Source: Bacilli bacterium (GTDB lineage: Bacteria > Bacillota_I > Bacilli_A > RF39 > UBA660). Taken from it: 64,000 nucleotides of DNA. The notes under the pieces were generated by a model. It was not told where the DNA came from and made no database searches. It saw nothing but the letters and a program-made list of their open reading frames with translations. The translations under genes and the position numbers were made by a program. The stretch covers positions 124,001 to 188,000 of the forward strand of contig JAFSEY010000004.1 of assembly GCA_017435485.1 (NCBI GenBank). Direction: 5' to 3'. Of the stretch, positions 1 through 64,000 are shown piece after piece. Each line of letters opens with the position of its first letter. Positions within the stretch are counted from its first letter, which is position 1.

Positions 1-1
1 T

Positions 2-1411
2 GGAATTAAACCGTTTTATTATTATCATAATAAAGATAATTATATGTTTGGATCTGAAATTAAATCTTTTTTAGCTAATCCGAACTTTGTTAAAAATGTA
101 AATAAAAAAGCCTTAAAAATGTATTTAGTTTTCCAGTATTCCATTTTTGAAGAAACTTTCTTTCAAAAAGTTTATAAGTTAAAACCAGGTCATTATTTTG
201 AAATAAAAAATAATAAAATGAAAATAACTAAGTATTTTGATATATCTTTTGATAAAACCAATGAAAGTTATGATGATTATAAAACTAAATTAGAAAATAT
301 TTTAGAAGAAAGTATTTATGCTCATCAAATCAGTAGTGATGTGGAAGTGGGATCTTACTTATCTGGTGGAGTTGATTCTTCTTATGTTGCTAGTGTGGCA
401 AAACCTAATAAAACATTCTCGATTGGATTTAAAACGGAAGGTTTTGATGAAACAGTTAAAGCAAAGGAATTATCAACTATTTTAAAAATATCTAACAAAA
501 GACAATATGTGACTCCGGATGATTTTTTTGATACTTTACCAACGATTCAATATTACACTGACGAACCTCATGCCAACCTTTCAACAGTTCCATTATTTTT
601 CTTATCAGATTTAGCAAGTAAAGATGTTAAAGTTGTTTTATCTGGTGAAGGTGCTGATGAAATGTTTGGGGGCTATCCAGAATATAATGATCCATTAGCG
701 GTAAGATTTTATGCAAGTTTACCAAGTTGCATTAAAAAGCCATTAGCTTCTTTAATTAAACCATTACCACATTTTCCAGGTAAAAATACTTTGGTTAAAT
801 ATAGCAAGCCATTTTATGAACGTTATATTGGGCATGCTTTTGTTATGGATGAAGATGAAGCAAATGAAATATTAAATGATAAATTAAAAGATAATATGAC
901 TTTAAAAGATGTTTTATATCCATATTATGAAAAAGTTAAAGATAAAGATGATTTAACGAAAAAGATGTATTTCGATTATCATTTTTGGTTACCGCAAGAT
1001 ATTTTGTTAAAAGCTGATAAGATGTCAATGGCCCATTCTTTGGAACTTAGAGTACCACTATTAGATATAAGATTATTTAATTATAGTAAGCAAATTCCAA
1101 GTAAATTTATGATTAAAGATAAACAAACTAAATTTATGTTTAGAGATATAGCTTTAAAGAAAATTCCTTTAGATTGGGCGAAGAGAAGAAAATTAGGTTT
1201 TCCAGTTCCTTTTTCCAAATGGATTAAAGAAGAAAAATATTATCATAAAGTAAAAGAGATGTTTAATGAATCTTTTGTTAGTGAATTTTTTGATAAAGAT
1301 GTAATTAATGATTTATTAGAAGATCATTATAATGGGAAAGCTAATAACGGAAGAAAGATTTATAATATTTATATTTTCTTAATTTGGTATAAAGTTTATT
1401 TTGGAGATTAA
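2..1411 (+). CDS. asnB: Asparagine synthetase (glutamine-hydrolysing), 5'-truncated by the window edge
   Basis: This is the C-terminal part of an AsnB-type enzyme, which converts aspartate, glutamine and ATP to asparagine. The reading frame is already open at base 2 and its first residues (GIKPFYYY, then FGSEIKSFLANP) align with the middle of the complete asnB at 14328, so the start and the glutaminase domain with its Cys2 lie outside the window; the ATG at 44 is internal. The synthetase domain shows the ATP-pyrophosphatase loop SGGVDSS, the VVLSGEGADEMFGGY motif and the C-terminal RRKLGFPVPFSKW motif. The visible part is 469 codons. The next gene has its own promoter. Two asnB-type genes within 15 kb is unusual; they are clearly diverged. 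Confidence 0.93.
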   Translation, partial: GIKPFYYYHNKDNYMFGSEIKSFLANPNFVKNVNKKALKMYLVFQYSIFEETFFQKVYKLKPGHYFEIKNNKMKITKYFDISFDKTNESYDDYKTKLENILEESIYAHQISSDVEVGSYLSGGVDSSYVASVAKPNKTFSIGFKTEGFDETVKAKELSTILKISNKRQYVTPDDFFDTLPTIQYYTDEPHANLSTVPLFFLSDLASKDVKVVLSGEGADEMFGGYPEYNDPLAVRFYASLPSCIKKPLASLIKPLPHFPGKNTLVKYSKPFYERYIGHAFVMDEDEANEILNDKLKDNMTLKDVLYPYYEKVKDKDDLTKKMYFDYHFWLPQDILLKADKMSMAHSLELRVPLLDIRLFNYSKQIPSKFMIKDKQTKFMFRDIALKKIPLDWAKRRKLGFPVPFSKWIKEEKYYHKVKEMFNESFVSEFFDKDVINDLLEDHYNGKANNGRKIYNIYIFLIWYKVYFGD

Positions 1412-1422
1412 TTTAAAAATAG

Positions 1423-1451
1423 TTTACTTATTTTAAGGCTTTTGCTATAAT
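1423..1451 (+). promoter_or_regulatory. Promoter for the 1480 gene set
   Basis: TTTACT at 1423-1428, a 17-nt spacer and TATAAT at 1446-1451, with an extended -10 (TG one base upstream). It lies just after the asnB stop, so the three hypothetical genes form a separate transcript. Confidence 0.6.
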
Positions 1452-1479
1452 AATTATTAGAATAAAGGGAGTGTGTAAT

Positions 1480-2562
1480 ATGATTACATTAACTAGTGAA
1501 ATTAAAAGATTATTAGATAGATTATATAATTTACGTAGTGAGGATAGTGTTATACTAGCTAACATTGAAGAAAATAAAGCAGAAGCTGAAACAACCCTTG
1601 ATAGAACAAGTGCTGAAAAACAGGAGTTACAAGATAAAATTGCAAAATTAACAAATGAAGAAGGTGTTTTAAAAGAACAAAGCTCTCGTTTGTTAGAAGT
1701 TTTATCAGGAATTAACGCAGAAGATTTTTCTTTGGTTTTATCTAAATTAAATATTGCTTTTAATCCAAGAGAAATGGAAGAAAAATTAAATACTTCTTTA
1801 CCAGAAATGTTAGATAAAGTTTCTGATGAAACAACTAAAGCTAAAGATGAACTAAAAAATGTTGAAGAACAAATGCATGATGCTATTACTAAAATAGAAG
1901 AATTAGGTATTAGAAAAGATACGGCAATTGCTAATCAACAAAAACTAAATGAATATTTTGAATTAGCTTTAAATGGTAATTTAAACATTACGAGAGATTC
2001 TATTTCTTCGTTATTAGAACAATTTGATTTTACTTTAGATGAACAAAAAGAAGCAGCTAAATTATTAATGTTTCCAGAAGATGCATTATATGAATATGAT
2101 CAAGAAACTAAGGGTGGTAAAACAATTTCTGAAGTTTTTGCTGAAGCAAAAAATTATAATGAAAATAAGGCCAATGAAGAACAAGTTATTTCTAATGGAG
2201 ACAAGAAAGAAGAACTGCTTAATCTAATGAAAAAATGTGGATTAGATTATTTAGATTACACTGGTACAGATCTAGAAAAGATAGCTAATAATTATAATGA
2301 AGAAGTTGTTGCTTCAAATATCAATTATATTAAACAAAATAATATGGCTTTGGATTTGTTTTCAGATAATGTTGAATTGTTATATGATGCTGAATTAATA
2401 GCTAAGATTGAAAGAATTTTCTCTTTAGGAAAAACATCTATTGATATTTATTTAAATCCAATGGTATTAAAAAAATATAGTTTAGCTAGTTTAGAAGAAG
2501 CTATAAGTAATTTAGAAAAAAATGGACTTGATCCAAAAATGGTGCCATTAATGGCATATTAA
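1480..2562 (+). CDS. Coiled-coil and helical-repeat protein, unknown function
   Basis: A 360-residue acidic protein that I do not recognise. A GTG at 1471 is possible, but the AAAGGGAG site fits the ATG at 1480, 8-9 nt downstream. Residues about 1-170 are rich in E, K and Q with heptad-like spacing and look like two long coiled-coil stretches (for example TSAEKQELQDKIAKL). The C-terminal 120 residues are short helices of the pattern LxxYDAELIAKIERI followed by LNPMVLKKYSLASLEEAI. No signal peptide or membrane segment is visible. It is followed 15 nt later by another unknown gene with comparable helical units, which suggests the three proteins act together. Confidence 0.75.
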   Translation: MITLTSEIKRLLDRLYNLRSEDSVILANIEENKAEAETTLDRTSAEKQELQDKIAKLTNEEGVLKEQSSRLLEVLSGINAEDFSLVLSKLNIAFNPREMEEKLNTSLPEMLDKVSDETTKAKDELKNVEEQMHDAITKIEELGIRKDTAIANQQKLNEYFELALNGNLNITRDSISSLLEQFDFTLDEQKEAAKLLMFPEDALYEYDQETKGGKTISEVFAEAKNYNENKANEEQVISNGDKKEELLNLMKKCGLDYLDYTGTDLEKIANNYNEEVVASNINYIKQNNMALDLFSDNVELLYDAELIAKIERIFSLGKTSIDIYLNPMVLKKYSLASLEEAISNLEKNGLDPKMVPLMAY

Positions 2563-2577
2563 GATAGGGGAGTATAA

Positions 2578-3420
2578 ATGAGTATTTTAAATTTTATATG
2601 TAATACAAACGCTTATAAAAATTTACCAGAAGATCAAAAAAGTATTTTCTGTAAATATATGACAGTGCTGCCTGCTCTTGAGGCAAACGAAGAAAATTGT
2701 AAAGCTGTACTTTCTTTTGCAGAAGAAAATAATATTAACTTTAATACGATTAAAGCTTTAATAAGATTTACTTGTGAGGACCTTAATGATATTAAAATTC
2801 GTATTGCGGCTTATAAAGAAGCAGGTTATGAACGAATAATCTTAAATAATCCAGAACTTATTAGATTTGATGCTAAAGAAGTATTATACAGAATAGAACA
2901 ATGTATTAAAGCTGGTAAAGGTATAGAAATTGATGGGCGATTTGCTGAATTCTTATTTGATGATTTGCAGTGGAAAACAGTAAAAGAAAATTTGTGTAAT
3001 GAGGATGTTACTGTAAATGAATTAGCTAATAAAGGAAAAAGTGCTGAGTCTGAGATCTTACGCGATGCGGCAAGAAAACCAGATGAACAAGGGTTAACTG
3101 CTTTAGAAAAAATTTTATTTGTTAATGATGCTTATGATTTAGATGCAGATCAATTTGAAAGATATATACAACTTACTGAACTTTTAAAGAATGTTAGGCA
3201 TACAATTTATACAGTTGATGTAGGTGATAATACAGAAGCAAGAATTTCTAGTGATATGGTTATTTCAAAGCTTATTGGGTATTCAACTGAAAGTAATTTA
3301 TCTAATAATGATATTATAAAAGCTTGTTTGTATTATTGTAATGGAGAAACCAATTTGACTGGTGTTGATAGTATAATAGAAGAATTGGAGCTTAACCAAG
3401 AGAATAAGAGAGGTTTATAA
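2578..3420 (+). CDS. Helical protein of unknown function
   Basis: A 280-residue soluble protein preceded by a good GGGGAG site. I do not recognise a family. It is nearly all alpha-helical, with units such as YKEAGYERIILNNPELIRF followed by DAKEVLYRIEQCIKAGK that resemble the C-terminal units of the preceding protein (NVELLYDAELIAKIERIF). It has six scattered cysteines but no metal-binding CxxC. Its stop codon overlaps the ATG of the next gene by one base (TAATG), so the two are translationally coupled. Confidence 0.7.
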   Translation: MSILNFICNTNAYKNLPEDQKSIFCKYMTVLPALEANEENCKAVLSFAEENNINFNTIKALIRFTCEDLNDIKIRIAAYKEAGYERIILNNPELIRFDAKEVLYRIEQCIKAGKGIEIDGRFAEFLFDDLQWKTVKENLCNEDVTVNELANKGKSAESEILRDAARKPDEQGLTALEKILFVNDAYDLDADQFERYIQLTELLKNVRHTIYTVDVGDNTEARISSDMVISKLIGYSTESNLSNNDIIKACLYYCNGETNLTGVDSIIEELELNQENKRGL

Positions 3421-3707
3421 TGAAATTTTTGGAAAGTTATGATTTTACGAAAGAAGAAATCAGCTCTTTTACTAAAAATGTGCCTACTAGTGTGGTTGAT
3501 TTAATAAAAGAACAAAAGAAACAGGTTAAAAGTAATTTAGATTACTTAAAAGAATTAGGAATCGTTAATTATAAAGATGTTTTTAAAAATTTTTATGAAA
3601 TGTTTTTAATTGATGATAGTAATTTTAGAGAAATATTTGAAAAATATGATCGTGATGATTTAATTGATAAAATTGCGAAAAATATTAATATTGTGGAATA
3701 TTTATAA
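3420..3707 (+). CDS. Small helical protein of unknown function
   Basis: A 95-residue protein whose ATG overlaps the previous stop by one base. It has no signal peptide. The segment VKSNLDYLKELGIVNYKDVF resembles VVASNINYIKQNNMALDLF in the protein encoded at 1480, supporting a common helical module across the three genes. A terminator follows at once, so this gene ends the transcript. Function unknown. Confidence 0.68.
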   Translation: MKFLESYDFTKEEISSFTKNVPTSVVDLIKEQKKQVKSNLDYLKELGIVNYKDVFKNFYEMFLIDDSNFREIFEKYDRDDLIDKIAKNINIVEYL

Positions 3708-3730
3708 GTCACTTTTAAGTGGCTTTTTTT
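3707..3730 (+). terminator. Rho-independent terminator
   Basis: The arms AGTCACTT and AAGTGGCT pair with one G-U and are followed by seven T. It overlaps the stop codon of the 95-residue gene. Confidence 0.8.
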
Positions 3731-3754
3731 GTGGTGTTTAGTTATAAGTTTTGG

Positions 3755-3760
3755 TATAAT
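3755..3760 (+). promoter_or_regulatory. Extended -10 promoter of pcrA
   Basis: TGGTATAAT is an extended -10 element, with no convincing -35. It is placed about 20 nt before the AAGGATGG ribosome site of pcrA. Confidence 0.6.
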
Positions 3761-3780
3761 TGATTTATAAGGATGGTAGT

Positions 3781-5856
3781 ATGGAAAGATTAAACACAGA
3801 ACAACAAAAAGCCGTAGAACATTTAAATGGTCCTTGTTTAGTTATTGCTGGAGCGGGATCTGGTAAAACAAAAGTATTAACAACAAGAATTGCCAAGATG
3901 ATTGAGGATGGTATTCCGCCTTATCAAATACTTGCAATTACGTTTACAAATAAAGCTGCTAAAGAAATGAAAAGCAGGGTAGAAAAGATTGTTGATGAAA
4001 CAGGTTTTTTTATTGGGACATTCCATTCTTTAGGTTTAAGATTATTAAGAGAAAATCATCGCCTTTTAGGTTTTGATAGTAATTTTACCATAATTGATAG
4101 TGATGATGTTACAACAATTATTAAAAGAATTATGAAAGATAAAGGGCTAACGCCTAAAGATATTGCTCCGAATTATGTAAGAAATCGAATAAGTTTTATT
4201 AAAAGTGAAATGTTAAATGATGATCAAATAGCGCAATTTTTTAATACACATGCCGAAATGTTAGCGTTTGATATTTATAAGGAATATCGCGAAATATTAA
4301 AGAAAAATAATTCGGTTGATTTTGATGATTTGTTAAGATTACCAGTAGAATTATTTAAAAGTCATCCGGATGTTTTAGAAAAATATCAAGAAAGATTTAA
4401 GTATATTTTAATAGATGAGTATCAAGATACTAATGAAGTTCAATATCAAATGACTAAAATGCTTGCTAAGAAACATCAAAACATCTTTATTGTTGGAGAT
4501 CCTAATCAATCTATTTATGCTTTTAGACAAGCCAATTATAAAAATATTTTGAATTTTGAAAAAGATTATCCGGGAGCAGAAGTTATTACTTTAAATCAAA
4601 ATTATCGTAGTACAAATATGATTTTAAATGCGGCTAACTCAGTTATTAAAAATAATAAAGAAAGAAAAGATGTTAATTTATTTAGCAATTGTGGTGAAGG
4701 CGTTAAATTAAAATATTTAAGAAGTTATGATGAAAAACATGAGCTTGCTTTAGTTTTAGATGAAATAAGAAAAGCATTAGATGAAGGATATCAAAAGAAA
4801 GACATTGCAATATTTTATCGGACTAATGCTCAATCACGTAATGCAGAAGAAGCATTATTAAAAGCTAATTTAAATTATAAAGTTGTTGGTAGTTTTTATT
4901 TTTATAATCGTAAAGAAGTTAAAGACTTATTAAGTTATTTAAGATTAATTTATAATCATAATGATGAAATTAGTTTAAAAAGAATTATTAATGTTCCAAA
5001 ACGAAAAATAGGTCCAAAGAAAATTGAAATGTTAGAAAATTTAGCTAAGGAACAAAACAAAGCTATTTTTGATGTTATCGAATCTGGTGCGGAATTAGAA
5101 TTTAAAAACTTAATATTAGAGTTAGCAAAAGATAGTGAGGTAATGTCTTTAACAGAGTTAATTGATGATATATTAGAAAAAAGTAAAATGTTAGAAGAAT
5201 TAAAAGCTGAAAAGACATTGGATGCGGAACTTCGAATTGAAAACTTAATGGAGTTTAAAAGTATTACAGCTTCTTTTGAAGAACAAACTGGAAATATTAA
5301 CTTAGGAGATTTCTTAGAAGAAGTTAGCTTAGTTGCTGATGTTGAAGAACATAAAAATAATGATGATGCTATTACTTTAATGACTTTGCATAGCGCTAAA
5401 GGATTGGAGTTTAAAGTAGTATTTATTGTGGGAATGGAAGAAGGGATATTTCCTCATGCTAATTCATTTGTAGAAGAAGGTGGGTTAGAAGAAGAAAGAA
5501 GACTTTGTTATGTAGGAATTACTAGAGCTAAAGAAAGACTCTATTTGACTAATGCAAAAAAGAGAATGCTTTATGGGAAAGAAAGTCAAAATGCTCCAAG
5601 TAGATTTATTAATGAAATAGAAGAATCTTTAATTGAGAAAACTAATGCTTCAATTAAGGAAGAAAAAGTTATTGATAAAAAAGAATTATATAATGAAAAT
5701 GCTCAAGAGTTTAGTAAAGGTGAAGTTATAATGCATACGATTTATGGCCGTGGTGTTGTCATTGATTTTGATGATAAGTATGTAAGTATAGCTTTTGCTA
5801 AGAACTTTGGGGTTAAAAAATTAATGAAAAATCATAGTAGTATAAAGAAAGGATAG
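3781..5856 (+). CDS. pcrA: ATP-dependent DNA helicase PcrA/UvrD
   Basis: A 691-residue superfamily 1A 3'-5' helicase for repair and rolling-circle replication. The frame extends a few codons upstream to 3760, but the ATG at 3781, 8 nt after AAGGATGG, gives the usual start (MERLNTEQQKAV). Visible motifs in order are: Q motif; Walker A GAGSGKT (K29); motif II LIDEYQDTN; motif III VGDPNQSIYAFRQA; motif V MTLHSAKGLEFKVVF; motif VI ERRLCYVGITRAKERLY. The last 50 residues form the Tudor-like PcrA tail (KGEVIMHTIYGRGVVI) that contacts RNA polymerase in other Bacillota. It is followed 5 nt later by a nucleotidyltransferase and then ligA; a pcrA-ligA pairing is typical of Bacillota. Confidence 0.96.
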   Translation: MERLNTEQQKAVEHLNGPCLVIAGAGSGKTKVLTTRIAKMIEDGIPPYQILAITFTNKAAKEMKSRVEKIVDETGFFIGTFHSLGLRLLRENHRLLGFDSNFTIIDSDDVTTIIKRIMKDKGLTPKDIAPNYVRNRISFIKSEMLNDDQIAQFFNTHAEMLAFDIYKEYREILKKNNSVDFDDLLRLPVELFKSHPDVLEKYQERFKYILIDEYQDTNEVQYQMTKMLAKKHQNIFIVGDPNQSIYAFRQANYKNILNFEKDYPGAEVITLNQNYRSTNMILNAANSVIKNNKERKDVNLFSNCGEGVKLKYLRSYDEKHELALVLDEIRKALDEGYQKKDIAIFYRTNAQSRNAEEALLKANLNYKVVGSFYFYNRKEVKDLLSYLRLIYNHNDEISLKRIINVPKRKIGPKKIEMLENLAKEQNKAIFDVIESGAELEFKNLILELAKDSEVMSLTELIDDILEKSKMLEELKAEKTLDAELRIENLMEFKSITASFEEQTGNINLGDFLEEVSLVADVEEHKNNDDAITLMTLHSAKGLEFKVVFIVGMEEGIFPHANSFVEEGGLEEERRLCYVGITRAKERLYLTNAKKRMLYGKESQNAPSRFINEIEESLIEKTNASIKEEKVIDKKELYNENAQEFSKGEVIMHTIYGRGVVIDFDDKYVSIAFAKNFGVKKLMKNHSSIKKG

Positions 5857-5861
5857 TGTTT

Positions 5862-6764
5862 ATGAAAGATTTAACATTAGTTGTAATGGCTGCTGGAATG
5901 GGTAGTCGATTTGGAGGTTTAAAACAAATTGAACCTGTAGGATTAAATGGAGAATTTATTTTAGATTTTTCCGCTTATGATGCTTTAAAAGCAGGATTTA
6001 AAAAGGTTGTGTTTGTAATTAAAGAAGAACACTTGGATATTTTTAAAGAAACTGTGGGAGCTAGAATTGCTGATAAGATTGAAGTAGAATATGCTTTTCA
6101 AAAAATGGAAGCAATTCCGCAAGGATTTAAAGTTCCTGAAGATAGAACTAAGCCTTGGGGAACGGTTCAAGCAATATTAGCTGCTAAAGATTATGTTGAT
6201 GGATCTTTTTCAGTAATTAATGCAGATGATTATTATGGACCTGAAGCTTATGAAACTGCCTATAATTTCTTTGCCAATAGCAAAGATGAAAATGAGTATG
6301 CGTGTGTAACATATCCATATGTTGAAACTAGTAGTAAATTTGGAAGTGTCAAAAGAGCAGTTTGTTATATGGAAGATAATAACATTGTAAAAATGATTGA
6401 ATGTTCTATATCTACTGTCGATGGTAAAGCACATTGTGAACCGTTAGATGGTAGTGAACCATTTGATACCGATATAAATCATCCAGTAAGTATGAATATG
6501 TATTGTTTTAAAAATAATTTCTTTGGATATTTAGAAGATTTCTTCAAAGAATTTTTTGAAAATTCAACAAACTTAAGTAAAGACGAAGCATTACTTCCTG
6601 ATTGTGTAACCAAAAATATTAATAATGGAAATATTGTTTTGAAAAATGAAATAACTACAGGTAAATGGTTAGGGGTAACTTACAAAGAAGATTTACCATA
6701 CGTTAAAGAATCTATTAAAAAATTAATTGATGAAAATGTTTATAATGAAAATTTGTGGAAATAA
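5862..6764 (+). CDS. Sugar-phosphate nucleotidyltransferase family protein
   Basis: A 300-residue GT-A-fold NTP transferase. The N-terminal signature AAGMGSRFGG (residues 10-19) binds the nucleotide, and NADDYYG matches the metal-binding region of NDP-sugar pyrophosphorylases. The GTG at 5856 overlaps the pcrA stop, but AAAGAAAGG is correctly spaced for the ATG at 5862. The substrate cannot be told from sequence; GlmU/RmlA-like chemistry on a hexose or aminosugar phosphate is likely. The insertion between pcrA and ligA is not the usual order and may be lineage-specific. Confidence 0.8.
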   Translation: MKDLTLVVMAAGMGSRFGGLKQIEPVGLNGEFILDFSAYDALKAGFKKVVFVIKEEHLDIFKETVGARIADKIEVEYAFQKMEAIPQGFKVPEDRTKPWGTVQAILAAKDYVDGSFSVINADDYYGPEAYETAYNFFANSKDENEYACVTYPYVETSSKFGSVKRAVCYMEDNNIVKMIECSISTVDGKAHCEPLDGSEPFDTDINHPVSMNMYCFKNNFFGYLEDFFKEFFENSTNLSKDEALLPDCVTKNINNGNIVLKNEITTGKWLGVTYKEDLPYVKESIKKLIDENVYNENLWK

Positions 6765-6785
6765 ATAATAATATAAGACATTTAA

Positions 6786-8774
<1,989 letters not shown>

Positions 8775-8777
8775 AAA

Positions 8778-8806
8778 TTGCTTATCGTAATATAATGTAG
8801 TATAAT
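8778..8806 (+). promoter_or_regulatory. Promoter of the 8833-12221 operon
   Basis: TTGCTT at 8778-8783, a 17-nt spacer and TATAAT at 8801-8806; it starts four bases after the ligA stop. Confidence 0.72.
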
Positions 8807-8832
8807 ATAAATACTTTTAGAGGTGAATTTTA

Positions 8833-9324
8833 ATGAAAAAAATTAAAAAGATTTGGAAAGAAAATCGCATTTTGTTTGTTTTGTTTATAATTTTAATAGC
8901 TTGTTTTATTGCTATATGTTCAGTAGCTTTAAGTTATTTTGTCGGCTCTGATAAAAGTGAATATGGAGATCGTTTAAATGATTACGTAAAAGTATCTGAT
9001 GAAGTAAAAAAAAGCTATATTGATACGTTAAAAGAAGATGAATTAGTAGAAGAAGTAACTTTTAGAGTATCAGTAAGAACTATATATATTACAATTAAAT
9101 TTAATAGTGATGCTTCATTAGTAGAAGCCCAAAGTAAGGCTTTGGCTAGTGTCGATAATATTGGTGAAGAAGTGTTAGCTTACTATGATATTAATTTTAT
9201 TATTAAACAAGATAAAACAGAAGAAGATCCAACGAAAGGATTTACTCTAATGGGAAGCCATAATATAAGTGGTGAAGGTGTTATATGGAGCAATAACACT
9301 GAAATTGTTGAGGAAGAAGAGTAG
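8833..9324 (+). CDS. Single-pass membrane protein, unknown function
   Basis: A 163-residue protein with one transmembrane segment (residues about 13-36), a short basic cytoplasmic N-terminus and an outward-facing domain with alternating beta-strand patterns (EEVTFRVSVRTIYITIKF). I do not recognise the family. Strong AGAGGTGA site. It is followed one base later by the gene at 9326, and the shared promoter suggests a joint role in the envelope. Confidence 0.7.
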   Translation: MKKIKKIWKENRILFVLFIILIACFIAICSVALSYFVGSDKSEYGDRLNDYVKVSDEVKKSYIDTLKEDELVEEVTFRVSVRTIYITIKFNSDASLVEAQSKALASVDNIGEEVLAYYDINFIIKQDKTEEDPTKGFTLMGSHNISGEGVIWSNNTEIVEEEE

Positions 9325-9325
9325 T

Positions 9326-11350
9326 ATGAAAAATAAAAAGTTAATTTGGATAATTGGGGGTGCTATTTTTGTAGTGGCTATTATTGCTGCTATATTAACT
9401 AATTACTTAAGCGATCCAACTAGACTTTCTATTTCAGAAAAAAATTGGATAAATGATAATTTAAAAAATGTTCAAAATATTAGTGTCTTAAATGATGATG
9501 CAATATTTGGAAATACTGGTACGGGAGTTTTCTTTGATTTTTTAAATGATTTTACAGCTGAATATAATATTTCTATTAATCCTGTAGCTTATAATAGCAA
9601 TGAAACTGCTTCTGGACTTGTATTAGGTAAAGGCAATACCATTACTAACGCAGATACTATATTTTATAAAGATCATTATGTTTTAATTGGTAAAAATTAT
9701 GAATTAATTAATGATGTTAAAGCATTAGAAAATAAAATTATTGGAATTGCTAGTGATGATTTATCTTATGTCTCTTCTTATTTAAAAAATACGAAGATTT
9801 CATTTACCCAACTTACTAATGAAGAATTGTTAACTAAATTAAATGACGGAACTGTTGAATATATTTTAGTTCCTTTAATGGAAAATATTTATAATATTTT
9901 AAGCAATAACTTAAATGTTAATTATCATTTTGGAGATATAAATTATTATTATTATCTTAAAGATGATTCATCAATATTTAGTAGTGTTTTAAAAAAATAT
10001 TATTTAACATGGGAAGAAGATTTTGATGATTACTTTAATGCTAGTGAATTTAATTTGTTTACAACTGATTTAAATATCTCCGGTACGGAAGTGGATGCTT
10101 TAAGAAGTATTGATTATAAATATGGATTTGTGAACAATAGTCCTTATGAAGTAATTATAGGTGGTAATTATGGTGGTATTGTCGCTATTTACTTACAAAA
10201 ATTTAGTGACTTTTCGGGAGTTAATTTTACTTTTACAAAGTATAAAAACTATGATAAATTTGTTAAAGGTTTAAATAAGAATGAAATAGATATTTATTAT
10301 AATTATTATAATTTAGTAAATGAAATAAAAGATGTAAAAGCAACAATGCCGATAAAATATGAAGTTATTGCTAGCGCAGAAAATAATATTGTTATTAATT
10401 CTTTAGAATCATTACAAAATAAAGAGGTATATGTATTAGAAAATAGCTTACTACAAACTATTTTAACTAATGTTGGTAATATCAAAGTTAAAACATATAA
10501 AAATAATAATGAATTATTTAAATTATGTAAAAAAGATATAATAGCAATAGTAGATAGTAATATATATGATTATTATAAATCGAGTGAATTAGAAGATTAT
10601 ACAACTAGATATAGTAATGTTAGTAATTCAGAATATTCTTTTAAAGTAAATAATAGTAATGCTTTATATAAATTATTTAGTAAATATGTTCAAACTTTAG
10701 ATTATAAAGAAATGACTAATGCCGGTATTTATCATCATTATGAAACTATGAAAAGTGGAACAATATTAGGAACAATAGCTAAGTATATTTTATATATTTT
10801 AGTAATAGCTTTTGTAGCAGTATTATTAATCTATAAAAAAACAAAGAAGATAACTGTTATAAAAAGAATTAAGAGAGAAGATAAATTGAAGTTTATTGAT
10901 CAACTTACTTCCTTAAAAAATAGAAATTATTTAAATGAAAATATTGAAACATGGAATAATAATAATGTTTATCCACAAGCAATGATAGTAATTGATTTAA
11001 ATAATGTTCAATATATAAATGATTCATTAGGGTATGAAGAAGGAGATAAGCAAATTAAAGCAGTTGCTAATGTGCTTATTAAAACGCAACTTGACTATAC
11101 GGATATTATTAGAACTGACGGAAATGAATTTTTAGTTTATATGGTAGGATATTCCCAAAAGCAAGTTGTTAGTTACATACATAAATTAAATAAAGAATTT
11201 AAAAAGTTACCATATGAATATGGAGCAGAATTTGGCTATAGTATGATTACTGATGATATAAAAACAATTGAAGATGCTATAAATGAAGCTGTAGAAGAAA
11301 TGAAAAAACAAAAGAAGGAAAAAAATGAAATTGACAGAGAAACAAAATAA
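9326..11350 (+). CDS. Membrane protein: solute-binding-like sensor with degenerate GGDEF domain
   Basis: A 674-residue protein; ATG at 9326 with AGGAAGAAGAG upstream, preferred over the out-of-context start at 9269. It has an N-terminal membrane anchor, about 450 extracellular residues that resemble two periplasmic solute-binding (SBP_bac_3-like) domains, a second membrane span near residue 490, and a cytoplasmic GGDEF fold (DQLTSLKNRNYLNENI, then VIDLNNVQYINDSLGYEEGD). The signature loop reads RTDGNEF instead of RxGGDEF: the first glycine and the aspartate are replaced, so diguanylate cyclase activity is unlikely and a nucleotide-binding or signalling role is more probable. The 3' end overlaps the next gene by 26 nt. 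Confidence 0.82.
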   Translation: MKNKKLIWIIGGAIFVVAIIAAILTNYLSDPTRLSISEKNWINDNLKNVQNISVLNDDAIFGNTGTGVFFDFLNDFTAEYNISINPVAYNSNETASGLVLGKGNTITNADTIFYKDHYVLIGKNYELINDVKALENKIIGIASDDLSYVSSYLKNTKISFTQLTNEELLTKLNDGTVEYILVPLMENIYNILSNNLNVNYHFGDINYYYYLKDDSSIFSSVLKKYYLTWEEDFDDYFNASEFNLFTTDLNISGTEVDALRSIDYKYGFVNNSPYEVIIGGNYGGIVAIYLQKFSDFSGVNFTFTKYKNYDKFVKGLNKNEIDIYYNYYNLVNEIKDVKATMPIKYEVIASAENNIVINSLESLQNKEVYVLENSLLQTILTNVGNIKVKTYKNNNELFKLCKKDIIAIVDSNIYDYYKSSELEDYTTRYSNVSNSEYSFKVNNSNALYKLFSKYVQTLDYKEMTNAGIYHHYETMKSGTILGTIAKYILYILVIAFVAVLLIYKKTKKITVIKRIKREDKLKFIDQLTSLKNRNYLNENIETWNNNNVYPQAMIVIDLNNVQYINDSLGYEEGDKQIKAVANVLIKTQLDYTDIIRTDGNEFLVYMVGYSQKQVVSYIHKLNKEFKKLPYEYGAEFGYSMITDDIKTIEDAINEAVEEMKKQKKEKNEIDRETK

Positions 11351-12221
11351 TATTCTATCTAATGGGATTAAAAGATTTAAAGAATTTTTGAGTAATGTTT
11401 TAATTGTCTTAAAAAGGCCAGAACTTAAGGTTTTACCTGGACAACTGGCTTTTTTCTTCGTTTTATCCATTGTTCCTACAGTAACTTTACTTGGATATTT
11501 TACTTCTTATTTAAATATTTCTAGTGATTTTGTTTTTAATTTTATTTCAAAGGCTTTAAATAGTGATATTGCATCACTTGTGTGTAATACAATTACAAAT
11601 CCTGATGTTGGACTTCGCTTTTATTTTTCGATATTAATAGCTTACTATTTTGCTTCAAATGGTGCTGCTTCAATGATAGTAACTTCTAATGCTATTTATG
11701 GAATTAAAGATAGCAGTTTTCTTAAAAGACGTTTAAAAGCTTTTGTTATGACTATTTTCTTAATTATTCTGTTTATTTTTATATTAGTAGTACCATTATT
11801 TGGTGAAAGAATCATTGAATTAATTAAGTATGTTAATTTAAATGCCAATATAACTGAAATAATTACTGCTATCTTTAATTTTATTAAAGGTCCAATTTCC
11901 TGGATAATAATATTTATTTTTATAAAGTTATTATTTACGTTAGCTCCAGATCGTAAATTACCAAGTAAAAATGTTAATTATGGAGCAATATTTACTTCAG
12001 TTATGTGGATAATTGTGACAAGTATATATTCATTTTATATTAATCACTTTGCCGCATACGATGTTTTTTATGGCAGTTTAGCTAACATTGTAATTTTAAT
12101 GGTTTGGTTTTATTTATTATCGTATATTTTTACAATTGGAATTGCTTTAAACTATCGTGAAGAAGTAGTTCAATTGGAAAAAACAGGGCAAATAAATTTG
12201 CTTAATCAGGACATATTATAA
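11325..12221 (+). CDS. YihY/virulence factor BrkB family membrane protein
   Basis: A 298-residue protein with about six transmembrane helices. It shows the family hallmarks: an N-terminal amphipathic stretch leading into LPGQLAFFFVLSIVPTVTLL, a central SNGAASMIVTSNAIYG segment and a C-terminal GSLANIVILMVWFYLLSYI pair of helices. The family was once called RNase BN in error; its transport or membrane role is not settled. AAGAAGG site within the preceding gene, with a 26-nt overlap, so it is translationally linked to the GGDEF-like protein. Confidence 0.88.
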   Translation: MKLTEKQNNILSNGIKRFKEFLSNVLIVLKRPELKVLPGQLAFFFVLSIVPTVTLLGYFTSYLNISSDFVFNFISKALNSDIASLVCNTITNPDVGLRFYFSILIAYYFASNGAASMIVTSNAIYGIKDSSFLKRRLKAFVMTIFLIILFIFILVVPLFGERIIELIKYVNLNANITEIITAIFNFIKGPISWIIIFIFIKLLFTLAPDRKLPSKNVNYGAIFTSVMWIIVTSIYSFYINHFAAYDVFYGSLANIVILMVWFYLLSYIFTIGIALNYREEVVQLEKTGQINLLNQDIL

Positions 12222-12307
12222 AACGTGTACACAAGTATTACTTAGTACATCTTAGTCTTTGATATCAATCTAATATTCTTTATTAACGATATTAAAGAGT
12301 AATATTT

Positions 12308-12335
12308 AAAAAGGACGATTAAAAGTCCTTTTTTT
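12308..12335 (+). terminator. Rho-independent terminator
   Basis: AAAAAGGAC and GTCCTTTTT form a 9-bp stem with an 8-nt loop and a T run. It ends the 8833-12221 operon. The 86 bases before it (12222-12307) hold only AT-rich sequence with no gene. Confidence 0.88.
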
Positions 12336-12368
12336 ATGTAAAATTGTATTTATATGAAAATTTAAATG

Positions 12369-12377
12369 TGATATACT
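12369..12377 (+). promoter_or_regulatory. Extended -10 promoter of the LTA-synthase-like gene
   Basis: TGATATACT is an extended -10; a second TATAAT begins at 12377. No good -35 was seen. Confidence 0.5.
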
Positions 12378-12394
12378 ATAATTAGTGATGATGT

Positions 12395-14326
12395 ATGGAA
12401 AATGAAAAAAAATTACCTTTATTTTTATATAGTTTTATATCTATATTTTTTATTGAATTTGTTTTTAGAATAGTAACAATAGAAAAGTTTTTTGCTAGTT
12501 CTTTGTTATATATTTTAATTACTTCTTTTATTTTTGCGTTAGCTATTTCGTGGATAACAAAGTTTTTTAAAGAAAAAACAGCTAAAGTAATATTTTTAGT
12601 TATTTTAGGAATAATAAGCTTATGGGCTTGTGGACATTTGGTTTATAAAAATGCATTTAATGTTTATTTTTCGTTATCAATGTTAAAGTTAGCAGATCAA
12701 GTAATGACTTTTTGGAAAACAACTTTATTAATGATTTTAAAAAACTTTATTTATATAATTATTTTATTTATTCCTTTTAGTGTTACTTTCTTTGTGGCTA
12801 AGAAAATTAATTTTAGTAAATCTTCTTTAAAGAAACAAGGAATTGGAATAGTTTTAATTATATTAGTAATTCTAGGATTTAAAGGAAGTTTATTAATTAA
12901 TAAAGATAAAACTTATTCAGCATATGAAATATATAATAAAGTCAATGATATTTCTTTAAGCATTGAAAAATTTGGCGTTTATACCGCAACTTATCTAGAT
13001 GTGAAAAAAACTATTACTGGGTTTGAAGAAGAAGTAACTTTTATTAAACAAGAAGAAATAGAAAAAGAAACACCAATTGTATATGACTATAATATTAATA
13101 AATCAATAGATTTTAATACATTAATTAATAATGAGAGTAATAAAAGTATTAAAGAAATGCATGAATATTTTAATAGTGATTCAGGAACAAAACAGAATGA
13201 ATATACTGGTTTGTTTAAAGATAAAAATTTAATTTTGTTTATGGCAGAAAGTTATAATGAAATAGCTGTTAGTGAAGAATTGACTCCAACTTTATATAAA
13301 CTTATTAATTCATCATTTACTTTTGAAAATTTCTATACACCAGTAAATAATAGTACTATTGGAGGAGAATTCCAAGAGTTAACTGGGTTATTTGCTAACA
13401 ATAGTATTTTAAGAACTTGGCGTAATGCCAAAAATAGTTTTCCTTATGGAGTAGGAAAAGTATTTAATGATTTAGAGTATAGTACTTATGCTTATCATAA
13501 TCATTCTTATACTTTCCAAGATCGTTATAAATATTTAGAAGCTATAGGATTTAAAAATTTCTTAGCATGTCGTAATGGTTTAGAAAAGAAAGTTAATTGT
13601 AAGTTATGGCCAGAAAGTGATGTTGAATTAATCAATGCTACTGTTGATGATTATATTAATGAAGAAAAATTTATGGTTTATTATGCAACAGTTAGTGGGC
13701 ATGGAAGTTATACTTGGGGAAATGCCATGAGTAAAAAGCATAAAAGTGAAGTAGATCATTTACCGTATAGTGAACCAGTAAAAGCTTATATTGCAGCGCA
13801 AATGGAACTTGATGATGCTTTAGAAGTATTAATTAGTAAATTAGAGCAAGCTGGAAAGTTAGACGATACTGTTATTGCTTTAGTAGGAGATCATTATCCA
13901 TATATGTTAACTTTAGATGAGGTTAATGAAGCAGCTTCTTATAAAAAAGATGGAGTAATTGAAATAAATAGAAGTAATTTTATTTTATATAATAGTGCTA
14001 CAGAAAATGTTAAAGTAAGTAAAGTTGGTAGTCAAATTGATGTGTTACCAACAATTTATAATATTTTTGGAATAAATTATGATTCTAGATTAATAATAGG
14101 AAAAGATATATTAAGTACGGAACCAGGATTAGCAATATTTAATAATCGTTCTTGGGTAAGTGATTATGGAAAATACTACGCGAATACGAAGAAGTTCGTT
14201 GCTAATGAAGGAGTAGATGTACCAGAAAATTATGTTGATAATATGAATAAAATCGTTGCTAATAAAATTAATATGAGCAAATATATTATCGAAAAAGACT
14301 ATTATAAGAAAGTGTTTGGTAACTAA
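12395..14326 (+). CDS. LtaS-type phosphoglycerol transferase / membrane sulfatase family
   Basis: A 643-residue membrane enzyme. Five N-terminal transmembrane helices (to about residue 175) are followed by an extracellular alkaline-phosphatase-fold domain. The expected nucleophile is T321 in NNSTIGGEF, and metal ligands are suggested by E288 (FMAESYNE), SGHGSYTW and D499-H500 in GDHYP. LtaS homologues polymerise glycerol phosphate from phosphatidylglycerol on the outer membrane face to make lipoteichoic acid; a phosphoglycerol or phosphoethanolamine transferase for another polymer is possible. The ribosome site is weak. The next gene, asnB, starts one base after the stop. Confidence 0.85.
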   Translation: MENEKKLPLFLYSFISIFFIEFVFRIVTIEKFFASSLLYILITSFIFALAISWITKFFKEKTAKVIFLVILGIISLWACGHLVYKNAFNVYFSLSMLKLADQVMTFWKTTLLMILKNFIYIIILFIPFSVTFFVAKKINFSKSSLKKQGIGIVLIILVILGFKGSLLINKDKTYSAYEIYNKVNDISLSIEKFGVYTATYLDVKKTITGFEEEVTFIKQEEIEKETPIVYDYNINKSIDFNTLINNESNKSIKEMHEYFNSDSGTKQNEYTGLFKDKNLILFMAESYNEIAVSEELTPTLYKLINSSFTFENFYTPVNNSTIGGEFQELTGLFANNSILRTWRNAKNSFPYGVGKVFNDLEYSTYAYHNHSYTFQDRYKYLEAIGFKNFLACRNGLEKKVNCKLWPESDVELINATVDDYINEEKFMVYYATVSGHGSYTWGNAMSKKHKSEVDHLPYSEPVKAYIAAQMELDDALEVLISKLEQAGKLDDTVIALVGDHYPYMLTLDEVNEAASYKKDGVIEINRSNFILYNSATENVKVSKVGSQIDVLPTIYNIFGINYDSRLIIGKDILSTEPGLAIFNNRSWVSDYGKYYANTKKFVANEGVDVPENYVDNMNKIVANKINMSKYIIEKDYYKKVFGN

Positions 14327-14327
14327 T

Positions 14328-16151
14328 ATGTGTGGAATAACAGGTTTTGTAAGTAAAGAAAAAAATAAAAAAAGTATTATCAAGAAAATGAGTCAAAGAA
14401 TATCACATCGTGGACCTGATAGTGAAGGTTTTTATATCGATGATGTGATAGCTTTGGCTCATCGTCGTTTATCAATTATTGATCTAGAGGGTGGATTACA
14501 ACCGTTATATAATGAAGATAAGTCAGTAGCAGTTATCTTCAACGGCGAAATATATAATTATGTTGAATTAAAAGCTGAATTAAAAAAATTAAAACATAAA
14601 TTTGCTACTTCTTCTGATACGGAAGTGTTAGTACATGGATATGAAGAATGGGGAAGTAAACTCCCCGGTAAATTAAGAGGAATGTTTGCATTTGCTATTT
14701 ATGATATAAATAAAAAAACTTTATTTTTAGCAAGGGATAATTTTGGAATTAAACCGTTATATTATGGAATGTTTAATGATACTTTTATGTTTGGTTCAGA
14801 AATTAAAAGTTTTTTAGAACATCCTGAATTTAAAAAAGAATTAAATGAAGAATTAATCGGCCCGTATTTATCTTTTAGTTTTACTCCTACAAATGAAACA
14901 TTCTTTAAAGGGGTATTTCGTTTAGAACCGGGCTGTAGTTTGACTTATAAAAATAATAAAATTGATATTAAAAGATTTTTTAAATTATCATTTAAAGAAA
15001 ATGATCAATCTTATGATAAAGCAGTGGAAGAAATTGCCAAGACAATGCAAGATTCAGTTAATCATCATATGCTTTCTGATGTAGAAGTTGGTTCATTTTT
15101 ATCAAGTGGAATTGATTCATCTTATTTAGTAAGTTTAGCTAAACCTGATAAAACTTATACGGTTGGTTATGATATTGAAAGATATAATGAAATAGATTAT
15201 GCCAAAGACTTAGCTAAAAAATTAAATATAAAAAATACAAGCAAAAAGATTACTAAAGAAGAATATATGAAGATTATTCCTAAGATTATGTATCATATGG
15301 ATGAACCAACATCTGATCCAGCTGCTGTTGCATTATATTTTGTGGCTAAATTAGCAAGTAAAGATGTTAAAGTGGTTTTATCTGGGGAGGGTGCAGATGA
15401 ATTCTTTGGAGGATATAACACTTATAGAGAAGAAATAGATTATAAATTTTATAATAAAATTCCATTTTTTATTCGTAATATAATTTCTAAAATATGTAGT
15501 TTACTTCCTGAAGTTAGAGGAATTAATTTCTTAGTTAGAAGAGGTCAAAAACTAGAAGATAGTTATATTGGAGTTAATAAAGTATTTAGTGAAAAAGAAT
15601 GTGCAAAGGTACTAAAAGAAAAACCAACTTTAAAAAATAAAGATGTAACTAAACCGGTTTATGATGAGTTTAAAGATGTCAGTAATATTATTAAAATGCA
15701 AGCTATTGATATTAATTATTGGTTAATAAAAGATATTTTACAAAAAGCTGATAAGATGACGATGGCTAATTCCTTAGAAGGTAGAGTTCCTTTTATTGAT
15801 AAAGAAGTATTCAAAGTTGCCTCATCATTACCAATTGATTACAAAGTAACGAAAGAAAATACCAAGGTAGCATTACGAGATGCAGCTAAACAAGTTATTC
15901 CTAATGAATCGTATAAAAAGAAAAAATTAGGCTTTCCGGTACCAATTAGAAATTGGATGAGAGAAGAAGATGTATACGAAGAAATTAAAAATACATTCCA
16001 AACAGATTATGCTGCGAAATACTTTAATCAAGAATATATTATTAATTTATTAGATGAACATAAATATGAACAAAAAGATAATTACCGCAAAGTATGGACT
16101 ATTTATGTGTTCTTAAAATGGTATGAAGTATTTTTTGTGAGTGAGAATTAA
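14328..16151 (+). CDS. asnB: Asparagine synthetase (glutamine-hydrolysing)
   Basis: A complete 607-residue AsnB. The ATG at 14328 is required because maturation exposes Cys2 (MCGITGF), the glutaminase nucleophile. N-terminal Ntn domain: RGPDSEG, VIFNGEIYNYVEL, SSDTEVLVHGYEEWG. Synthetase domain: SSGIDSS, VVLSGEGADEFFGGY, KLGFPVPIRNWM. It lies one base after the LTA-synthase-like gene. A member of this family may also amidate wall precursors, but nothing in the sequence shows that here. It is the closest relative in the window to the partial gene at position 2. Confidence 0.95.
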   Translation: MCGITGFVSKEKNKKSIIKKMSQRISHRGPDSEGFYIDDVIALAHRRLSIIDLEGGLQPLYNEDKSVAVIFNGEIYNYVELKAELKKLKHKFATSSDTEVLVHGYEEWGSKLPGKLRGMFAFAIYDINKKTLFLARDNFGIKPLYYGMFNDTFMFGSEIKSFLEHPEFKKELNEELIGPYLSFSFTPTNETFFKGVFRLEPGCSLTYKNNKIDIKRFFKLSFKENDQSYDKAVEEIAKTMQDSVNHHMLSDVEVGSFLSSGIDSSYLVSLAKPDKTYTVGYDIERYNEIDYAKDLAKKLNIKNTSKKITKEEYMKIIPKIMYHMDEPTSDPAAVALYFVAKLASKDVKVVLSGEGADEFFGGYNTYREEIDYKFYNKIPFFIRNIISKICSLLPEVRGINFLVRRGQKLEDSYIGVNKVFSEKECAKVLKEKPTLKNKDVTKPVYDEFKDVSNIIKMQAIDINYWLIKDILQKADKMTMANSLEGRVPFIDKEVFKVASSLPIDYKVTKENTKVALRDAAKQVIPNESYKKKKLGFPVPIRNWMREEDVYEEIKNTFQTDYAAKYFNQEYIINLLDEHKYEQKDNYRKVWTIYVFLKWYEVFFVSEN

Positions 16152-16174
16152 TAATTATTGGAGGTTTTATAGTA

Positions 16175-16963
16175 ATGAGTATTCAATTATTAGTATTAAT
16201 ATTATCAATTGTTCTTCAACTTATATTTTATAAGAAAAACAATTTTAAGTTTGGAAATATAGATTTATTATTATATCAAGTTGCATTTATAGTTTATTAT
16301 CAAATAGGTCAATTTAATTATTTATATTCGGATGGATTAAATTCAGTTGCTGATATTCAAGAGACAATTTATATAACGATATTATTTAATATAATTTTTA
16401 CTTATGTTTTAAAAGCAATAAAGACTAGAAGTTATGTTTCAGCTAATAAAATAGGTTTATATTTTTGGGTGATGATAATTGATTTCGTTTGTTTGGGCTT
16501 TTTTTCTAGAGGTTTCGATTTAATCGTTGTTCATATAATCTTTTCGTTTGTATTTTTCATTTGCATGTTATTAATTAATTTTATTTTATGGCTGTTAAAA
16601 AAAATCAAAAAGATTTCTATAGACTATGATTTTGATGGAAGTTTATTTTCTAAAAAAATTAATGTAATAATAATTCTGTTTTTGTTAGTTATACCGATGC
16701 TTATAGTATGTACAGGAAAATATAATTTTAAAAAGCAAGAAACAATTCATAAAGAAAAAGCAATAAAAGTAGCCGATGCATATGTAGGAAGTAATTATGA
16801 ATTAACTTATTTTGATAAAGAATATAGATGTTTTATGTTTTGTCATTATGATGATTGGATAGGGTATGAAATGACATATGAATCAAAAATTGATAAATCA
16901 AAAATATATTTATCTATTGATAAAGAAACATTTGAAATAATAGAACATAATTATAATAAATAA
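16175..16963 (+). CDS. Multi-pass membrane protein with C-terminal PepSY-like tail
   Basis: A 262-residue protein with a GGAGG site 10 nt upstream. It has five or six hydrophobic helices. After the last one (about residue 180) the soluble tail (KEKAIKVADAYVGSNYEL, then KIYLSIDKETFEIIEH) resembles a PepSY/YpeB-like fold in which a peptide's hydration and a strand ending in an ID motif recur; this is a weak resemblance. It is unrelated to its asnB neighbour. Function unknown. Confidence 0.65.
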   Translation: MSIQLLVLILSIVLQLIFYKKNNFKFGNIDLLLYQVAFIVYYQIGQFNYLYSDGLNSVADIQETIYITILFNIIFTYVLKAIKTRSYVSANKIGLYFWVMIIDFVCLGFFSRGFDLIVVHIIFSFVFFICMLLINFILWLLKKIKKISIDYDFDGSLFSKKINVIIILFLLVIPMLIVCTGKYNFKKQETIHKEKAIKVADAYVGSNYELTYFDKEYRCFMFCHYDDWIGYEMTYESKIDKSKIYLSIDKETFEIIEHNYNK

Positions 16964-16986
16964 ACTACTTAATAGTAGTTTTTTTC
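16962..16986 (+). terminator. Rho-independent terminator
   Basis: AAACTACT and AGTAGTTT form a perfect 8-bp stem with TAAT loop, then a T run. It overlaps the preceding stop codon. Confidence 0.88.
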
Positions 16987-17020
16987 ATATTTATTAAAGC
17001 TAGTATTTTAGGGATAATTT

Positions 17021-17029
17021 TGATATAAT
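17021..17029 (+). promoter_or_regulatory. Extended -10 promoter of the ZIP gene
   Basis: TGATATAAT is an extended -10 element about 25 nt before the chosen ATG. Confidence 0.62.
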
Positions 17030-17052
17030 GTTTGGCGAGAGAAGATGATAGG

Positions 17053-17808
17053 ATGCATTTATTATTAACATTAATTGTTGGGTTGTTTTTCTTAGTAGGA
17101 ATCTTTGTATCAAAAGTAATAAAGAAGAAAGATAGTTTATGTAACTTTTCTGTTGGTTTAGCTTTAATTGTTTTATTAGGAGTAATTATTTTTGATTTAA
17201 TTCCTGAGTTAAAAGAAATATATAATATTAATAAAATATTTACTTGGCATAATCTTATTTTGTTAGTTGTGATTTTATTGGGGATAGTTATCTTAAAACT
17301 ATTTGATTATTTTATACCAGATCATCATCATGATCATCATGATAATGAGAAAAATAAGTTAGAACATAATAATCATTTATATCATATTGGTTTTGTAACA
17401 TTAATAGCTATTTTAATTCATAATGTTATTGAAGGTATGGCTATTTATTTAGTTAGTTTACAAGATTTAAAAACTGGTATTATTATGGCACTTGGTGTGA
17501 GTCTTCATAATATTCCTTTAGGAATTGAAATTAGTGCCACAATGTTAGAAGAAAAGAAAAATAAAAAAAATATTATTTTACTGGGATTGTTAACATTATC
17601 ATCATTAATTGGTGGTCTAATAGTAATTTTATTCGGAGAAATACAAGAAATTTATCTAGGATATATTATTGCATTATCTCTAGGAATGAGTCTTTATTTG
17701 GCTCTATTTGAATTATTACCAGAGATGATTACTCATTTGAAAAAGAAATCAACTATGATGGGAATTTTAACAGGAATAATTATTGTAATAATATCTTTGT
17801 TTTTATAG
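17053..17808 (+). CDS. ZIP family divalent metal (zinc) transporter
   Basis: A 251-residue membrane protein with about eight helices. The ATG at 17053 is chosen because the in-frame TTG at 17032 would coincide with the transcription start of the promoter at 17021. A cytoplasmic histidine-rich loop (HHHDHHDNE, then HNNH) precedes the metal-site helices AILIHNVIEGMAIYL and ALGVSLHNIPLGIEIS, which carry the HNxxEG and HNIPLG motifs typical of ZIP proteins. It moves zinc or a similar metal into the cytoplasm. Confidence 0.9.
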   Translation: MHLLLTLIVGLFFLVGIFVSKVIKKKDSLCNFSVGLALIVLLGVIIFDLIPELKEIYNINKIFTWHNLILLVVILLGIVILKLFDYFIPDHHHDHHDNEKNKLEHNNHLYHIGFVTLIAILIHNVIEGMAIYLVSLQDLKTGIIMALGVSLHNIPLGIEISATMLEEKKNKKNIILLGLLTLSSLIGGLIVILFGEIQEIYLGYIIALSLGMSLYLALFELLPEMITHLKKKSTMMGILTGIIIVIISLFL

Positions 17809-17820
17809 GAAGTGATTTAG

Positions 17821-18762
17821 ATGAAAAAAGTTTTAGTAACGGGAGCTGCTGGAGCAATTGGTTCGTTAGTAATTAAGTATTTACTAAGTGAAGGTAAATA
17901 TGAAATAACAGGAGTTGATTTACCTAATAGTAATTCAACAAAAAGACTACGAAGATATAATCGTCGTATTAATGTCTTATATGCAGATTTAACTGATCCG
18001 ATTATTGTGGATGCTTTAGTTAAAGATCATGATTATATTATTCATTTAGCGGGTGTAATGCCGCCATTTGCAGACTTAAAAGAAGATTTAGGTGAATTAA
18101 TCGATTATAAAGTAACAGAAAATTTAGTAAGAGCAATTGATTTTTATAATCCAAGTTGTACACTTTTATATGCATCAAGTACAGTTATTTATGGTAAAAC
18201 TAAATCAGGAAAAGTTACTGCTAAAACCAAAATAAACGTTAGCGAAGAAGATTACTATGCTAAATGGAAGAAAGAAGTTGAAAAACTAATTAAGAAAAAG
18301 ATTAAAAATTATATTATTTTTAGACTTCCTCTTGTGTTAACTGATCCAAGATTACCAGGTTTTGTTTATAATGGTATAAAAAATGAATTGATTGAAGTGG
18401 TTTCTGATCAGGATGCTGCTTATGCTTTTGTTAAAGCTTTAGATAAAATTAAAACTTTAAATAAAAACACATATAATGTTGGTGGTGGTGAGAACTGTCA
18501 AATATTATATAGTGAGTTATTAACAAACATTTTAAAATATTATGGATTTAGTTTTAAATATTTAGTAGGAAGATTACTTCTTAATAAAAATTATTATGGA
18601 TATGTATACGAAGATAGTGATGAATTAGAAAACATTTTAAGTTTTAGAAATGATTCAGTTGCTTCTTTTATGATGAGATTAAAAAGAAGAACTAATACTA
18701 AAAGAGTTGTAGCTAGATTTGTAGGTAATTTAATTGTTAAATTTAAAGGAAATAGAAAATGA
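17821..18762 (+). CDS. NAD(P)-dependent epimerase/dehydratase (extended SDR)
   Basis: A 313-residue Rossmann-fold protein. The nucleotide-binding TGAAGAIGS motif sits at residues 7-15. The catalytic YxxxK of extended SDRs should follow ASSTVIYG; the candidate YYAKWKKEVEK contains Y and K at the right spacing. The C-terminal 60 residues are basic. The substrate is unknown. AGGAAGTGA site; it overlaps the patatin gene by four bases (ATGA), so the two are co-translated. Confidence 0.82.
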   Translation: MKKVLVTGAAGAIGSLVIKYLLSEGKYEITGVDLPNSNSTKRLRRYNRRINVLYADLTDPIIVDALVKDHDYIIHLAGVMPPFADLKEDLGELIDYKVTENLVRAIDFYNPSCTLLYASSTVIYGKTKSGKVTAKTKINVSEEDYYAKWKKEVEKLIKKKIKNYIIFRLPLVLTDPRLPGFVYNGIKNELIEVVSDQDAAYAFVKALDKIKTLNKNTYNVGGGENCQILYSELLTNILKYYGFSFKYLVGRLLLNKNYYGYVYEDSDELENILSFRNDSVASFMMRLKRRTNTKRVVARFVGNLIVKFKGNRK

Positions 18763-19784
18763 TTGGTATTGCGTTTGAAGGTGGAGGAACGAGAGGTTCT
18801 TATCAAATTGGTTCTTATCTAGCATTTTTAGATTGTCATATAAAACCAAATGGTGTTTGTGGAACATCTATTGGATCATTTAATGCTGCAATGATTGCGG
18901 CTGGTCAAGAAAAAGAATTATTAAAGTTTTGGGAAGAGATAGATGTTTCTGAATTATTAGATTTACAACATTTGAAAAAAATTAAATTAGGAAATGTTAG
19001 TAAAGCTGTATCAAGCGTATTTGGGATTTTAAAAAATAAAGGTATTGATACAACTAAATTATGTAATGCCGTTGATAAAGTTTTAGATCGTGATAAATTA
19101 TATAATAGTAAAATGGATTATGGTCTAGTAACTGTTCAGTTAAATACTTTAAAACCAGTTTATAAATATAAAGAAGATATTCCCAAAAGTAAAATTATTG
19201 ATTATATCTTAGCTAGTTGTTATTTACCAGTTTTTAAAATGGAAAAAATAATTGATGAAAATTATTATCTTGATGGTGGTTTTTATGATAATAGTCCTGT
19301 TGATTTATTAGTTAAGAAAAAATACAAAAAAATATATGTAGTAAGATTAAATGGTATTGGAGTAAAAAGAAAAAGACCTAAAGGGGTAGAGATAATTGAT
19401 ATAAAGCCATCTCGATCATTAGGTGGAACAATCACTTTAAAACAAGAAAAGATTAGAGAAAATATTAAATTAGGTTATTTTGATACTTTAAAAGTATTAA
19501 AAAATTATGATGGCAAGAAATTCTTGTTTAAAGTAAGACCGGATTGGTATTATAATATGTTAATAAAAAAAGTAGATGAAAAATTATTAAAACGTGTTAG
19601 TAAATTCTGGGAGACGGATAGTGCTAAAGAAATGATTTTAAAATCTTTAGAATTTATTATGCGTGAAGAAAAAATCAGTTATTTTAATGTTTATAGTCCT
19701 TATGGACTAGTCAAATTAGTAAAAAAGGCTTATAATAAGAAATATTTTATATATAAGTTTATAAAAAGTTTAAAATTTATTTAG
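18759..19784 (+). CDS. Patatin-like phospholipase
   Basis: A 341-residue lipid acyl hydrolase of the bacterial patatin family. Oxyanion-hole motif GGGTRG (residues 8-13), nucleophile elbow GTSIG with S37, and dyad partner D172 in DGGFYDNSP are all present. No signal peptide, so it acts in the cytoplasm or at the inner membrane face. AAAGGAAA site; ATG overlaps the SDR stop. Confidence 0.92.
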   Translation: MIGIAFEGGGTRGSYQIGSYLAFLDCHIKPNGVCGTSIGSFNAAMIAAGQEKELLKFWEEIDVSELLDLQHLKKIKLGNVSKAVSSVFGILKNKGIDTTKLCNAVDKVLDRDKLYNSKMDYGLVTVQLNTLKPVYKYKEDIPKSKIIDYILASCYLPVFKMEKIIDENYYLDGGFYDNSPVDLLVKKKYKKIYVVRLNGIGVKRKRPKGVEIIDIKPSRSLGGTITLKQEKIRENIKLGYFDTLKVLKNYDGKKFLFKVRPDWYYNMLIKKVDEKLLKRVSKFWETDSAKEMILKSLEFIMREEKISYFNVYSPYGLVKLVKKAYNKKYFIYKFIKSLKFI

Positions 19785-19796
19785 GAGGAATTACCC

Positions 19797-20513
19797 ATGG
19801 GAAGAGCTTATGAAGTAAGAAAAGCGAGTATTCAAAAAACAGGAGCAGCAAAAGCTAAATTATATTCTACTTTTGCTAAAGAAATTTATTTAGCGGCTAA
19901 AAAAGGTGTTCCAGAAATTGAATCAAATATTAGTTTAAAAAGATTAGTAGAAAAAGCGAAGAAACAACAAGTTCCATCTGATATTATTAATAGAGCAATT
20001 GATAAAGCCAAAGGAGCTGGACAAGACGAATATACAAAAGTTGTTTATGAAGGATTTGGTCCAGGTGCTTCAACTTTAATTATTGAAACTTTAACTGATA
20101 ATGTTAATCGTACAGTTGGTTTTGTAAGAGCAGCTTTTAATAAAGTGCATAAAAGTTTAGGAGTATCTAATTCTGTTAGTTATAATTATGATTATCTAGG
20201 AGTAGTTAGTTTTGCATATGCTAATGAGGAAGAAATTTTTAATGCAGTTTTAGAAGCAGGTATTGAACCAGTTGATTTTGAAAGTGAAGATGGGGAAATA
20301 ACAATTAGTGTTAGACCAACTGATCATAATAAAATTAAAGATGCTATTGAAACTATTATTCCTAATGTTGATTATACCTTTGATGAAGTTGGGATGTTTG
20401 CTAAAGAAAAAATCACTTTAGAAGGTGATGATTTAGAAATCTTTAATCGTTTATTAGGACTTTTAGAAGATATTGAAGACGTATCAAATATTTATCATAA
20501 TGTAAATTTATAA
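19797..20513 (+). CDS. yebC: YebC/PmpR family protein (TACO1-like)
   Basis: A 238-residue YebC-family protein with a TTAGGAGG site. It matches the family throughout (ISLKRLVEKAKKQQVPSDII, then YEGFGPGASTLIIETLTDN). The N-terminus reads GRAYEVRKAS rather than the common GHSKWxxIxxRK. The family was long annotated as transcription regulators, and recent work links it to relief of ribosome stalling at proline runs. It ends in a terminator that overlaps the stop. Confidence 0.93.
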   Translation: MGRAYEVRKASIQKTGAAKAKLYSTFAKEIYLAAKKGVPEIESNISLKRLVEKAKKQQVPSDIINRAIDKAKGAGQDEYTKVVYEGFGPGASTLIIETLTDNVNRTVGFVRAAFNKVHKSLGVSNSVSYNYDYLGVVSFAYANEEEIFNAVLEAGIEPVDFESEDGEITISVRPTDHNKIKDAIETIIPNVDYTFDEVGMFAKEKITLEGDDLEIFNRLLGLLEDIEDVSNIYHNVNL

Positions 20514-20533
20514 CACCTAATGGTGTTTTTTTG
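20512..20533 (+). terminator. Rho-independent terminator
   Basis: AACACC-TAAT-GGTGTT stem followed by seven T, overlapping the yebC stop. The next 130 bases (20534-20663) hold only AT-rich sequence, including an AGGAGG without a following ORF. Confidence 0.85.
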
Positions 20534-20663
20534 TAGGAGGAATAGAAAGACTTTTGATGATTGTATTTTAACAGATTTTTTTAATTATATTGTTGCAAGA
20601 TATGATAAGTAGATATTTATAATAAACCTAATAGTATTTTGGGAAAAATAAACTAAACCCCTC

Positions 20664-20692
20664 TTGTTTAGAGAACAAATGTTTAATATAAT
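20664..20692 (+). promoter_or_regulatory. Promoter of small-peptide locus A
   Basis: TTGTTT at 20664-20669, a 17-nt spacer and TATAAT at 20687-20692. The predicted start near 20699 gives a leader of about 59 nt carrying AGTTGGGTG (20713-20721), shared with locus B, and CTCC at 20722-20725, which can pair with the GGAG of the ribosome site at 20745-20748. Confidence 0.78.
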
Positions 20693-20757
20693 TTCTTTAG
20701 GAACATTTAATAAGTTGGGTGCTCCCTTCATTCTGTAAAAGTTTGGAGGTGATGCAT

Positions 20758-20841
20758 ATGAGTAAGAAAGATTTATTAATCTTTTCATTAATCATACTTA
20801 TCTTCCTATTAGTATTATTGCTATTTATAGTTTTGATATGA
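20758..20841 (+). CDS. Small hydrophobic peptide A (27 aa), putative type I toxin
   Basis: An ORF too short for routine calling: ATG with GGAGGT 8 nt upstream and TGA at 20839. The peptide begins MSKKDLLIF and is then almost entirely L, I, V and F, a single membrane-spanning helix with a positive N-terminus. Its promoter, leader, strong ribosome site and an overlapping minus-strand RNA copy the arrangement of locus B at 28488, although the two peptides share little beyond composition. Known type I toxins (TxpA, Ibs, Fst) are peptides of this kind, but I see no family signature. The ORF and architecture are seen directly; toxicity is inferred. Confidence 0.72.
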   Translation: MSKKDLLIFSLIILIFLLVLLLFIVLI

Positions 20842-20951
20842 AAAGAAAATCACCTAACTAGCTAAAGTTAGGTGAAAACCAAATTTTTATGGTAACACTC
20901 AACATGCGAAATTAAGTGTTCCATTTTTATTTTATGAAGATTTCTTCATCT
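20840..20951 (-). ncRNA. Antisense RNA A (putative antitoxin), about 110 nt
   Basis: Predicted minus-strand RNA from about 20951 to 20840, overlapping the 3' UTR of peptide A mRNA. Elements read 5' to 3' on the minus strand: a hairpin with arms ATGAAG and CTTCAT; a second with AACACTTA and TGAGTGTT; and a terminator with a 10-bp stem (arms at 20850-20859 and 20866-20875) followed by ATTTTCTTTT. The second hairpin, read on the plus strand and followed by ATTTTTATTTT, may also terminate the peptide mRNA. Locus B keeps the same order. Confidence 0.68.
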
Positions 20952-20957
20952 ATATAC

Positions 20958-20986
20958 AATATAACATATAAAATACATTTTTTCAA
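20958..20986 (-). promoter_or_regulatory. Promoter of antisense RNA A
   Basis: On the minus strand: TTGAAA (20986-20981), a 17-nt spacer and TATATT (20963-20958) with an extended TG. A near-consensus promoter pointing back into the peptide locus. Confidence 0.75.
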
Positions 20987-21028
20987 CTTTTAGTTTTTTT
21001 TCTCTATAAGTTTAATTGTTATTAATTT

Positions 21029-21051
21029 ATTACTTTAATAGTAATTTTTTT
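21029..21051 (+). terminator. Possible terminator upstream of ku
   Basis: ATTACT-TTAAT-AGTAAT stem followed by seven T. It could be a back-up stop for the peptide A transcript; the stem is short. The 20987-21085 gap holds no gene. Confidence 0.5.
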
Positions 21052-21085
21052 CTATTTTAGGAAATACTAAAACCAGGGTGATTTT

Positions 21086-21835
21086 ATGCCAAATATTCAT
21101 AGTAGTATTTCATTTGCATTAGTAAATATTCCGGTTGTAATAAATCCGGTTATTAGAAATAATGATACATCTTTTAATCAATTGCATGAGAAATGTTTAA
21201 AAAGAATTAAGTATATCAAATATTGTCCACATTGTAAGAAAGATGTTAAAGAAGCAGAAATTGTCAAAGGATATGAATATGAAAAAGATAATTACTTAGT
21301 TTTAGAAAAAGAAGAGTTAGCTAAATTGAAGGTTGAAAATGATAAAAATATTGAAATAGTGGGATTTGTTGATATTAAAGAGATAGATCCGGTTATGTTT
21401 GAAAAAAGTTATGTTTTAGAAACTGAAAATAATTCTAAAGCTTATAATTTATTTTGCCAAGCTTTAAAGAAAACAAAAAAAGTAGCCATAGCTAAAACCA
21501 TTATTGGAAGTAAATTTTATTATTGTGTTTTAAGATTTACTTCGTTTGGAATAGTTATGACCACTTTATATTTTGATGAAGAAGTGGTAGCAGAAGAAAA
21601 ACAAATAAAAGATGATTATAAAACGAAAGAACTTGATATGGCTATTAAACTTATTGAAAGTTTGAGTATGAAGTTTAAGCCGGAAGATTATAAAGATGAA
21701 TATCAAAACAATATTAAAGAAGCAATTAATAATAAGTTGGATGGCAAGGAAATAAAGGCGAAAAAGACAAAACAAAAAGAACAAGTTAATAACTTAATGA
21801 AAGCTTTGGAAAAGAGTTTGAAACAATATAAATGA
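21086..21835 (+). CDS. ku: Ku protein for non-homologous end joining
   Basis: A 249-residue prokaryotic Ku core homodimer subunit, which binds double-strand DNA ends and recruits the ligase. The start (MPNIHSSISFALVNIPVVI) matches the family opening that usually reads RAxWxGxIsFGLVxIPV; then come NQLHEKC, a CPHC zinc-like pair, and the core strand LRFTSFGIVMTTLYF with EEV. The C-terminal basic tail (KAKKTKQKEQ) is short. Its last four bases overlap the ligase ATG (ATGA), so both are made together. Such a two-gene NHEJ unit is uncommon in small AT-rich gut Bacillota, and could be acquired. Confidence 0.93.
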   Translation: MPNIHSSISFALVNIPVVINPVIRNNDTSFNQLHEKCLKRIKYIKYCPHCKKDVKEAEIVKGYEYEKDNYLVLEKEELAKLKVENDKNIEIVGFVDIKEIDPVMFEKSYVLETENNSKAYNLFCQALKKTKKVAIAKTIIGSKFYYCVLRFTSFGIVMTTLYFDEEVVAEEKQIKDDYKTKELDMAIKLIESLSMKFKPEDYKDEYQNNIKEAINNKLDGKEIKAKKTKQKEQVNNLMKALEKSLKQYK

Positions 21836-22713
21836 ATTTATGGAATGATAGATTTTGGTATCCGATGCTTTTAAAAGAAGTAAGTAAACCTTTTGATGAT
21901 GATAATTATTTATATGAAATAAAATTTGATGGAACAAGAGCGATTATATTTGCATCTAATAATAATGTAACGATTATTAATCGCCATGGAAAAGATGTTA
22001 CCTATTTATATCCGGAATTACAAAAGATTAAAGAGATAGTTAAAAGAAAAACAATATTTGATGGAGAAATAGTGCTTTTTAAAAATAATATTCCATCATT
22101 TAATGATTTACAAGAAAGAGCTCACTTGAAAGATAAAGTTAAAATTAAAAATCAATCAATTAGTAATCCGGTGGTATTTATTTGTTTTGATATCTTGTAT
22201 GATAATAAAAATTTAACAGATATACCTTTAATAAAAAGAAAAGAAATGTTAGATAAATATCGAGAAAATGATGTGTTTATAAAAAGTTTTTATAAAATTA
22301 AAGAAGGAATTAATTTATTTAAAGAAACTACAAAATTAAGTTTAGAGGGAATTGTAGCCAAAAAGGTGGATAGTCCATACATAATAAATAAAAGATCAGA
22401 TTATTGGTTAAAGATAAAAAATTTAAAAGAGGAGGAATTTTTTATCGGTGGCTATATTGTCAATAAAAACAATGTTTCTTTTTTATTAGGGGAGTTAAGA
22501 AAAAACAAATTTTTTTATGTGGGGAAAGTTTCGATGGCTAAAAAGTATGATTTTGTAAATAAAGTGCTTTCCTCTAAATCTGTTAATTTATCACCATTTA
22601 TAAATTTTAATGCAGGAAACGTCATTTATATAAAGCCAAATTATAAGATAAAAGTTAAATATTTAGAACGAACAGAAAATAATCATTTACGTCAGCCCTT
22701 TATTTCAAAGTAA
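21832..22713 (+). CDS. ATP-dependent DNA ligase (LigD ligase-domain type)
   Basis: A 293-residue ligase containing only the nucleotidyltransferase and OB-fold parts of LigD; the polymerase and phosphoesterase domains are absent. Adenylation motif I is EIKFDGTR with K31. Motif III/IIIa is FDGEIVLF and VFICFDILY, motif IV EGIVAKKVDSPY and motif V WLKIKN. The C-terminal OB-fold ends in EHLRQP-like NNHLRQPFI, the family ending. Overlap with ku points to a minimal Ku-ligase end-joining system; gap filling would need another polymerase. Confidence 0.93.
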   Translation: MNLWNDRFWYPMLLKEVSKPFDDDNYLYEIKFDGTRAIIFASNNNVTIINRHGKDVTYLYPELQKIKEIVKRKTIFDGEIVLFKNNIPSFNDLQERAHLKDKVKIKNQSISNPVVFICFDILYDNKNLTDIPLIKRKEMLDKYRENDVFIKSFYKIKEGINLFKETTKLSLEGIVAKKVDSPYIINKRSDYWLKIKNLKEEEFFIGGYIVNKNNVSFLLGELRKNKFFYVGKVSMAKKYDFVNKVLSSKSVNLSPFINFNAGNVIYIKPNYKIKVKYLERTENNHLRQPFISK

Positions 22714-22718
22714 TAATT

Positions 22719-22751
22719 TTTCATTTAAATTTCACAATTATGTCTTATAAT
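22719..22751 (+). promoter_or_regulatory. Response-regulator promoter with 11-bp direct repeats
   Basis: TTTCAT (22719), TTTCAC (22730) and a weak TGTCTT (22741) are spaced exactly 11 bp apart; the -10 TATAAT is at 22746-22751. The last good repeat starts 16 bp before the -10. There is no separate consensus -35, as in PhoB/OmpR-type activated promoters. The same geometry recurs at 24804-24847. Confidence 0.7.
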
Positions 22752-22768
22752 TATTTATAGGTGGTGTT

Positions 22769-23434
22769 ATGAAAGTCTTAGTTGTTGATGATGAAAAACT
22801 GATTAGAGATGTCATAAAAGAATATTTACTATTAGAAGATTATGAAGTTTATGAAGCTTCTGATGGAGTAGAAGCTGTTGAGCTTGTTAAAACAATTGAC
22901 TTTGATATTATCATTATGGATATAATGATGCCGAAAATGGATGGATATCGCGCTTGTAAGATTATTAAAGAAATGAAAGATATTCCGTTTATTTTATTAT
23001 CAGCAAGAAGTGAAGAATATGATAAATTATTTGGGTTTGAATTAGGAATAGATGATTATGTTACAAAGCCTTTTAGTCCTAAAGAATTAGTATCACGTAT
23101 AAAAGCTGTAACAAGAAGGCAGAATAAAGAATCGGTTAGATATGTTTTTAATGGGCTTGTCCTAGATGATAGTTCTCATGAAGTATTTGTTGATAAAAAG
23201 AAAGTAAATTTAACACCAAAAGAATATGAATTATTAAAATATCTGATGGATAATAAAAATATTGCTATATCTAGAGAAAGCTTATTAACAAATATTTGGG
23301 GATATGATTATTATGGGGAAGATAGAACCATTGATACTCATATAAAGACTTTAAGAAATCATTTAGGAAAGTATCGTAAATTCATTGTGACTTTACGAAA
23401 AGTGGGTTATAAGTTTGAATACAAAGAAAAGTAA
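22769..23434 (+). CDS. OmpR/PhoB-family response regulator
   Basis: A 221-residue two-domain regulator. Receiver domain: acidic pocket DD (residues 7-8), phospho-acceptor D51 in IIIMDIMMPKMDG, T/S switch LLSARS and K in YVTKPFSP. The C-terminal winged helix (residues about 125-221) has LTPKEYELLKYLM and the recognition helix region RTIDTHIKTLRNHLG. It activates or represses by binding direct repeats. The kinase gene overlaps its 3' end by 20 nt. The repeats in front of its own promoter suggest autoregulation. Confidence 0.95.
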   Translation: MKVLVVDDEKLIRDVIKEYLLLEDYEVYEASDGVEAVELVKTIDFDIIIMDIMMPKMDGYRACKIIKEMKDIPFILLSARSEEYDKLFGFELGIDDYVTKPFSPKELVSRIKAVTRRQNKESVRYVFNGLVLDDSSHEVFVDKKKVNLTPKEYELLKYLMDNKNIAISRESLLTNIWGYDYYGEDRTIDTHIKTLRNHLGKYRKFIVTLRKVGYKFEYKEK

Positions 23435-24803
23435 AAGCTCTTTACAAAAGAAAACTAGAATTTATATTGTCTTATTTTCAATTGGGATATTATTAACAAT
23501 CTGGATTAGTCAAGTTTTATTCTTAGGGTATGCATATGAAAGTTATCAATTAAATAAAATTGAAAAAATTGTTAATAAAATTGAAAATCAAAATATTACT
23601 ATTTTGGAGTTAGAAACACTAGCGTATGATAATGAAATATGTGTTGAAATAATTTCTGATGTAGGAAAAGGTTATATTTACAATGATAAAATGTTAGGTT
23701 GTGAACTAAATAATCCATTAGTTCAAAAAGAAATTAGAAAATTTATTAATAATTCTGATACGGAAGAAAAAATTAGAATAGTAAATAATAAATATGATAT
23801 AAAAGCCGTTTTATATGAAATAAAAAATAACTACGGTTCTGTTATATTATATTCATCTTTAAAAGATGTGAGTGGGGCAAGTACCATATTAAAAAATCAA
23901 TTAATTTATATTACGATTTTAGTTACAATTGTTGCAGTAATTATAGCTAATTATTTATCTAAAAAGATAACTGAACCGATTGAAAAGATTACGAAGAAAG
24001 CAGCTAAGTTAAAAGATGGTAATTTTGATGAAAGATTTGATAGTAGTGATATAGTAGAAATAGATGAATTATCTAGTACGTTAAATTTAGTTAAAGATGA
24101 TTTAAAGAAGACAGATGAACTTAGAAGAGATTTGATGGCTAATGTTTCGCATGATTTAAAAACACCTTTGACGATGATAAAAGCCTATGCTGAAATGATT
24201 AAAGATATTTCTTATAAAGATAAGAAAAAGTTAGAAAGTAATGTTGATGTAATAATAAGTGAAACGGATCGCTTAAATAGTTTAGTTAATGATATTTTAG
24301 AATTATCAAAAATGCAATCTAATGCTGTCGCAGTTAAATTAAATATTGTTAATTATGATTTAAAAGAAGAGATCAAAAAGATTATTAAAAATTATGAAAT
24401 AATGGAAAAGACTAAGAATTATAAGTTTGATGTCATTTTACCAGATAAGATCATGATAAAAGCTGATAAGGATAGATTAAATCAAGTAATTTTGAATTTG
24501 CTAAATAATGCTATAAACTATACGGGAGATGACAACCAAGTAACTCTAAAAGTAACGGAGTCTAAAAAGGATTATTTAGTTGAAGTAATTGATACAGGAA
24601 AAGGAATTAAAGAAGAAGATATTCCTTACATATGGGATAAATATTATAAGAAAGAAGCTAATAAAAATCATCAAAGAGAATATATTGGTTCAGGAATTGG
24701 ACTTTCTATTGTAAAAGAAATATTAGAAAAACATGGATTTAAATATGGCGTTAATAGCCAGAAAAATGAAGGTACAACATTTTATTTTAAAATAAATAAG
24801 TAG
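23415..24803 (+). CDS. Sensor histidine kinase (HAMP, HisKA, HATPase)
   Basis: A 462-residue partner kinase. The only start that keeps the first membrane helix is a TTG at 23415 inside the regulator gene; the next in-frame ATG is about 85 codons later and would remove it. Two transmembrane helices (about residues 14-36 and 160-180) flank a small extracellular domain of about 120 residues. Then come HAMP (SKKITEPIEKITKKAAKL), the phospho-accepting H246 in VSHDLKTPLTMIKAY, N box LLNNAINYT, G1 DTGKGIKEED and G2 GSGIGLSIVKEIL. The stimulus is unknown. Confidence 0.94.
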   Translation: MNTKKSKSSLQKKTRIYIVLFSIGILLTIWISQVLFLGYAYESYQLNKIEKIVNKIENQNITILELETLAYDNEICVEIISDVGKGYIYNDKMLGCELNNPLVQKEIRKFINNSDTEEKIRIVNNKYDIKAVLYEIKNNYGSVILYSSLKDVSGASTILKNQLIYITILVTIVAVIIANYLSKKITEPIEKITKKAAKLKDGNFDERFDSSDIVEIDELSSTLNLVKDDLKKTDELRRDLMANVSHDLKTPLTMIKAYAEMIKDISYKDKKKLESNVDVIISETDRLNSLVNDILELSKMQSNAVAVKLNIVNYDLKEEIKKIIKNYEIMEKTKNYKFDVILPDKIMIKADKDRLNQVILNLLNNAINYTGDDNQVTLKVTESKKDYLVEVIDTGKGIKEEDIPYIWDKYYKKEANKNHQREYIGSGIGLSIVKEILEKHGFKYGVNSQKNEGTTFYFKINK

Positions 24804-24847
24804 TTTCACTTTTCTATCACTTAGTTTTCATAATAAAGTTGTATGAT
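24804..24847 (+). promoter_or_regulatory. Candidate response-regulator target promoter
   Basis: Three repeats, TTTCAC (24804), TATCAC (24815) and TTTCAT (24826), have an exact 11-bp period; the -10 TATGAT is at 24842-24847. The last repeat starts 16 bp before the -10, the same distance as at the regulator's own promoter. Confidence 0.68.
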
Positions 24848-24853
24848 ACAATT

Positions 24854-24959
24854 AGAAAAGGAAGTGATAAATAGAAATTTTTTCATAAAACAAACCAAAT
24901 AAACAAAAAATAAACTCAAACTCACACTTTCAAAGGCAAGGGTTATTACTTGCCTTTTT
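24854..24959 (+). ncRNA. Candidate regulatory small RNA
   Basis: A predicted transcript of about 106 nt between the -10 at 24842 and a perfect terminator (stem AAAGGCAAG/CTTGCCTTT at 24932-24957). It starts with GAAAAGGAAGTGATAA and then has about 50 nt almost free of G, rich in A and C, the composition of an unstructured seed region. A 19-codon ORF from 24843 (beginning MIQLEKE) overlaps it but starts inside the -10 box, so it would not be translated from this promoter. Function unknown; control by the adjacent two-component system is inferred from the shared repeats. Confidence 0.55.
24932..24959 (+). terminator. Rho-independent terminator of the small transcript
   Basis: A perfect 9-bp stem with 8-nt loop followed by a T run. 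Confidence 0.88.
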
Positions 24960-24998
24960 AATATGTTATATGATACTATTTATAATAGGTGAGTAGTT

Positions 24999-25610
24999 GT
25001 GAAAACGATATTTTTAGTAGCAAATAATTTAGTTGTGGATAATATTAATTATATTTCAAAAGAAAGTGTTGATGAAAGAAGAGCTAAAAGACCATTAAGT
25101 GCTCAAGGAGAAAAGGCTGCTTTAAAATTAGCCAAAATAAAAGGACTTGATTGTGTTTCAAATATTTATTCTTCGGAATATGCAAGTGCAATTTCAACTG
25201 CTAAGTATTTATCATCTCGTTTGGAAATTTCAATTAATATTGACGGTAGATTAAATGAAAGAAAGATTGGCAATTTTCCAGATGGACTAAAATTATCTTA
25301 TTATAAAGATAGTCAAGAACATGACTTTAATTATAAGTTACCTAGTGGAGAAACGATTAATGATACAAAAAAAAGAATTACAGCATATATGAAAAATATC
25401 TTAAGTAAAGATGATGATTATATAGCGATATTTACTCATCAAATTGCAATTACAAGTTTTTTGCTTAATTATTGTGAAGCTAGTTATAATTTAGATGATC
25501 ATTTAATTTTAAATCATAAAGATAGAGTTGTATCTAATTTTAATAGCTTAGTAATCTATAAATTAGTCTATGATGATGAATTAAGATTATTAGATATAAA
25601 AACATATTAA
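24999..25610 (+). CDS. Histidine phosphatase superfamily protein lacking the RHG signature
   Basis: A 203-residue protein, GTG start with TAGGTGAG 6 nt upstream. The fold is that of the phosphoglycerate mutase-like family: RPLSAQGEKAALKLAK, the strand IYSSEYASAISTAKYL, DGRLNERKIGNF and the late IFTHQIAI that supplies the second histidine. The usual N-terminal LVRHGxT, which carries the phosphorylated histidine, reads LVANNLVVDN here, and the arginine normally in SxxxRAxxTA is missing. It is therefore probably catalytically inactive or altered, and a binding role is possible. Confidence 0.78.
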   Translation: MKTIFLVANNLVVDNINYISKESVDERRAKRPLSAQGEKAALKLAKIKGLDCVSNIYSSEYASAISTAKYLSSRLEISINIDGRLNERKIGNFPDGLKLSYYKDSQEHDFNYKLPSGETINDTKKRITAYMKNILSKDDDYIAIFTHQIAITSFLLNYCEASYNLDDHLILNHKDRVVSNFNSLVIYKLVYDDELRLLDIKTY

Positions 25611-25621
25611 AGGAGATTAAA

Positions 25622-26035
25622 ATGACTAAGTTTGAAAAAGGGGCAATTATAAGCGTTATAGTGATAATGATTGGAATATTTATTGGTATATTATGCTTAA
25701 TGTTTTCGCATTATCATGAAACTAATAAGAAGCCAGTTATAACTATTTCTAAAAGAGAAAGTACAACTGTTTATAGTTTAAAATTCTATGATAATTATGC
25801 TGTATATTTATCTGAAACTGATGGAGTAGTTGGTATAATAGAAAATGAAAATAAAAGATTAGATTATAAAAATGAAATAGATTTAAAAGATGTAAAATCT
25901 AAATTAAAAGCAACAGCATTATCTTCTGGAGATGTATCGGTAAGTATTGAAAAGGAAGAATTTTTTATTTCAGATGATAATACTGTTTTAAAAGAATTAT
26001 TGCAAAGTGTAGGTAAAGAAAAATTAGAAGGTTAA
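25622..26035 (+). CDS. Single-pass membrane protein, unknown function
   Basis: A 137-residue protein with one transmembrane helix (residues about 8-30) and a small extracellular domain that ends in an alternating strand pattern (VSVSIEKEEFFIS). AAAGGAG site 11 nt after the phosphatase-like gene, so probably co-transcribed. No family recognised. Confidence 0.65.
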   Translation: MTKFEKGAIISVIVIMIGIFIGILCLMFSHYHETNKKPVITISKRESTTVYSLKFYDNYAVYLSETDGVVGIIENENKRLDYKNEIDLKDVKSKLKATALSSGDVSVSIEKEEFFISDDNTVLKELLQSVGKEKLEG

Positions 26036-26058
26036 ATTTATTTTGTTGAAAGGTTAAT

Positions 26059-26574
26059 ATGGATGCGATTATAAGAGAAAAAAGATTAGAAGATTGTGCT
26101 AGTGTACAAAAAATAATTACAAAATCTTGGCAACATACTTATAGAGGAATAGTGAATGATGTTTTTTTAAATTCACTTACATATAATGAAGAAGAAAGAA
26201 TAATAAATTCTCAAAAAAATTTTAATAGTATAACTAACAATGAGCTAGTATTAGAAATAAATGGTAGGGTTGTAGGTTTTGTCAAGTATAGCCAAGCTGA
26301 TGATTTGAAATATAAAGATTATGGTGAGATAAATGCAATCTATATATTAAATGAATATAAGTGTATGGGTTATGGAAAAAAATTAATAAAAGATGCTGTA
26401 AAAAAGCTTAAGCATTTAGGGTTTGATAAAATGATTATTGGCTGTTTAGAAGGAAATCCAGCTAACGAATTTTATAAGCGTTTGGGTGGAACTTTAGATA
26501 GTAAAAGAATATTTTCAAGAGGCGGACAAGATTTGGTAGAAAATGTTTATGTATTTCATAGCATAGATATTTAA
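26059..26574 (+). CDS. GNAT family N-acetyltransferase
   Basis: A 171-residue acetyltransferase. The fold starts with IIREKRLEDCASVQKI; the acetyl-CoA loop is YKCMGYGKKLIKDAV, followed by the late strand LGFDKMIIGCLEGNPANEFYKRLG. The acceptor is unknown. AAAGG site. It converges on prs, and a shared hairpin separates the two. Confidence 0.88.
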   Translation: MDAIIREKRLEDCASVQKIITKSWQHTYRGIVNDVFLNSLTYNEEERIINSQKNFNSITNNELVLEINGRVVGFVKYSQADDLKYKDYGEINAIYILNEYKCMGYGKKLIKDAVKKLKHLGFDKMIIGCLEGNPANEFYKRLGGTLDSKRIFSRGGQDLVENVYVFHSIDI

Positions 26575-26607
26575 AAAACATTATAGCTTTTAAAACTATA
26601 ATGTTTT
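26573..26607. terminator. Bidirectional terminator between GNAT gene and prs
   Basis: The arms AAAACATTATAG and CTATAATGTTTT form a 12-bp stem flanked by A on one side and T on the other, so it can serve both converging genes. The right arm overlaps the last bases of prs. Confidence 0.82.
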
Positions 26608-27685
26608 ATCTTTTATTAACAAAATTTTTAATAGCTGAATGCTCTTCAATTAATTCTGATATTGATTCACCGGTATTTATACAATCAATTATGTCTGCTA
26701 GATAATCGCTACAATCAGAACTAACAAACCATTCGGAATTTAGAATTTCTTCTGGTACATAAGTTAAATTTGTACTATATATTTTACTAAATAGTTCTTC
26801 TTTATGAGCTTCAATAAACTTTTGAGCTCCAGCAGTAAACAAACTAAATGTAGCAAAGAAATAAATATTTTTGGCACCACGTTTTTTACACTCTTTGGCT
26901 ACATCAAATAATGATCCGCCACTAGCTATCATGTCATCAACAACGATAACATCTTGATCTTTTAAATCTCTTCCTAAGTATTCATGAGCTTCTATTGGGT
27001 TTTGGCCATTTACAATTTTCTTTAAATTTCGTCTTTTGTAGAACAAACCCACATCAGCTCTTAGGATGTCAGCTAAATATCTTGCTCGATCCATGGCTCC
27101 AGCGTCAGGGCTTATAATTAAAGTGTTTTCTGGATCAAACTTTTCTTTTTTGAAAAAGACTTTTAATATTTCATTAGTAGGATAGAAATTATCAAATGCC
27201 ATGGTTGGGATAGCATTTTGAACATTTGGATCATGAGCATCAAAGGTAATAATGTTATCTACACCTAATCTTTCTAATTCTTGTAAAGCTAAAGCACAAT
27301 CTAGTGATTCGCGACTTTTTCTTCTATGTTGTCTTGATTCATATAAAAATGGCATAACAACACGAATACTTTTGGCGTGTCCCATCATAGCTAAGATAGT
27401 TCTTTTAATATCTTGGAAATGTTCATCAGGGCTCATATTATGTTCTTTACCATACATTTGATAGGTAATATTATAATTGTGAGTATCACTTAAAATATAA
27501 ACATCTTTTCCTCTAATACTTTCTAATAATTTAACTTTTCCTTCACCATCGCTAAAACGAACGAACTCAGAAGGGATGATATAGCTTTTATTTGTTTTTC
27601 TAATTTTTTGGATTCTTTTATCAACTTTTTTTCCAAATTCTAAACAATTGTCCATTACAACTAGACATAAATCTTCTTTTTTCAA
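26606..27685 (-). CDS. prs: Ribose-phosphate pyrophosphokinase
   Basis: A 359-residue PRPP synthase making phosphoribosyl pyrophosphate from ribose 5-phosphate and ATP. It shows the PRPP-binding motif DVIVVDDMIASGGSL, the flexible-loop region around YESRQHRRKSRE, and SPDAGAMDRARYLA. It is longer than the usual 310-320 residues, with an extended N-terminus and C-terminus. The start is TTG at 27685 with AAGGAG 7 nt upstream on the minus strand; no in-frame ATG is better placed. It is divergent from pduL. Confidence 0.92.
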   Translation of the reverse strand: MKKEDLCLVVMDNCLEFGKKVDKRIQKIRKTNKSYIIPSEFVRFSDGEGKVKLLESIRGKDVYILSDTHNYNITYQMYGKEHNMSPDEHFQDIKRTILAMMGHAKSIRVVMPFLYESRQHRRKSRESLDCALALQELERLGVDNIITFDAHDPNVQNAIPTMAFDNFYPTNEILKVFFKKEKFDPENTLIISPDAGAMDRARYLADILRADVGLFYKRRNLKKIVNGQNPIEAHEYLGRDLKDQDVIVVDDMIASGGSLFDVAKECKKRGAKNIYFFATFSLFTAGAQKFIEAHKEELFSKIYSTNLTYVPEEILNSEWFVSSDCSDYLADIIDCINTGESISELIEEHSAIKNFVNKR

Positions 27686-27799
27686 ACTACCACTCCTTAG
27701 GTTAAATATAACATAGTTATTTTGTGATAGTAAGGCTTTTAAATTCTTGTTTTTTGTATTATACTTAAAGTGTTAGCCTTAAAAAAGGAGTGAGCTTTT

Positions 27800-28363
27800 A
27801 TGGAATTAATGGTAGGCGTTGGTGTTAGTAATCGTCATATTCATTTAACAAAAGAAGTTTATAATGAGTTGTTCTTTGAAGAACCAACTATTTTAAAAGA
27901 ATTAACACAACCAGGTCAGTTTGCTTATAAAGAAACATTAAAAATAAAAACAGATAAAAATAGTATAGATAATGTTAGAATATTGGGACCTTTTAGAGAG
28001 TATAATCAAGTTGAAATATCTGCAACTGATGCTAGATTCTTAGGATTAAATCCACCTATACGAAAAAGTGGAGATTTAAAGGAAAGTGAAACAATTACTT
28101 TAGTGGGGCCTAAGGGAGAAGTTACTTTAGCTGAATCTTGTATCATAGCAAATCGTCATTTACATATAACTCCCGAAGAGGCAATAAAGTATAGCTTAAG
28201 TGATGATGAAGAAATAATATTAGTTTGTGATAATGTACAAGGGGGAACAATGAAAGCATTTGTTAAAGTGATGCCAAATACTAAAACAGAAGTTCATTTG
28301 GATACAGACAATGCTAATGCTTTTGGAATTAAACAAGGAGATACAATAAAGGTTATAAAATAA
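27800..28363 (+). CDS. pduL: Phosphate propanoyl/acetyltransferase PduL type
   Basis: A 187-residue PduL-family phosphotransacylase, which interconverts acyl-CoA and acyl phosphate, an alternative to Pta. Its two barrel repeats each carry the zinc-site histidines: VSNRHIHLT near residue 9 and IANRHLHITPEEA near residue 114. The N-terminus lacks the encapsulation peptide of microcompartment forms and no microcompartment shell genes are nearby, so it is probably the general acetate-pathway enzyme. AAAAGGAGTGA site. No ackA is next to it. Confidence 0.92.
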   Translation: MELMVGVGVSNRHIHLTKEVYNELFFEEPTILKELTQPGQFAYKETLKIKTDKNSIDNVRILGPFREYNQVEISATDARFLGLNPPIRKSGDLKESETITLVGPKGEVTLAESCIIANRHLHITPEEAIKYSLSDDEEIILVCDNVQGGTMKAFVKVMPNTKTEVHLDTDNANAFGIKQGDTIKVIK

Positions 28364-28409
28364 AAAGTTTGTAAATTTCAGTGGCTTGCTTGTGTTTACA
28401 AACTTTTTT
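28364..28409 (+). terminator. Terminator of pduL
   Basis: GTTTGTAAA (28367-28375) and TTTACAAAC (28395-28403) pair perfectly, extended by flanking A and T runs, with a 19-nt loop. Its right arm overlaps the -35 region of the next promoter. Confidence 0.85.
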
Positions 28410-28419
28410 GTAGTATAAT
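28390..28419 (+). promoter_or_regulatory. Promoter of small-peptide locus B
   Basis: TTGTGT at 28390-28395, an 18-nt spacer and TATAAT at 28414-28419; predicted start near 28426. The leader carries AGTTGGGTG at 28440-28448. In it TGTCTACC (28447-28454) is complementary to GGTAGACA in the 3' UTR (28615-28622), and the overlapping ACCTC (28452-28456) is complementary to GAGGT of the ribosome site (28475-28479). Confidence 0.75.
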
Positions 28420-28487
28420 ACGTTCACTGGAATATCAGTAGTTGGGTGTCTACCTCTAATCTTGTAAGAGAAAGGAGGTTTGATAAA

Positions 28488-28577
28488 ATGAATAAAAGAA
28501 CTTTTATAATTAAAGTTCTTCATTCTTTCATTATCATTTTATTTCTTATCATTATGATAGTAGTAATAAAAAAATGA
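28488..28577 (+). CDS. Small hydrophobic peptide B (29 aa), putative type I toxin
   Basis: A 29-codon ORF with AAAGGAGG 9 nt upstream and TGA at 28575. It begins MNKRTFIIKVLH, continues as an I/L/F/V-rich membrane helix and ends VVIKK, so both ends are basic. The locus repeats that of peptide A: promoter, AGTTGGGTG leader, strong ribosome site and an overlapping minus-strand RNA. The terminator U-run of that RNA is the complement of the last codons (KK-stop). Membrane toxicity is inferred from the class; the peptide fits no named toxin family I know. Confidence 0.74.
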   Translation: MNKRTFIIKVLHSFIIILFLIIMIVVIKK

Positions 28578-28676
28578 CACTTAAGCAAATAGCTTAAATG
28601 TCCAACCATTGATGGGTAGACATTCAACATTGCAAAACTGAATGTTCCCGTATTATTTTATGCAAGTTTTCTTGCT
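28568..28676 (-). ncRNA. Antisense RNA B (putative antitoxin), about 108 nt
   Basis: Predicted minus-strand RNA from about 28676 to 28568, overlapping the 3' end of peptide B mRNA. On the minus strand it has a hairpin GCAAG-AAAA-CTTGC, a second hairpin with arms ACATTCA and TGAATGT, and a terminator whose 11-bp stem (arms at 28576-28586 and 28592-28602, one mismatch) is followed by ATTTTTTTATT. Order and loop sequences match antisense RNA A (second-loop cores GTTTTGCAATGT and ATTTCGCATGT). Confidence 0.72.
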
Positions 28677-28682
28677 AAATAC

Positions 28683-28711
28683 ATTATATCATTTAATTTG
28701 ATATTTGGCAA
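28683..28711 (-). promoter_or_regulatory. Promoter of antisense RNA B
   Basis: On the minus strand: TTGCCA (28711-28706), a 17-nt spacer and TATAAT (28688-28683), with extended TG. It ends 27 nt before the dusB start, facing away from dusB. Confidence 0.8.
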
Positions 28712-28737
28712 GTTTGGAATAAATGAGGATTGATAAT

Positions 28738-29721
28738 ATGAGTTTTAAAATTGGAAATATTGAAATTGAAAATCCGGTTGTTCTTGCTCCAATGGCTGGA
28801 ATTTCTAATACTAGTTATCGGAAAATTATTAAAGAAATGGGAGCTGGACTTATCTATGCGGAAATGGTAAGCGATAAAGCTATTTGTTTTGAAAATGAAA
28901 AGACTTTAAAAATGCTAGCAATGAGTGAAGAAGAAAGACCGATTGCTCAACAAATATTTGGTAGTGATATCGCTTCTTTTACTAAAGCAGCTCAAATTAT
29001 AGAAGAGAAAATGAAACCTGATATTATAGATATTAATATGGGGTGTCCAGTTCCAAAGGTGGCTGTAAAAAATCAAGCCGGTAGTGCATTGTTAAAAGAC
29101 GTTAATAAGATAAAGGAAATAGTGGCTTCAGTGGTGAACACAGTAAAGGTTCCTGTTACAGTAAAAATTAGAAGTGGATGGGATGAAAAAAATATTAATG
29201 CAGTAGAAGTAGCTAAAGCTTGTGAAGAAGCTGGTGCGAGTGCTATAGCAATTCATGGAAGAACTCGTAGTCAGGGTTATAGTGGTAAAGCTAATTGGGA
29301 TATTATTAAGCAGGTAAAAGAAAATGTTAATATTCCTGTAATCGGTAATGGTGATGTTACTAGTGCTGAAGAATTTTTAAAAATGTTAAACTATACTAAA
29401 TGTGATGCGGTGATGATTGGAAGGGGATGTATCGGTAATCCTTGGTTAATTAATGATTGTGTTAATGCTTATAATAATCTACCTATAAAAGAAGTTAGCA
29501 TAGAAGAAAAAATAGCCATGATGAAAAGACATTTAAATTTATTAATAGAGGATCAAAATGAAAAGGTAGCTATTTTAGAAATGAGAACTCATTTAATGTA
29601 TTATTTTAAAAGTTTACCTAATAATAAACCTTATAAAGTAGCATTATGTCAAGCTAAGACGAAAGAGGAAGTATTTAAGATACTTGATGAATATTTAAAA
29701 AAAGAAGCGATTTCTAATTAG
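28738..29721 (+). CDS. dusB: tRNA-dihydrouridine synthase (DusB-like)
   Basis: A 327-residue FMN enzyme that reduces uridines in the tRNA D-loop. ATG at 28738 is chosen over 28723 because GAGG lies 9 nt before it and the family opens with FKIGNIEIENPVVLAPMAG. Active-site cysteine in INMGCPVPKVAVKNQAGSALL, catalytic and FMN motifs VKIRSGWDEK, IHGRTRSQGYSG and VIGNGDV are present. Its last codons lie in a palindrome shared with the 3' end of murC. Confidence 0.93.
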   Translation: MSFKIGNIEIENPVVLAPMAGISNTSYRKIIKEMGAGLIYAEMVSDKAICFENEKTLKMLAMSEEERPIAQQIFGSDIASFTKAAQIIEEKMKPDIIDINMGCPVPKVAVKNQAGSALLKDVNKIKEIVASVVNTVKVPVTVKIRSGWDEKNINAVEVAKACEEAGASAIAIHGRTRSQGYSGKANWDIIKQVKENVNIPVIGNGDVTSAEEFLKMLNYTKCDAVMIGRGCIGNPWLINDCVNAYNNLPIKEVSIEEKIAMMKRHLNLLIEDQNEKVAILEMRTHLMYYFKSLPNNKPYKVALCQAKTKEEVFKILDEYLKKEAISN

Positions 29722-29737
29722 AAGTCGCTTCTTCATT
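29704..29737. terminator. Bidirectional terminator inside both coding ends of dusB and murC
   Basis: A 12-bp stem (GAAGCGATTTCT with AGAAGTCGCTTC, one wobble, loop AATT) flanked by A-rich sequence on the left and T-rich on the right. Both stop codons lie inside it: dusB TAG at 29719-29721 and murC TAG at 29716-29714. Confidence 0.85.
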
Positions 29738-31081
29738 TTTATTAATTAATTTTAAACATACATCGTTAATAGGTCCTGCTCCAATAGAGATAACCAAGTC
29801 ATCTTTTTGGATATTTTTATCTAAGTAATCAACAATATTATCAAATTCATCTATATAGATAACATTATTATTTTCATTTTTGATTAAGTTAACTAAATCT
29901 TCTTCTTTTACGTTATAAATATTTTGTTCTCTGGCAGCATATATTTTTGCAATTATGATATGATCAAAATTTTTAAGGATGTTAGCAAACTCATGTAAAT
30001 GATCTTTAGTTCTACTATAAGTATGGGGTTGAAATATCGCCCATGATTCATGATGATTAGTTTTTCTAACGCTATCTAATGTTGTAGCAATTTCAGTTGG
30101 GTGATGAGCATAATCGTCATAAACTTTTATGTTATCTTTAATTGTAGCTAGAAGTTCAAATCTTCTTTCAACTCCAGTATATTTTTCTAATCCTTTTAGA
30201 ATGTTTTCTGTTGGAATTTTATAGTAGTCGCAAATAGCAAAACAAGCAAGCGCATTATAAACGTTGTGCATTCCTTTAACATTTAACTTAATTAAGTGTC
30301 CATTTACTTTAAATGAAGCACAACCATTTTCATCAAAAGTAATGTCAGTTGCTTGATAATCACTTTCGTTTTCAATTCCAAAAGAAATATTTGTGCCTTT
30401 ATTAAACTTAAATAATTCTTGACAAGACACATCATCATTGTTGGTAACTAAGACATCTTCAGGATTTAATTTTTCAACATATTTTTTAAATGATGCTTTG
30501 ATGTTATCAAAAGTTTTAAAATAATCTAAATGATCAGCATCAATATTTAGGATAACTTCAGCATTAGGAAAGAAACTTAAAAATTGATCTTTAAATTCAC
30601 AAGCTTCTAAAACAAAATAATCACTTTTCCCAGTACGATAGTTACTTCCAGTTGCTTTTAATACTGCGCCTAGTTGGATTGTTGGATCCATATTTGCTTC
30701 CAACAAACATAATGCAATCATTGAAGAAGTAGTTGATTTTCCGTGAGTTCCACTAACTCCGATAGCTTTGCTAAAAGATTTAGTCATCTCACCAATAAAA
30801 TCAGCTCTTTCCATTAAAGTAATATTTTTTTCTTTAGCAGCAACAAGTTCTGGATTATCATCAGATACCGCTTTGGAATAAATAACTAAGTCTTGATTAG
30901 TTATATTTTCGTAATTGTGTCCAATAGATATTTTAATACCAGCTTTTTCTAATTTTTCGACATTGTGGTTATGTGCAGCATCAGACCCTGACACCCTTAT
31001 TCCTGATTCAAATAAATACATAGCAATTCCGCTCATGCTAGAACCACCAATACCTATTAAATGAACATAGTTATAATTCAT
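29714..31081 (-). CDS. murC: UDP-N-acetylmuramate-L-alanine ligase
   Basis: A 455-residue Mur ligase adding L-Ala to UDP-MurNAc, the first peptide step of peptidoglycan. The upstream GTG at 31090 lies within AAAGGTGA, so the ATG at 31081 is the start. Rossmann motif VHLIGIGGSSMSGIA, ATP loop GVSGTHGKSTTSS, YDDYAHHPTEI and QPHTYSRT are all typical of MurC. It overlaps the 3' end of dusB by eight bases in convergent orientation. Confidence 0.95.
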   Translation of the reverse strand: MNYNYVHLIGIGGSSMSGIAMYLFESGIRVSGSDAAHNHNVEKLEKAGIKISIGHNYENITNQDLVIYSKAVSDDNPELVAAKEKNITLMERADFIGEMTKSFSKAIGVSGTHGKSTTSSMIALCLLEANMDPTIQLGAVLKATGSNYRTGKSDYFVLEACEFKDQFLSFFPNAEVILNIDADHLDYFKTFDNIKASFKKYVEKLNPEDVLVTNNDDVSCQELFKFNKGTNISFGIENESDYQATDITFDENGCASFKVNGHLIKLNVKGMHNVYNALACFAICDYYKIPTENILKGLEKYTGVERRFELLATIKDNIKVYDDYAHHPTEIATTLDSVRKTNHHESWAIFQPHTYSRTKDHLHEFANILKNFDHIIIAKIYAAREQNIYNVKEEDLVNLIKNENNNVIYIDEFDNIVDYLDKNIQKDDLVISIGAGPINDVCLKLINKNEEATSN

Positions 31082-31169
31082 TAAAATCACCTTTTTCTTA
31101 TACTATATTATATAATTTATTAGGAAAAAAATCTACTTTTATAGATAGAAAATTTTAATGTCAAGAAAT

Positions 31170-31250
31170 GTGTCTAGATGTAGTGTCTAGCGAACAAATA
31201 AAGTTTCAACAATAACATTTGGCTTAAACACTCGGGCAAATGTTTTTTTT
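31170..31250 (+). other. Intergenic stretch with repeated 8-mer and terminator-like hairpin
   Basis: Between murC and the nrd operon (31082-31365) I see no gene. It holds GTGTCTAG twice, 13 bp apart (31170 and 31183), and a plus-strand terminator-like hairpin, AACATTTG/CAAATGTT (31214-31244), followed by TTTTTT. A short plus-strand transcript ending there is possible, but no good promoter for it was found. Long A and T runs follow. Confidence 0.4.
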
Positions 31251-31315
31251 TAAAAAAAACAGTAAACACAAAATTAAAAATAATTGTAAAATTTATTTTT
31301 TTTCTAAAAAAAACA

Positions 31316-31344
31316 TTGTTTTATCAAACCCTCTTTGATATGAT
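31316..31344 (+). promoter_or_regulatory. Promoter of the anaerobic RNR operon with flanking inverted repeat
   Basis: TTGTTT at 31316-31321, a 17-nt spacer and TATGAT at 31339-31344 with extended TG. The -10 is bracketed by ACCCTCT (31328-31334) and AGAGGGT (31353-31359), whose right arm is also the ribosome site. This may be an operator. It does not resemble the NrdR box. Confidence 0.65.
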
Positions 31345-31365
31345 TTGATTGTAGAGGGTAGAGTT

Positions 31366-33252
31366 ATGAAAAACAAAGTTTTTGATGAATTAATAGTTGT
31401 TAAAAGAAGTGGCCAAAGAGTTAATTTTAATGGAACTAAAATAGCTATTGCTATTAAAAGTGCTTTTGAAGATACGCATGATAACTTGGACGAAAACAAA
31501 GTTAATCAAATATATGAAAATGTTTTAAATAATATTTATGAAAATTATCAAGATCGTAAAACTATTAATGTAGAAGATATCCAAGATATTATTGAATATG
31601 AATTAAAAAAAGATAATATTGATGTTTATGAAAAGTTTCAAGATTATAGAACAAGAAGAGCTGCCTCAAGAGAAGCATTTAGTATAAAACAAACTCATAA
31701 ATTTGTTAAAGCAGTTGAAACAATTGGACTTACTGCTAAAAATAAATTAAATGATAAACCTCTAGAATTGATTCGTCGTTTTGGAAAAATTATATCAAAA
31801 GAGTTTGCAGTTGCTTACTTACTTGATAATAAAAGTTTAAGAAGTAATGATGAAGGAGCTATTTATATTAACAATTTAGATTGTTATTCATTAGGAAATA
31901 TAGCAGGGTGTAATATAAGTTTAGATAGTATAAAAGATTATGAATTACAAGCATATTTTATAGAATTAACAAACTTGATTATCGCTAGTGCTAAAGATGT
32001 TTATAAAGAAGTTGTTGTTAGTAACTTTGATACAATACTAAAAAGACCTCTATTAAAAGAATTAAAAAAATTATTATTAAAAAATATAAATATTTATCTA
32101 GAACCTCTAATGTTAAAAGAATATATAGATAATAATTTGTTAATTAGTTATATTGAATCAATTGAAACTATAGAGTTTAGAAATGATACTGATTTAATTA
32201 AAAATGAAGCAATAAAAAATATATTTGAAAAAGCATTTAAAAACTCATTAGATGAATTAAAAAATATTCTAATAAATAATTTAAAAATGTTATTTAATGC
32301 TTTAGATATACTGGATAATAAAGTCAAAATAACTATTTCTTTAGATAATGAAAAAAGCTTAGAAAATGAATTTATTATTAGTAATTATTTATCAGTAGAG
32401 ATTCCAAAGAAGATAATTACTAACATTTATTTAAAAAACAATTTAAATACTTTAAACTTAGTTGCCGAAGGAATATTTAATAAAAAACAAATTCATTTAG
32501 TTAATGAGGATGTAAATTGTAATTACTTTTCAACAGGTGAAAAAGTGTATGAAAATATTAATGATGAAAGTACCTCAATCGGAAGAACTATAAATGCCCA
32601 AAATACGATAAATCTTTGCAGGTGTGCATTAAAAGCTAAAAATGAAAAAGAGTTTTTTGAATTACTTTCTGATATGCTAGATATTTGTAAAAACGCCTTA
32701 CAACAACGATATGAATTACAAGCAAATAAATATAAAAATACCTATAATGTTATTTTTAATCCTAACATATTGTTTGCTTCTGAAAAAATAGAAGATAAGC
32801 AAAAAGTGCGTAAAGTAATTCGTAACGGTAACTTATACATTGGATATGTTGGTATAGTAGAAGCAGTCCTAATTTTAAATAAACAAGAAAAATTTGGTGA
32901 AGCTGAACAAAAATTGTTATTTAAAATAATTGATTTTATGAATGATAAATGTATGACTTATACCCAAACAGAAAGACTTAATTTTAAAATATGTGAAATA
33001 TATGATAACCATATATTGCAAGATTTAATTAAGATAGATAAAAGTATTTATGGGATAACTAAATTATTAGATAAATCTAAGTATGATGATATAAATGATT
33101 ATATCAATGATTTAAAAGTATTGGCTAAATATCAAGATAAAACATCTTGTTTAATAAAAATAAAATTATTAAAGAAAAATATAAAACAAATTGAAAATGC
33201 TTTAGAAGATATTTTAAAACTTAATATAAAGTATGCTAAAGTTGAGGTTTAA
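31366..33252 (+). CDS. ATP-cone NrdD-like protein without glycyl-radical domain
   Basis: A 628-residue protein; ATG at 31366 after AGAGGG. Residues 1-110 form an ATP-cone (VVKRSGQRVNFNGTKIAIAI, then INVEDIQDIIEYELKK), the dATP/ATP switch of ribonucleotide reductases. The rest follows class III NrdD: EGAIYINNLDCYSLGNIAGC aligns with DADIHIHDLSMLTGYCAGW of the NrdD at 33982, and NAQNTINLCRCALKAKNEKE with VVTINLPKIAYQATDEKD. Candidate active-site cysteines C182 and C385 are kept. The zinc-binding and glycyl-radical tail (RITGYY) is absent; the protein ends KYAKVEV. It cannot carry its own radical, so a regulatory or partner subunit is possible. It is far more diverged than its neighbour. Confidence 0.75.
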   Translation: MKNKVFDELIVVKRSGQRVNFNGTKIAIAIKSAFEDTHDNLDENKVNQIYENVLNNIYENYQDRKTINVEDIQDIIEYELKKDNIDVYEKFQDYRTRRAASREAFSIKQTHKFVKAVETIGLTAKNKLNDKPLELIRRFGKIISKEFAVAYLLDNKSLRSNDEGAIYINNLDCYSLGNIAGCNISLDSIKDYELQAYFIELTNLIIASAKDVYKEVVVSNFDTILKRPLLKELKKLLLKNINIYLEPLMLKEYIDNNLLISYIESIETIEFRNDTDLIKNEAIKNIFEKAFKNSLDELKNILINNLKMLFNALDILDNKVKITISLDNEKSLENEFIISNYLSVEIPKKIITNIYLKNNLNTLNLVAEGIFNKKQIHLVNEDVNCNYFSTGEKVYENINDESTSIGRTINAQNTINLCRCALKAKNEKEFFELLSDMLDICKNALQQRYELQANKYKNTYNVIFNPNILFASEKIEDKQKVRKVIRNGNLYIGYVGIVEAVLILNKQEKFGEAEQKLLFKIIDFMNDKCMTYTQTERLNFKICEIYDNHILQDLIKIDKSIYGITKLLDKSKYDDINDYINDLKVLAKYQDKTSCLIKIKLLKKNIKQIENALEDILKLNIKYAKVEV

Positions 33253-33254
33253 TA

Positions 33255-33989
33255 ATGACAATAGATGGTTTTAATAAATTGACTTTATTAGATTATCCAG
33301 AACATACAGCGTGTATTATTTTTACAAGAGGATGTAATTTTAATTGTAACTTTTGTCAAAATAGTTCATTAATAGAAGTGGATAAAAATAAAGGATTAAT
33401 AGATGAACAAGAAGTTTTAGATTATTTAGAAAAAAGAAAAAATATTTTGGATGGTATTGTAATCAGTGGGGGAGAACCAACTATTCAAAAAGATTTAATA
33501 GAGTTTATTAAAAATATTAAAGAAATTGGTCTTAAAGTTAAGCTAGATACTAATGGTTATAATCCAAATATTCTAAAATATTTAATAGAAAATAAATTAG
33601 TTGATTATATCGCCATGGATATTAAACATACTTATGCTAATTATTTAAAGATTATTAAGAAAAATATTATCTTAGATAAGATAAAACAAAGTATTGCGTT
33701 AATTAAAGAAAGTGGAATTGATCACGAATTTAGAACAACAATTATGAAAGAGTGTCATAAGTTAGATGATATTGTGGAAATAATTGAGTTGCTTGGAAAA
33801 AAAGAAAAATATTATTTGCAAAACTTTGTGGATAGTGATAATGTCAATTGTCCTGGGTTACATGGTTTTACAGATGAAGAATTAATTAGTTTAGAAAATA
33901 CTTTAAGAAAGTATTCTAAAAATATAAAAATAAGAGGAATTATTAATGATAATTACTTAGTTAAGGAAAGGAATGAAGTATATGTATAA
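33255..33989 (+). CDS. nrdG: Anaerobic RNR-activating radical SAM protein
   Basis: A 244-residue radical SAM enzyme that makes the glycyl radical on NrdD. The iron-sulfur motif CNFNCNFC (C27, C31, C34) and the SAM-binding GGEP are present. The opening (MTIDGFNKLTLLDYPEHTACIIF) is that of the NrdG2-type activators, longer than E. coli NrdG. It starts 2 nt after the NrdD-like gene and overlaps the real nrdD by 8 nt. Confidence 0.93.
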   Translation: MTIDGFNKLTLLDYPEHTACIIFTRGCNFNCNFCQNSSLIEVDKNKGLIDEQEVLDYLEKRKNILDGIVISGGEPTIQKDLIEFIKNIKEIGLKVKLDTNGYNPNILKYLIENKLVDYIAMDIKHTYANYLKIIKKNIILDKIKQSIALIKESGIDHEFRTTIMKECHKLDDIVEIIELLGKKEKYYLQNFVDSDNVNCPGLHGFTDEELISLENTLRKYSKNIKIRGIINDNYLVKERNEVYV

Positions 33990-36327
33990 GGTAAAAAAAA
34001 GAGAAGGAAAGACAGTTGTTTTTGATATAGAGAAAATCAAAAAGGCCATAGTTCAAGCTTTTGAAGCAGAAAAGAAAAAATATAATGATGATATTATTGA
34101 TTTAATTGCTTTAAAAGTTACTGCTGATTTTGAACCAAAAATTAAAAACAATGTGATAAAAGTTGAAGATATTCAAGATAGTGTTGAAAAAGTATTATCT
34201 GATGCTGGATATGGTGATGTAGCAAAAGCTTACATTTTATATCGTAAATTACATGAAAAAATGCGTAATGTAAAATCAACTGTATTAGATTATTCTGAAG
34301 TTGTTAATAGTTATATTAATGTTACTGACTGGCGTGTTAAAGAAAACTCTACAGTAACATATTCTGTTGGAGGATTAATTTTATCAAACTCTGGTGCTAT
34401 TACAGCTCATTATTGGTTAAGTGAAGTTTATGATGAGGAAATAGCTAAAGCTCATCGTGATGCTGATATTCATATTCATGATTTATCAATGTTAACAGGA
34501 TATTGTGCAGGATGGAGTTTAAAACAATTAATTCAAGAAGGGCTAGGAGGAGTTCCTGGTAAAATTACTTCTGCTCCAGCCAAACACTTAGCAACATTGT
34601 GTAATCAAATGGTAAACTTCTTAGGTATTATGCAAAATGAATGGGCAGGAGCTCAAGCGTTTTCATCATTTGATACTTATTTAGCACCATTTGTAAAAGC
34701 AGATAACTTGGACTACAAAGAAACTAAACAATGTTTACAATCATTTATTTATGGAGTCAATACACCATCTAGATGGGGAACTCAAGCACCATTTACTAAC
34801 ATTACATTAGACTGGGTTGTGCCAAATGACTTAGCAGAATTAAATGCCATTGTTGGTGGCAAAGAAATGGATTTCAAATATAAAGATTGTCAAAAAGAAA
34901 TGGATATGATTAATAAAGCATTTATTGAAATTATGATTGAAGGAGATGCAAATGGTAGAGGATTCCAATATCCAATTCCAACATATTCAATAACTCGTGA
35001 TTTTGATTGGTCAGATACCGAAAATAATCGTTTATTATTTGAAATGACTGCTAAATACGGAACACCATATTTCTCAAATTATATTAATAGTGATATGGAA
35101 CCTTCTGATGTTAGAAGTATGTGCTGCCGTTTACGTCTAGATTTAAGAGAATTAAGAAAGAAATCAGGAGGATTCTTTGGTAGTGGAGAATCAACAGGAT
35201 CAGTTGGTGTTGTAACAATCAACTTACCAAAAATTGCTTATCAAGCTACTGATGAAAAAGATTTCTATGCTCGTTTAGATAAGTTAATGGATATTGCTGC
35301 TCGTAGTTTAAAAATTAAGAGAAATGTTATTACTAAACTATTAAATGAAGGATTATATCCATATACTAAGAGATACTTAGGAACATTTAATAATCACTTC
35401 TCAACTATCGGTTTAATTGGTATGAATGAAGTTGGTTTAAATGCTAACTGGATTAAAGCTGATTTAACAAATGAAAAAACTCAAAAATTTGCAGTAGAAG
35501 TTTTAAATCATATGAGAGAAAGATTATCTGATTATCAAGAAGAGTATGGTGATTTATATAACTTAGAAGCAACTCCAGCTGAATCAACAACATATCGTTT
35601 TGCAAAACATGATAAAGCAAAATTCCCAGATATTATAAGTGCAGCTAAAGAAGGAGAAACTCCATATTATACAAATAGCTCACACTTACCAGTAGGTTAT
35701 ACAGATGATATTTTTACAGCTTTAGATATTCAAGATGAGTTACAAACACTATATACATCTGGAACAGTATTCCATGCTTTCTTGGGAGAAAGATTAAATG
35801 ATTGGAAGAGTGCTGCTAATTTAGTGAGAAAGATTGCTGAAAACTATAAATTACCTTATTATACTTTAAGTCCGACTTATACAATATGTAAAGAACATGG
35901 ATACTTTAATGGAGAACATTTTGAATGTCCTGAATGTGGTGGTAAGACTGAAGTTTATTCAAGAATTACGGGATATTATCGTCCGGTTCAAAACTGGAAT
36001 GATGGAAAACGTCAAGAATATGATAATAGGAAATTATATGATCCGTCTTGCGCTGGAGATGGCGTAAATCCTAAATCAAAAGGTAAGGATGTTTTAGGTG
36101 ATAAAGTTATGTTATTTGGAACTAAAACATGTCCAAATTGTAAAGTAGCTAAAGGTTTATTAGAAAAAGCTAATATTGAATTTAGTTTTGTTGATGCTGA
36201 AGAAGATGTTGAATTAACTAAATCATTAAATGTAAAACAAGCTCCAACTTTAGTTGTTATTAAAAATAATGAACAAGAAAATATTGTAAATTTATCAAAT
36301 ATAAAAAAATGGGTAAGTGAACAATGA
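33982..36327 (+). CDS. nrdD: Class III ribonucleoside-triphosphate reductase with fused C-terminal redoxin
   Basis: A 781-residue enzyme. ATG at 33973 sits too close to AAGGAAAGG, so the ATG at 33982 is preferred. Order: ATP-cone (residues 1-95); catalytic barrel with TGYCAGW and MCCRLRLDLRE cysteines; zinc cysteines (CKEHGYFNGEHFECPEC); the glycyl radical site G664 in RITGYYRPV; and a C-terminal glutaredoxin/thioredoxin-like domain from about 706 with C717-P-N-C720 and the cis-proline segment VKQAPTLV. It reduces ribonucleotides anaerobically. The fused redoxin followed by thioredoxin reductase indicates a redoxin-dependent (NrdD2-like) rather than formate-dependent enzyme. Confidence 0.94.
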   Translation: MYKVKKREGKTVVFDIEKIKKAIVQAFEAEKKKYNDDIIDLIALKVTADFEPKIKNNVIKVEDIQDSVEKVLSDAGYGDVAKAYILYRKLHEKMRNVKSTVLDYSEVVNSYINVTDWRVKENSTVTYSVGGLILSNSGAITAHYWLSEVYDEEIAKAHRDADIHIHDLSMLTGYCAGWSLKQLIQEGLGGVPGKITSAPAKHLATLCNQMVNFLGIMQNEWAGAQAFSSFDTYLAPFVKADNLDYKETKQCLQSFIYGVNTPSRWGTQAPFTNITLDWVVPNDLAELNAIVGGKEMDFKYKDCQKEMDMINKAFIEIMIEGDANGRGFQYPIPTYSITRDFDWSDTENNRLLFEMTAKYGTPYFSNYINSDMEPSDVRSMCCRLRLDLRELRKKSGGFFGSGESTGSVGVVTINLPKIAYQATDEKDFYARLDKLMDIAARSLKIKRNVITKLLNEGLYPYTKRYLGTFNNHFSTIGLIGMNEVGLNANWIKADLTNEKTQKFAVEVLNHMRERLSDYQEEYGDLYNLEATPAESTTYRFAKHDKAKFPDIISAAKEGETPYYTNSSHLPVGYTDDIFTALDIQDELQTLYTSGTVFHAFLGERLNDWKSAANLVRKIAENYKLPYYTLSPTYTICKEHGYFNGEHFECPECGGKTEVYSRITGYYRPVQNWNDGKRQEYDNRKLYDPSCAGDGVNPKSKGKDVLGDKVMLFGTKTCPNCKVAKGLLEKANIEFSFVDAEEDVELTKSLNVKQAPTLVVIKNNEQENIVNLSNIKKWVSEQ

Positions 36328-37208
36328 TTTATGATGCAATAATAATTGGAGCTGGTCCGGCTGGACTTACAGCTGCTATATATTTGTTGCGAGCTAATAA
36401 AAAAGTTTTAGTGTTAGAAAAAGAGACTATAGGAGGACAAATTTCGTCCTCTCCTTTAGTTGAAAATTATCCAGGTTATTTAAGTATAAGTGGTAGTGAA
36501 CTTACCGGCAATATGTTTGATCAATTGTTAAATCTTGGAGGAGAAGTCGAAATTGAAGAAGTTATTAAAATAACGGAAAATGAAGTTATAACTGAGGATA
36601 GTACTTATAAAGCTAAAACAATTATAGTAGCAACAGGATGTAAGCCAAGGGTTTTAGGAATAAATAATGAAGAAAATTTAATTGGAAACGGTATTCATTT
36701 TTGTGTAGCTTGTGATGGAGCTTTTTATAAAAATAAAAAAGTAGCTGTTATTGGTGGTGGAAATAGCGCCGTAATTAATGCTATTTCATTAAGTGATTAT
36801 TGTACAGAAGTAATTTTAGTTCAGAATTTAGATCATCTAACAGCTGAACAAAATTTAATTGATACTTTAAATAAAAAAGATAATGTTAAAATTATTTTAA
36901 ATGAGGAAGTAGTAAGTTATATAGGTGAAGATGCTCTTGAAGGATTTATTTTAAAAACCAATGAAGAAATTATGGTGGATGGTTTATTCTTATCGATTGG
37001 ACAGGTGCCTAATTCGGAATTTTTAAAAGATGTTTTAGATATAAAAAATAATTATATTGATTCTGTTGATTGTTTAACTAAGTATCCAAATGTTTTTGTG
37101 GCTGGAGATGTTAGAACAAAAGAGATAAGACAATTAACAACAGCAACAAGTGATGGAACAACTTGTGCTATTAAAGCAATTAATTATTTGAATAGTCTTC
37201 TTAGGTAA
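36324..37208 (+). CDS. trxB: Thioredoxin reductase (NADPH, FAD)
   Basis: A 294-residue low-molecular-weight thioredoxin reductase. FAD motif IIGAGPAGLTAAIYL, redox centre C127-V-A-C130-D, NADPH motif VIGGGNSAVINA and the FAD-closing VFVAGDVRTKEIRQLTTATSDG are present. It overlaps nrdD by ATGA. Its likely partner is the redoxin domain fused to NrdD, giving NADPH to TrxB to redoxin to NrdD. Confidence 0.94.
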   Translation: MIYDAIIIGAGPAGLTAAIYLLRANKKVLVLEKETIGGQISSSPLVENYPGYLSISGSELTGNMFDQLLNLGGEVEIEEVIKITENEVITEDSTYKAKTIIVATGCKPRVLGINNEENLIGNGIHFCVACDGAFYKNKKVAVIGGGNSAVINAISLSDYCTEVILVQNLDHLTAEQNLIDTLNKKDNVKIILNEEVVSYIGEDALEGFILKTNEEIMVDGLFLSIGQVPNSEFLKDVLDIKNNYIDSVDCLTKYPNVFVAGDVRTKEIRQLTTATSDGTTCAIKAINYLNSLLR

Positions 37209-37279
37209 AAATAAGATTTAAAAGTTAAAGTTCGGACTATAGTTTTAAATAAAATGATAACTTAATAAGAGGTATATAT

Positions 37280-37828
37280 ATGATTAATAATAGTACAAAA
37301 ATGATAAGTACTGAAAGGACAATATTAAGAAAGTTTAAAAATGATGATGCTTTAAGTTTTTTTGAAAATGTTGGTGGGGACGAAAATGTATCTAAATATG
37401 TTGTATGGAATAGACACGAAAATATAGAAACTACCAAAAGAGCAATAAGCAAGTGGATTAATAATTACGAAAAAGATAATGTATATCATTGGGCTGTTGA
37501 ATTAAAAGAAACAAACGAAATTATAGGTTCTATTAGTTGTGTAAATGTAGATTTAAAAAATGCTACTTGCGAATTAGGATATGTATATGGTTCGAAATTT
37601 TGGAATAAAGGATATGCAACAGAAGTTTTAAAAGCAGTTATAAATTATTTAATAAAAGAGGAAAAATTTTATACTATCTATGCACAACATTTAAGTCTTA
37701 ATCCTGCTTCAGGTCGAGTGTTGGAAAAATCTGGAATGGTATATGAAGGAAGACTAAAAAATAGGATGATAGATAAAAATACAGGTAAATATGATGATTT
37801 ATTGTCATATTCTATTAGCGCAAAATAA
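37280..37828 (+). CDS. GNAT acetyltransferase, RimJ/RimL-like
   Basis: A 182-residue acetyltransferase with GAGGT site. Start segment STERTILRKFKNDDA, acetyl-CoA loop WNKGYATEVLKAVINYL and the terminal NPASGRVLEKSGMVYEGRL match the RimJ/RimL group that acetylates ribosomal proteins or small amines. It follows trxB by 71 nt. Confidence 0.9.
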   Translation: MINNSTKMISTERTILRKFKNDDALSFFENVGGDENVSKYVVWNRHENIETTKRAISKWINNYEKDNVYHWAVELKETNEIIGSISCVNVDLKNATCELGYVYGSKFWNKGYATEVLKAVINYLIKEEKFYTIYAQHLSLNPASGRVLEKSGMVYEGRLKNRMIDKNTGKYDDLLSYSISAK

Positions 37829-37850
37829 AGTTGGGTTGTAATTCAAATGA

Positions 37851-37888
37851 AAATGTGGAATGTAATATTATTCTACATTTTTATTTTT
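37851..37888 (+). terminator. Rho-independent terminator of GNAT gene
   Basis: AAATGTGGAAT and ATTCTACATTT pair (one G-U), followed by TTTATTTTTG. Confidence 0.78.
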
Positions 37889-37891
37889 GTA

Positions 37892-37917
37892 AGAAAAAAA
37901 GCAACATTTCGTTGCTT
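37892..37917 (-). terminator. Terminator of the LCP gene
   Basis: On the minus strand AAGCAAC-GAAAT-GTTGCTT, then TTTTTTCTT. It overlaps the stop codon. Confidence 0.88.
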
Positions 37918-39856
37918 ATTCACCCATAATATTTTCAATTTCATCAAGATTATCTATTTCGGTATCAGTTTCAATAGTAGTATCAATTTCTTCTTCAGAA
38001 TTTGATTCCTTATTTTGATCATTATTTGGAATTTCTAATTTTTCTGTTCCGACCGTAAATAAAACAGATTTAACATTTTTTACTAAAATTCCAGTTGCAA
38101 TATTTTGATTTGTAATTATATTGCTTGAATGATCTAAATACTCAAAATCAATTGTTATGTTATTTTCAGTTGCCCAGCTTTGAGCTTCACTGACAGTTTT
38201 ACCAATAAAGCTTGGCATCAATTCTAAACTTTCACCCGAACGAATTCCTTTACCATATATTTTAGATTCATATTCTTCATTAATTGAATAACTAAATGTT
38301 TTAATTAGTTCTGGTTTTTCCATTTCTAAATTTTCTTTCATTAATTTAGTGATTTCAGCTAAACTATCTGGATAATAAGATAGAGCAGATGTAACACGAG
38401 TTCCTAAATTTACTGGTAAAGAAGAAACTTCTAAATAAGTCTTTTTGATATTTATCATTTCTTCTTTATTTAAAGTTCTTTCTAACATGCTTTTTAAAAT
38501 ATCATAACTTGAAATTATTTGATCTCTACTCATATTAGTAGCAATATTGTTACTGACAGCATCTAAAACATTTTCGAATTTATCAAAGCTATTAATAGTT
38601 AGTGCTTTTTGAGCTAAAGCAGTGATAACTTCTTGTTGGTGTCTATTTCTTGCTAAATCACTTTCGATGTATTGACTACGATTTCTAGCATAAGCTAATG
38701 CTTGTTCTCCATCTAAGGTTTGCATTCCATAATCAAGATATATTACTTTTCCGTTATTACGATCGCTCGATCCTGTACAAACTTTACCTTTGCAATCTAT
38801 ACCGTGATTAGTACCAAAATCAGGTTCCTCTACATTGATAGTAACACCACCTAAAGCATCTACTAAATGAACTACGGCTTTAAAATTAACTTTTATATAA
38901 TAATCTATTGGTATATCGGTTAATTGTTCAATAGTATCAATTACACAACTAGTTCCATAGGCAGCTGATGAATTAATTTTAGCATAAGCGTTATTTCGAC
39001 AAGCTATTGGAACATAAGTGTCTCTTGGAATGCTAAACATTGTAGCAGTTAAAGTTTTAGGGTTAAAAGTCATCAATATTAATGTATCTCCATTAAAAGC
39101 GGCATTAGCATCTAATCCTTCGCTATCCGAATCAACTCCTAAAGCTAATACTGTAAATGGTTCAGTTAAGCTTTTGTTGCTAGTAATTTGTTTGTCTTCA
39201 TTTTTTCTTTTTTCACTATATTTATAAATAATTTTAGTTACTTCGCCAATATCTGTAAAATGTTCTTCACCATTAAATAAAGTAACATAATTTTCAGATA
39301 CAAAGATCGCATCAACATCGCCGTTATATAAATCAGAAATCATTATTAAATAATCATCATATTTTTTGATATCGTTTTTTAATTTATATTTACTTAAAAT
39401 TTCCTTAGCTAAAATATTACCTTCAATATCATCTTCATTTGATATCATACCAATTTTGCTATCTTCGTTAAATTCGGTATCCTTCATAATTATTAAATAA
39501 GAAGTATAAACAATCATATCTTTTTCGCCTAGACGATCTAGAGTATCGTAGGCAAACGTAAATACAAAGTTAGCAACTCCGAATATAATACTAAATATAA
39601 ATGTAAAAATAGTTAAAATTGTAAATAATTTGTATTTTTTTTGAACTAATTTAATTAAACCTACAAATAAGTAAGTAATAATCCAAATGGTAAAAAAGAA
39701 AATAACAATAACTCTAAGTAAAGTTTCTACATCTTTTAAAGAAAGAATGTTGATAACAAAAAATATATATAATATTAAATATAATAATGTAGCAATGCCA
39801 AAGAATGATAATGCAACTTTACTAGCTTTTTTTAATTTTTTAAATAGTATTTTCAT
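37916..39856 (-). CDS. LytR-CpsA-Psr (LCP) family wall-polymer ligase with C-terminal PASTA-like domain
   Basis: A 646-residue membrane protein, ATG at 39856 with AAAGGAG on the minus strand. About four N-terminal transmembrane helices are followed by an extracellular solute-binding-like linker (DAIFVSENYVTLF) and the LCP domain: FTVLALGVDSD, NGDTLILMTFNPKT, SIPRDTYVPI, YALARNRSQYIESDLARNRHQQ-like motif AYARNRSQYIESDLARNR. A tail near residue 545 (MPSFIGKTVSEAQSWATENN) resembles one PASTA repeat. LCP proteins attach teichoic acid or capsule polymers to peptidoglycan, which fits the capsule locus at 47-59 kb. Confidence 0.9.
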   Translation of the reverse strand: MKILFKKLKKASKVALSFFGIATLLYLILYIFFVINILSLKDVETLLRVIVIFFFTIWIITYLFVGLIKLVQKKYKLFTILTIFTFIFSIIFGVANFVFTFAYDTLDRLGEKDMIVYTSYLIIMKDTEFNEDSKIGMISNEDDIEGNILAKEILSKYKLKNDIKKYDDYLIMISDLYNGDVDAIFVSENYVTLFNGEEHFTDIGEVTKIIYKYSEKRKNEDKQITSNKSLTEPFTVLALGVDSDSEGLDANAAFNGDTLILMTFNPKTLTATMFSIPRDTYVPIACRNNAYAKINSSAAYGTSCVIDTIEQLTDIPIDYYIKVNFKAVVHLVDALGGVTINVEEPDFGTNHGIDCKGKVCTGSSDRNNGKVIYLDYGMQTLDGEQALAYARNRSQYIESDLARNRHQQEVITALAQKALTINSFDKFENVLDAVSNNIATNMSRDQIISSYDILKSMLERTLNKEEMINIKKTYLEVSSLPVNLGTRVTSALSYYPDSLAEITKLMKENLEMEKPELIKTFSYSINEEYESKIYGKGIRSGESLELMPSFIGKTVSEAQSWATENNITIDFEYLDHSSNIITNQNIATGILVKNVKSVLFTVGTEKLEIPNNDQNKESNSEEEIDTTIETDTEIDNLDEIENIMGE

Positions 39857-39888
39857 AGATACTCCTTTGTATTTTTTTAACGTATTTA

Positions 39889-39917
39889 ATTATAATATAA
39901 AATGATAATAAACTCAA
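39889..39917 (-). promoter_or_regulatory. Promoter of the LCP gene
   Basis: On the minus strand: TTGAGT, a 17-nt spacer and TATAAT. Confidence 0.72.
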
Positions 39918-39940
39918 TGTTAAATTGTTGACACTATAAT

Positions 39941-39979
39941 TGCATTTATGCATAAAAATAATTACATTTATGTTATAAT
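39941..39979 (+). promoter_or_regulatory. Extended -10 promoter of the glucosaminidase operon with direct repeats
   Basis: TGTTATAAT at 39971-39979 is an extended -10. CATTTATG occurs at 39943 and 39965, 22 bp apart (two helical turns), which may be a binding site. Confidence 0.5.
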
Positions 39980-40002
39980 TATTAAGATAGAAGGGATGAA
40001 AT

Positions 40003-41730
40003 ATGAGAAGATTTTTTAAAACAATATTTATTTTTATATTATTAATCATATTTTATCCAGTTATAACTTTTGCTGATGTTTATTATGTAACTAAAGAGGA
40101 TGCTAATATGCGTAGTACTGCTCAAGTAGTTGATGGAAATATAATTATGTCAATAAAAAGAGGAGCTGTTGTAGAACTTTTATCTGAATCAAAGACTTGG
40201 GGTGGTTCTTGTAATTCTGGTTGGTATAATATTAGTTATGCTGGTAGTATTGGGTATGTTTGTTCGGGATATATTGCTTATGGAAATCCTGAAAATGAGA
40301 CTGATGAATTTTTAAGACCATGGACAACTCCTAAAAAAGCAATTATAGGTGGAGCTAAATATATAGCTAGTTCTTATATAAATAGGGGACAAAGTACTTC
40401 TTATTTAAAGAAATTTAACGTGACTAGTAATAGCACTTATAATCATCAATATATGGCTAATTTAGCAGCGCCTTATAGCGAAGCTTATAATAGTTATAAA
40501 AGTTATCGAGATAATGGATTACTTGAATTACCATTGGAATTTTCAATTCCGATATTCACAAATATGCCTGATTATACAAAGTTGCCGGGAAAAGACGCTG
40601 ATACTTCTTGTCAGATAGAAATTACTGATGAAGCTTTTGAAACTGAATTAAATAATCAAGGATTTCCGGAAAGTTATAAATGTAAATTAAGATTGTTACA
40701 TGCCAAATATCCAAATTGGAAATTTGTGGCATTTCATACTAATTTGGATTTTAATAGATCAGTTAGAGCTGAACAAGCGGTTAGTTCGATTAATGGAGGA
40801 AGTATTTATTATGCAACTCCAGTAGAAGAAACAGAATCTGGTTGGTATATAGCTAATACCGAAACAGTTGAATATTATTTAGATCCGAGAAACTTTTTAA
40901 ATGAAGAAAGGATCTTAATGTTTGAAGATTTATCTTATCGAGATTATTACACTGAAAGTGCTATTAGTACGATTTTAAAAGGAACGTTCATGGAAGAGTA
41001 TTCTTTGTTAGATAATCAAACTTATTCGACTATTTTTGTCGAAGCTGGTAATACTGCCAAAATGTCTTCGGTGTACTTAGCTAGTTTGGCAAGACAAGAA
41101 AGTGGATCTAATGGGTCAAAAGCAACCAGTGGAAACGAATTTACTTATCAAGGAACAACTTATAAAGGTTTATATAATTTTTATAATATTGGTGCTAATA
41201 GTAGTGCAGAAAGTCCTATTTTAGCAGGACTTGTATGGGCGACTGGTGGATTTGATGTTGATTATGTAACTAATAATAATTCTAGTAGTTCTTCTAATAA
41301 TGATTCTTTAGATAAAAATACTAGTTCAGGTTTAAGTGAACAAGATATTTTAAATAAAATGGGTGTAAAAAAGTCATCTGATTGTTTAACGGGTATAGAG
41401 CTTGGTAAAACAGTGGGAGAACTTAAACAAAAATTGTCTGGCTTAACAATTTCAACATCACTTGGAGATGGTGATAAAGTTAGAACTGGAATGATTTTAA
41501 CTGTATCTGATGGAACAACATCATATAAATATACTTTAGCAATTGCTGGAGATGTTGATGGTGATGGTGAAATGATGGCAACTGATTATGTAAAAATAAA
41601 AAATTATATTATGGAAGTAAAAGATAGTAGTTTAAATGTTGCGCAAAGCTTAGCTGCTGATGTTGATAATAATGGCTCAATTGGTGCAACTGATTATGTT
41701 TTAATAAAAAATAGTATTATGAGTAGGTGA
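40003..41730 (+). CDS. Secreted beta-N-acetylglucosaminidase-type protein with SH3 and dockerin domains
   Basis: A 575-residue exported protein. The signal peptide (residues 1-25) ends near FADVYYV. Then come an SH3-type domain (VTKEDANMRSTAQV, then GYVCSGYI), a region conserved in Bacillota glucosaminidases (FVAFHTNLDFNRSV, then YYLDPRNFLNEERILMFEDL, then LASLARQESGSNG), a serine/asparagine linker and two dockerin-type calcium repeats: DVDGDGEMMATD (517-528) and DVDNNGSIGATD (553-564). It probably trims peptidoglycan. A dockerin implies docking to a cohesin; the Ig-like membrane protein that follows is the only nearby candidate partner. Confidence 0.85.
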   Translation: MRRFFKTIFIFILLIIFYPVITFADVYYVTKEDANMRSTAQVVDGNIIMSIKRGAVVELLSESKTWGGSCNSGWYNISYAGSIGYVCSGYIAYGNPENETDEFLRPWTTPKKAIIGGAKYIASSYINRGQSTSYLKKFNVTSNSTYNHQYMANLAAPYSEAYNSYKSYRDNGLLELPLEFSIPIFTNMPDYTKLPGKDADTSCQIEITDEAFETELNNQGFPESYKCKLRLLHAKYPNWKFVAFHTNLDFNRSVRAEQAVSSINGGSIYYATPVEETESGWYIANTETVEYYLDPRNFLNEERILMFEDLSYRDYYTESAISTILKGTFMEEYSLLDNQTYSTIFVEAGNTAKMSSVYLASLARQESGSNGSKATSGNEFTYQGTTYKGLYNFYNIGANSSAESPILAGLVWATGGFDVDYVTNNNSSSSSNNDSLDKNTSSGLSEQDILNKMGVKKSSDCLTGIELGKTVGELKQKLSGLTISTSLGDGDKVRTGMILTVSDGTTSYKYTLAIAGDVDGDGEMMATDYVKIKNYIMEVKDSSLNVAQSLAADVDNNGSIGATDYVLIKNSIMSR

Positions 41731-41735
41731 TAAGA

Positions 41736-43178
41736 ATGAAAAAGGTGTTATTTACAATAATGATGTTGATATTAAGTATTAGTTTAGTAAGTGCAGCATC
41801 ATATAGTGTTTCAGTAGGGACAAAAAGTTTAACAAAAGGAGGATCAACTTCCTTAACAATAAAAGGATCAGATGTTACTGGAAGGTTTAATGTACGGACT
41901 TCTGATGCTTCAGTTGTATCGGTAAGTGAAAGCTCTATTTGGATTGAAAATAATAGTTATAAAATAACTTTGAAAGCATTAAAAGTAGGGGATGCTACTA
42001 TTACTGTAACTCCAGCAGCAGGTACTTCGGATTCAAAGGGAAATGTTGCTAATTTATCTAGTAAATCAGTTAAAATTACAGTAGCACTTCCGAGAGAAAA
42101 ATCAAGTAATAATAATTTAAAAAGTTTATCAGTAGATGGATATGAATTATCTCCAGCATTTGATGCTAATACATTAGAATATATGACTACTGTTCCTTCA
42201 ACAGTTGATAAAATAAATATAAAAGCTCAAAAAGCTGATAATTATGCATCTATTTCTGGGATAGGAGAATTCGAAGTATCTGAAGGAGTAAATGAATTTG
42301 AAGTTATTGTTACAAGTGAAACTAGAAAAGATAAGGTTTATAAAGTTATTGTTAATGTAGAAGACTTAAATCCTATTGAAGTAGACTATGAAGGAGAAAG
42401 CTATACAGTTGTTAAAAACCCTAAAAATTTAGTTGCACCACCAAATTATACAGAAACAACCGTACAAATAGAAAATAATGTTGTACCAGGATTTTATAAT
42501 GATTATACTAAATATCAATTAGTTGGATTAAAAGATAGTGCTGGAACAATTAGTTTATTTATTTATGATAATGGTAAATATGACAAATATTGTGAGATAA
42601 AAGGTGAATCAGTAACAATTACTCCAATCGCTTTTCCGGAATTAGATATTCCAAAAGAAATAATGTATACCATTAAAAAAATCGATTTTAATGGTAGTAA
42701 AGCGGAAGCATTAATTTTAGGTGGTGGAAATCTTGAAAATGCTAAACATGCTTGGGTCTATGGTATAAACATTGCTACTGGGGAAAAAGCATATTATCAT
42801 TATAGTTTTGTGGATAAAACATTACAATATGATAATGATTTATATATACTTGCAGCATTGGATGAACTTGTGAATCAATATGATAAATATTCTTATATAA
42901 TTTTAGGAACATCAGTAGGATGTGCAATATTATTAATTTTGACAATTACGTTTGCAATTTGTAATCATAGTAAAAAGAAAATATTAAAAAAATATATTGA
43001 GAAAAAGGAAAAAGCATTAGAACAAACAGCAATATTAAATACAAAAGATATTGGAGAAACTTCCAAAAAAGATTTAAAGAAGATAAAGAAAAAAGAAGTT
43101 ATTGAAACAAATGAAGATTTAGAAGAAGCAACTTATAACTTATTTGATGAGGATAAGAAAAAGAAAAAAAAAGTCTAA
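41736..43178 (+). CDS. Secreted Ig-like / cadherin-like protein with C-terminal membrane anchor
   Basis: A 480-residue protein; the ATG at 41736 follows AGGTGA and lies 5 nt after the previous stop. Signal peptide (1-20), an Ig- or cohesin-like beta domain (SYSVSVGTKSLTKGGS, then ITLKALKVGDATITV), a cadherin-like beta-sandwich (NNLKSLSVDGYELSPAFD, then KVYKVIVNVEDLN), a third mixed domain, one transmembrane helix (about 390-412) and a lysine/glutamate-rich cytoplasmic tail. It is likely to hold a partner at the cell surface; cohesin-type binding of the upstream dockerin is a hypothesis. Confidence 0.78.
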   Translation: MKKVLFTIMMLILSISLVSAASYSVSVGTKSLTKGGSTSLTIKGSDVTGRFNVRTSDASVVSVSESSIWIENNSYKITLKALKVGDATITVTPAAGTSDSKGNVANLSSKSVKITVALPREKSSNNNLKSLSVDGYELSPAFDANTLEYMTTVPSTVDKINIKAQKADNYASISGIGEFEVSEGVNEFEVIVTSETRKDKVYKVIVNVEDLNPIEVDYEGESYTVVKNPKNLVAPPNYTETTVQIENNVVPGFYNDYTKYQLVGLKDSAGTISLFIYDNGKYDKYCEIKGESVTITPIAFPELDIPKEIMYTIKKIDFNGSKAEALILGGGNLENAKHAWVYGINIATGEKAYYHYSFVDKTLQYDNDLYILAALDELVNQYDKYSYIILGTSVGCAILLILTITFAICNHSKKKILKKYIEKKEKALEQTAILNTKDIGETSKKDLKKIKKKEVIETNEDLEEATYNLFDEDKKKKKKV

Positions 43179-43191
43179 AAATAAAAACACT

Positions 43192-43227
43192 AAAACTGAC
43201 AAATAACAAAATTCGTCAGTTTTTTTA
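43192..43227 (+). terminator. Rho-independent terminator
   Basis: AAAACTGAC and GTCAGTTTT with a 14-nt loop and T run. Confidence 0.85.
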
Positions 43228-43267
43228 ATGCTTAATTTTTATAATATATCCTTCAGGAGGAAAAATT

Positions 43268-43619
43268 ATGTAATCAAGATAAGAAGTATTTGTTAAAAAA
43301 ATTATTTAGTAACAACCAAGAAATTTTAATGGTTTGGGATAAAGAGGAAGAAAAGTATTACATTAGTGTTGTTTGTGTAATTGTGGTATTATCTAAAAGT
43401 GTAAGGCCAAGAAAATATTAGTCAGATTTAAAGAAAAAAATTATTGAAGAAGGGAATAATGAGTTGTCCAAAAAAATCGGACAACTGAAATTAAAATCTT
43501 ATGATGGAAAATATTATAATACAGATGTTGTTGATATTGAAGGAATGTTTAGAATAATAGTTATTAAACAAAACAAATTAGCTTATGAGTTTGAAGATCA
43601 AATATTAGAAAACAAATAA
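43268..43619 (+). pseudogene. Decayed small gene (start-codon frameshift and internal amber)
   Basis: A perfect AGGAGG at 43255-43260 precedes ATG at 43268, but the next codon is TAA. The +1 frame from 43269 stays open for 50 codons (CNQDKKYLLKKLF, later QEILMVWDKEEE), meets TAG at 43419 and then runs a further 65 codons (SDLKKKIIEEGNNELSKKIG) to TAA at 43617. A TATAAT at 43240 and a terminator at 43615 remain. This is consistent with a small deletion after the ATG and a CAG-to-TAG change in a gene of about 115 codons. The family is unknown. Confidence 0.72.
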
Positions 43620-43643
43620 AGTTAAGAAAAACTTTATTTTTTA
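43615..43643 (+). terminator. Rho-independent terminator
   Basis: AATAAAGTT and AACTTTATT stem followed by a T run; it overlaps the pseudogene stop. Confidence 0.8.
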
Positions 43644-43690
43644 TTGGTTTATTTTTAAAATTCTATTATAATTTTATTATGGTGGTATAA

Positions 43691-44344
43691 ATGATAGAAG
43701 AATTATTTGATTTAGATAAAACTATTTTAAAAAATGAATTTTTAAAAGTTAATTATCCTTGGGAATTATTAATAGATTTAAAATCGATGATAATCAATAT
43801 AGGAAAAAATTTAAATAAAGAAGATTATCAAGAAATAAAAGAAAATGTTTGGGTAGGTAGAAATGTTAAAATATCTTCCTCTGCAGAAATAAATGGACCA
43901 TGTATTATCGGAAATGATACAGAAATAAGAGTTAATGCATTTATCAGAGGCAGCGTTATCATTGGCAATAATTGTGTTATTGGTAATTCAACAGAAATAA
44001 AAAATGCAATTCTTTTTGATAATGTAAAAGTTCCTCATTTTAATTATGTGGGTGATTCTATCTTAGGCTATAAAGCTCATTTTGGGGCTGGGGTAATTAC
44101 TAGTAATGTAAAAAGTGATGAATCAAATGTAGTTGTATGTTATAAAGATAAAAAAATTAAAACCAATAGAAAGAAAGTTGGAGCTATCGTAGGTGATCGA
44201 GTTGAGGTTGGATGTAATGCAGTTTTAGCTCCTGGAACTATAATTAATAAAAATAGTAATATATATCCCTTAACTTTGGTAAGAGGTTATATACCACAAA
44301 ATGTAATTGTTAAAGATTTGAATAATATAGTAGAAAAGAAGTAG
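43691..44344 (+). CDS. Left-handed beta-helix (hexapeptide) acyl- or nucleotidyltransferase-like protein
   Basis: A 217-residue protein. An N-terminal helix (NYPWELLIDLKSMI) leads to hexapeptide repeats (VWVGRNVKISSSAEINGPCI, NDTEIRVNAFI, CVIGNSTEI, NYVGDSILG, ILAPGTII) and a C-terminal arm. The repeats resemble the C-terminal acetyltransferase half of GlmU and related sugar nucleotidyltransferases, but the catalytic pyrophosphorylase half is absent. GGTGG site; TATAAT is found about 25 nt upstream. It starts a group with a HAD phosphatase and YvcK. Confidence 0.8.
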   Translation: MIEELFDLDKTILKNEFLKVNYPWELLIDLKSMIINIGKNLNKEDYQEIKENVWVGRNVKISSSAEINGPCIIGNDTEIRVNAFIRGSVIIGNNCVIGNSTEIKNAILFDNVKVPHFNYVGDSILGYKAHFGAGVITSNVKSDESNVVVCYKDKKIKTNRKKVGAIVGDRVEVGCNAVLAPGTIINKNSNIYPLTLVRGYIPQNVIVKDLNNIVEKK

Positions 44345-44347
44345 TTT

Positions 44348-44971
44348 ATGAAAACAAAAATATATATTGATTTTGATTCAACCTTATTTAATACTGATGA
44401 ATTTTATGGTGAGTTTTTAAATATTTGTGAAAAACATGATGTTGATAACAAGCAAGTTATCAACATTAAAAATAAAACATTTAAAAAAGCTTGTGATTTT
44501 AATTTAGATATTTTAGCTAAAAAAATATCTGAAATTCATAATTTAAAAAAAGAATTCCTAGATGAAGTAGAAAAATTATATTCTTCTAAATATTTATTTG
44601 AAGATACAATTTCTTTTTTGGAAAGCATATATTTAAAGTATGAATTAGTGTTGTTTACTTATGGAAATAAAAGTTATCAAAATAAAAAGATAAATGCAAC
44701 TGGAATTGATAAATATTTTAAAGATATATTTATTACTGAAAATAGAAAAGACAGTTTAAATATTGATTATGTAAATAGTGTTTTTATTGATAATAATCCA
44801 AAAGAAATAATTGGATACTATAATAAAGGGGCTAGAAAATTAATAAGATTACGGCACAAAAGTGATTTTAGGTGTAAAGTTGACACTAATTTAGAAGATA
44901 TTTTGGAATTTTCGAATCTTAGTGATATAATAAATAGTAGCGCTATAGATAGGGTGGTTAATTATGAATAA
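44348..44971 (+). CDS. HAD-superfamily hydrolase
   Basis: A 207-residue phosphatase-like protein. Motif I IYIDFDSTLFNTDEF (nucleophile and acid D8/D10), motif II FTYGNK, lysine of motif III and motif IV VFIDNNPKE. The cap is helical. Substrate unknown. It overlaps yvcK by 8 nt. Confidence 0.88.
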   Translation: MKTKIYIDFDSTLFNTDEFYGEFLNICEKHDVDNKQVINIKNKTFKKACDFNLDILAKKISEIHNLKKEFLDEVEKLYSSKYLFEDTISFLESIYLKYELVLFTYGNKSYQNKKINATGIDKYFKDIFITENRKDSLNIDYVNSVFIDNNPKEIIGYYNKGARKLIRLRHKSDFRCKVDTNLEDILEFSNLSDIINSSAIDRVVNYE

Positions 44972-45971
44972 AAAAGTTGTAGCATTTGGTGGGGGAACTG
45001 GTTTAAGCTGTTTGCTTAAAGGTTTAAAAGGATATCCTTTAGATATAACAGCTGTGGTATCAGTATCTGATGATGGTGGTAGCGCAGGAGCTTTAAGAGA
45101 TGAATTTAATATTTTAGCTGTTGGGGATATTAGAAGAGTACTTGTCGCATTATCAACAAATGAAGGATTAATAGAAGAATTATTTAATTATCGTTTTGAA
45201 TCTGCTGGTAATTTAAATAAACATACTGTTGGAAACATTATATTAACAGCTTTAGCAAAAAAACTAGGTTCAATTCAAAAAGCGATTGATGCTTTAGATG
45301 AAATATTTAATATGAAAGGTAATGTAATGCCTTTTACAGAAGATAATAACTTGAAACTAGTGGCGAAAATGGCTGATGGACATGTTATTGAAGGAGAACA
45401 TCATATAACAAGTTATCCATCTAAAATAATGCAAGTAGCTTATAAAGAAGAACCTATAATAAATGAAGCTTTATTATATGAAATCAAACAAGCAGATATG
45501 ATTGTCCTAAGTATGGGAAGTTTATTTACAAGTGTAATTCCTAATTTATTAAGTGAACAAGTTAGAAGAGCGATTGATGAAAGTAATGCTAAGATAGTTT
45601 ATTGTTGTAATATGTTTTCTCAACCGGGAGAAACTGACGATTATAAAGTAAGTGATCATATTAAAACTTTAAATCAATATTTAGGTAATCGTAAGGTTGA
45701 ATATGTCATAGCTAATAGTGGAGAAATAGATTTAGAATTAGCGCATAAATATTCAACTGAAGAACAAAAAGATCCGGTTGAATTAGATTATGAAGAAATA
45801 GAAAAATTAGGAACTAAAGTAATTGCGGAAGATTTAGCTTATATTAAAGAAGAGAGTACAACTGGAAAAAATGTTATTAGACATAATTATTTAACATTAG
45901 GATTTATATTAAATGCATTATCATTAAATTATGATCATATGTTAAGAAACAGAAAAACGGACAATAAATAA
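44964..45971 (+). CDS. yvcK: YvcK (gluconeogenesis factor, CofD-like)
   Basis: A 335-residue protein of the CofD/YvcK family, which binds UDP-sugars and is needed for cell-wall homeostasis on gluconeogenic carbon in Bacillus. Motifs VVAFGGGTGLSCLLKGL, VSVSDDGGSAGALR, GDIRRVLVALS, NKHTVGNIIL and SMGSLFTSVIPNLL are conserved. A UDP-sugar sensing role suits its place before wall and capsule genes. Confidence 0.92.
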   Translation: MNKKVVAFGGGTGLSCLLKGLKGYPLDITAVVSVSDDGGSAGALRDEFNILAVGDIRRVLVALSTNEGLIEELFNYRFESAGNLNKHTVGNIILTALAKKLGSIQKAIDALDEIFNMKGNVMPFTEDNNLKLVAKMADGHVIEGEHHITSYPSKIMQVAYKEEPIINEALLYEIKQADMIVLSMGSLFTSVIPNLLSEQVRRAIDESNAKIVYCCNMFSQPGETDDYKVSDHIKTLNQYLGNRKVEYVIANSGEIDLELAHKYSTEEQKDPVELDYEEIEKLGTKVIAEDLAYIKEESTTGKNVIRHNYLTLGFILNALSLNYDHMLRNRKTDNK

Positions 45972-45988
45972 ATTGTTCGTTTATTTTG
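45955..45988 (+). terminator. Rho-independent terminator of yvcK
   Basis: AAACGGACAAT and ATTGTTCGTTT (one G-U pair) with 6-nt loop, then TTTATTTTG. It overlaps the stop. Confidence 0.78.
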
Positions 45989-46064
45989 TATATATTAAAT
46001 AACGTTAAAAAGTTCTTCTTTTTTTTGATTCTTTGGGGTATACTATTTGTAAGAGGTAGTTATT

Positions 46065-47111
46065 ATGAATTTAGAAGTTAATAGTCATAAGTTTTATTTT
46101 ATATTAATTGTAACTTTTTTTATAAGTTTTATTTTAGTTCCGTTGGCAAGAAAAATTGCTTTTCATGTTAATGCGGTTGATAAACCAAATCATCGAAGAG
46201 TTAATGAAGTGGCTATGCCAACTCAAGGCGGCTTAGCAATATTTGTAACATTTATGATAGGTTTTATGCTATTTGCCGATATGAATGTGCAAATGATTTC
46301 TATTTTGATTGGTGGTTTTATTTTAATATTAACGGGATTTATCGATGGAATAAACTCTATTAAAGCTAGTCATAAAATGTTAGCTCAAATAGGTGCAGCA
46401 GCAGTTGTAGTTTTTTATGGAAAAATATTTTTAAGTGATATTTCATTTTTGGGTTTAGCATTTACGATTCCTAGTCCGTTAAATTATATTTTTTCGATAA
46501 TTTTTATTGTTGGAATTATAAATGCCATAAATTTAATTGATGGACTTGACGGGTTATGTGGTGGGGTATCATCTATATATTTTGCAACAATAGCAATTAT
46601 TGCATTTATCTTAAATAGATATGGTGGGCTTGATATAATGCTTGCTTTAATAATGCTAGGTTCTACGTTAGGATTCTTATTCCATAATTTTCCACCAGCA
46701 TCGATATATTTAGGTGATACTGGAAGTATGTTTTTAGGGTATATGATATCTGTTATTTCTTTATTGGGATTTAAAGTTACAACTTTAACATCTTTAGTTA
46801 TTCCATTAGTAATATTAGCAATTCCAATATTTGATACATTATTGGCAATATTTAGAAGAATATTAAAAGGTGAATCAATTGGAAAACCAGATAAAGAACA
46901 TTTTCATCATCAGTTATTAAAAATGAAATTTTCAACTAGAACAACGGTCTTAATTATATATGCTGTAAATATTTTATTCTCAGTTGTATCTGTTTTATAT
47001 GTAATAGGAGATCCACAGTATGCTATTTTAATTTATGTTTTATTAATGATAATGTTATTATTCCTAGTTTTGAAAACAGATATTTTGTTTGAACACAAGA
47101 AAAATAAGTAA
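46065..47111 (+). CDS. WecA/TagO-type undecaprenyl-phosphate sugar-1-phosphate transferase
   Basis: A 348-residue polytopic enzyme with 10-11 helices, of the MraY/WecA/TagO family that starts lipid-linked glycans. Motifs: VDKPNHRRVNEVAMPTQGGL, NLIDGLDGLCGGVS, FHNFPPASIYLGDTGSMF and the cytoplasmic HFHHQLL. The conserved DD of the first loop reads D94-G95 (GFIDGINSI), a change in a metal- or substrate-binding residue. It is the probable initiating enzyme for the capsule locus downstream. GAGGTAG site; TATACT is 20 nt upstream. Confidence 0.9.
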   Translation: MNLEVNSHKFYFILIVTFFISFILVPLARKIAFHVNAVDKPNHRRVNEVAMPTQGGLAIFVTFMIGFMLFADMNVQMISILIGGFILILTGFIDGINSIKASHKMLAQIGAAAVVVFYGKIFLSDISFLGLAFTIPSPLNYIFSIIFIVGIINAINLIDGLDGLCGGVSSIYFATIAIIAFILNRYGGLDIMLALIMLGSTLGFLFHNFPPASIYLGDTGSMFLGYMISVISLLGFKVTTLTSLVIPLVILAIPIFDTLLAIFRRILKGESIGKPDKEHFHHQLLKMKFSTRTTVLIIYAVNILFSVVSVLYVIGDPQYAILIYVLLMIMLLFLVLKTDILFEHKKNK

Positions 47112-47115
47112 TTTT

Positions 47116-47177
47116 ACTATTTAAAGGTATAAATAGAAAGGTATATTCACCAAAAATGCTTTTAAATAGTTTTTTTT
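47116..47177 (+). terminator. Long-loop terminator
   Basis: ACTATTTAAA (47116-47125) and TTTAAATAGT (47161-47170) pair perfectly across 35 nt, then seven T. The loop holds GGTATA twice. It separates the WecA-like gene from the capsule operon. Confidence 0.68.
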
Positions 47178-47179
47178 AG

Positions 47180-47188
47180 TGGTAAAAT
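47180..47188 (+). promoter_or_regulatory. Extended -10 promoter of the capsule operon
   Basis: TGGTAAAAT, about 12 nt before the AAGGA of the first glycosyltransferase. Confidence 0.45.
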
Positions 47189-47213
47189 GAATATGAAGTA
47201 AGGATGTGATTTT

Positions 47214-48434
47214 ATTAGAATTTTGTTTATAACTTCAGATTATTCAAAACCAGAAAAAGGTTCTAATATATATACGGATTTAGCTGAAGCATTAAAAAAC
47301 AATAACCATGATATAAAAGTTGTGGTTACAGAAGAAAAAAAGAAAATAGATCAAACTACGTTATTTACAGAAAATAATATACCGGTATTAAGAGTTAAAA
47401 CTGGTAATTTATATGAAGTGAGTTTTGTAGAAAAAGCATTAACTTTTTTAACTTTGAGTAGATCGTTAAAAAAAGGAATTGAAAAGTTTTTTGATAACGA
47501 AAAATTTGATTTAGTATTATTTCAATCTCCGCCACTTACAATGTGTAGTGTGGTTAAATGGGCGATGAAAAAGTATAAATGTCCATCATATTTAATGATG
47601 AAAGATATTTTTCCTCAAAATGGTGTAGATATAGGACTTTATAGTAAAAAAAGCCCAATATATAAATATTTTAGATATCGTGAAAAAGGGTTGTATAAAA
47701 TTAGTTCTAAAATTGGTTGTATGTCTGAAGGAAATATCAATTATTTGTTGGAACATAATAAATTTTTAGATAAAGATAAGTTAGAAATTTTTCCGAATAC
47801 TGTAAAAATTACTAATCAATCTAAAGTTAGTAAAACTAAAAGAAAAAAGATAAGAGCAAAATATGGTTTAAATGAAGACGATGTTGTAGCTATTTATGGT
47901 GGAAATTTTGGAAGACCACAAGGTTTAGATTTTTTACTTGATGTTCTAAGGGCATATAAAAATAAAAAGAATGTAAAATTTATCTTAATTGGACGAGGAA
48001 CAGAAAAAGCTAAAATATTTAATGAAGTAAATAATAATGGGTATAAAAATGTCTTAACTTATGATTTTATGCCTCGTGATGATTACGAAGCCTTAACTAG
48101 AGTTTGTGATATTGGATTAATTTTTTTAGATAAAAGGTTTACTATTCCAAATTATCCATCAAAAACACTATCTTATTTTGAATGTTCACTTCCGATAATG
48201 GCAGCTATAGATAAAAATACTGATTATAGCAAACTATTGGAAGATGTTAATTGTGGGTTTTGGGTGGAAAATGGTGATATAAAATCATTTAAAAATAAAT
48301 TTAATCAATTATTAAAAGATAAAAAGTTGCGCAGCACTATGGGCGATAATGGTCATCAACATTTAGTTAATGAATGGAATGTTGAAAAATCAGTAAAAAT
48401 AATAGAAAGATATTTAGGTGAGAAAAATGTTTAA
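47214..48434 (+). CDS. Family 4 glycosyltransferase, WbuB-like; probable ATT start
   Basis: A 406-residue GT-B enzyme. The family start would read RILFITSDYSKPE; that needs an ATT at 47214, 9 nt after AAGGA. The TTG at 47223 would be 18 nt from the ribosome site. C-terminal motifs YGGNFGRPQGLDFLL, FMPRDDYEALTRVCDIGL and YPSKTLSYFECSLPIMA match the WbuB-like transferases found beside CapE-F-G and L-FucNAc clusters. It probably adds FucNAc to the lipid-linked acceptor. Confidence 0.82.
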   Translation: MRILFITSDYSKPEKGSNIYTDLAEALKNNNHDIKVVVTEEKKKIDQTTLFTENNIPVLRVKTGNLYEVSFVEKALTFLTLSRSLKKGIEKFFDNEKFDLVLFQSPPLTMCSVVKWAMKKYKCPSYLMMKDIFPQNGVDIGLYSKKSPIYKYFRYREKGLYKISSKIGCMSEGNINYLLEHNKFLDKDKLEIFPNTVKITNQSKVSKTKRKKIRAKYGLNEDDVVAIYGGNFGRPQGLDFLLDVLRAYKNKKNVKFILIGRGTEKAKIFNEVNNNGYKNVLTYDFMPRDDYEALTRVCDIGLIFLDKRFTIPNYPSKTLSYFECSLPIMAAIDKNTDYSKLLEDVNCGFWVENGDIKSFKNKFNQLLKDKKLRSTMGDNGHQHLVNEWNVEKSVKIIERYLGEKNV

Positions 48435-49422
48435 AGATAAAGTATTATTAATAACAGGAGGTACAGGTTCGTTTGGGAATGCTGTATTAAATAGATTTTT
48501 AGATTCAGATTTAAAAGAAATTAGAATTTTTTCAAGAGATGAAAAAAAACAAGAAGATATGCGTATTAAATATAAAAATGATAAAATCAAATTTTATATT
48601 GGCGATGTTAGAGATTATAGAAGTATAGATGATGCTATGGATGGTGTAGATTATATTTTCCATGCAGCAGCATTAAAGCAAGTTCCTTCATGTGAATTTT
48701 TTCCGGTTCAGGCTGTAAAGACGAATGTTTTGGGAACAGAAAATGTTTTAGAAGCAGCTATTAACCATGGGGTAAAAAAGGTAATTGTTTTAAGTACAGA
48801 TAAAGCTGCATATCCAATTAATGCTATGGGTATGAGTAAGGCGATGATGGAAAAAGTTGCTGTAGCTAAAGGTAGAGATTTACCAGAAGGGAAAACAGTT
48901 ATTTGTCGTACTAGATATGGTAATGTTATGGCTAGCCGTGGTTCAGTTATTCCTCTATTCTGTGATCAAATTGCTGAAGGAAAACCACTTACAATTACAA
49001 ATCCAGAAATGACTAGATTTATGATGACTCTAGAAGATGCTGTAGATTTAGTTGTTTATGCATTTGAACATGGAGAACAAGGCGATTTGTTTGTTCAAAA
49101 AGCACCAGCAGCAACTATTGATGTATTAGCACAAGCTGTAAAAGAATTAAAAAATAGCGATGTGCCTATAAATTGTATTGGAACAAGACACGGTGAAAAG
49201 TTATATGAAGTATTAGTTACTAAAGAAGAAATGGTAAATGCTATTGATATGGGTGACTATTATAGAGTTCCTGCTGATAATAGAAATTTAAATTATCAAA
49301 AATATACTAATGAAGGTAATGCTGATTTAAATGATATAGAAGAATATAATTCACATAATACTAATAGATTAGATGTTGAAGGAATGAAAACTTTATTAAA
49401 AAAATTAGATTTATTTAAATAA
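48427..49422 (+). CDS. capE: UDP-GlcNAc C4,6-dehydratase/C5-epimerase, CapE type
   Basis: A 331-residue extended SDR. ATG at 48427 follows TAGGTGAG, with an 8-nt overlap. It has TGGTGSFGNAVLNRF for NAD(P), and MGMSKAMMEK where most SDRs have YxxxK, as reported for CapE, which uses Met-Lys. It makes UDP-2-acetamido-2,6-dideoxy-beta-L-arabino-hexulose, the first step to UDP-N-acetyl-L-fucosamine. Confidence 0.92.
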   Translation: MFKDKVLLITGGTGSFGNAVLNRFLDSDLKEIRIFSRDEKKQEDMRIKYKNDKIKFYIGDVRDYRSIDDAMDGVDYIFHAAALKQVPSCEFFPVQAVKTNVLGTENVLEAAINHGVKKVIVLSTDKAAYPINAMGMSKAMMEKVAVAKGRDLPEGKTVICRTRYGNVMASRGSVIPLFCDQIAEGKPLTITNPEMTRFMMTLEDAVDLVVYAFEHGEQGDLFVQKAPAATIDVLAQAVKELKNSDVPINCIGTRHGEKLYEVLVTKEEMVNAIDMGDYYRVPADNRNLNYQKYTNEGNADLNDIEEYNSHNTNRLDVEGMKTLLKKLDLFK

Positions 49423-49433
49423 TAGAGGTGCAC

Positions 49434-50537
49434 ATGAAAGTATTAATAACAGGAAGTAAAGGATTTATAGGAAAAAATTTAGTATCACATTTACAAGAGC
49501 AAGAAAATATTGAAATTATTTCTTTTGATGTAGAAGATAATTTTGAAAAAATAGAAGAAAATATTGATTCAATTGATTTTATTTTTCATCTTGCTGGTGT
49601 AAATAGACCGCAAAATCCAGAAGAATTTTATACTGGAAACAGCGATCTTACTAAAAAAATTGTTGATTTAATAAAAGATAAAAACATACCTTTTTTAGTT
49701 ACTTCAAGTATCCAAGCAGTTCGCGATAATGATTACGGTAAAAGTAAAAAGATTGCTGAAGACTATATAATTAACAATTTAGAAAATTATTATGTTTATC
49801 GATTACATAATGTTTTTGGTAAGTGGTGTAAACCAAACTATAACTCCGTAATAGCTACTTTTTGTTATAATATTGCTCATGATTTAGATATTACTGTTAA
49901 TGATCCAAGTGCGGAATTAGAACTTATATATATTGATGATATTATTTATGAATTTATTAGGGTTTTAAAGGGAATTGACCCAGACGAAAAACAAGATAAT
50001 TATTGTTATATAAACCCAAGATATAAAGTCACATTAGACTATATAACTAAAAAAATATATGAATTTAAAGATAGTATGAATTCAATATATGTTCCAAATA
50101 CTGGAAATGACTTTATCAAAAAGCTGTATGCAACATACGTAAGTTATGTTGATACTGATAAAACATTTGTTAAAGCTGTAAAAAATGTAGATGAACGTGG
50201 AGCATTTATAGAATTAATGCGTACATATGAGTGTGGACAATTTTCAGTATCATTTAGTAAACCGGGAATTGTAAGAGGAAACCACTATCACCATACTAAA
50301 ATGGAAAGATTTATTGTTATTAAAGGTAAAGCCAAAATTAGTTTTAGTAGTGTAATTAATAATGATAAATATTCATTTATAGTAGATGATAGTGAAATTA
50401 AAATTGTTACAATTCCAGTAGGGTATACTCATAATATTGAAAATATTGGTGATGATGAAATGATTCTAGCTATATGGTGTAATGAATTATTTGATAAAGA
50501 ACATCCAGATACTTATTTTAAGAGAGTGGAAGAATAA
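49434..50537 (+). CDS. capF: CapF bifunctional epimerase/reductase
   Basis: A 367-residue protein. ATG at 49434 after AGAGGTG. N-terminal SDR (ITGSKGFIGKNL, YGKSKKIAEDY) reduces the keto intermediate; the C-terminal cupin (RGNHYHHTKMERFIVIKGKA, then PVGYTHNIENIGDDE) carries the zinc-binding C3-epimerase site. This SDR-cupin order is diagnostic for CapF, the second step to UDP-FucNAc. A terminator follows. Confidence 0.94.
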   Translation: MKVLITGSKGFIGKNLVSHLQEQENIEIISFDVEDNFEKIEENIDSIDFIFHLAGVNRPQNPEEFYTGNSDLTKKIVDLIKDKNIPFLVTSSIQAVRDNDYGKSKKIAEDYIINNLENYYVYRLHNVFGKWCKPNYNSVIATFCYNIAHDLDITVNDPSAELELIYIDDIIYEFIRVLKGIDPDEKQDNYCYINPRYKVTLDYITKKIYEFKDSMNSIYVPNTGNDFIKKLYATYVSYVDTDKTFVKAVKNVDERGAFIELMRTYECGQFSVSFSKPGIVRGNHYHHTKMERFIVIKGKAKISFSSVINNDKYSFIVDDSEIKIVTIPVGYTHNIENIGDDEMILAIWCNELFDKEHPDTYFKRVEE

Positions 50538-50542
50538 AGTTC

Positions 50543-50578
50543 AAAGTAACTAATAATTTTGATATTAGTTGCTTTTTT
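50543..50578 (+). terminator. Rho-independent terminator after capF
   Basis: AAAGTAACTAATA and TATTAGTTGCTTT form a 13-bp stem with one G-U pair and a T run. It splits the capsule locus into two transcripts. Confidence 0.83.
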
Positions 50579-50642
50579 ATTAGAATTTATTAACAAAAAA
50601 GCCAGTTTCTTTATAAAAATAATATTTTTTATAATATTTATA

Positions 50643-50651
50643 TGATATAAT
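50643..50651 (+). promoter_or_regulatory. Extended -10 promoter of capG
   Basis: TGATATAAT about 25 nt before AGGTGG. Confidence 0.6.
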
Positions 50652-50685
50652 TATTTTAGAATGTTTTTATAGTTAGGTGGTAATA

Positions 50686-51810
50686 ATGAATAAATTAAAA
50701 GTTATGGTTGTAGTAGGTACTAGACCAGAAATTATTAGATTATCAGAAGTTCTTAAAGCAGTTGATAAATATTTTGAATTAATTTTAGTTCATACTGGAC
50801 AAAATTATGATTATACTTTAAATCAAGTGTTTTTTGAAGAGTTTGGATTAAAAGAACCTGATTATTATTTGGATTCTCCAGGTAAACACCTAGGTGAAAC
50901 CGTTGGAAATATTATTTCAAAAAGTTATGAAGTTATAAGAGAAGTTAAACCGGATGCTTTACTTGTATTAGGTGATACAAATAGTTGTTTGGCTGCTTAT
51001 TCCGCTAAAAGATTAAAAGTACCTATTTTCCATATGGAAGCTGGTAATAGATGCTTTGATTTTAATGTTCCAGAAGAAATCAATAGAAGAGTAGTGGACC
51101 ATGTAAGTGATGTTAATTTGGCTTATACAGAAAATGCCAGAAGATATTTAATTAATGAAGGAATTAAAAATGATTTTCTTTATGTTACTGGATCGCCAAT
51201 GGCTGAAGTCCTTATGAAGAATATGGAAAATATTAATAAATCTAATATTTTGGAAAAATTAAGTTTAAAAGAAAAAGACTATTTTGTAGTAAGTGCACAT
51301 AGAGAAGAGAACATTGACATAGATAAAAACTTTGAAAAACTTGTTAATAGTTTAAATAAAGTTGCAGAAACTTATGGTAAGAAAATTATTTTCTCGACAC
51401 ATCCAAGAACAGCAAAACGGATCAAAGAAAAAGGCGTTAAGTTTAATGATTTAATTATTAATATGGAACCTATGGGATTCTTTGATTATGTTAATTTACA
51501 AAAAAATGCCTTCTGTGTTTTATCTGATAGTGGAACTATTCCAGAAGAAAGTGCTGTATTAAATTTCCCGGGTATTACTTTAAGAAATAGTACAGAACGA
51601 CCTGAATCGTTAGATGCAGGAAGTATGGTTCTAGGTGGAATAAATGAAAGAGATGTATTAAATGCTATAGAAATAGCAGTTAATTCTCATGTGGATGGAA
51701 GAGAAAATCCAGTAAAAGATTATAAAGATACTAATGTGTCTTTAAAAGTAGTTAATATTATTCAAAGCTACTATAATATAATCAATGAAAGAACTTGGAA
51801 GAAAAATTAA
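50686..51810 (+). CDS. capG: CapG/WecB UDP-N-acetylhexosamine 2-epimerase
   Basis: A 374-residue epimerase. ATG at 50686 lies 5 nt after AGGTGG. Motifs VVVGTRPEIIRLS, VHTGQNYDYTLNQVFF, GDTNSCLAAY, HMEAGNRCFD and SDSGTIPEES. It is the WecB group; next to capE and capF it is best read as CapG, the last step to UDP-N-acetyl-L-fucosamine. Confidence 0.93.
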   Translation: MNKLKVMVVVGTRPEIIRLSEVLKAVDKYFELILVHTGQNYDYTLNQVFFEEFGLKEPDYYLDSPGKHLGETVGNIISKSYEVIREVKPDALLVLGDTNSCLAAYSAKRLKVPIFHMEAGNRCFDFNVPEEINRRVVDHVSDVNLAYTENARRYLINEGIKNDFLYVTGSPMAEVLMKNMENINKSNILEKLSLKEKDYFVVSAHREENIDIDKNFEKLVNSLNKVAETYGKKIIFSTHPRTAKRIKEKGVKFNDLIINMEPMGFFDYVNLQKNAFCVLSDSGTIPEESAVLNFPGITLRNSTERPESLDAGSMVLGGINERDVLNAIEIAVNSHVDGRENPVKDYKDTNVSLKVVNIIQSYYNIINERTWKKN

Positions 51811-51859
51811 TACTTTATATATTTAATATTTATTGATAGCAATAGGAGTTGTATAAGTA

Positions 51860-52831
51860 ATGACAAAAATAAGTGTAATTTCTCCAGTATATAATGGCCA
51901 AAAATACATTAAAAATTTTATTAAATCTTTAAAAAATCAAACATTTATGGATTTTGAATTATTATTGATTAATGATGGCTCTACGGATAATACTTATGAA
52001 ATAGCAAATCAAGAATTAAAAAAAAGTCAATTAAAATATAAAATAATTAATAAGAAAAACGGAGGACAGTCATCAGCTAGAAATTTAGGGATAGAAAAGG
52101 CAAAAGGAGAATATATAGTTCTATTAGACTCTGATGATACAATTCAAAAGAAATATTTGGAAAATATGTATCAAATGGCATTGAAGTTCGATTGTAGTGT
52201 AGTAATTTGTGATCTTAATAGGGTAGATGATAGTAATATTTTTGAAGAATCCAATGACGATTTAAAATATGATTTAAAAACTGGTAAAGAGTTTATGGTG
52301 GATTTTATAAAACATTATATTGAGATCGGGCCTTGTTCTTTGATGATAAGTAATGAATTTATTAAAGAAATCTCTCTGCGTTTTAATGAAAAATCTAGAT
52401 ACAGTGAAGAACATATTTTTATTTGTCATTTATTACATGAAGCTAAGAATGTAGTTCATTTAAAACAAAAACTTTATAATTATTGTTTAAGATCTGGTTC
52501 AGTTAGCACTGGAGCGTCGGTTGATAAAATTTTAAATGGTTATAATGAAATAATTAATTCAAATATAAAATATAAAAAATGTAATTGTAAGTATTGTAAA
52601 GAATATAATAAATTTGCTATGCCTAGATGGATATTAGCAACAGCAAGGTTTTCTTCAAAAAATATGAGTTATAAATATTACAAAGAATTAATGTTAAAAT
52701 TAGAATATAAAAGTAATTTGAAAAAATTGTATGATTTTCCAAGCTTTATAATAAGAATATCTTCAAAATTGTTAAACTTTAATCTTTTTATTGCTTATAT
52801 TTTTTTTAGATTATGGGGTGGCAATAAATGA
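51860..52831 (+). CDS. Family 2 glycosyltransferase
   Basis: A 323-residue GT-A enzyme. SVISPVYNGQKYI, LLINDGSTDNT, GGQSSARNLGIEKAKGEYI and LLDSDD are typical of GT2. AGGAG site. The C-terminal 60 residues are basic and may lie on the membrane. The donor sugar is unknown. Confidence 0.9.
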   Translation: MTKISVISPVYNGQKYIKNFIKSLKNQTFMDFELLLINDGSTDNTYEIANQELKKSQLKYKIINKKNGGQSSARNLGIEKAKGEYIVLLDSDDTIQKKYLENMYQMALKFDCSVVICDLNRVDDSNIFEESNDDLKYDLKTGKEFMVDFIKHYIEIGPCSLMISNEFIKEISLRFNEKSRYSEEHIFICHLLHEAKNVVHLKQKLYNYCLRSGSVSTGASVDKILNGYNEIINSNIKYKKCNCKYCKEYNKFAMPRWILATARFSSKNMSYKYYKELMLKLEYKSNLKKLYDFPSFIIRISSKLLNFNLFIAYIFFRLWGGNK

Positions 52832-55290
52832 AAATATTATATATTTGCAATTTTGTAGATAAAAATTATTTTAACGATATTTTTAATAAAGCCTTGGAAA
52901 AACCAATTCAAAGTATTCAAAAGTTTAATGAATTATTTGTTGAAGGTATACGAAAAAATAAAGATGTAGAAAGTATAAATATATTATCTCATGCTCCAGT
53001 TAATAGAAAAACATCTAAAAAATATTTCTGGAAAGGTAAATCTTTAGAAGATGGAAATATTAAATATAGTTATATTCCCTTTATAAACATTAAAATATTA
53101 AAACAAATCTGTTTGTTTATAATGAGTATTTTTTGTGTATTATTTTGGAATGTAAAATACATCAATAAAAACAGGACTATTATAGTGGATGGTTTTGTTC
53201 CAGTAATTTCTACAGTTGCTGTAATAATTGGTAAAATTTTTAATATAAGGATTATATCTCTTTATACTGATATTGTTAAGTTTGATGCAAATGATACGTT
53301 TGTTAAAAAAAATTTTGGGCGAAATTTTATTAAAAAGGTAATTAATATAGGAGATGTTATTAATTTAAAGTTTACTGATATGTTCATATTATTAACATTG
53401 CAAATGAATGAAATAATTAATAAAAATAATAAACCTTTTATTGTTATAGAAGGTTTTGTGGATAGTAAGTTTAACCCTCAAAAAAATGTTGAAAAGAAAA
53501 AAGCAATTATGTATGCTGGTGGATTATACGAAAAATATGGTGTAAAATTATTAATCGATTCATTTATCGAATGGGATAATTCTGAATATGAATTATGGTT
53601 ATGTGGCGGTAATGGAGATTTAATTGATTATATAAATAATTTAAATTATAAAAATATTGTATATTATGGAGCTTTACCAAATGATAAAATTGTAGAAATG
53701 GAGCAAGCTTCTACTTTATTAGTTAATCCTAGATTTAGTAATGAGGAATATACTAAATATTCATTTCCTTCAAAAAATATGGAATATATGATATCTGGGA
53801 CACCTGTTTTAACAACTAAGCTTCCGGGAATGAAAAAAGAATACTATGATTATGTTTATTTGATAGAAGAAGAAACTAAAAATGGATTTATTAGTAAATT
53901 TAAGGAAATAACAAAAAAAACAACAAAAGAATTGCAAGCATTTGGAAAAAAGAGCCAAGATTTCGTTTTAAAAGAAAAGAATAATATAATTCAAGCAAAA
54001 AAAATTATAGATAAAATAAAAAAAGTTAAAATAAAAAAGAGAACTGCAAAAGATAAATTAGTGTTTTTTTATATAGCTGTTAGTATTATTTTTTTGTTTC
54101 TTTCTATGGCAAATGTTTATGGATTATATAAAGTATCTTTAAAAACTTATTTTATTTATATTGTTAGCATAATTTTCTTGATTTTGGGGTTAAAAATTAA
54201 ATTAAAAGAAAAGCAAATTAATAAGAAAGATAAAAAAAGTATTATAGATGTAACTATTAAAATGTTTGATTCGGAAATTTTTAGAATAATTATATTGTGT
54301 TGTATGTTTATAATAATGGGATATTTTCTTAAATATTTATTTATTATAAAAGATTTACCGGCTTCGGAAATTAGAATGGCAGCTTTTGATAAATTATATA
54401 GTAATGCATATGATGCTGTATTTTACTTATATGTTGTTAATAATATAAATGTTTTATTTACGATATTAATTCCATTATTAATTTTTGATAATTCTTTAAA
54501 ACATAAACATATAAAATTTAATTTATGTGTAATGATTATTTCTTTTATTTTGTTTAGTTTAATTGGATTTGGTAGATTAAATTTTTTGAATATAATATTA
54601 GCTTTTCTTTTTGTAGGTTTATATTTTGTAAAATTTGAAAATATTTTTAAAAAGAAAAATCTATTGTATTTTATAGCTGGTATTTTATTGATTTTTATTG
54701 TATCGATGCTATTTATTTATATTAGAGTTTTTAGTTCTAATCAATCTAATGGTTTATTTAGTTTAATTAATTATCAAACAAAACAAATTTTTGAATATTT
54801 TTTAGGCTCTTTTAGAGCATTAGATGTATTTATAAGTAATGGTTTTAATGGGATTTCTAGATATTCTTTTGGTCGCGCAACTTTTGCGGGCATTGATGAA
54901 ATAGTTTTATATCCAATAAAATTCTTTGGAATTGAAGTATTAAGCTTTAATCAAATTGTTTCACCTTTAACTCAAGAGGGAATAGCGGTGGGTTATAATA
55001 CACCATATTATAATGCCTTTTATACATCAATTATGAATTATTATTTAGATTTTGGATTTTTAGGAGTTTGTTTGTTCTCCTATTTACATGGTTTATTTAT
55101 AAATTATATATTTAAATTATATAATAATCGTGAAACAATCATATCTAAGGTTTTAATTGTTTTGGTATCTATTAATTTGTTTATGGGGATTTTAAAATGG
55201 AATTATCAAGCCGGTAATATGACATTTTTAATAATATTAATGATATTGTTTGAAAATTTTAGTATTCTTAAAGAAAGGAAAATAAAATGA
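52828..55290 (+). CDS. Fusion of GT-B glycosyltransferase and Wzy-like polysaccharide polymerase
   Basis: An 820-residue protein; ATGA overlap with the GT2 gene. Residues 1-400 are a glycosyltransferase with MYAGGLYEKYGVKLLIDSF, NYKNIVYYGALPNDKIVEME and PSKNMEYMISGTPVLTTKL. After a lysine-rich linker at about 400-420, about ten transmembrane helices follow (411 onward) with the large outside loop (LTQEGIAVGYNTPYYNAFYT) typical of O-antigen/oligosaccharide repeat polymerases. The frame is continuous and the two parts are not usually fused. Confidence 0.85.
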   Translation: MKILYICNFVDKNYFNDIFNKALEKPIQSIQKFNELFVEGIRKNKDVESINILSHAPVNRKTSKKYFWKGKSLEDGNIKYSYIPFINIKILKQICLFIMSIFCVLFWNVKYINKNRTIIVDGFVPVISTVAVIIGKIFNIRIISLYTDIVKFDANDTFVKKNFGRNFIKKVINIGDVINLKFTDMFILLTLQMNEIINKNNKPFIVIEGFVDSKFNPQKNVEKKKAIMYAGGLYEKYGVKLLIDSFIEWDNSEYELWLCGGNGDLIDYINNLNYKNIVYYGALPNDKIVEMEQASTLLVNPRFSNEEYTKYSFPSKNMEYMISGTPVLTTKLPGMKKEYYDYVYLIEEETKNGFISKFKEITKKTTKELQAFGKKSQDFVLKEKNNIIQAKKIIDKIKKVKIKKRTAKDKLVFFYIAVSIIFLFLSMANVYGLYKVSLKTYFIYIVSIIFLILGLKIKLKEKQINKKDKKSIIDVTIKMFDSEIFRIIILCCMFIIMGYFLKYLFIIKDLPASEIRMAAFDKLYSNAYDAVFYLYVVNNINVLFTILIPLLIFDNSLKHKHIKFNLCVMIISFILFSLIGFGRLNFLNIILAFLFVGLYFVKFENIFKKKNLLYFIAGILLIFIVSMLFIYIRVFSSNQSNGLFSLINYQTKQIFEYFLGSFRALDVFISNGFNGISRYSFGRATFAGIDEIVLYPIKFFGIEVLSFNQIVSPLTQEGIAVGYNTPYYNAFYTSIMNYYLDFGFLGVCLFSYLHGLFINYIFKLYNNRETIISKVLIVLVSINLFMGILKWNYQAGNMTFLIILMILFENFSILKERKIK

Positions 55291-56558
55291 GAGTTTTATG
55301 GATAGTTAATACAATTTTTAATTACCCTGCAAAAAAAATGAAATTAAAACCAACAGTTTTTGGAGGTTGGTTAAATTCATTATTTAATAATTTAAAAAAT
55401 AGAAAAGAGATTGAAAAGTTAGCTATTGCTACAGTTTATAATGGTAGGGAATTAAAAAAATTTGAAGATGGTAACGTTGTATATTATTTGTTACCAGTTA
55501 ATAACATAAATAAATATGATAAGAAATTAGAAACTATGTGGTATAAGGTAACAAAAGAATTTTTTCCAGATGTAGTTCATATTCACGGTACTGAATATCC
55601 TCATGTTTCTGCTTTTTTAAATTGTAATTTGAATGTTAAAACTTGTACCTCTATTCAAGGATTGGTTTCTGTATGTGGTGTAAAAGATACATATAATGCA
55701 GGGATTAATGCTAAAGATATGTTAAAAAGCATTACTATTAGGGATATTCTAAAAAAAGATCTATTATTTTTTCAATATAGAAACTTTATAAAAAAGGGGT
55801 TCTTTGAAAAAAGTACTTTACAAAAGACAAATATTATAATTGGAAGAACTTCGTGGGATAAAGCATATGCTTATAAAATTACTAAAGAAAACAAATATGA
55901 ATTATGTAATGAGAGTTTAAGAGAAGTTTTTTATACAAATAATTGGGATATAAATAATATCAATAGACATACCATTTTTGTAAGTCAGGCTACTTATCCT
56001 ATAAAAGGATTTCATAAAGTTATTGAAATGTTAAATATTATAAAAGACGAATATCCTGATATATTGATTTATGTTGCTGGTCCTAATATCATTAAAAATG
56101 ATAGTATTAAAGAGAAACTTAAGATGAATGGATATAGTAAATATATTAACAAATTAGTAAAAAAATATAAATTACAAAATAATATTAAATTTGTTGGTTT
56201 ATTAAATGAACAAGATATGTGTAATTATTTGTTGAAGTCGCATGTTTTTTTACAAGCATCTTCAATAGAAAATAGTCCAAACTCATTAGGCGAAGCTATG
56301 CTTTTAGGTATGCCTGTTGTAGCATCGTATGTTGGTGGAACTGCTGATATGTTATTAGATAAACAAGAAGGTTTATTATATCCCTTTGGAGATTGTGCAA
56401 TGATGGCGAAATATATAAAGGATATTTTTAATGACGATAAATATGCATTGAAATTAGGAAAAAATGCTCAAATGCATGCTAGAATAACACATAATATTAT
56501 AACTAATGTTAATAAAACTATAGAAATATATAACAAATTACAAAAGGAGGAAGAATGA
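55287..56558 (+). CDS. Family 4 glycosyltransferase
   Basis: A 423-residue GT-B protein, ATGA overlap. DVVHIHGTEYPHVSAFL in the N-domain; SQATYPIKGFHKVIEML, KFVGLLNEQDMCNYL and NSPNSLGEAMLLGMPVVAS in the C-domain with the EX7E-like site. Donor unknown. Confidence 0.9.
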   Translation: MRVLWIVNTIFNYPAKKMKLKPTVFGGWLNSLFNNLKNRKEIEKLAIATVYNGRELKKFEDGNVVYYLLPVNNINKYDKKLETMWYKVTKEFFPDVVHIHGTEYPHVSAFLNCNLNVKTCTSIQGLVSVCGVKDTYNAGINAKDMLKSITIRDILKKDLLFFQYRNFIKKGFFEKSTLQKTNIIIGRTSWDKAYAYKITKENKYELCNESLREVFYTNNWDINNINRHTIFVSQATYPIKGFHKVIEMLNIIKDEYPDILIYVAGPNIIKNDSIKEKLKMNGYSKYINKLVKKYKLQNNIKFVGLLNEQDMCNYLLKSHVFLQASSIENSPNSLGEAMLLGMPVVASYVGGTADMLLDKQEGLLYPFGDCAMMAKYIKDIFNDDKYALKLGKNAQMHARITHNIITNVNKTIEIYNKLQKEEE

Positions 56559-57721
56559 AGATAACGTTTTTTTCAAATTTTTTAAACCATCATCAATTGC
56601 CATTTTGTATGGAAATGGTGGGTAAATTGGGTTCTAACTTTAAATTTGTTGTAACTGAAAAGATTCCTGAAGAAAGAATTAAATTAGGTTACGATGATAT
56701 GAATAATGCTTATGATTTTGTTGTAAGAAGTTATGAAGATGAAAAAGAAGCTTTTCGTTTGGGGTTAGAAAGTGATGTTGTAATAATTGGAAGTGCTCCT
56801 TCAAAATATATAAAAAAAAGATTAAAATATAAAAAGCTAACCTTTAGATATTCGGAAAGAATATTTAAAAGGGGTTTTAATATCAGAACTTGGTTATCTT
56901 TAATAAAAAACTATACTTTTAAGGAAAGAAAAAATGTTTATTTATTATGTTCAAGTGCTTATGCGGCTCATGATTATAATTGTGCTTTTGCGTTTAGAAA
57001 TAGAACTTTAAAATGGGGTTACTTTCCTAAAAGTTATGAGTATGATATTGAAAAATTAATTGCAAAAAAAGAAAAAAATAAAGTTGTAGAAATATTATGG
57101 GTTGGAAGATTAGTTAACTATAAACATCCAGAATATGCAATTGAGGTTGCTAAACGTTTAAAAGATGATAATATAAGATTTAAAATGAATATTATTGGAA
57201 CAGGAAATTTAGAAAATAAATTAAGAGAATATATCAAAGATAATGAATTAGAAAATGAAGTATATTTATTGGGTGCTGTTAATAATAAATTAGTAAGATC
57301 TTATATGGAAAGTGCAAATATATATTTATTTACAAGTGACTATGAAGAGGGATGGGGAGCTGTTTTAAATGAGGCTATGAATAGTGCTTGTGCTGTAGTA
57401 GCTTGCCATGCAATTGGAGCAGTGCCTTTTATGGTTAAACATAATCAAAATGCATTAATATATAAAAATGGTTCAAAGGAAGAATTGTTTTCTTATACTA
57501 GAGAGTTAATTACAAATTCAAAAAAAAGAACTAAAATAGCAAAAAAAGCTTACAATACTATAAATGAGGATTGGAATGCATCTGTTGCCTTCAATAGATT
57601 ATTAGAAATTATTAATGATTTTAAACGATTAAATAAATTTAAAGATGGTCCTTGTTCAATAGCAAAAAATATTAGTCAAAATAAAATGTATGATTGGATT
57701 ATGAGTAATGAGAATGGTTAA
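56555..57721 (+). CDS. Family 4 glycosyltransferase
   Basis: A 388-residue GT-B protein overlapping its neighbour by ATGA, AAAGGAGG site. C-domain motifs LWVGRLVNYKHPEYAIEVAK, YLLGAVNNKLVRSYMES and EEGWGAVLNEAMNSACAVVA. The N-domain motif SNFLNHHQLPFCMEM is shared with capsule glycosyltransferases. Donor unknown. Confidence 0.9.
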   Translation: MKITFFSNFLNHHQLPFCMEMVGKLGSNFKFVVTEKIPEERIKLGYDDMNNAYDFVVRSYEDEKEAFRLGLESDVVIIGSAPSKYIKKRLKYKKLTFRYSERIFKRGFNIRTWLSLIKNYTFKERKNVYLLCSSAYAAHDYNCAFAFRNRTLKWGYFPKSYEYDIEKLIAKKEKNKVVEILWVGRLVNYKHPEYAIEVAKRLKDDNIRFKMNIIGTGNLENKLREYIKDNELENEVYLLGAVNNKLVRSYMESANIYLFTSDYEEGWGAVLNEAMNSACAVVACHAIGAVPFMVKHNQNALIYKNGSKEELFSYTRELITNSKKRTKIAKKAYNTINEDWNASVAFNRLLEIINDFKRLNKFKDGPCSIAKNISQNKMYDWIMSNENG

Positions 57722-59006
57722 AAGTATAATAGAAAGATTTAAAAATTCAAAAATAATTAAAAACTCAATATGGATGATTTTAGCTACTATTATTCAAATG
57801 TTTATTTCTCTTTTTCTGAATATATTTATTGCGAGATATCTTGGGGCTAACAACTATGGAGTTATTAATTACGGTTTATCTTTTGTAAATTTTTTTGCAA
57901 GTGTATGTACATTAGGATTAAATACAATAGTTATAAAGTATTTAGTAACTGAAAAAGAAAATCAGGGACAAATTATATGGACTTGTATATTGTTAAGAAT
58001 AATTTCCAGTATTATTTCTATTATGTTAATATTAATAGTTATTGTCTTTTTAAAAGGATATGATCAATTAATTCTTATAACAACTTTTTTACAATCTATT
58101 ACATTAATTTTTGATTCTTTTTCTATTATTAATTTGTGGTATCAATCTAAATTAGAATCTAAATATACTGCAGTTGTTACATTTATTGCTTATATAGTTA
58201 TGGCTCTATATAAAATAATATTATTGATAGCAAAGAAAAATGTAATATGGTTTGCTGCTTCACATTGTGTTTCATCATTAGTAACATCCATACTATTAAT
58301 TATTTTATATAAAAAACATAATGGACAAAAGTTTTCTTTTTCTTTACCTAAAGGTAAAGAATTATTAAAGCAAAGTTATCATTTTATCATATCTGGTTTA
58401 ATGGTAGCTGTATATGCACAAACTGATAAAATTATGATTGGAAGTATGATAAAGGATATTTCAGCAGTAGGGTATTATTCAGTTGCAACAACCGTGGTTT
58501 CACTATGGTCATTTATTCCAACTGCAATTATAAATTCTTTTCAACCTAACATTTTAGAAACGAAAAAAGTGGATAGTAATTCTTATGAAAAGAAATTGGT
58601 TCAACTATATACAATAGTAATTTATTTGAGTATTTTATATACATTATTTATTCTAGTTTTTGGGAGACTATTGGTTTTAATTTTATATGGTAATGAATAT
58701 TTGCCTGCCGTTGTGAGTTTAAAGATTGCGATAATTGGTTGTTTATTTTCGTTTGTTGGTGTCATAAGAGAATTTTGGTTAATTTGTGAAAACAAACAAA
58801 AATACGCTAAGTGGTTTGCTCTAATTGGAGTTATTACTAATATAGTTCTTAACTTTATAATGATTCCATTCTTAGGTATAGAAGGGGCTGCTATAGCTAC
58901 AACGATCACCCAAATTATGACTGGATTGTTTGCTCCTTTATTTTTTAGAGATACAAGACTCGCATTTAAACATTTTTTAAAGGCTTTAATATTTCAATAT
59001 CAATAA
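57708..59006 (+). CDS. Wzx-type polysaccharide flippase
   Basis: A 432-residue membrane protein with about 12 helices, starting KIIKNSIWMILATIIQMFIS, with ARYLGANNYGVINYGL as in the MATE/PST export family. Overlap with the previous gene is 14 nt. It should move the lipid-linked repeat across the membrane for the polymerase at 52828. No Wzz chain-length regulator is seen. Confidence 0.9.
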   Translation: MRMVKSIIERFKNSKIIKNSIWMILATIIQMFISLFLNIFIARYLGANNYGVINYGLSFVNFFASVCTLGLNTIVIKYLVTEKENQGQIIWTCILLRIISSIISIMLILIVIVFLKGYDQLILITTFLQSITLIFDSFSIINLWYQSKLESKYTAVVTFIAYIVMALYKIILLIAKKNVIWFAASHCVSSLVTSILLIILYKKHNGQKFSFSLPKGKELLKQSYHFIISGLMVAVYAQTDKIMIGSMIKDISAVGYYSVATTVVSLWSFIPTAIINSFQPNILETKKVDSNSYEKKLVQLYTIVIYLSILYTLFILVFGRLLVLILYGNEYLPAVVSLKIAIIGCLFSFVGVIREFWLICENKQKYAKWFALIGVITNIVLNFIMIPFLGIEGAAIATTITQIMTGLFAPLFFRDTRLAFKHFLKALIFQYQ

Positions 59007-59136
59007 ATTGTGATGTTTTGTAAAAACATTGAATTTGGTGACAAAAATTTATTAACTGAAATAATAAAACAATTAAGTCTTTTTTTTGAAGACTAAATAA
59101 GTTATAATTAATTTAAAGATATAGAGGAGTAAAAAT

Positions 59137-60183
59137 ATGAAAAAGAAAATATTATTAGTATTATTACTATTATTACTTTGCTGTGGTTGTGGCAAAAATG
59201 AAACAAATAAAAAAGAACAATCAAATAATAAGAAAGAAGACGTACAAATAAAAGAAGAGTTAAAAAATAATGAAGAAACAAAACAAAAAAAGGTTACTAT
59301 TGTTGATTTAGATAGTAATAAAAGACCTATTGCTGTTATGATTAACACTCATAAACAAGCAAGACCTCAAGCAGGATTATCTGATGCAATTATTGTTTAT
59401 GAACTTATGGTTGAAGGCGGCATTACGAGAATGATGGCATTGTATAACCAAGATTTTGAAGAAAAAAAGATTGGATCAATTAGAAGTTCAAGACATAATT
59501 ATTTAGATTATGTATTGGAAAATGACGCAATTTATGTTCACTGGGGTGGATCAGATGTTGCATATGATCATATAAAAAATTTAAAATTAGATCATATTGA
59601 TGGTATGGTATATGGTAATAAATATTTCACTACTGATTCAAGTTTGAAAAGATCAAAAGAGCATACTAGATTTTCATCTAGTGATTTAATTAAAAAAGCT
59701 ATTGCAGATAAAAAGTTTAGAACAACTACTGATAAAGGATACTTGCTAAACTATACTGCTGAAGAAGTTGATTTATCTAAAAAAGAAGATGCTAAAGTAG
59801 CAAATAATGTGACAATTAAGTATTCTAGTTATCAAACAGTTGCTTATGAATATAATGCTCTAGAGAAAGTTTATTATAGAAGTATGAGTGGCAAAAAACA
59901 TGACGATTTAGTTACTGGTGAACAATATCATTTTAAAAATATAATTGCTTATGATGTTCAATACGATAGTTATGAAGGTACTAAATTAAGAGATTTAAAA
60001 AACATTGGTTCAGGTACTGGGGTATATATCACTAATGGCTATAGTATACCAATTAAATGGACTAAAGATAGTAGAGCAGGTCAAACTAAATATGCATATA
60101 TGGATGGAACAGAAATAGATGTATCTGATGGTAATACATTTATTCAAATTTATCCAAAAGACGGAAAATTAACAATTAATTAG
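59137..60183 (+). CDS. YerB-like DUF3048 lipoprotein
   Basis: A 348-residue lipoprotein. Signal and lipobox LLLLCCGC, a K/E/N-rich linker of about 40 residues, then DUF3048: RPIAVMINTHKQARPQAGLSDA, YELMVEGGITRMMALY, IGSIRSSRHNYLDYV and a C-terminal domain ending in TKYAYMDGTEI. The function of the family is not settled. AGAGGAG site; TATAAT at 59103. Confidence 0.9.
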   Translation: MKKKILLVLLLLLLCCGCGKNETNKKEQSNNKKEDVQIKEELKNNEETKQKKVTIVDLDSNKRPIAVMINTHKQARPQAGLSDAIIVYELMVEGGITRMMALYNQDFEEKKIGSIRSSRHNYLDYVLENDAIYVHWGGSDVAYDHIKNLKLDHIDGMVYGNKYFTTDSSLKRSKEHTRFSSSDLIKKAIADKKFRTTTDKGYLLNYTAEEVDLSKKEDAKVANNVTIKYSSYQTVAYEYNALEKVYYRSMSGKKHDDLVTGEQYHFKNIIAYDVQYDSYEGTKLRDLKNIGSGTGVYITNGYSIPIKWTKDSRAGQTKYAYMDGTEIDVSDGNTFIQIYPKDGKLTIN

Positions 60184-60189
60184 AACTAC

Positions 60190-60222
60190 AGTGAGGAAAT
60201 TAACTTTTTCTTCACTTTTTTT
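60190..60222 (+). terminator. Rho-independent terminator
   Basis: AGTGAGGAA and TTCTTCACT (one G-U) then T run. Directly after it TTATCTT and AAGATAA (60221-60241) form an inverted repeat over the -10 of the next gene. Confidence 0.75.
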
Positions 60223-60267
60223 ATCTTTTATGTTAAGATAATAGTCCGATTAAAGGGGCTGTTAATT

Positions 60268-61230
60268 ATGGAAAAAAATATTGTTATAAACAACTTAAAA
60301 GATGTTTTAGAAAGTTCTACTATGACAACATACTTAAATAGTGTATCATCAGAAACAGAAAAATTTAAATGGCTTCAAAAAGCTTTATATTTTATGATTA
60401 GTACTGGTAATTATGAAGAAGTATATATGTATTTATTAAAGGGGTATGATATTACTTTTCCTAAAGAATATTTAAGTAATAAAATAAAAACAGAAAAAGA
60501 AATTCAAGAATTATTTAAAAATAATTATTTAGGAAAAGGTTTTTGGTATCATGGAACCTCAAAGTATGCTAGTGAAAATATTTTAGATAAAGGATTATGT
60601 AGTTTAGAACAAAGATATGGTAAAGAATTTATCACTGATGTTGTAATAGTTAATCAACTATGTAAGGACATAGCTAACTCGACCGAAAAATATAGCTTAG
60701 GTAAAGTAAAATTAGATGAAAAATTACCATTAGATTTTCTAAAAGGAAGTTTTAGTCGTGTTTGGTTAAGTGCTGAAATATCACAAGCATTTCATTATGC
60801 TAACAATAATAACGCTTGGCTTAGAACTTTTATTAAGAACTTATTAATATTTTTTAAAGTTCAATTTAACTATATAGATTATAATAATAAGGAAAATTTA
60901 TACGAACAAATAACTAATTCTTTAATTAAAAGTAAAGCTATTATAAGCAAAGTTGAAATAGAAACGATATTAAATTTTATTGATAAATATTATAATGATT
61001 TAGAAATGAGTAAATCTTTAAAAGATATAGCATTAGTTTTTATTAATCCAAATGCAAATTTAAATAACATAGTAACGTACCATGATGATAAAAATAGAGG
61101 TATTACTCATATTTTAGGACAAATAAGCACTCAGGAATTGTCTAGCACTTATATTGCTCAAGAAGATTTGGCGGTCTTAAATTTTAATGAAAATGGATCA
61201 TTATCATTAAAACTAGGAAAAAGGGGATAA
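60268..61230 (+). CDS. Putative ADP-ribosyltransferase-fold protein
   Basis: A 320-residue soluble protein that I cannot assign firmly. The segment FWYHGTSKYASENILDKGL (H95-G-T) matches motif I of many PARP/diphtheria-toxin-like ADP-ribosyltransferases, followed at a typical distance by RVWLSAEISQAFHYANN (Y177). A late STQELSSTYIAQEDL (E290) would be the third position of an H-Y-E triad. It has no signal peptide or transporter neighbours, so it acts inside the cell. The sigma-family gene starts 4 nt after its stop. AAAGGGG site. It may also be another HGT-motif fold. Confidence 0.58.
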   Translation: MEKNIVINNLKDVLESSTMTTYLNSVSSETEKFKWLQKALYFMISTGNYEEVYMYLLKGYDITFPKEYLSNKIKTEKEIQELFKNNYLGKGFWYHGTSKYASENILDKGLCSLEQRYGKEFITDVVIVNQLCKDIANSTEKYSLGKVKLDEKLPLDFLKGSFSRVWLSAEISQAFHYANNNNAWLRTFIKNLLIFFKVQFNYIDYNNKENLYEQITNSLIKSKAIISKVEIETILNFIDKYYNDLEMSKSLKDIALVFINPNANLNNIVTYHDDKNRGITHILGQISTQELSSTYIAQEDLAVLNFNENGSLSLKLGKRG

Positions 61231-61234
61231 TAAT

Positions 61235-62380
61235 ATGAAAAAATCTAATAATCTAACCTTTATTGATAAAGTAATAAATTTAGAGTATACAGAAGAAACA
61301 TTTTTCTTAAATTATTATCGTCTAACTGATTGTTTAAGAAAATTAGAATTTGATTCTTCTCATACCAATTGTCTAGCTTTGTTAAATAACAATCAAAATG
61401 TTTTAAAATTAATAAAGTATATGTTTAATAAAAATAAAGACGATATTTTATTAGGAAATTTTACTAATTTTACTAAAGATTTAATATTAATTAACTTAAT
61501 AATAGCCTACTGTGATTGCGCCCAAATTGAAATAAAGAAAAAGAAAATCAATATAAAACATTTAGCTAATCCAGTATTAACTTCTAAAGAAGAAATAGCA
61601 TTATTTGACCTATATAAAATGGGTAATAGAGAAGCCATGGATATTATAATATTAAGAAATCTAAATTTAGTAAGGCATTTTTCTTATAAATTTGCTGAAA
61701 AATATGAAATAAAAGACATCCATACAATAAATGATATGATATCATATGGAACAATTGGATTATATGACGCTTTAAATGCTTTTGAGGCAAGTAAGGGGAA
61801 ATTTACTACATATGCTTCTATAAAAATAATGTCACAAATTACATCTTATTTAAAGTATAATAATCATGTGATAAAAAAATCTAAATCATATACAGATCGT
61901 AAAACATATTTAGATAATAAAGAAAATGAGTTAACAGTTATTTTAGGTAGAAAACCAACCATAGAAGAATTTTCAAATTATGTTGGTTATTCTCAAACAG
62001 CTTTAAAAAAATTTGACCAAAAAGCTCTAACTATAGTAGATGCATATATTAAAACTGATAATGAAGAAATCAATATTATAGATAATATAGAATCGCCTGA
62101 TAGTATTGAACAAGAATTAAGCAAAAGCGAAATAATAGTTTTATTTCAAAAATGCAAGTTAACTAAATGTCAAATGAAATATTTAATGCATTATTGTTTT
62201 GATAAGATGTCTTACCCGGAAATTGGAAGACTATATGATATAACTTATCAAGCAGTCCAAAATAACATAAAGTATGCAATCATTAAAATAAAAAACTCAG
62301 AATATGGTCAAAATTATTTAAGTCAAGTGTTGGGGAATAAATTTGATGACATTTCGACAAGAAAAAGAACAATAAATTAA
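61235..62380 (+). CDS. Sigma-70 family RNA polymerase sigma factor
   Basis: A 381-residue sigma factor with a long N-terminal extension of about 115 residues unlike RpoD. Region 2 is clear: NLNLVRHFSYKFAEKY, then DMISYGTIGLYDALNAFEAS and GKFTTYASIKIMSQITSYL. Region 3 is GRKPTIEEFSNYVGYS, and region 4 is LTKCQMKYLMHYCFDKMSYPEIGRLYDIT followed by QAVQNNIKYAI. It lacks region 1.1 and the RpoD signature, so it is an alternative sigma factor. It lies between an ART-like gene and a sigma-4-like gene, in one transcript. Confidence 0.88.
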   Translation: MKKSNNLTFIDKVINLEYTEETFFLNYYRLTDCLRKLEFDSSHTNCLALLNNNQNVLKLIKYMFNKNKDDILLGNFTNFTKDLILINLIIAYCDCAQIEIKKKKINIKHLANPVLTSKEEIALFDLYKMGNREAMDIIILRNLNLVRHFSYKFAEKYEIKDIHTINDMISYGTIGLYDALNAFEASKGKFTTYASIKIMSQITSYLKYNNHVIKKSKSYTDRKTYLDNKENELTVILGRKPTIEEFSNYVGYSQTALKKFDQKALTIVDAYIKTDNEEINIIDNIESPDSIEQELSKSEIIVLFQKCKLTKCQMKYLMHYCFDKMSYPEIGRLYDITYQAVQNNIKYAIIKIKNSEYGQNYLSQVLGNKFDDISTRKRTIN

Positions 62381-62390
62381 GGAGGACTTT

Positions 62391-64000
62391 ATGAAATTTG
62401 TTAATATTTTAAAAAAGCTGGACCTTATTGATGTTGAAAAATTAATTAAAGAAGTAAAAGAGTTATTTAAGATGTTCAAATTATCTAATAATGAAGAAAA
62501 TATTATATTAGACAATGCTGCTAAAATACTTTTAAGAAAACAATCAATAACTTATTCTATTGCTAAATCTACTTTTAATTTACAATATATAAAAACAATA
62601 AAACAAAAAATTAAAGATGAAACTATTAATATAGAAGAAATAATATTTCAATATCCGGAAATAAAGGATAATATTTTATATAAAGATATTATTAATGCTC
62701 ACCAAAGAAAATTAAATTCAAAAACTACACCAATTTTAGTATTTGATTTACCTTTTATAACAATAAATCCTAATATACCTAAAGATGAAACGATAAAGTT
62801 GTTAAATAGTTGTTCAGAGATTCAATATAATTATGTACTAAACCATTTAACAAAAAAAGAACATAATATCTTAATTAAAAAATATGGGATTAAATTAGAT
62901 GAAAACAATGTTATAGGTGTTAAAGATAATCAATATTTAATAGACGTTATAATTCCTAAAATAGACAATATGATTAATCGTTTTGCGGGATATTATTATT
63001 TTGATCAAATATTTGCTGATAAAAATAATAAGCTTGAATCTGTATCAGCTTTTTATAGTTTAGATAGTCGATATAAAAGAATATTAATTAGATGTTATGG
63101 GCCTAAATTAGATCAGCCGATAGATAAAAATATTAGTCAAGATTTAGAACAAAAACTAAAAAACTTGATAATTCCTAGATTAAGAAATAACGATAATAAA
63201 ATAACTAATAGTCGCAAAATGGTGAGTTTTCAACGACTTTTAATTAGTGGAGAAGATTATACACTATCTATGCTTCCCCAAGGATATATAGATTTAATAA
63301 ATGCTGCTATAGGTAACGACCAAAAAGTTTTTAGTTCATGCTCTAATTCTTCAGATACTAAAGAATTAATTAGAATTATTGATTATTTATTAGAAATAAT
63401 ATTGACATCTGAAGAAATTTCAATACTAAGTTATCATTATGGTTTAATTGATAATCAAAGGCTTACTTTTAAAGAAATTGCAGACAAATTTGGATTGAAA
63501 AAAAGCAAAATTAGTAATAATTATATAAGTATAATTGAAAAACTTAGATTATCACCAGAATTAAAAAAATTATTTCAGTATTTAAATAAAAAAAATAATA
63601 GTATTCAATTAAATGCATTAATAAAAAAGACAAGTGAAGACAATAAAGGTGAATATAATTTACTTACGAGTTTTTATGGTTTCTTTTCTAAAGATGAAGT
63701 GACAAAATTGTCGTCTGCCATGAGATGCCTTACTGCAGACGAAATATTACTTATCAATGATATATTTTATCTTGGATTATCTCAAGAAATAAATTTAAAA
63801 AATATTTATGATGAAGAAAAAATACAGTTAAAAAGCATAGTTGAAAAAATAAAACAACACATTTTAAATGATAATCATATAGAAAACAGCTTTTCAGGCC
63901 AAAAAATATATAATATTTGTACTAGATTATATGTGGAACCAATATATAATGATATATGTTCAAATTTATCAACTATTGAAAAAGATGTATTAAATTTATG
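62391..64000 (+). CDS. Long protein with repeated sigma-region-4-like modules, 3'-truncated
   Basis: The frame is open from ATG 62391, 5 nt after AAGGAGG, to the window end (536 codons). It contains a clear sigma-70 region 4 helix-turn-helix at residues about 341-390 (ILTSEEISILSYHYGLIDNQ, then LTFKEIADKFGLKKSKIS). Two earlier stretches look like diverged copies of the same module: NHLTKKEHNILIKKYGIKLD (151-170) and YSLDSRYKRILIRCYGPKLD (222-241), both ending in a IIP-(K/R)-(I/L) turn. A fourth may start at the edge (NLSTIEKDVLNL). No signal peptide. It is 10 nt behind the sigma gene. Function unknown. Confidence 0.72.
   Translation, partial: MKFVNILKKLDLIDVEKLIKEVKELFKMFKLSNNEENIILDNAAKILLRKQSITYSIAKSTFNLQYIKTIKQKIKDETINIEEIIFQYPEIKDNILYKDIINAHQRKLNSKTTPILVFDLPFITINPNIPKDETIKLLNSCSEIQYNYVLNHLTKKEHNILIKKYGIKLDENNVIGVKDNQYLIDVIIPKIDNMINRFAGYYYFDQIFADKNNKLESVSAFYSLDSRYKRILIRCYGPKLDQPIDKNISQDLEQKLKNLIIPRLRNNDNKITNSRKMVSFQRLLISGEDYTLSMLPQGYIDLINAAIGNDQKVFSSCSNSSDTKELIRIIDYLLEIILTSEEISILSYHYGLIDNQRLTFKEIADKFGLKKSKISNNYISIIEKLRLSPELKKLFQYLNKKNNSIQLNALIKKTSEDNKGEYNLLTSFYGFFSKDEVTKLSSAMRCLTADEILLINDIFYLGLSQEINLKNIYDEEKIQLKSIVEKIKQHILNDNHIENSFSGQKIYNICTRLYVEPIYNDICSNLSTIEKDVLNL

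Follow-up and report, generated by a model that had tools for sequence, protein, structure and literature searches.

Known type I toxin-antitoxin (TA) systems are usually described as narrowly distributed. The multicopy, chromosomal aapA/IsoA systems of Helicobacter and Campylobacter encode a membrane peptide of about 30 aa on a stable full-length mRNA, which is closed by a 5'-3' long-distance interaction and whose Shine-Dalgarno (SD) sequence is masked by short hairpins (PMC6733600). In hok/sok the full-length mRNA is inert until 3' processing, and 3' trimming has been described as the activation step for both aapA and hok (PMC6733600). The bsrG/SR4 and txpA/RatA systems of B. subtilis involve RNase III degradation, and SR4 also changes the region around the SD (PMC6562991). 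In par, the repeats DRa and DRb are direct, which lets the two RNAs pair through their 5' ends, and both use one terminator (PMC8167048). Finally, C. difficile CD2517.1-RCd8 and its relatives are convergent pairs with a long overlap, whose small proteins had escaped annotation and resemble no known toxin (PMC6563280).

We analyzed a stretch of 64,000 nucleotides (the window) from an uncultured Bacilli genome, in which a sequence-only reading had pointed to a convergent type I TA module resembling TxpA/RatA and par. Judged from sequence and its conservation, this locus (locus A) is probably a type I TA-like module and the representative of a new, multicopy, lineage-restricted family. Membership of type I in general appears well supported by architecture and evolution, but the module should be kept apart from TxpA/RatA, Fst/par and Hok.

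Layout of locus A and its second copy

Sequence reading and a scan recovered every element proposed for locus A, namely a promoter, a short ORF with a GGAGGT site, and an antisense promoter and terminator. The toxin promoter lies on the plus strand at 20664..20692 (-35 TTGTTT at 20664-20669, a spacer of 17 nt, -10 TATAAT at 20687-20692), and transcription would start at about A20699. The -10 box and the TAGGAA start are conserved in the aligned relatives, and the toxin -35 boxes are weak. Two 5' leader arms follow at 20700..20721 (GGAACATTTAAT at 20700-20711 and GTTGGGTG at 20714-20721), which are complementary to the 3' end of the same mRNA. A predicted hairpin at 20725..20750 pairs CCTTCA (20725-20730) with the SD GGAGGT (20745-20750), a strong ribosome-binding site (RBS); it is backed by the fold and by variants across the family that keep the pairing. 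The 27-codon ORF at 20758..20841 (plus strand, ATG at 20758, TGA at 20839-20841) encodes a putative membrane toxin, MSKKDLLIFSLIILIFLLVLLLFIVLI; the locus thus has a small hydrophobic ORF with its own RBS.

On the minus strand, a putative antitoxin RNA of about 110 nt spans 20840..20951, with its start predicted near 20951 and its terminator tail reaching to about 20840. Its promoter occupies 20958..20986 (-35 TTGAAA at 20986-20981, 17 nt, -10 TATATT at 20963-20958, extended TG), and the antisense -10 region ATGTTA/ATGATA is near-invariant in the family alignment. Three hairpins can be recognized: SL1 (minus strand, 20934..20949), the 5' hairpin of the antisense RNA, reads ATGAAG-AAAT-CTTCAT at locus A and CAAG-GAAA-CTTG in many relatives; SL2 with the 3' tail (plus strand, 20894..20922) is the putative toxin mRNA terminator and contains the 3' partners of the leader, CACTCAAC (20896-20903) and ATTAAGTGTTCC (20911-20922); and SL3 (minus strand, 20850..20875) is the intrinsic terminator of the antisense RNA, with a stem at 20875-20850 followed by TTTTCTTTTC. 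The antisense copy of SL2 is likely a kissing hairpin. The U-rich tail of SL3 (20849-20840) overlaps the stop codon, in agreement with the claim that the antisense RNA ends by the end of the ORF. Sequence features and conservation thus give an antisense RNA that has its own promoter and terminator and is complementary to the toxin mRNA. Terminators are enriched at locus A (2 in 600 nt versus 0.1 in shuffles), whereas promoter-like matches are no commoner than expected in such AT-rich DNA (3 versus 4.5 in shuffles), and the case for the locus therefore rests on conservation.

A second locus, to which the earlier reading had alluded, was found within the window. Locus B (plus strand, 28414..28577) has a -10 box at 28414-28419 and leader arms at 28429-28439 and 28441-28454, and its ORF at 28488-28577 encodes MNKRTFIIKVLHSFIIILFLIIMIVVIKK. 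Its antisense RNA gene (minus strand, 28563..28692; 3' tail arms at 28615-28628 and 28637-28648) gives the top match of the family to R1, a covariance model of the antisense RNA built from aligned copies, with 124.2 bits; locus A scores 108.9 bits at 20833-20967. A DNA search of the source genome showed that the layout of locus A recurs on other contigs, and there are 14 antisense loci in this genome, 10 with an intact toxin and 4 with a dead one. Four copies of the family (L002, L003, L014 and L016) adjoin tRNA genes, whose terminator hairpin shares sequence with the antisense -35 region.

Predicted leader-tail pairing and target of the antisense RNA

The 5' end of the toxin mRNA, roughly its first 22-29 nt, is complementary to the 3' end of the same molecule over about 20-28 bp, with strong covariation. 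At locus A, GGAACATTTAAT pairs with ATTAAGTGTTCC and GTTGGGTG with CACTCAAC. Across 61 elements, the duplex of a leader with its own tail averaged -35 kcal/mol compared with -25 kcal/mol for swapped partners; the own duplex was better than the average swap in 60 elements, with a mean z of -8 against shuffled tails. In the right helix 92% of positions are paired, compared with 31-44% in slid registers, and 10 of 13 pairs show two-sided changes, counts that come from related sequences and hence not from independent events. Compensatory variants of this helix include TGTCTACC/GGTAGACA, TACTTGCC/GGTAAGTA, GTCGTCC/GGCGAC and others. A 5'-3' long-distance interaction closing the toxin mRNA is thus present as a prediction backed by covariation. 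In most copies the SD also sits in a hairpin, opposite a CU-rich arm upstream that matches it, and the variants that keep this pairing over the family include ACCTCC/GGAGGT, GCC/GGC and CTTC/GAAG. The self-pairing of the mRNA had been missed in the sequence-only reading, as had the size of the family, whereas the layout that it described stands.

Leader and tail are inverted repeats of each other, and the 5' half of the antisense RNA consequently resembles the toxin leader. Complementarity between the antisense RNA and the leader is near chance (z -1.1), and for this reason direct occlusion of the SD by the antisense RNA was rejected and the antisense RNA should instead act on the 3' end of the mRNA. 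We also considered that antisense binding might close an otherwise open SD. Folding with the antisense-covered region blocked gave no consistent opening or closing (mean unpaired probability of the SD 0.15 in the free and 0.18 in the antisense-bound mRNA); overall this possibility is unsupported, the SD being mostly paired in both states. Since the SD is mostly closed both when free and when antisense-blocked, a step that activates translation, for example 3' trimming, has to be assumed, and we infer that such a step would exist.

Distribution, decay and exchange of the module

In the aligned copies the order of parts is kept, running on the toxin side from the -10 box through the TAGGAA start, the leader and the RBS to a hydrophobic ORF of 25-34 codons, followed by the antisense terminator hairpin SL3, SL2, SL1 and the antisense -10 box. 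A covariance-model search, which the sequence-only reading had proposed, found R1 matches in 208 of 291 genomes from the family to which the source genome belongs; these span 116 of 150 genera, and there are up to at least 17 matches per genome. In an order-level sample, where only the family of the source genome was among the genomes listed, 140 of 193 had matches, and of 392 genomes sampled at phylum level 10 had matches, nine of them inside the family. The one outside (G720, same class but a different family) carries a single copy with an intact antisense gene and a deleted toxin start codon, which represents either a transfer or MAG contamination. R1 therefore behaves specifically, and the module is essentially confined to one lineage. 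That lineage is a large family of uncultured gut bacteria with small genomes; about 70% of its sampled members have the module, frequently at high copy number, and the relatives that carry it include goat-gut MAGs. At eight loci (L026, L030, L098, L122, L124, L128, L138 and L141) tandem modules lie a few hundred bases apart, at times with different peptide classes. No convincing plasmid or phage relative was found by blastn (one short partial match each) or tblastn (0 matches), and no viral contig with the conserved motif was found; a plasmid or phage origin was rejected on these searches.

The peptides fall into the classes KKDLL/KKDFL, KTKTFIIKVLK, KKREYNIKLL (KKREYNI), TKREFSQFII (TKREFSQ) and RKQEKYLCS, all of which have one long hydrophobic stretch and a charged N-terminus. 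Many end in KK, unlike the locus A peptide, which has a hydrophobic C-terminal end; in the KK-ending classes, the AAAAAA that codes for KK also serves as the U-tract of the antisense terminator. For 26 independent close pairs the pN/pS of the ORF was 0.25, compared with 0.63 +/- 0.09 (minimum 0.42) for randomly placed substitutions, which argues that the peptide is translated and under purifying selection.

Decayed copies offer a view of the module's natural genetics. Among 91 antisense loci in 12 genomes, 62 have an intact toxin, 24 a dead or absent one (a few weak R1 matches counted as dead may be false) and five lie at contig ends. Conversely, 50 of 69 toxin-side matches have an antisense match, and the other 19 comprise L016, two IS insertions (L110 and L111), weak matches, matches at contig ends and a subclass whose antisense half has diverged. 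R1 is more sensitive than R2, which may account for part of this asymmetry and weakens the exact ratio. The one clear toxin without antisense, L016, is damaged: its membrane span contains Pro and Gln and its RBS is weak, most of its antisense gene having been removed by an IS-like fragment. In L110 and L111 the toxins are otherwise intact and an IS lies in the antisense terminator at the contig edge, where the antitoxin may have been disrupted. Apparent orphan toxins in genome G006 were rejected as such, the antisense half being present but diverged. On the toxin side, L003, the ortholog of L014, has cleanly lost everything between the toxin promoter and the end of the ORF, both included, at TTTTTGAT repeats and with the antisense gene intact, L123 has a frameshift in the toxin and L125 has lost the start codon. 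A TA module predicts such a pattern, in which the toxin would be dispensable and an unguarded toxin would not be tolerated. In five copies (L016, L023, L106, L110 and L111) a sequence resembling an IS or MITE, with ends like CCCCAAAAGTTGGACA or CCCCATTTCTTGGACA, lies in or beside the antisense terminator hairpin, which suggests that the terminator is an insertion hot spot.

Locus A occupies the same place in the sister genome G001, with flanks about 96% identical. Identity between the two is 97% in the leader and upstream region, 100% in codons 1-5 and 99% in the tail and antisense promoter, but falls to 67% from codon 6 to the stop and to 56% in the SL3 region. In the window, the segment from codon 6 to the stop instead shares 97% identity with L130, a copy in a genome of another genus (G195), although identity between L130 and locus A is only 68% in the promoter and leader and 73% in the tail. 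The toxin coding core has therefore been exchanged, with the RNA arms on either side conserved. No such change is seen at locus B, which lies at the same place and is stable in the source and sister species. Two copies (L048 and L050) look like further mosaics; their leader and tail come from different classes and pair poorly, which makes them natural tests of the need for leader-tail pairing. Taken further, the data raise the prospect, which we hold at even odds, of a lineage-wide type I TA superfamily with fixed RNA arms and interchangeable toxin cassettes. The antisense RNA would be an inverted near-copy of the leader that outcompetes it for the 3' tail, and peptide and antisense terminator would be swapped together by recombination, even between genera, so that the toxin type turns over and the RNA circuit stays constant.

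Proposed mechanism, alternatives and described systems

The proposed mechanism is as follows. The plus strand would give an mRNA of about 230 nt for a single-span hydrophobic peptide that may insert into the membrane and stop growth. Translation would be locked in cis twice, by the predicted SD hairpin and by the covariation-supported pairing of the 5' leader with the 3' end, which would yield a closed, stable mRNA. The minus-strand RNA of about 110 nt, spanning the mRNA from its stop codon to beyond its 3' end, would compete with the leader for the 3' tail through its 5' half, a near-copy of the leader. Pairing might start at the SL2 loop and proceed to a duplex of about 100 bp that RNase III could cleave. 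Once the unstable antisense RNA is depleted, as might happen when the locus is lost or transcription halts, leftover mRNA would become active, perhaps through 3' processing of the kind described for aapA and hok, and the peptide would be made. The ORF and antisense terminator would be exchanged as a cassette between the conserved RNA arms.

Three other explanations were weighed against this. Single-span peptides of about 27 residues are often regulators, and there is one weak, sub-threshold match to MgtR (E 0.24); the peptide might be a small membrane protein that is not toxic and has a regulatory or structural role, with the antisense RNA keeping its dose low. We regard this as unlikely, given the copy number (up to at least 17 per genome), the tandem copies, the several peptide classes that share one RNA architecture, three predicted layers of translation control, and toxins that are often dead where the antisense gene is kept. 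A selfish MITE-like repeat, or a family of trans-acting sRNAs with an incidental ORF, would account for the dispersed copies, the inverted repeats of leader and tail and the copies beside tRNA genes, but is more improbable still, because the ORF is under purifying selection, both promoters are conserved outside the inverted repeat, and loci A and B lie at the same place in the sister species. That a spurious ORF and promoters arose by chance in AT-rich DNA would fit the unremarkable number of promoter-like matches; with family-wide conservation, covariation and codon-level constraint, this idea is already refuted by the relatives found and retains a negligible probability.

The reading as a convergent type I TA-like module draws on family-wide conservation, purifying selection, covarying RNA structure and lopsided decay, with the toxin lost and the antitoxin kept, and here the original proposal holds. 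Its likeness to TxpA/RatA and par holds for the layout and not beyond it. As had been supposed, the peptide carries no known family signature: searches of Pfam, NCBIfam, PADLOC, PHROG, Rfam and PDB gave no significant match for peptide or RNA, and membership of a known RNA or protein family was rejected accordingly. The module is thus recognized by none of the annotation libraries searched.

The best reading is that the module works like aapA/IsoA and bsrG/SR4 and is probably homologous to neither. With aapA/IsoA it shares multiple chromosomal copies, a small membrane peptide, the predicted 5'-3' closure and the SD hairpin, but its antisense RNA is convergent, covers the 3' end of the mRNA and mimics the toxin leader; no match to aapA/IsoA was found in the libraries searched, which may contain no AapA/IsoA model. 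Compared with TxpA/RatA and BsrG/SR4, the complementary span at locus A is 20840-20951. Homology to these systems was not found (nothing significant in Pfam, NCBIfam, PADLOC, PHROG or Rfam), and the locus A family differs in being chromosomal in most members of a bacterial family, with no phage relative found, and in having an arm of the 5'-3' self-pairing as predicted antisense target.

The par/Fst system (pAD1, E. faecalis) is likewise a convergent pair with a small membrane peptide and repeats at the 5' ends of both RNAs. Its direct repeats and shared bidirectional terminator were not found in the locus A family, where the repeats are inverted, the two RNAs resemble each other at the 5' end, and separate hairpins (SL2 and SL3) serve as their terminators. 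Because the terminal repeats are inverted rather than direct, the RNA logic differs from that of par. No Fst match was obtained in Pfam at E <= 1, nor, with it, evidence for the Fst peptide family and its charged C-terminal tail. Hok/sok resembles the module in its inert full-length mRNA and differs in that the antisense RNA of the locus A family lies at the 3' end rather than the leader; no coupled leader ORF was seen, and the Hok family gave no Pfam match. CD2517.1-RCd8 resembles the module in its convergent layout, long overlap and small proteins unlike known toxins; it comes from a different lineage, and the description consulted mentions no leader-tail pairing. A leader-mimicking antitoxin would be a distinct, testable RNA mechanism, and the intact, toxin-deleted, frameshifted and antitoxin-broken copies form a natural series for a genetic test of addiction.

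Two further features of the window were recorded. Positions 5461-5558 match Rfam n00280, a C. difficile sRNA within a helicase gene, above the gathering score; this is probably conserved coding sequence. Directly downstream of locus A, at 21086-22713, genes for a Ku-like protein and an ATP-dependent DNA ligase adjoin in this 1.09-Mb genome, presumably a bacterial end-joining pair.
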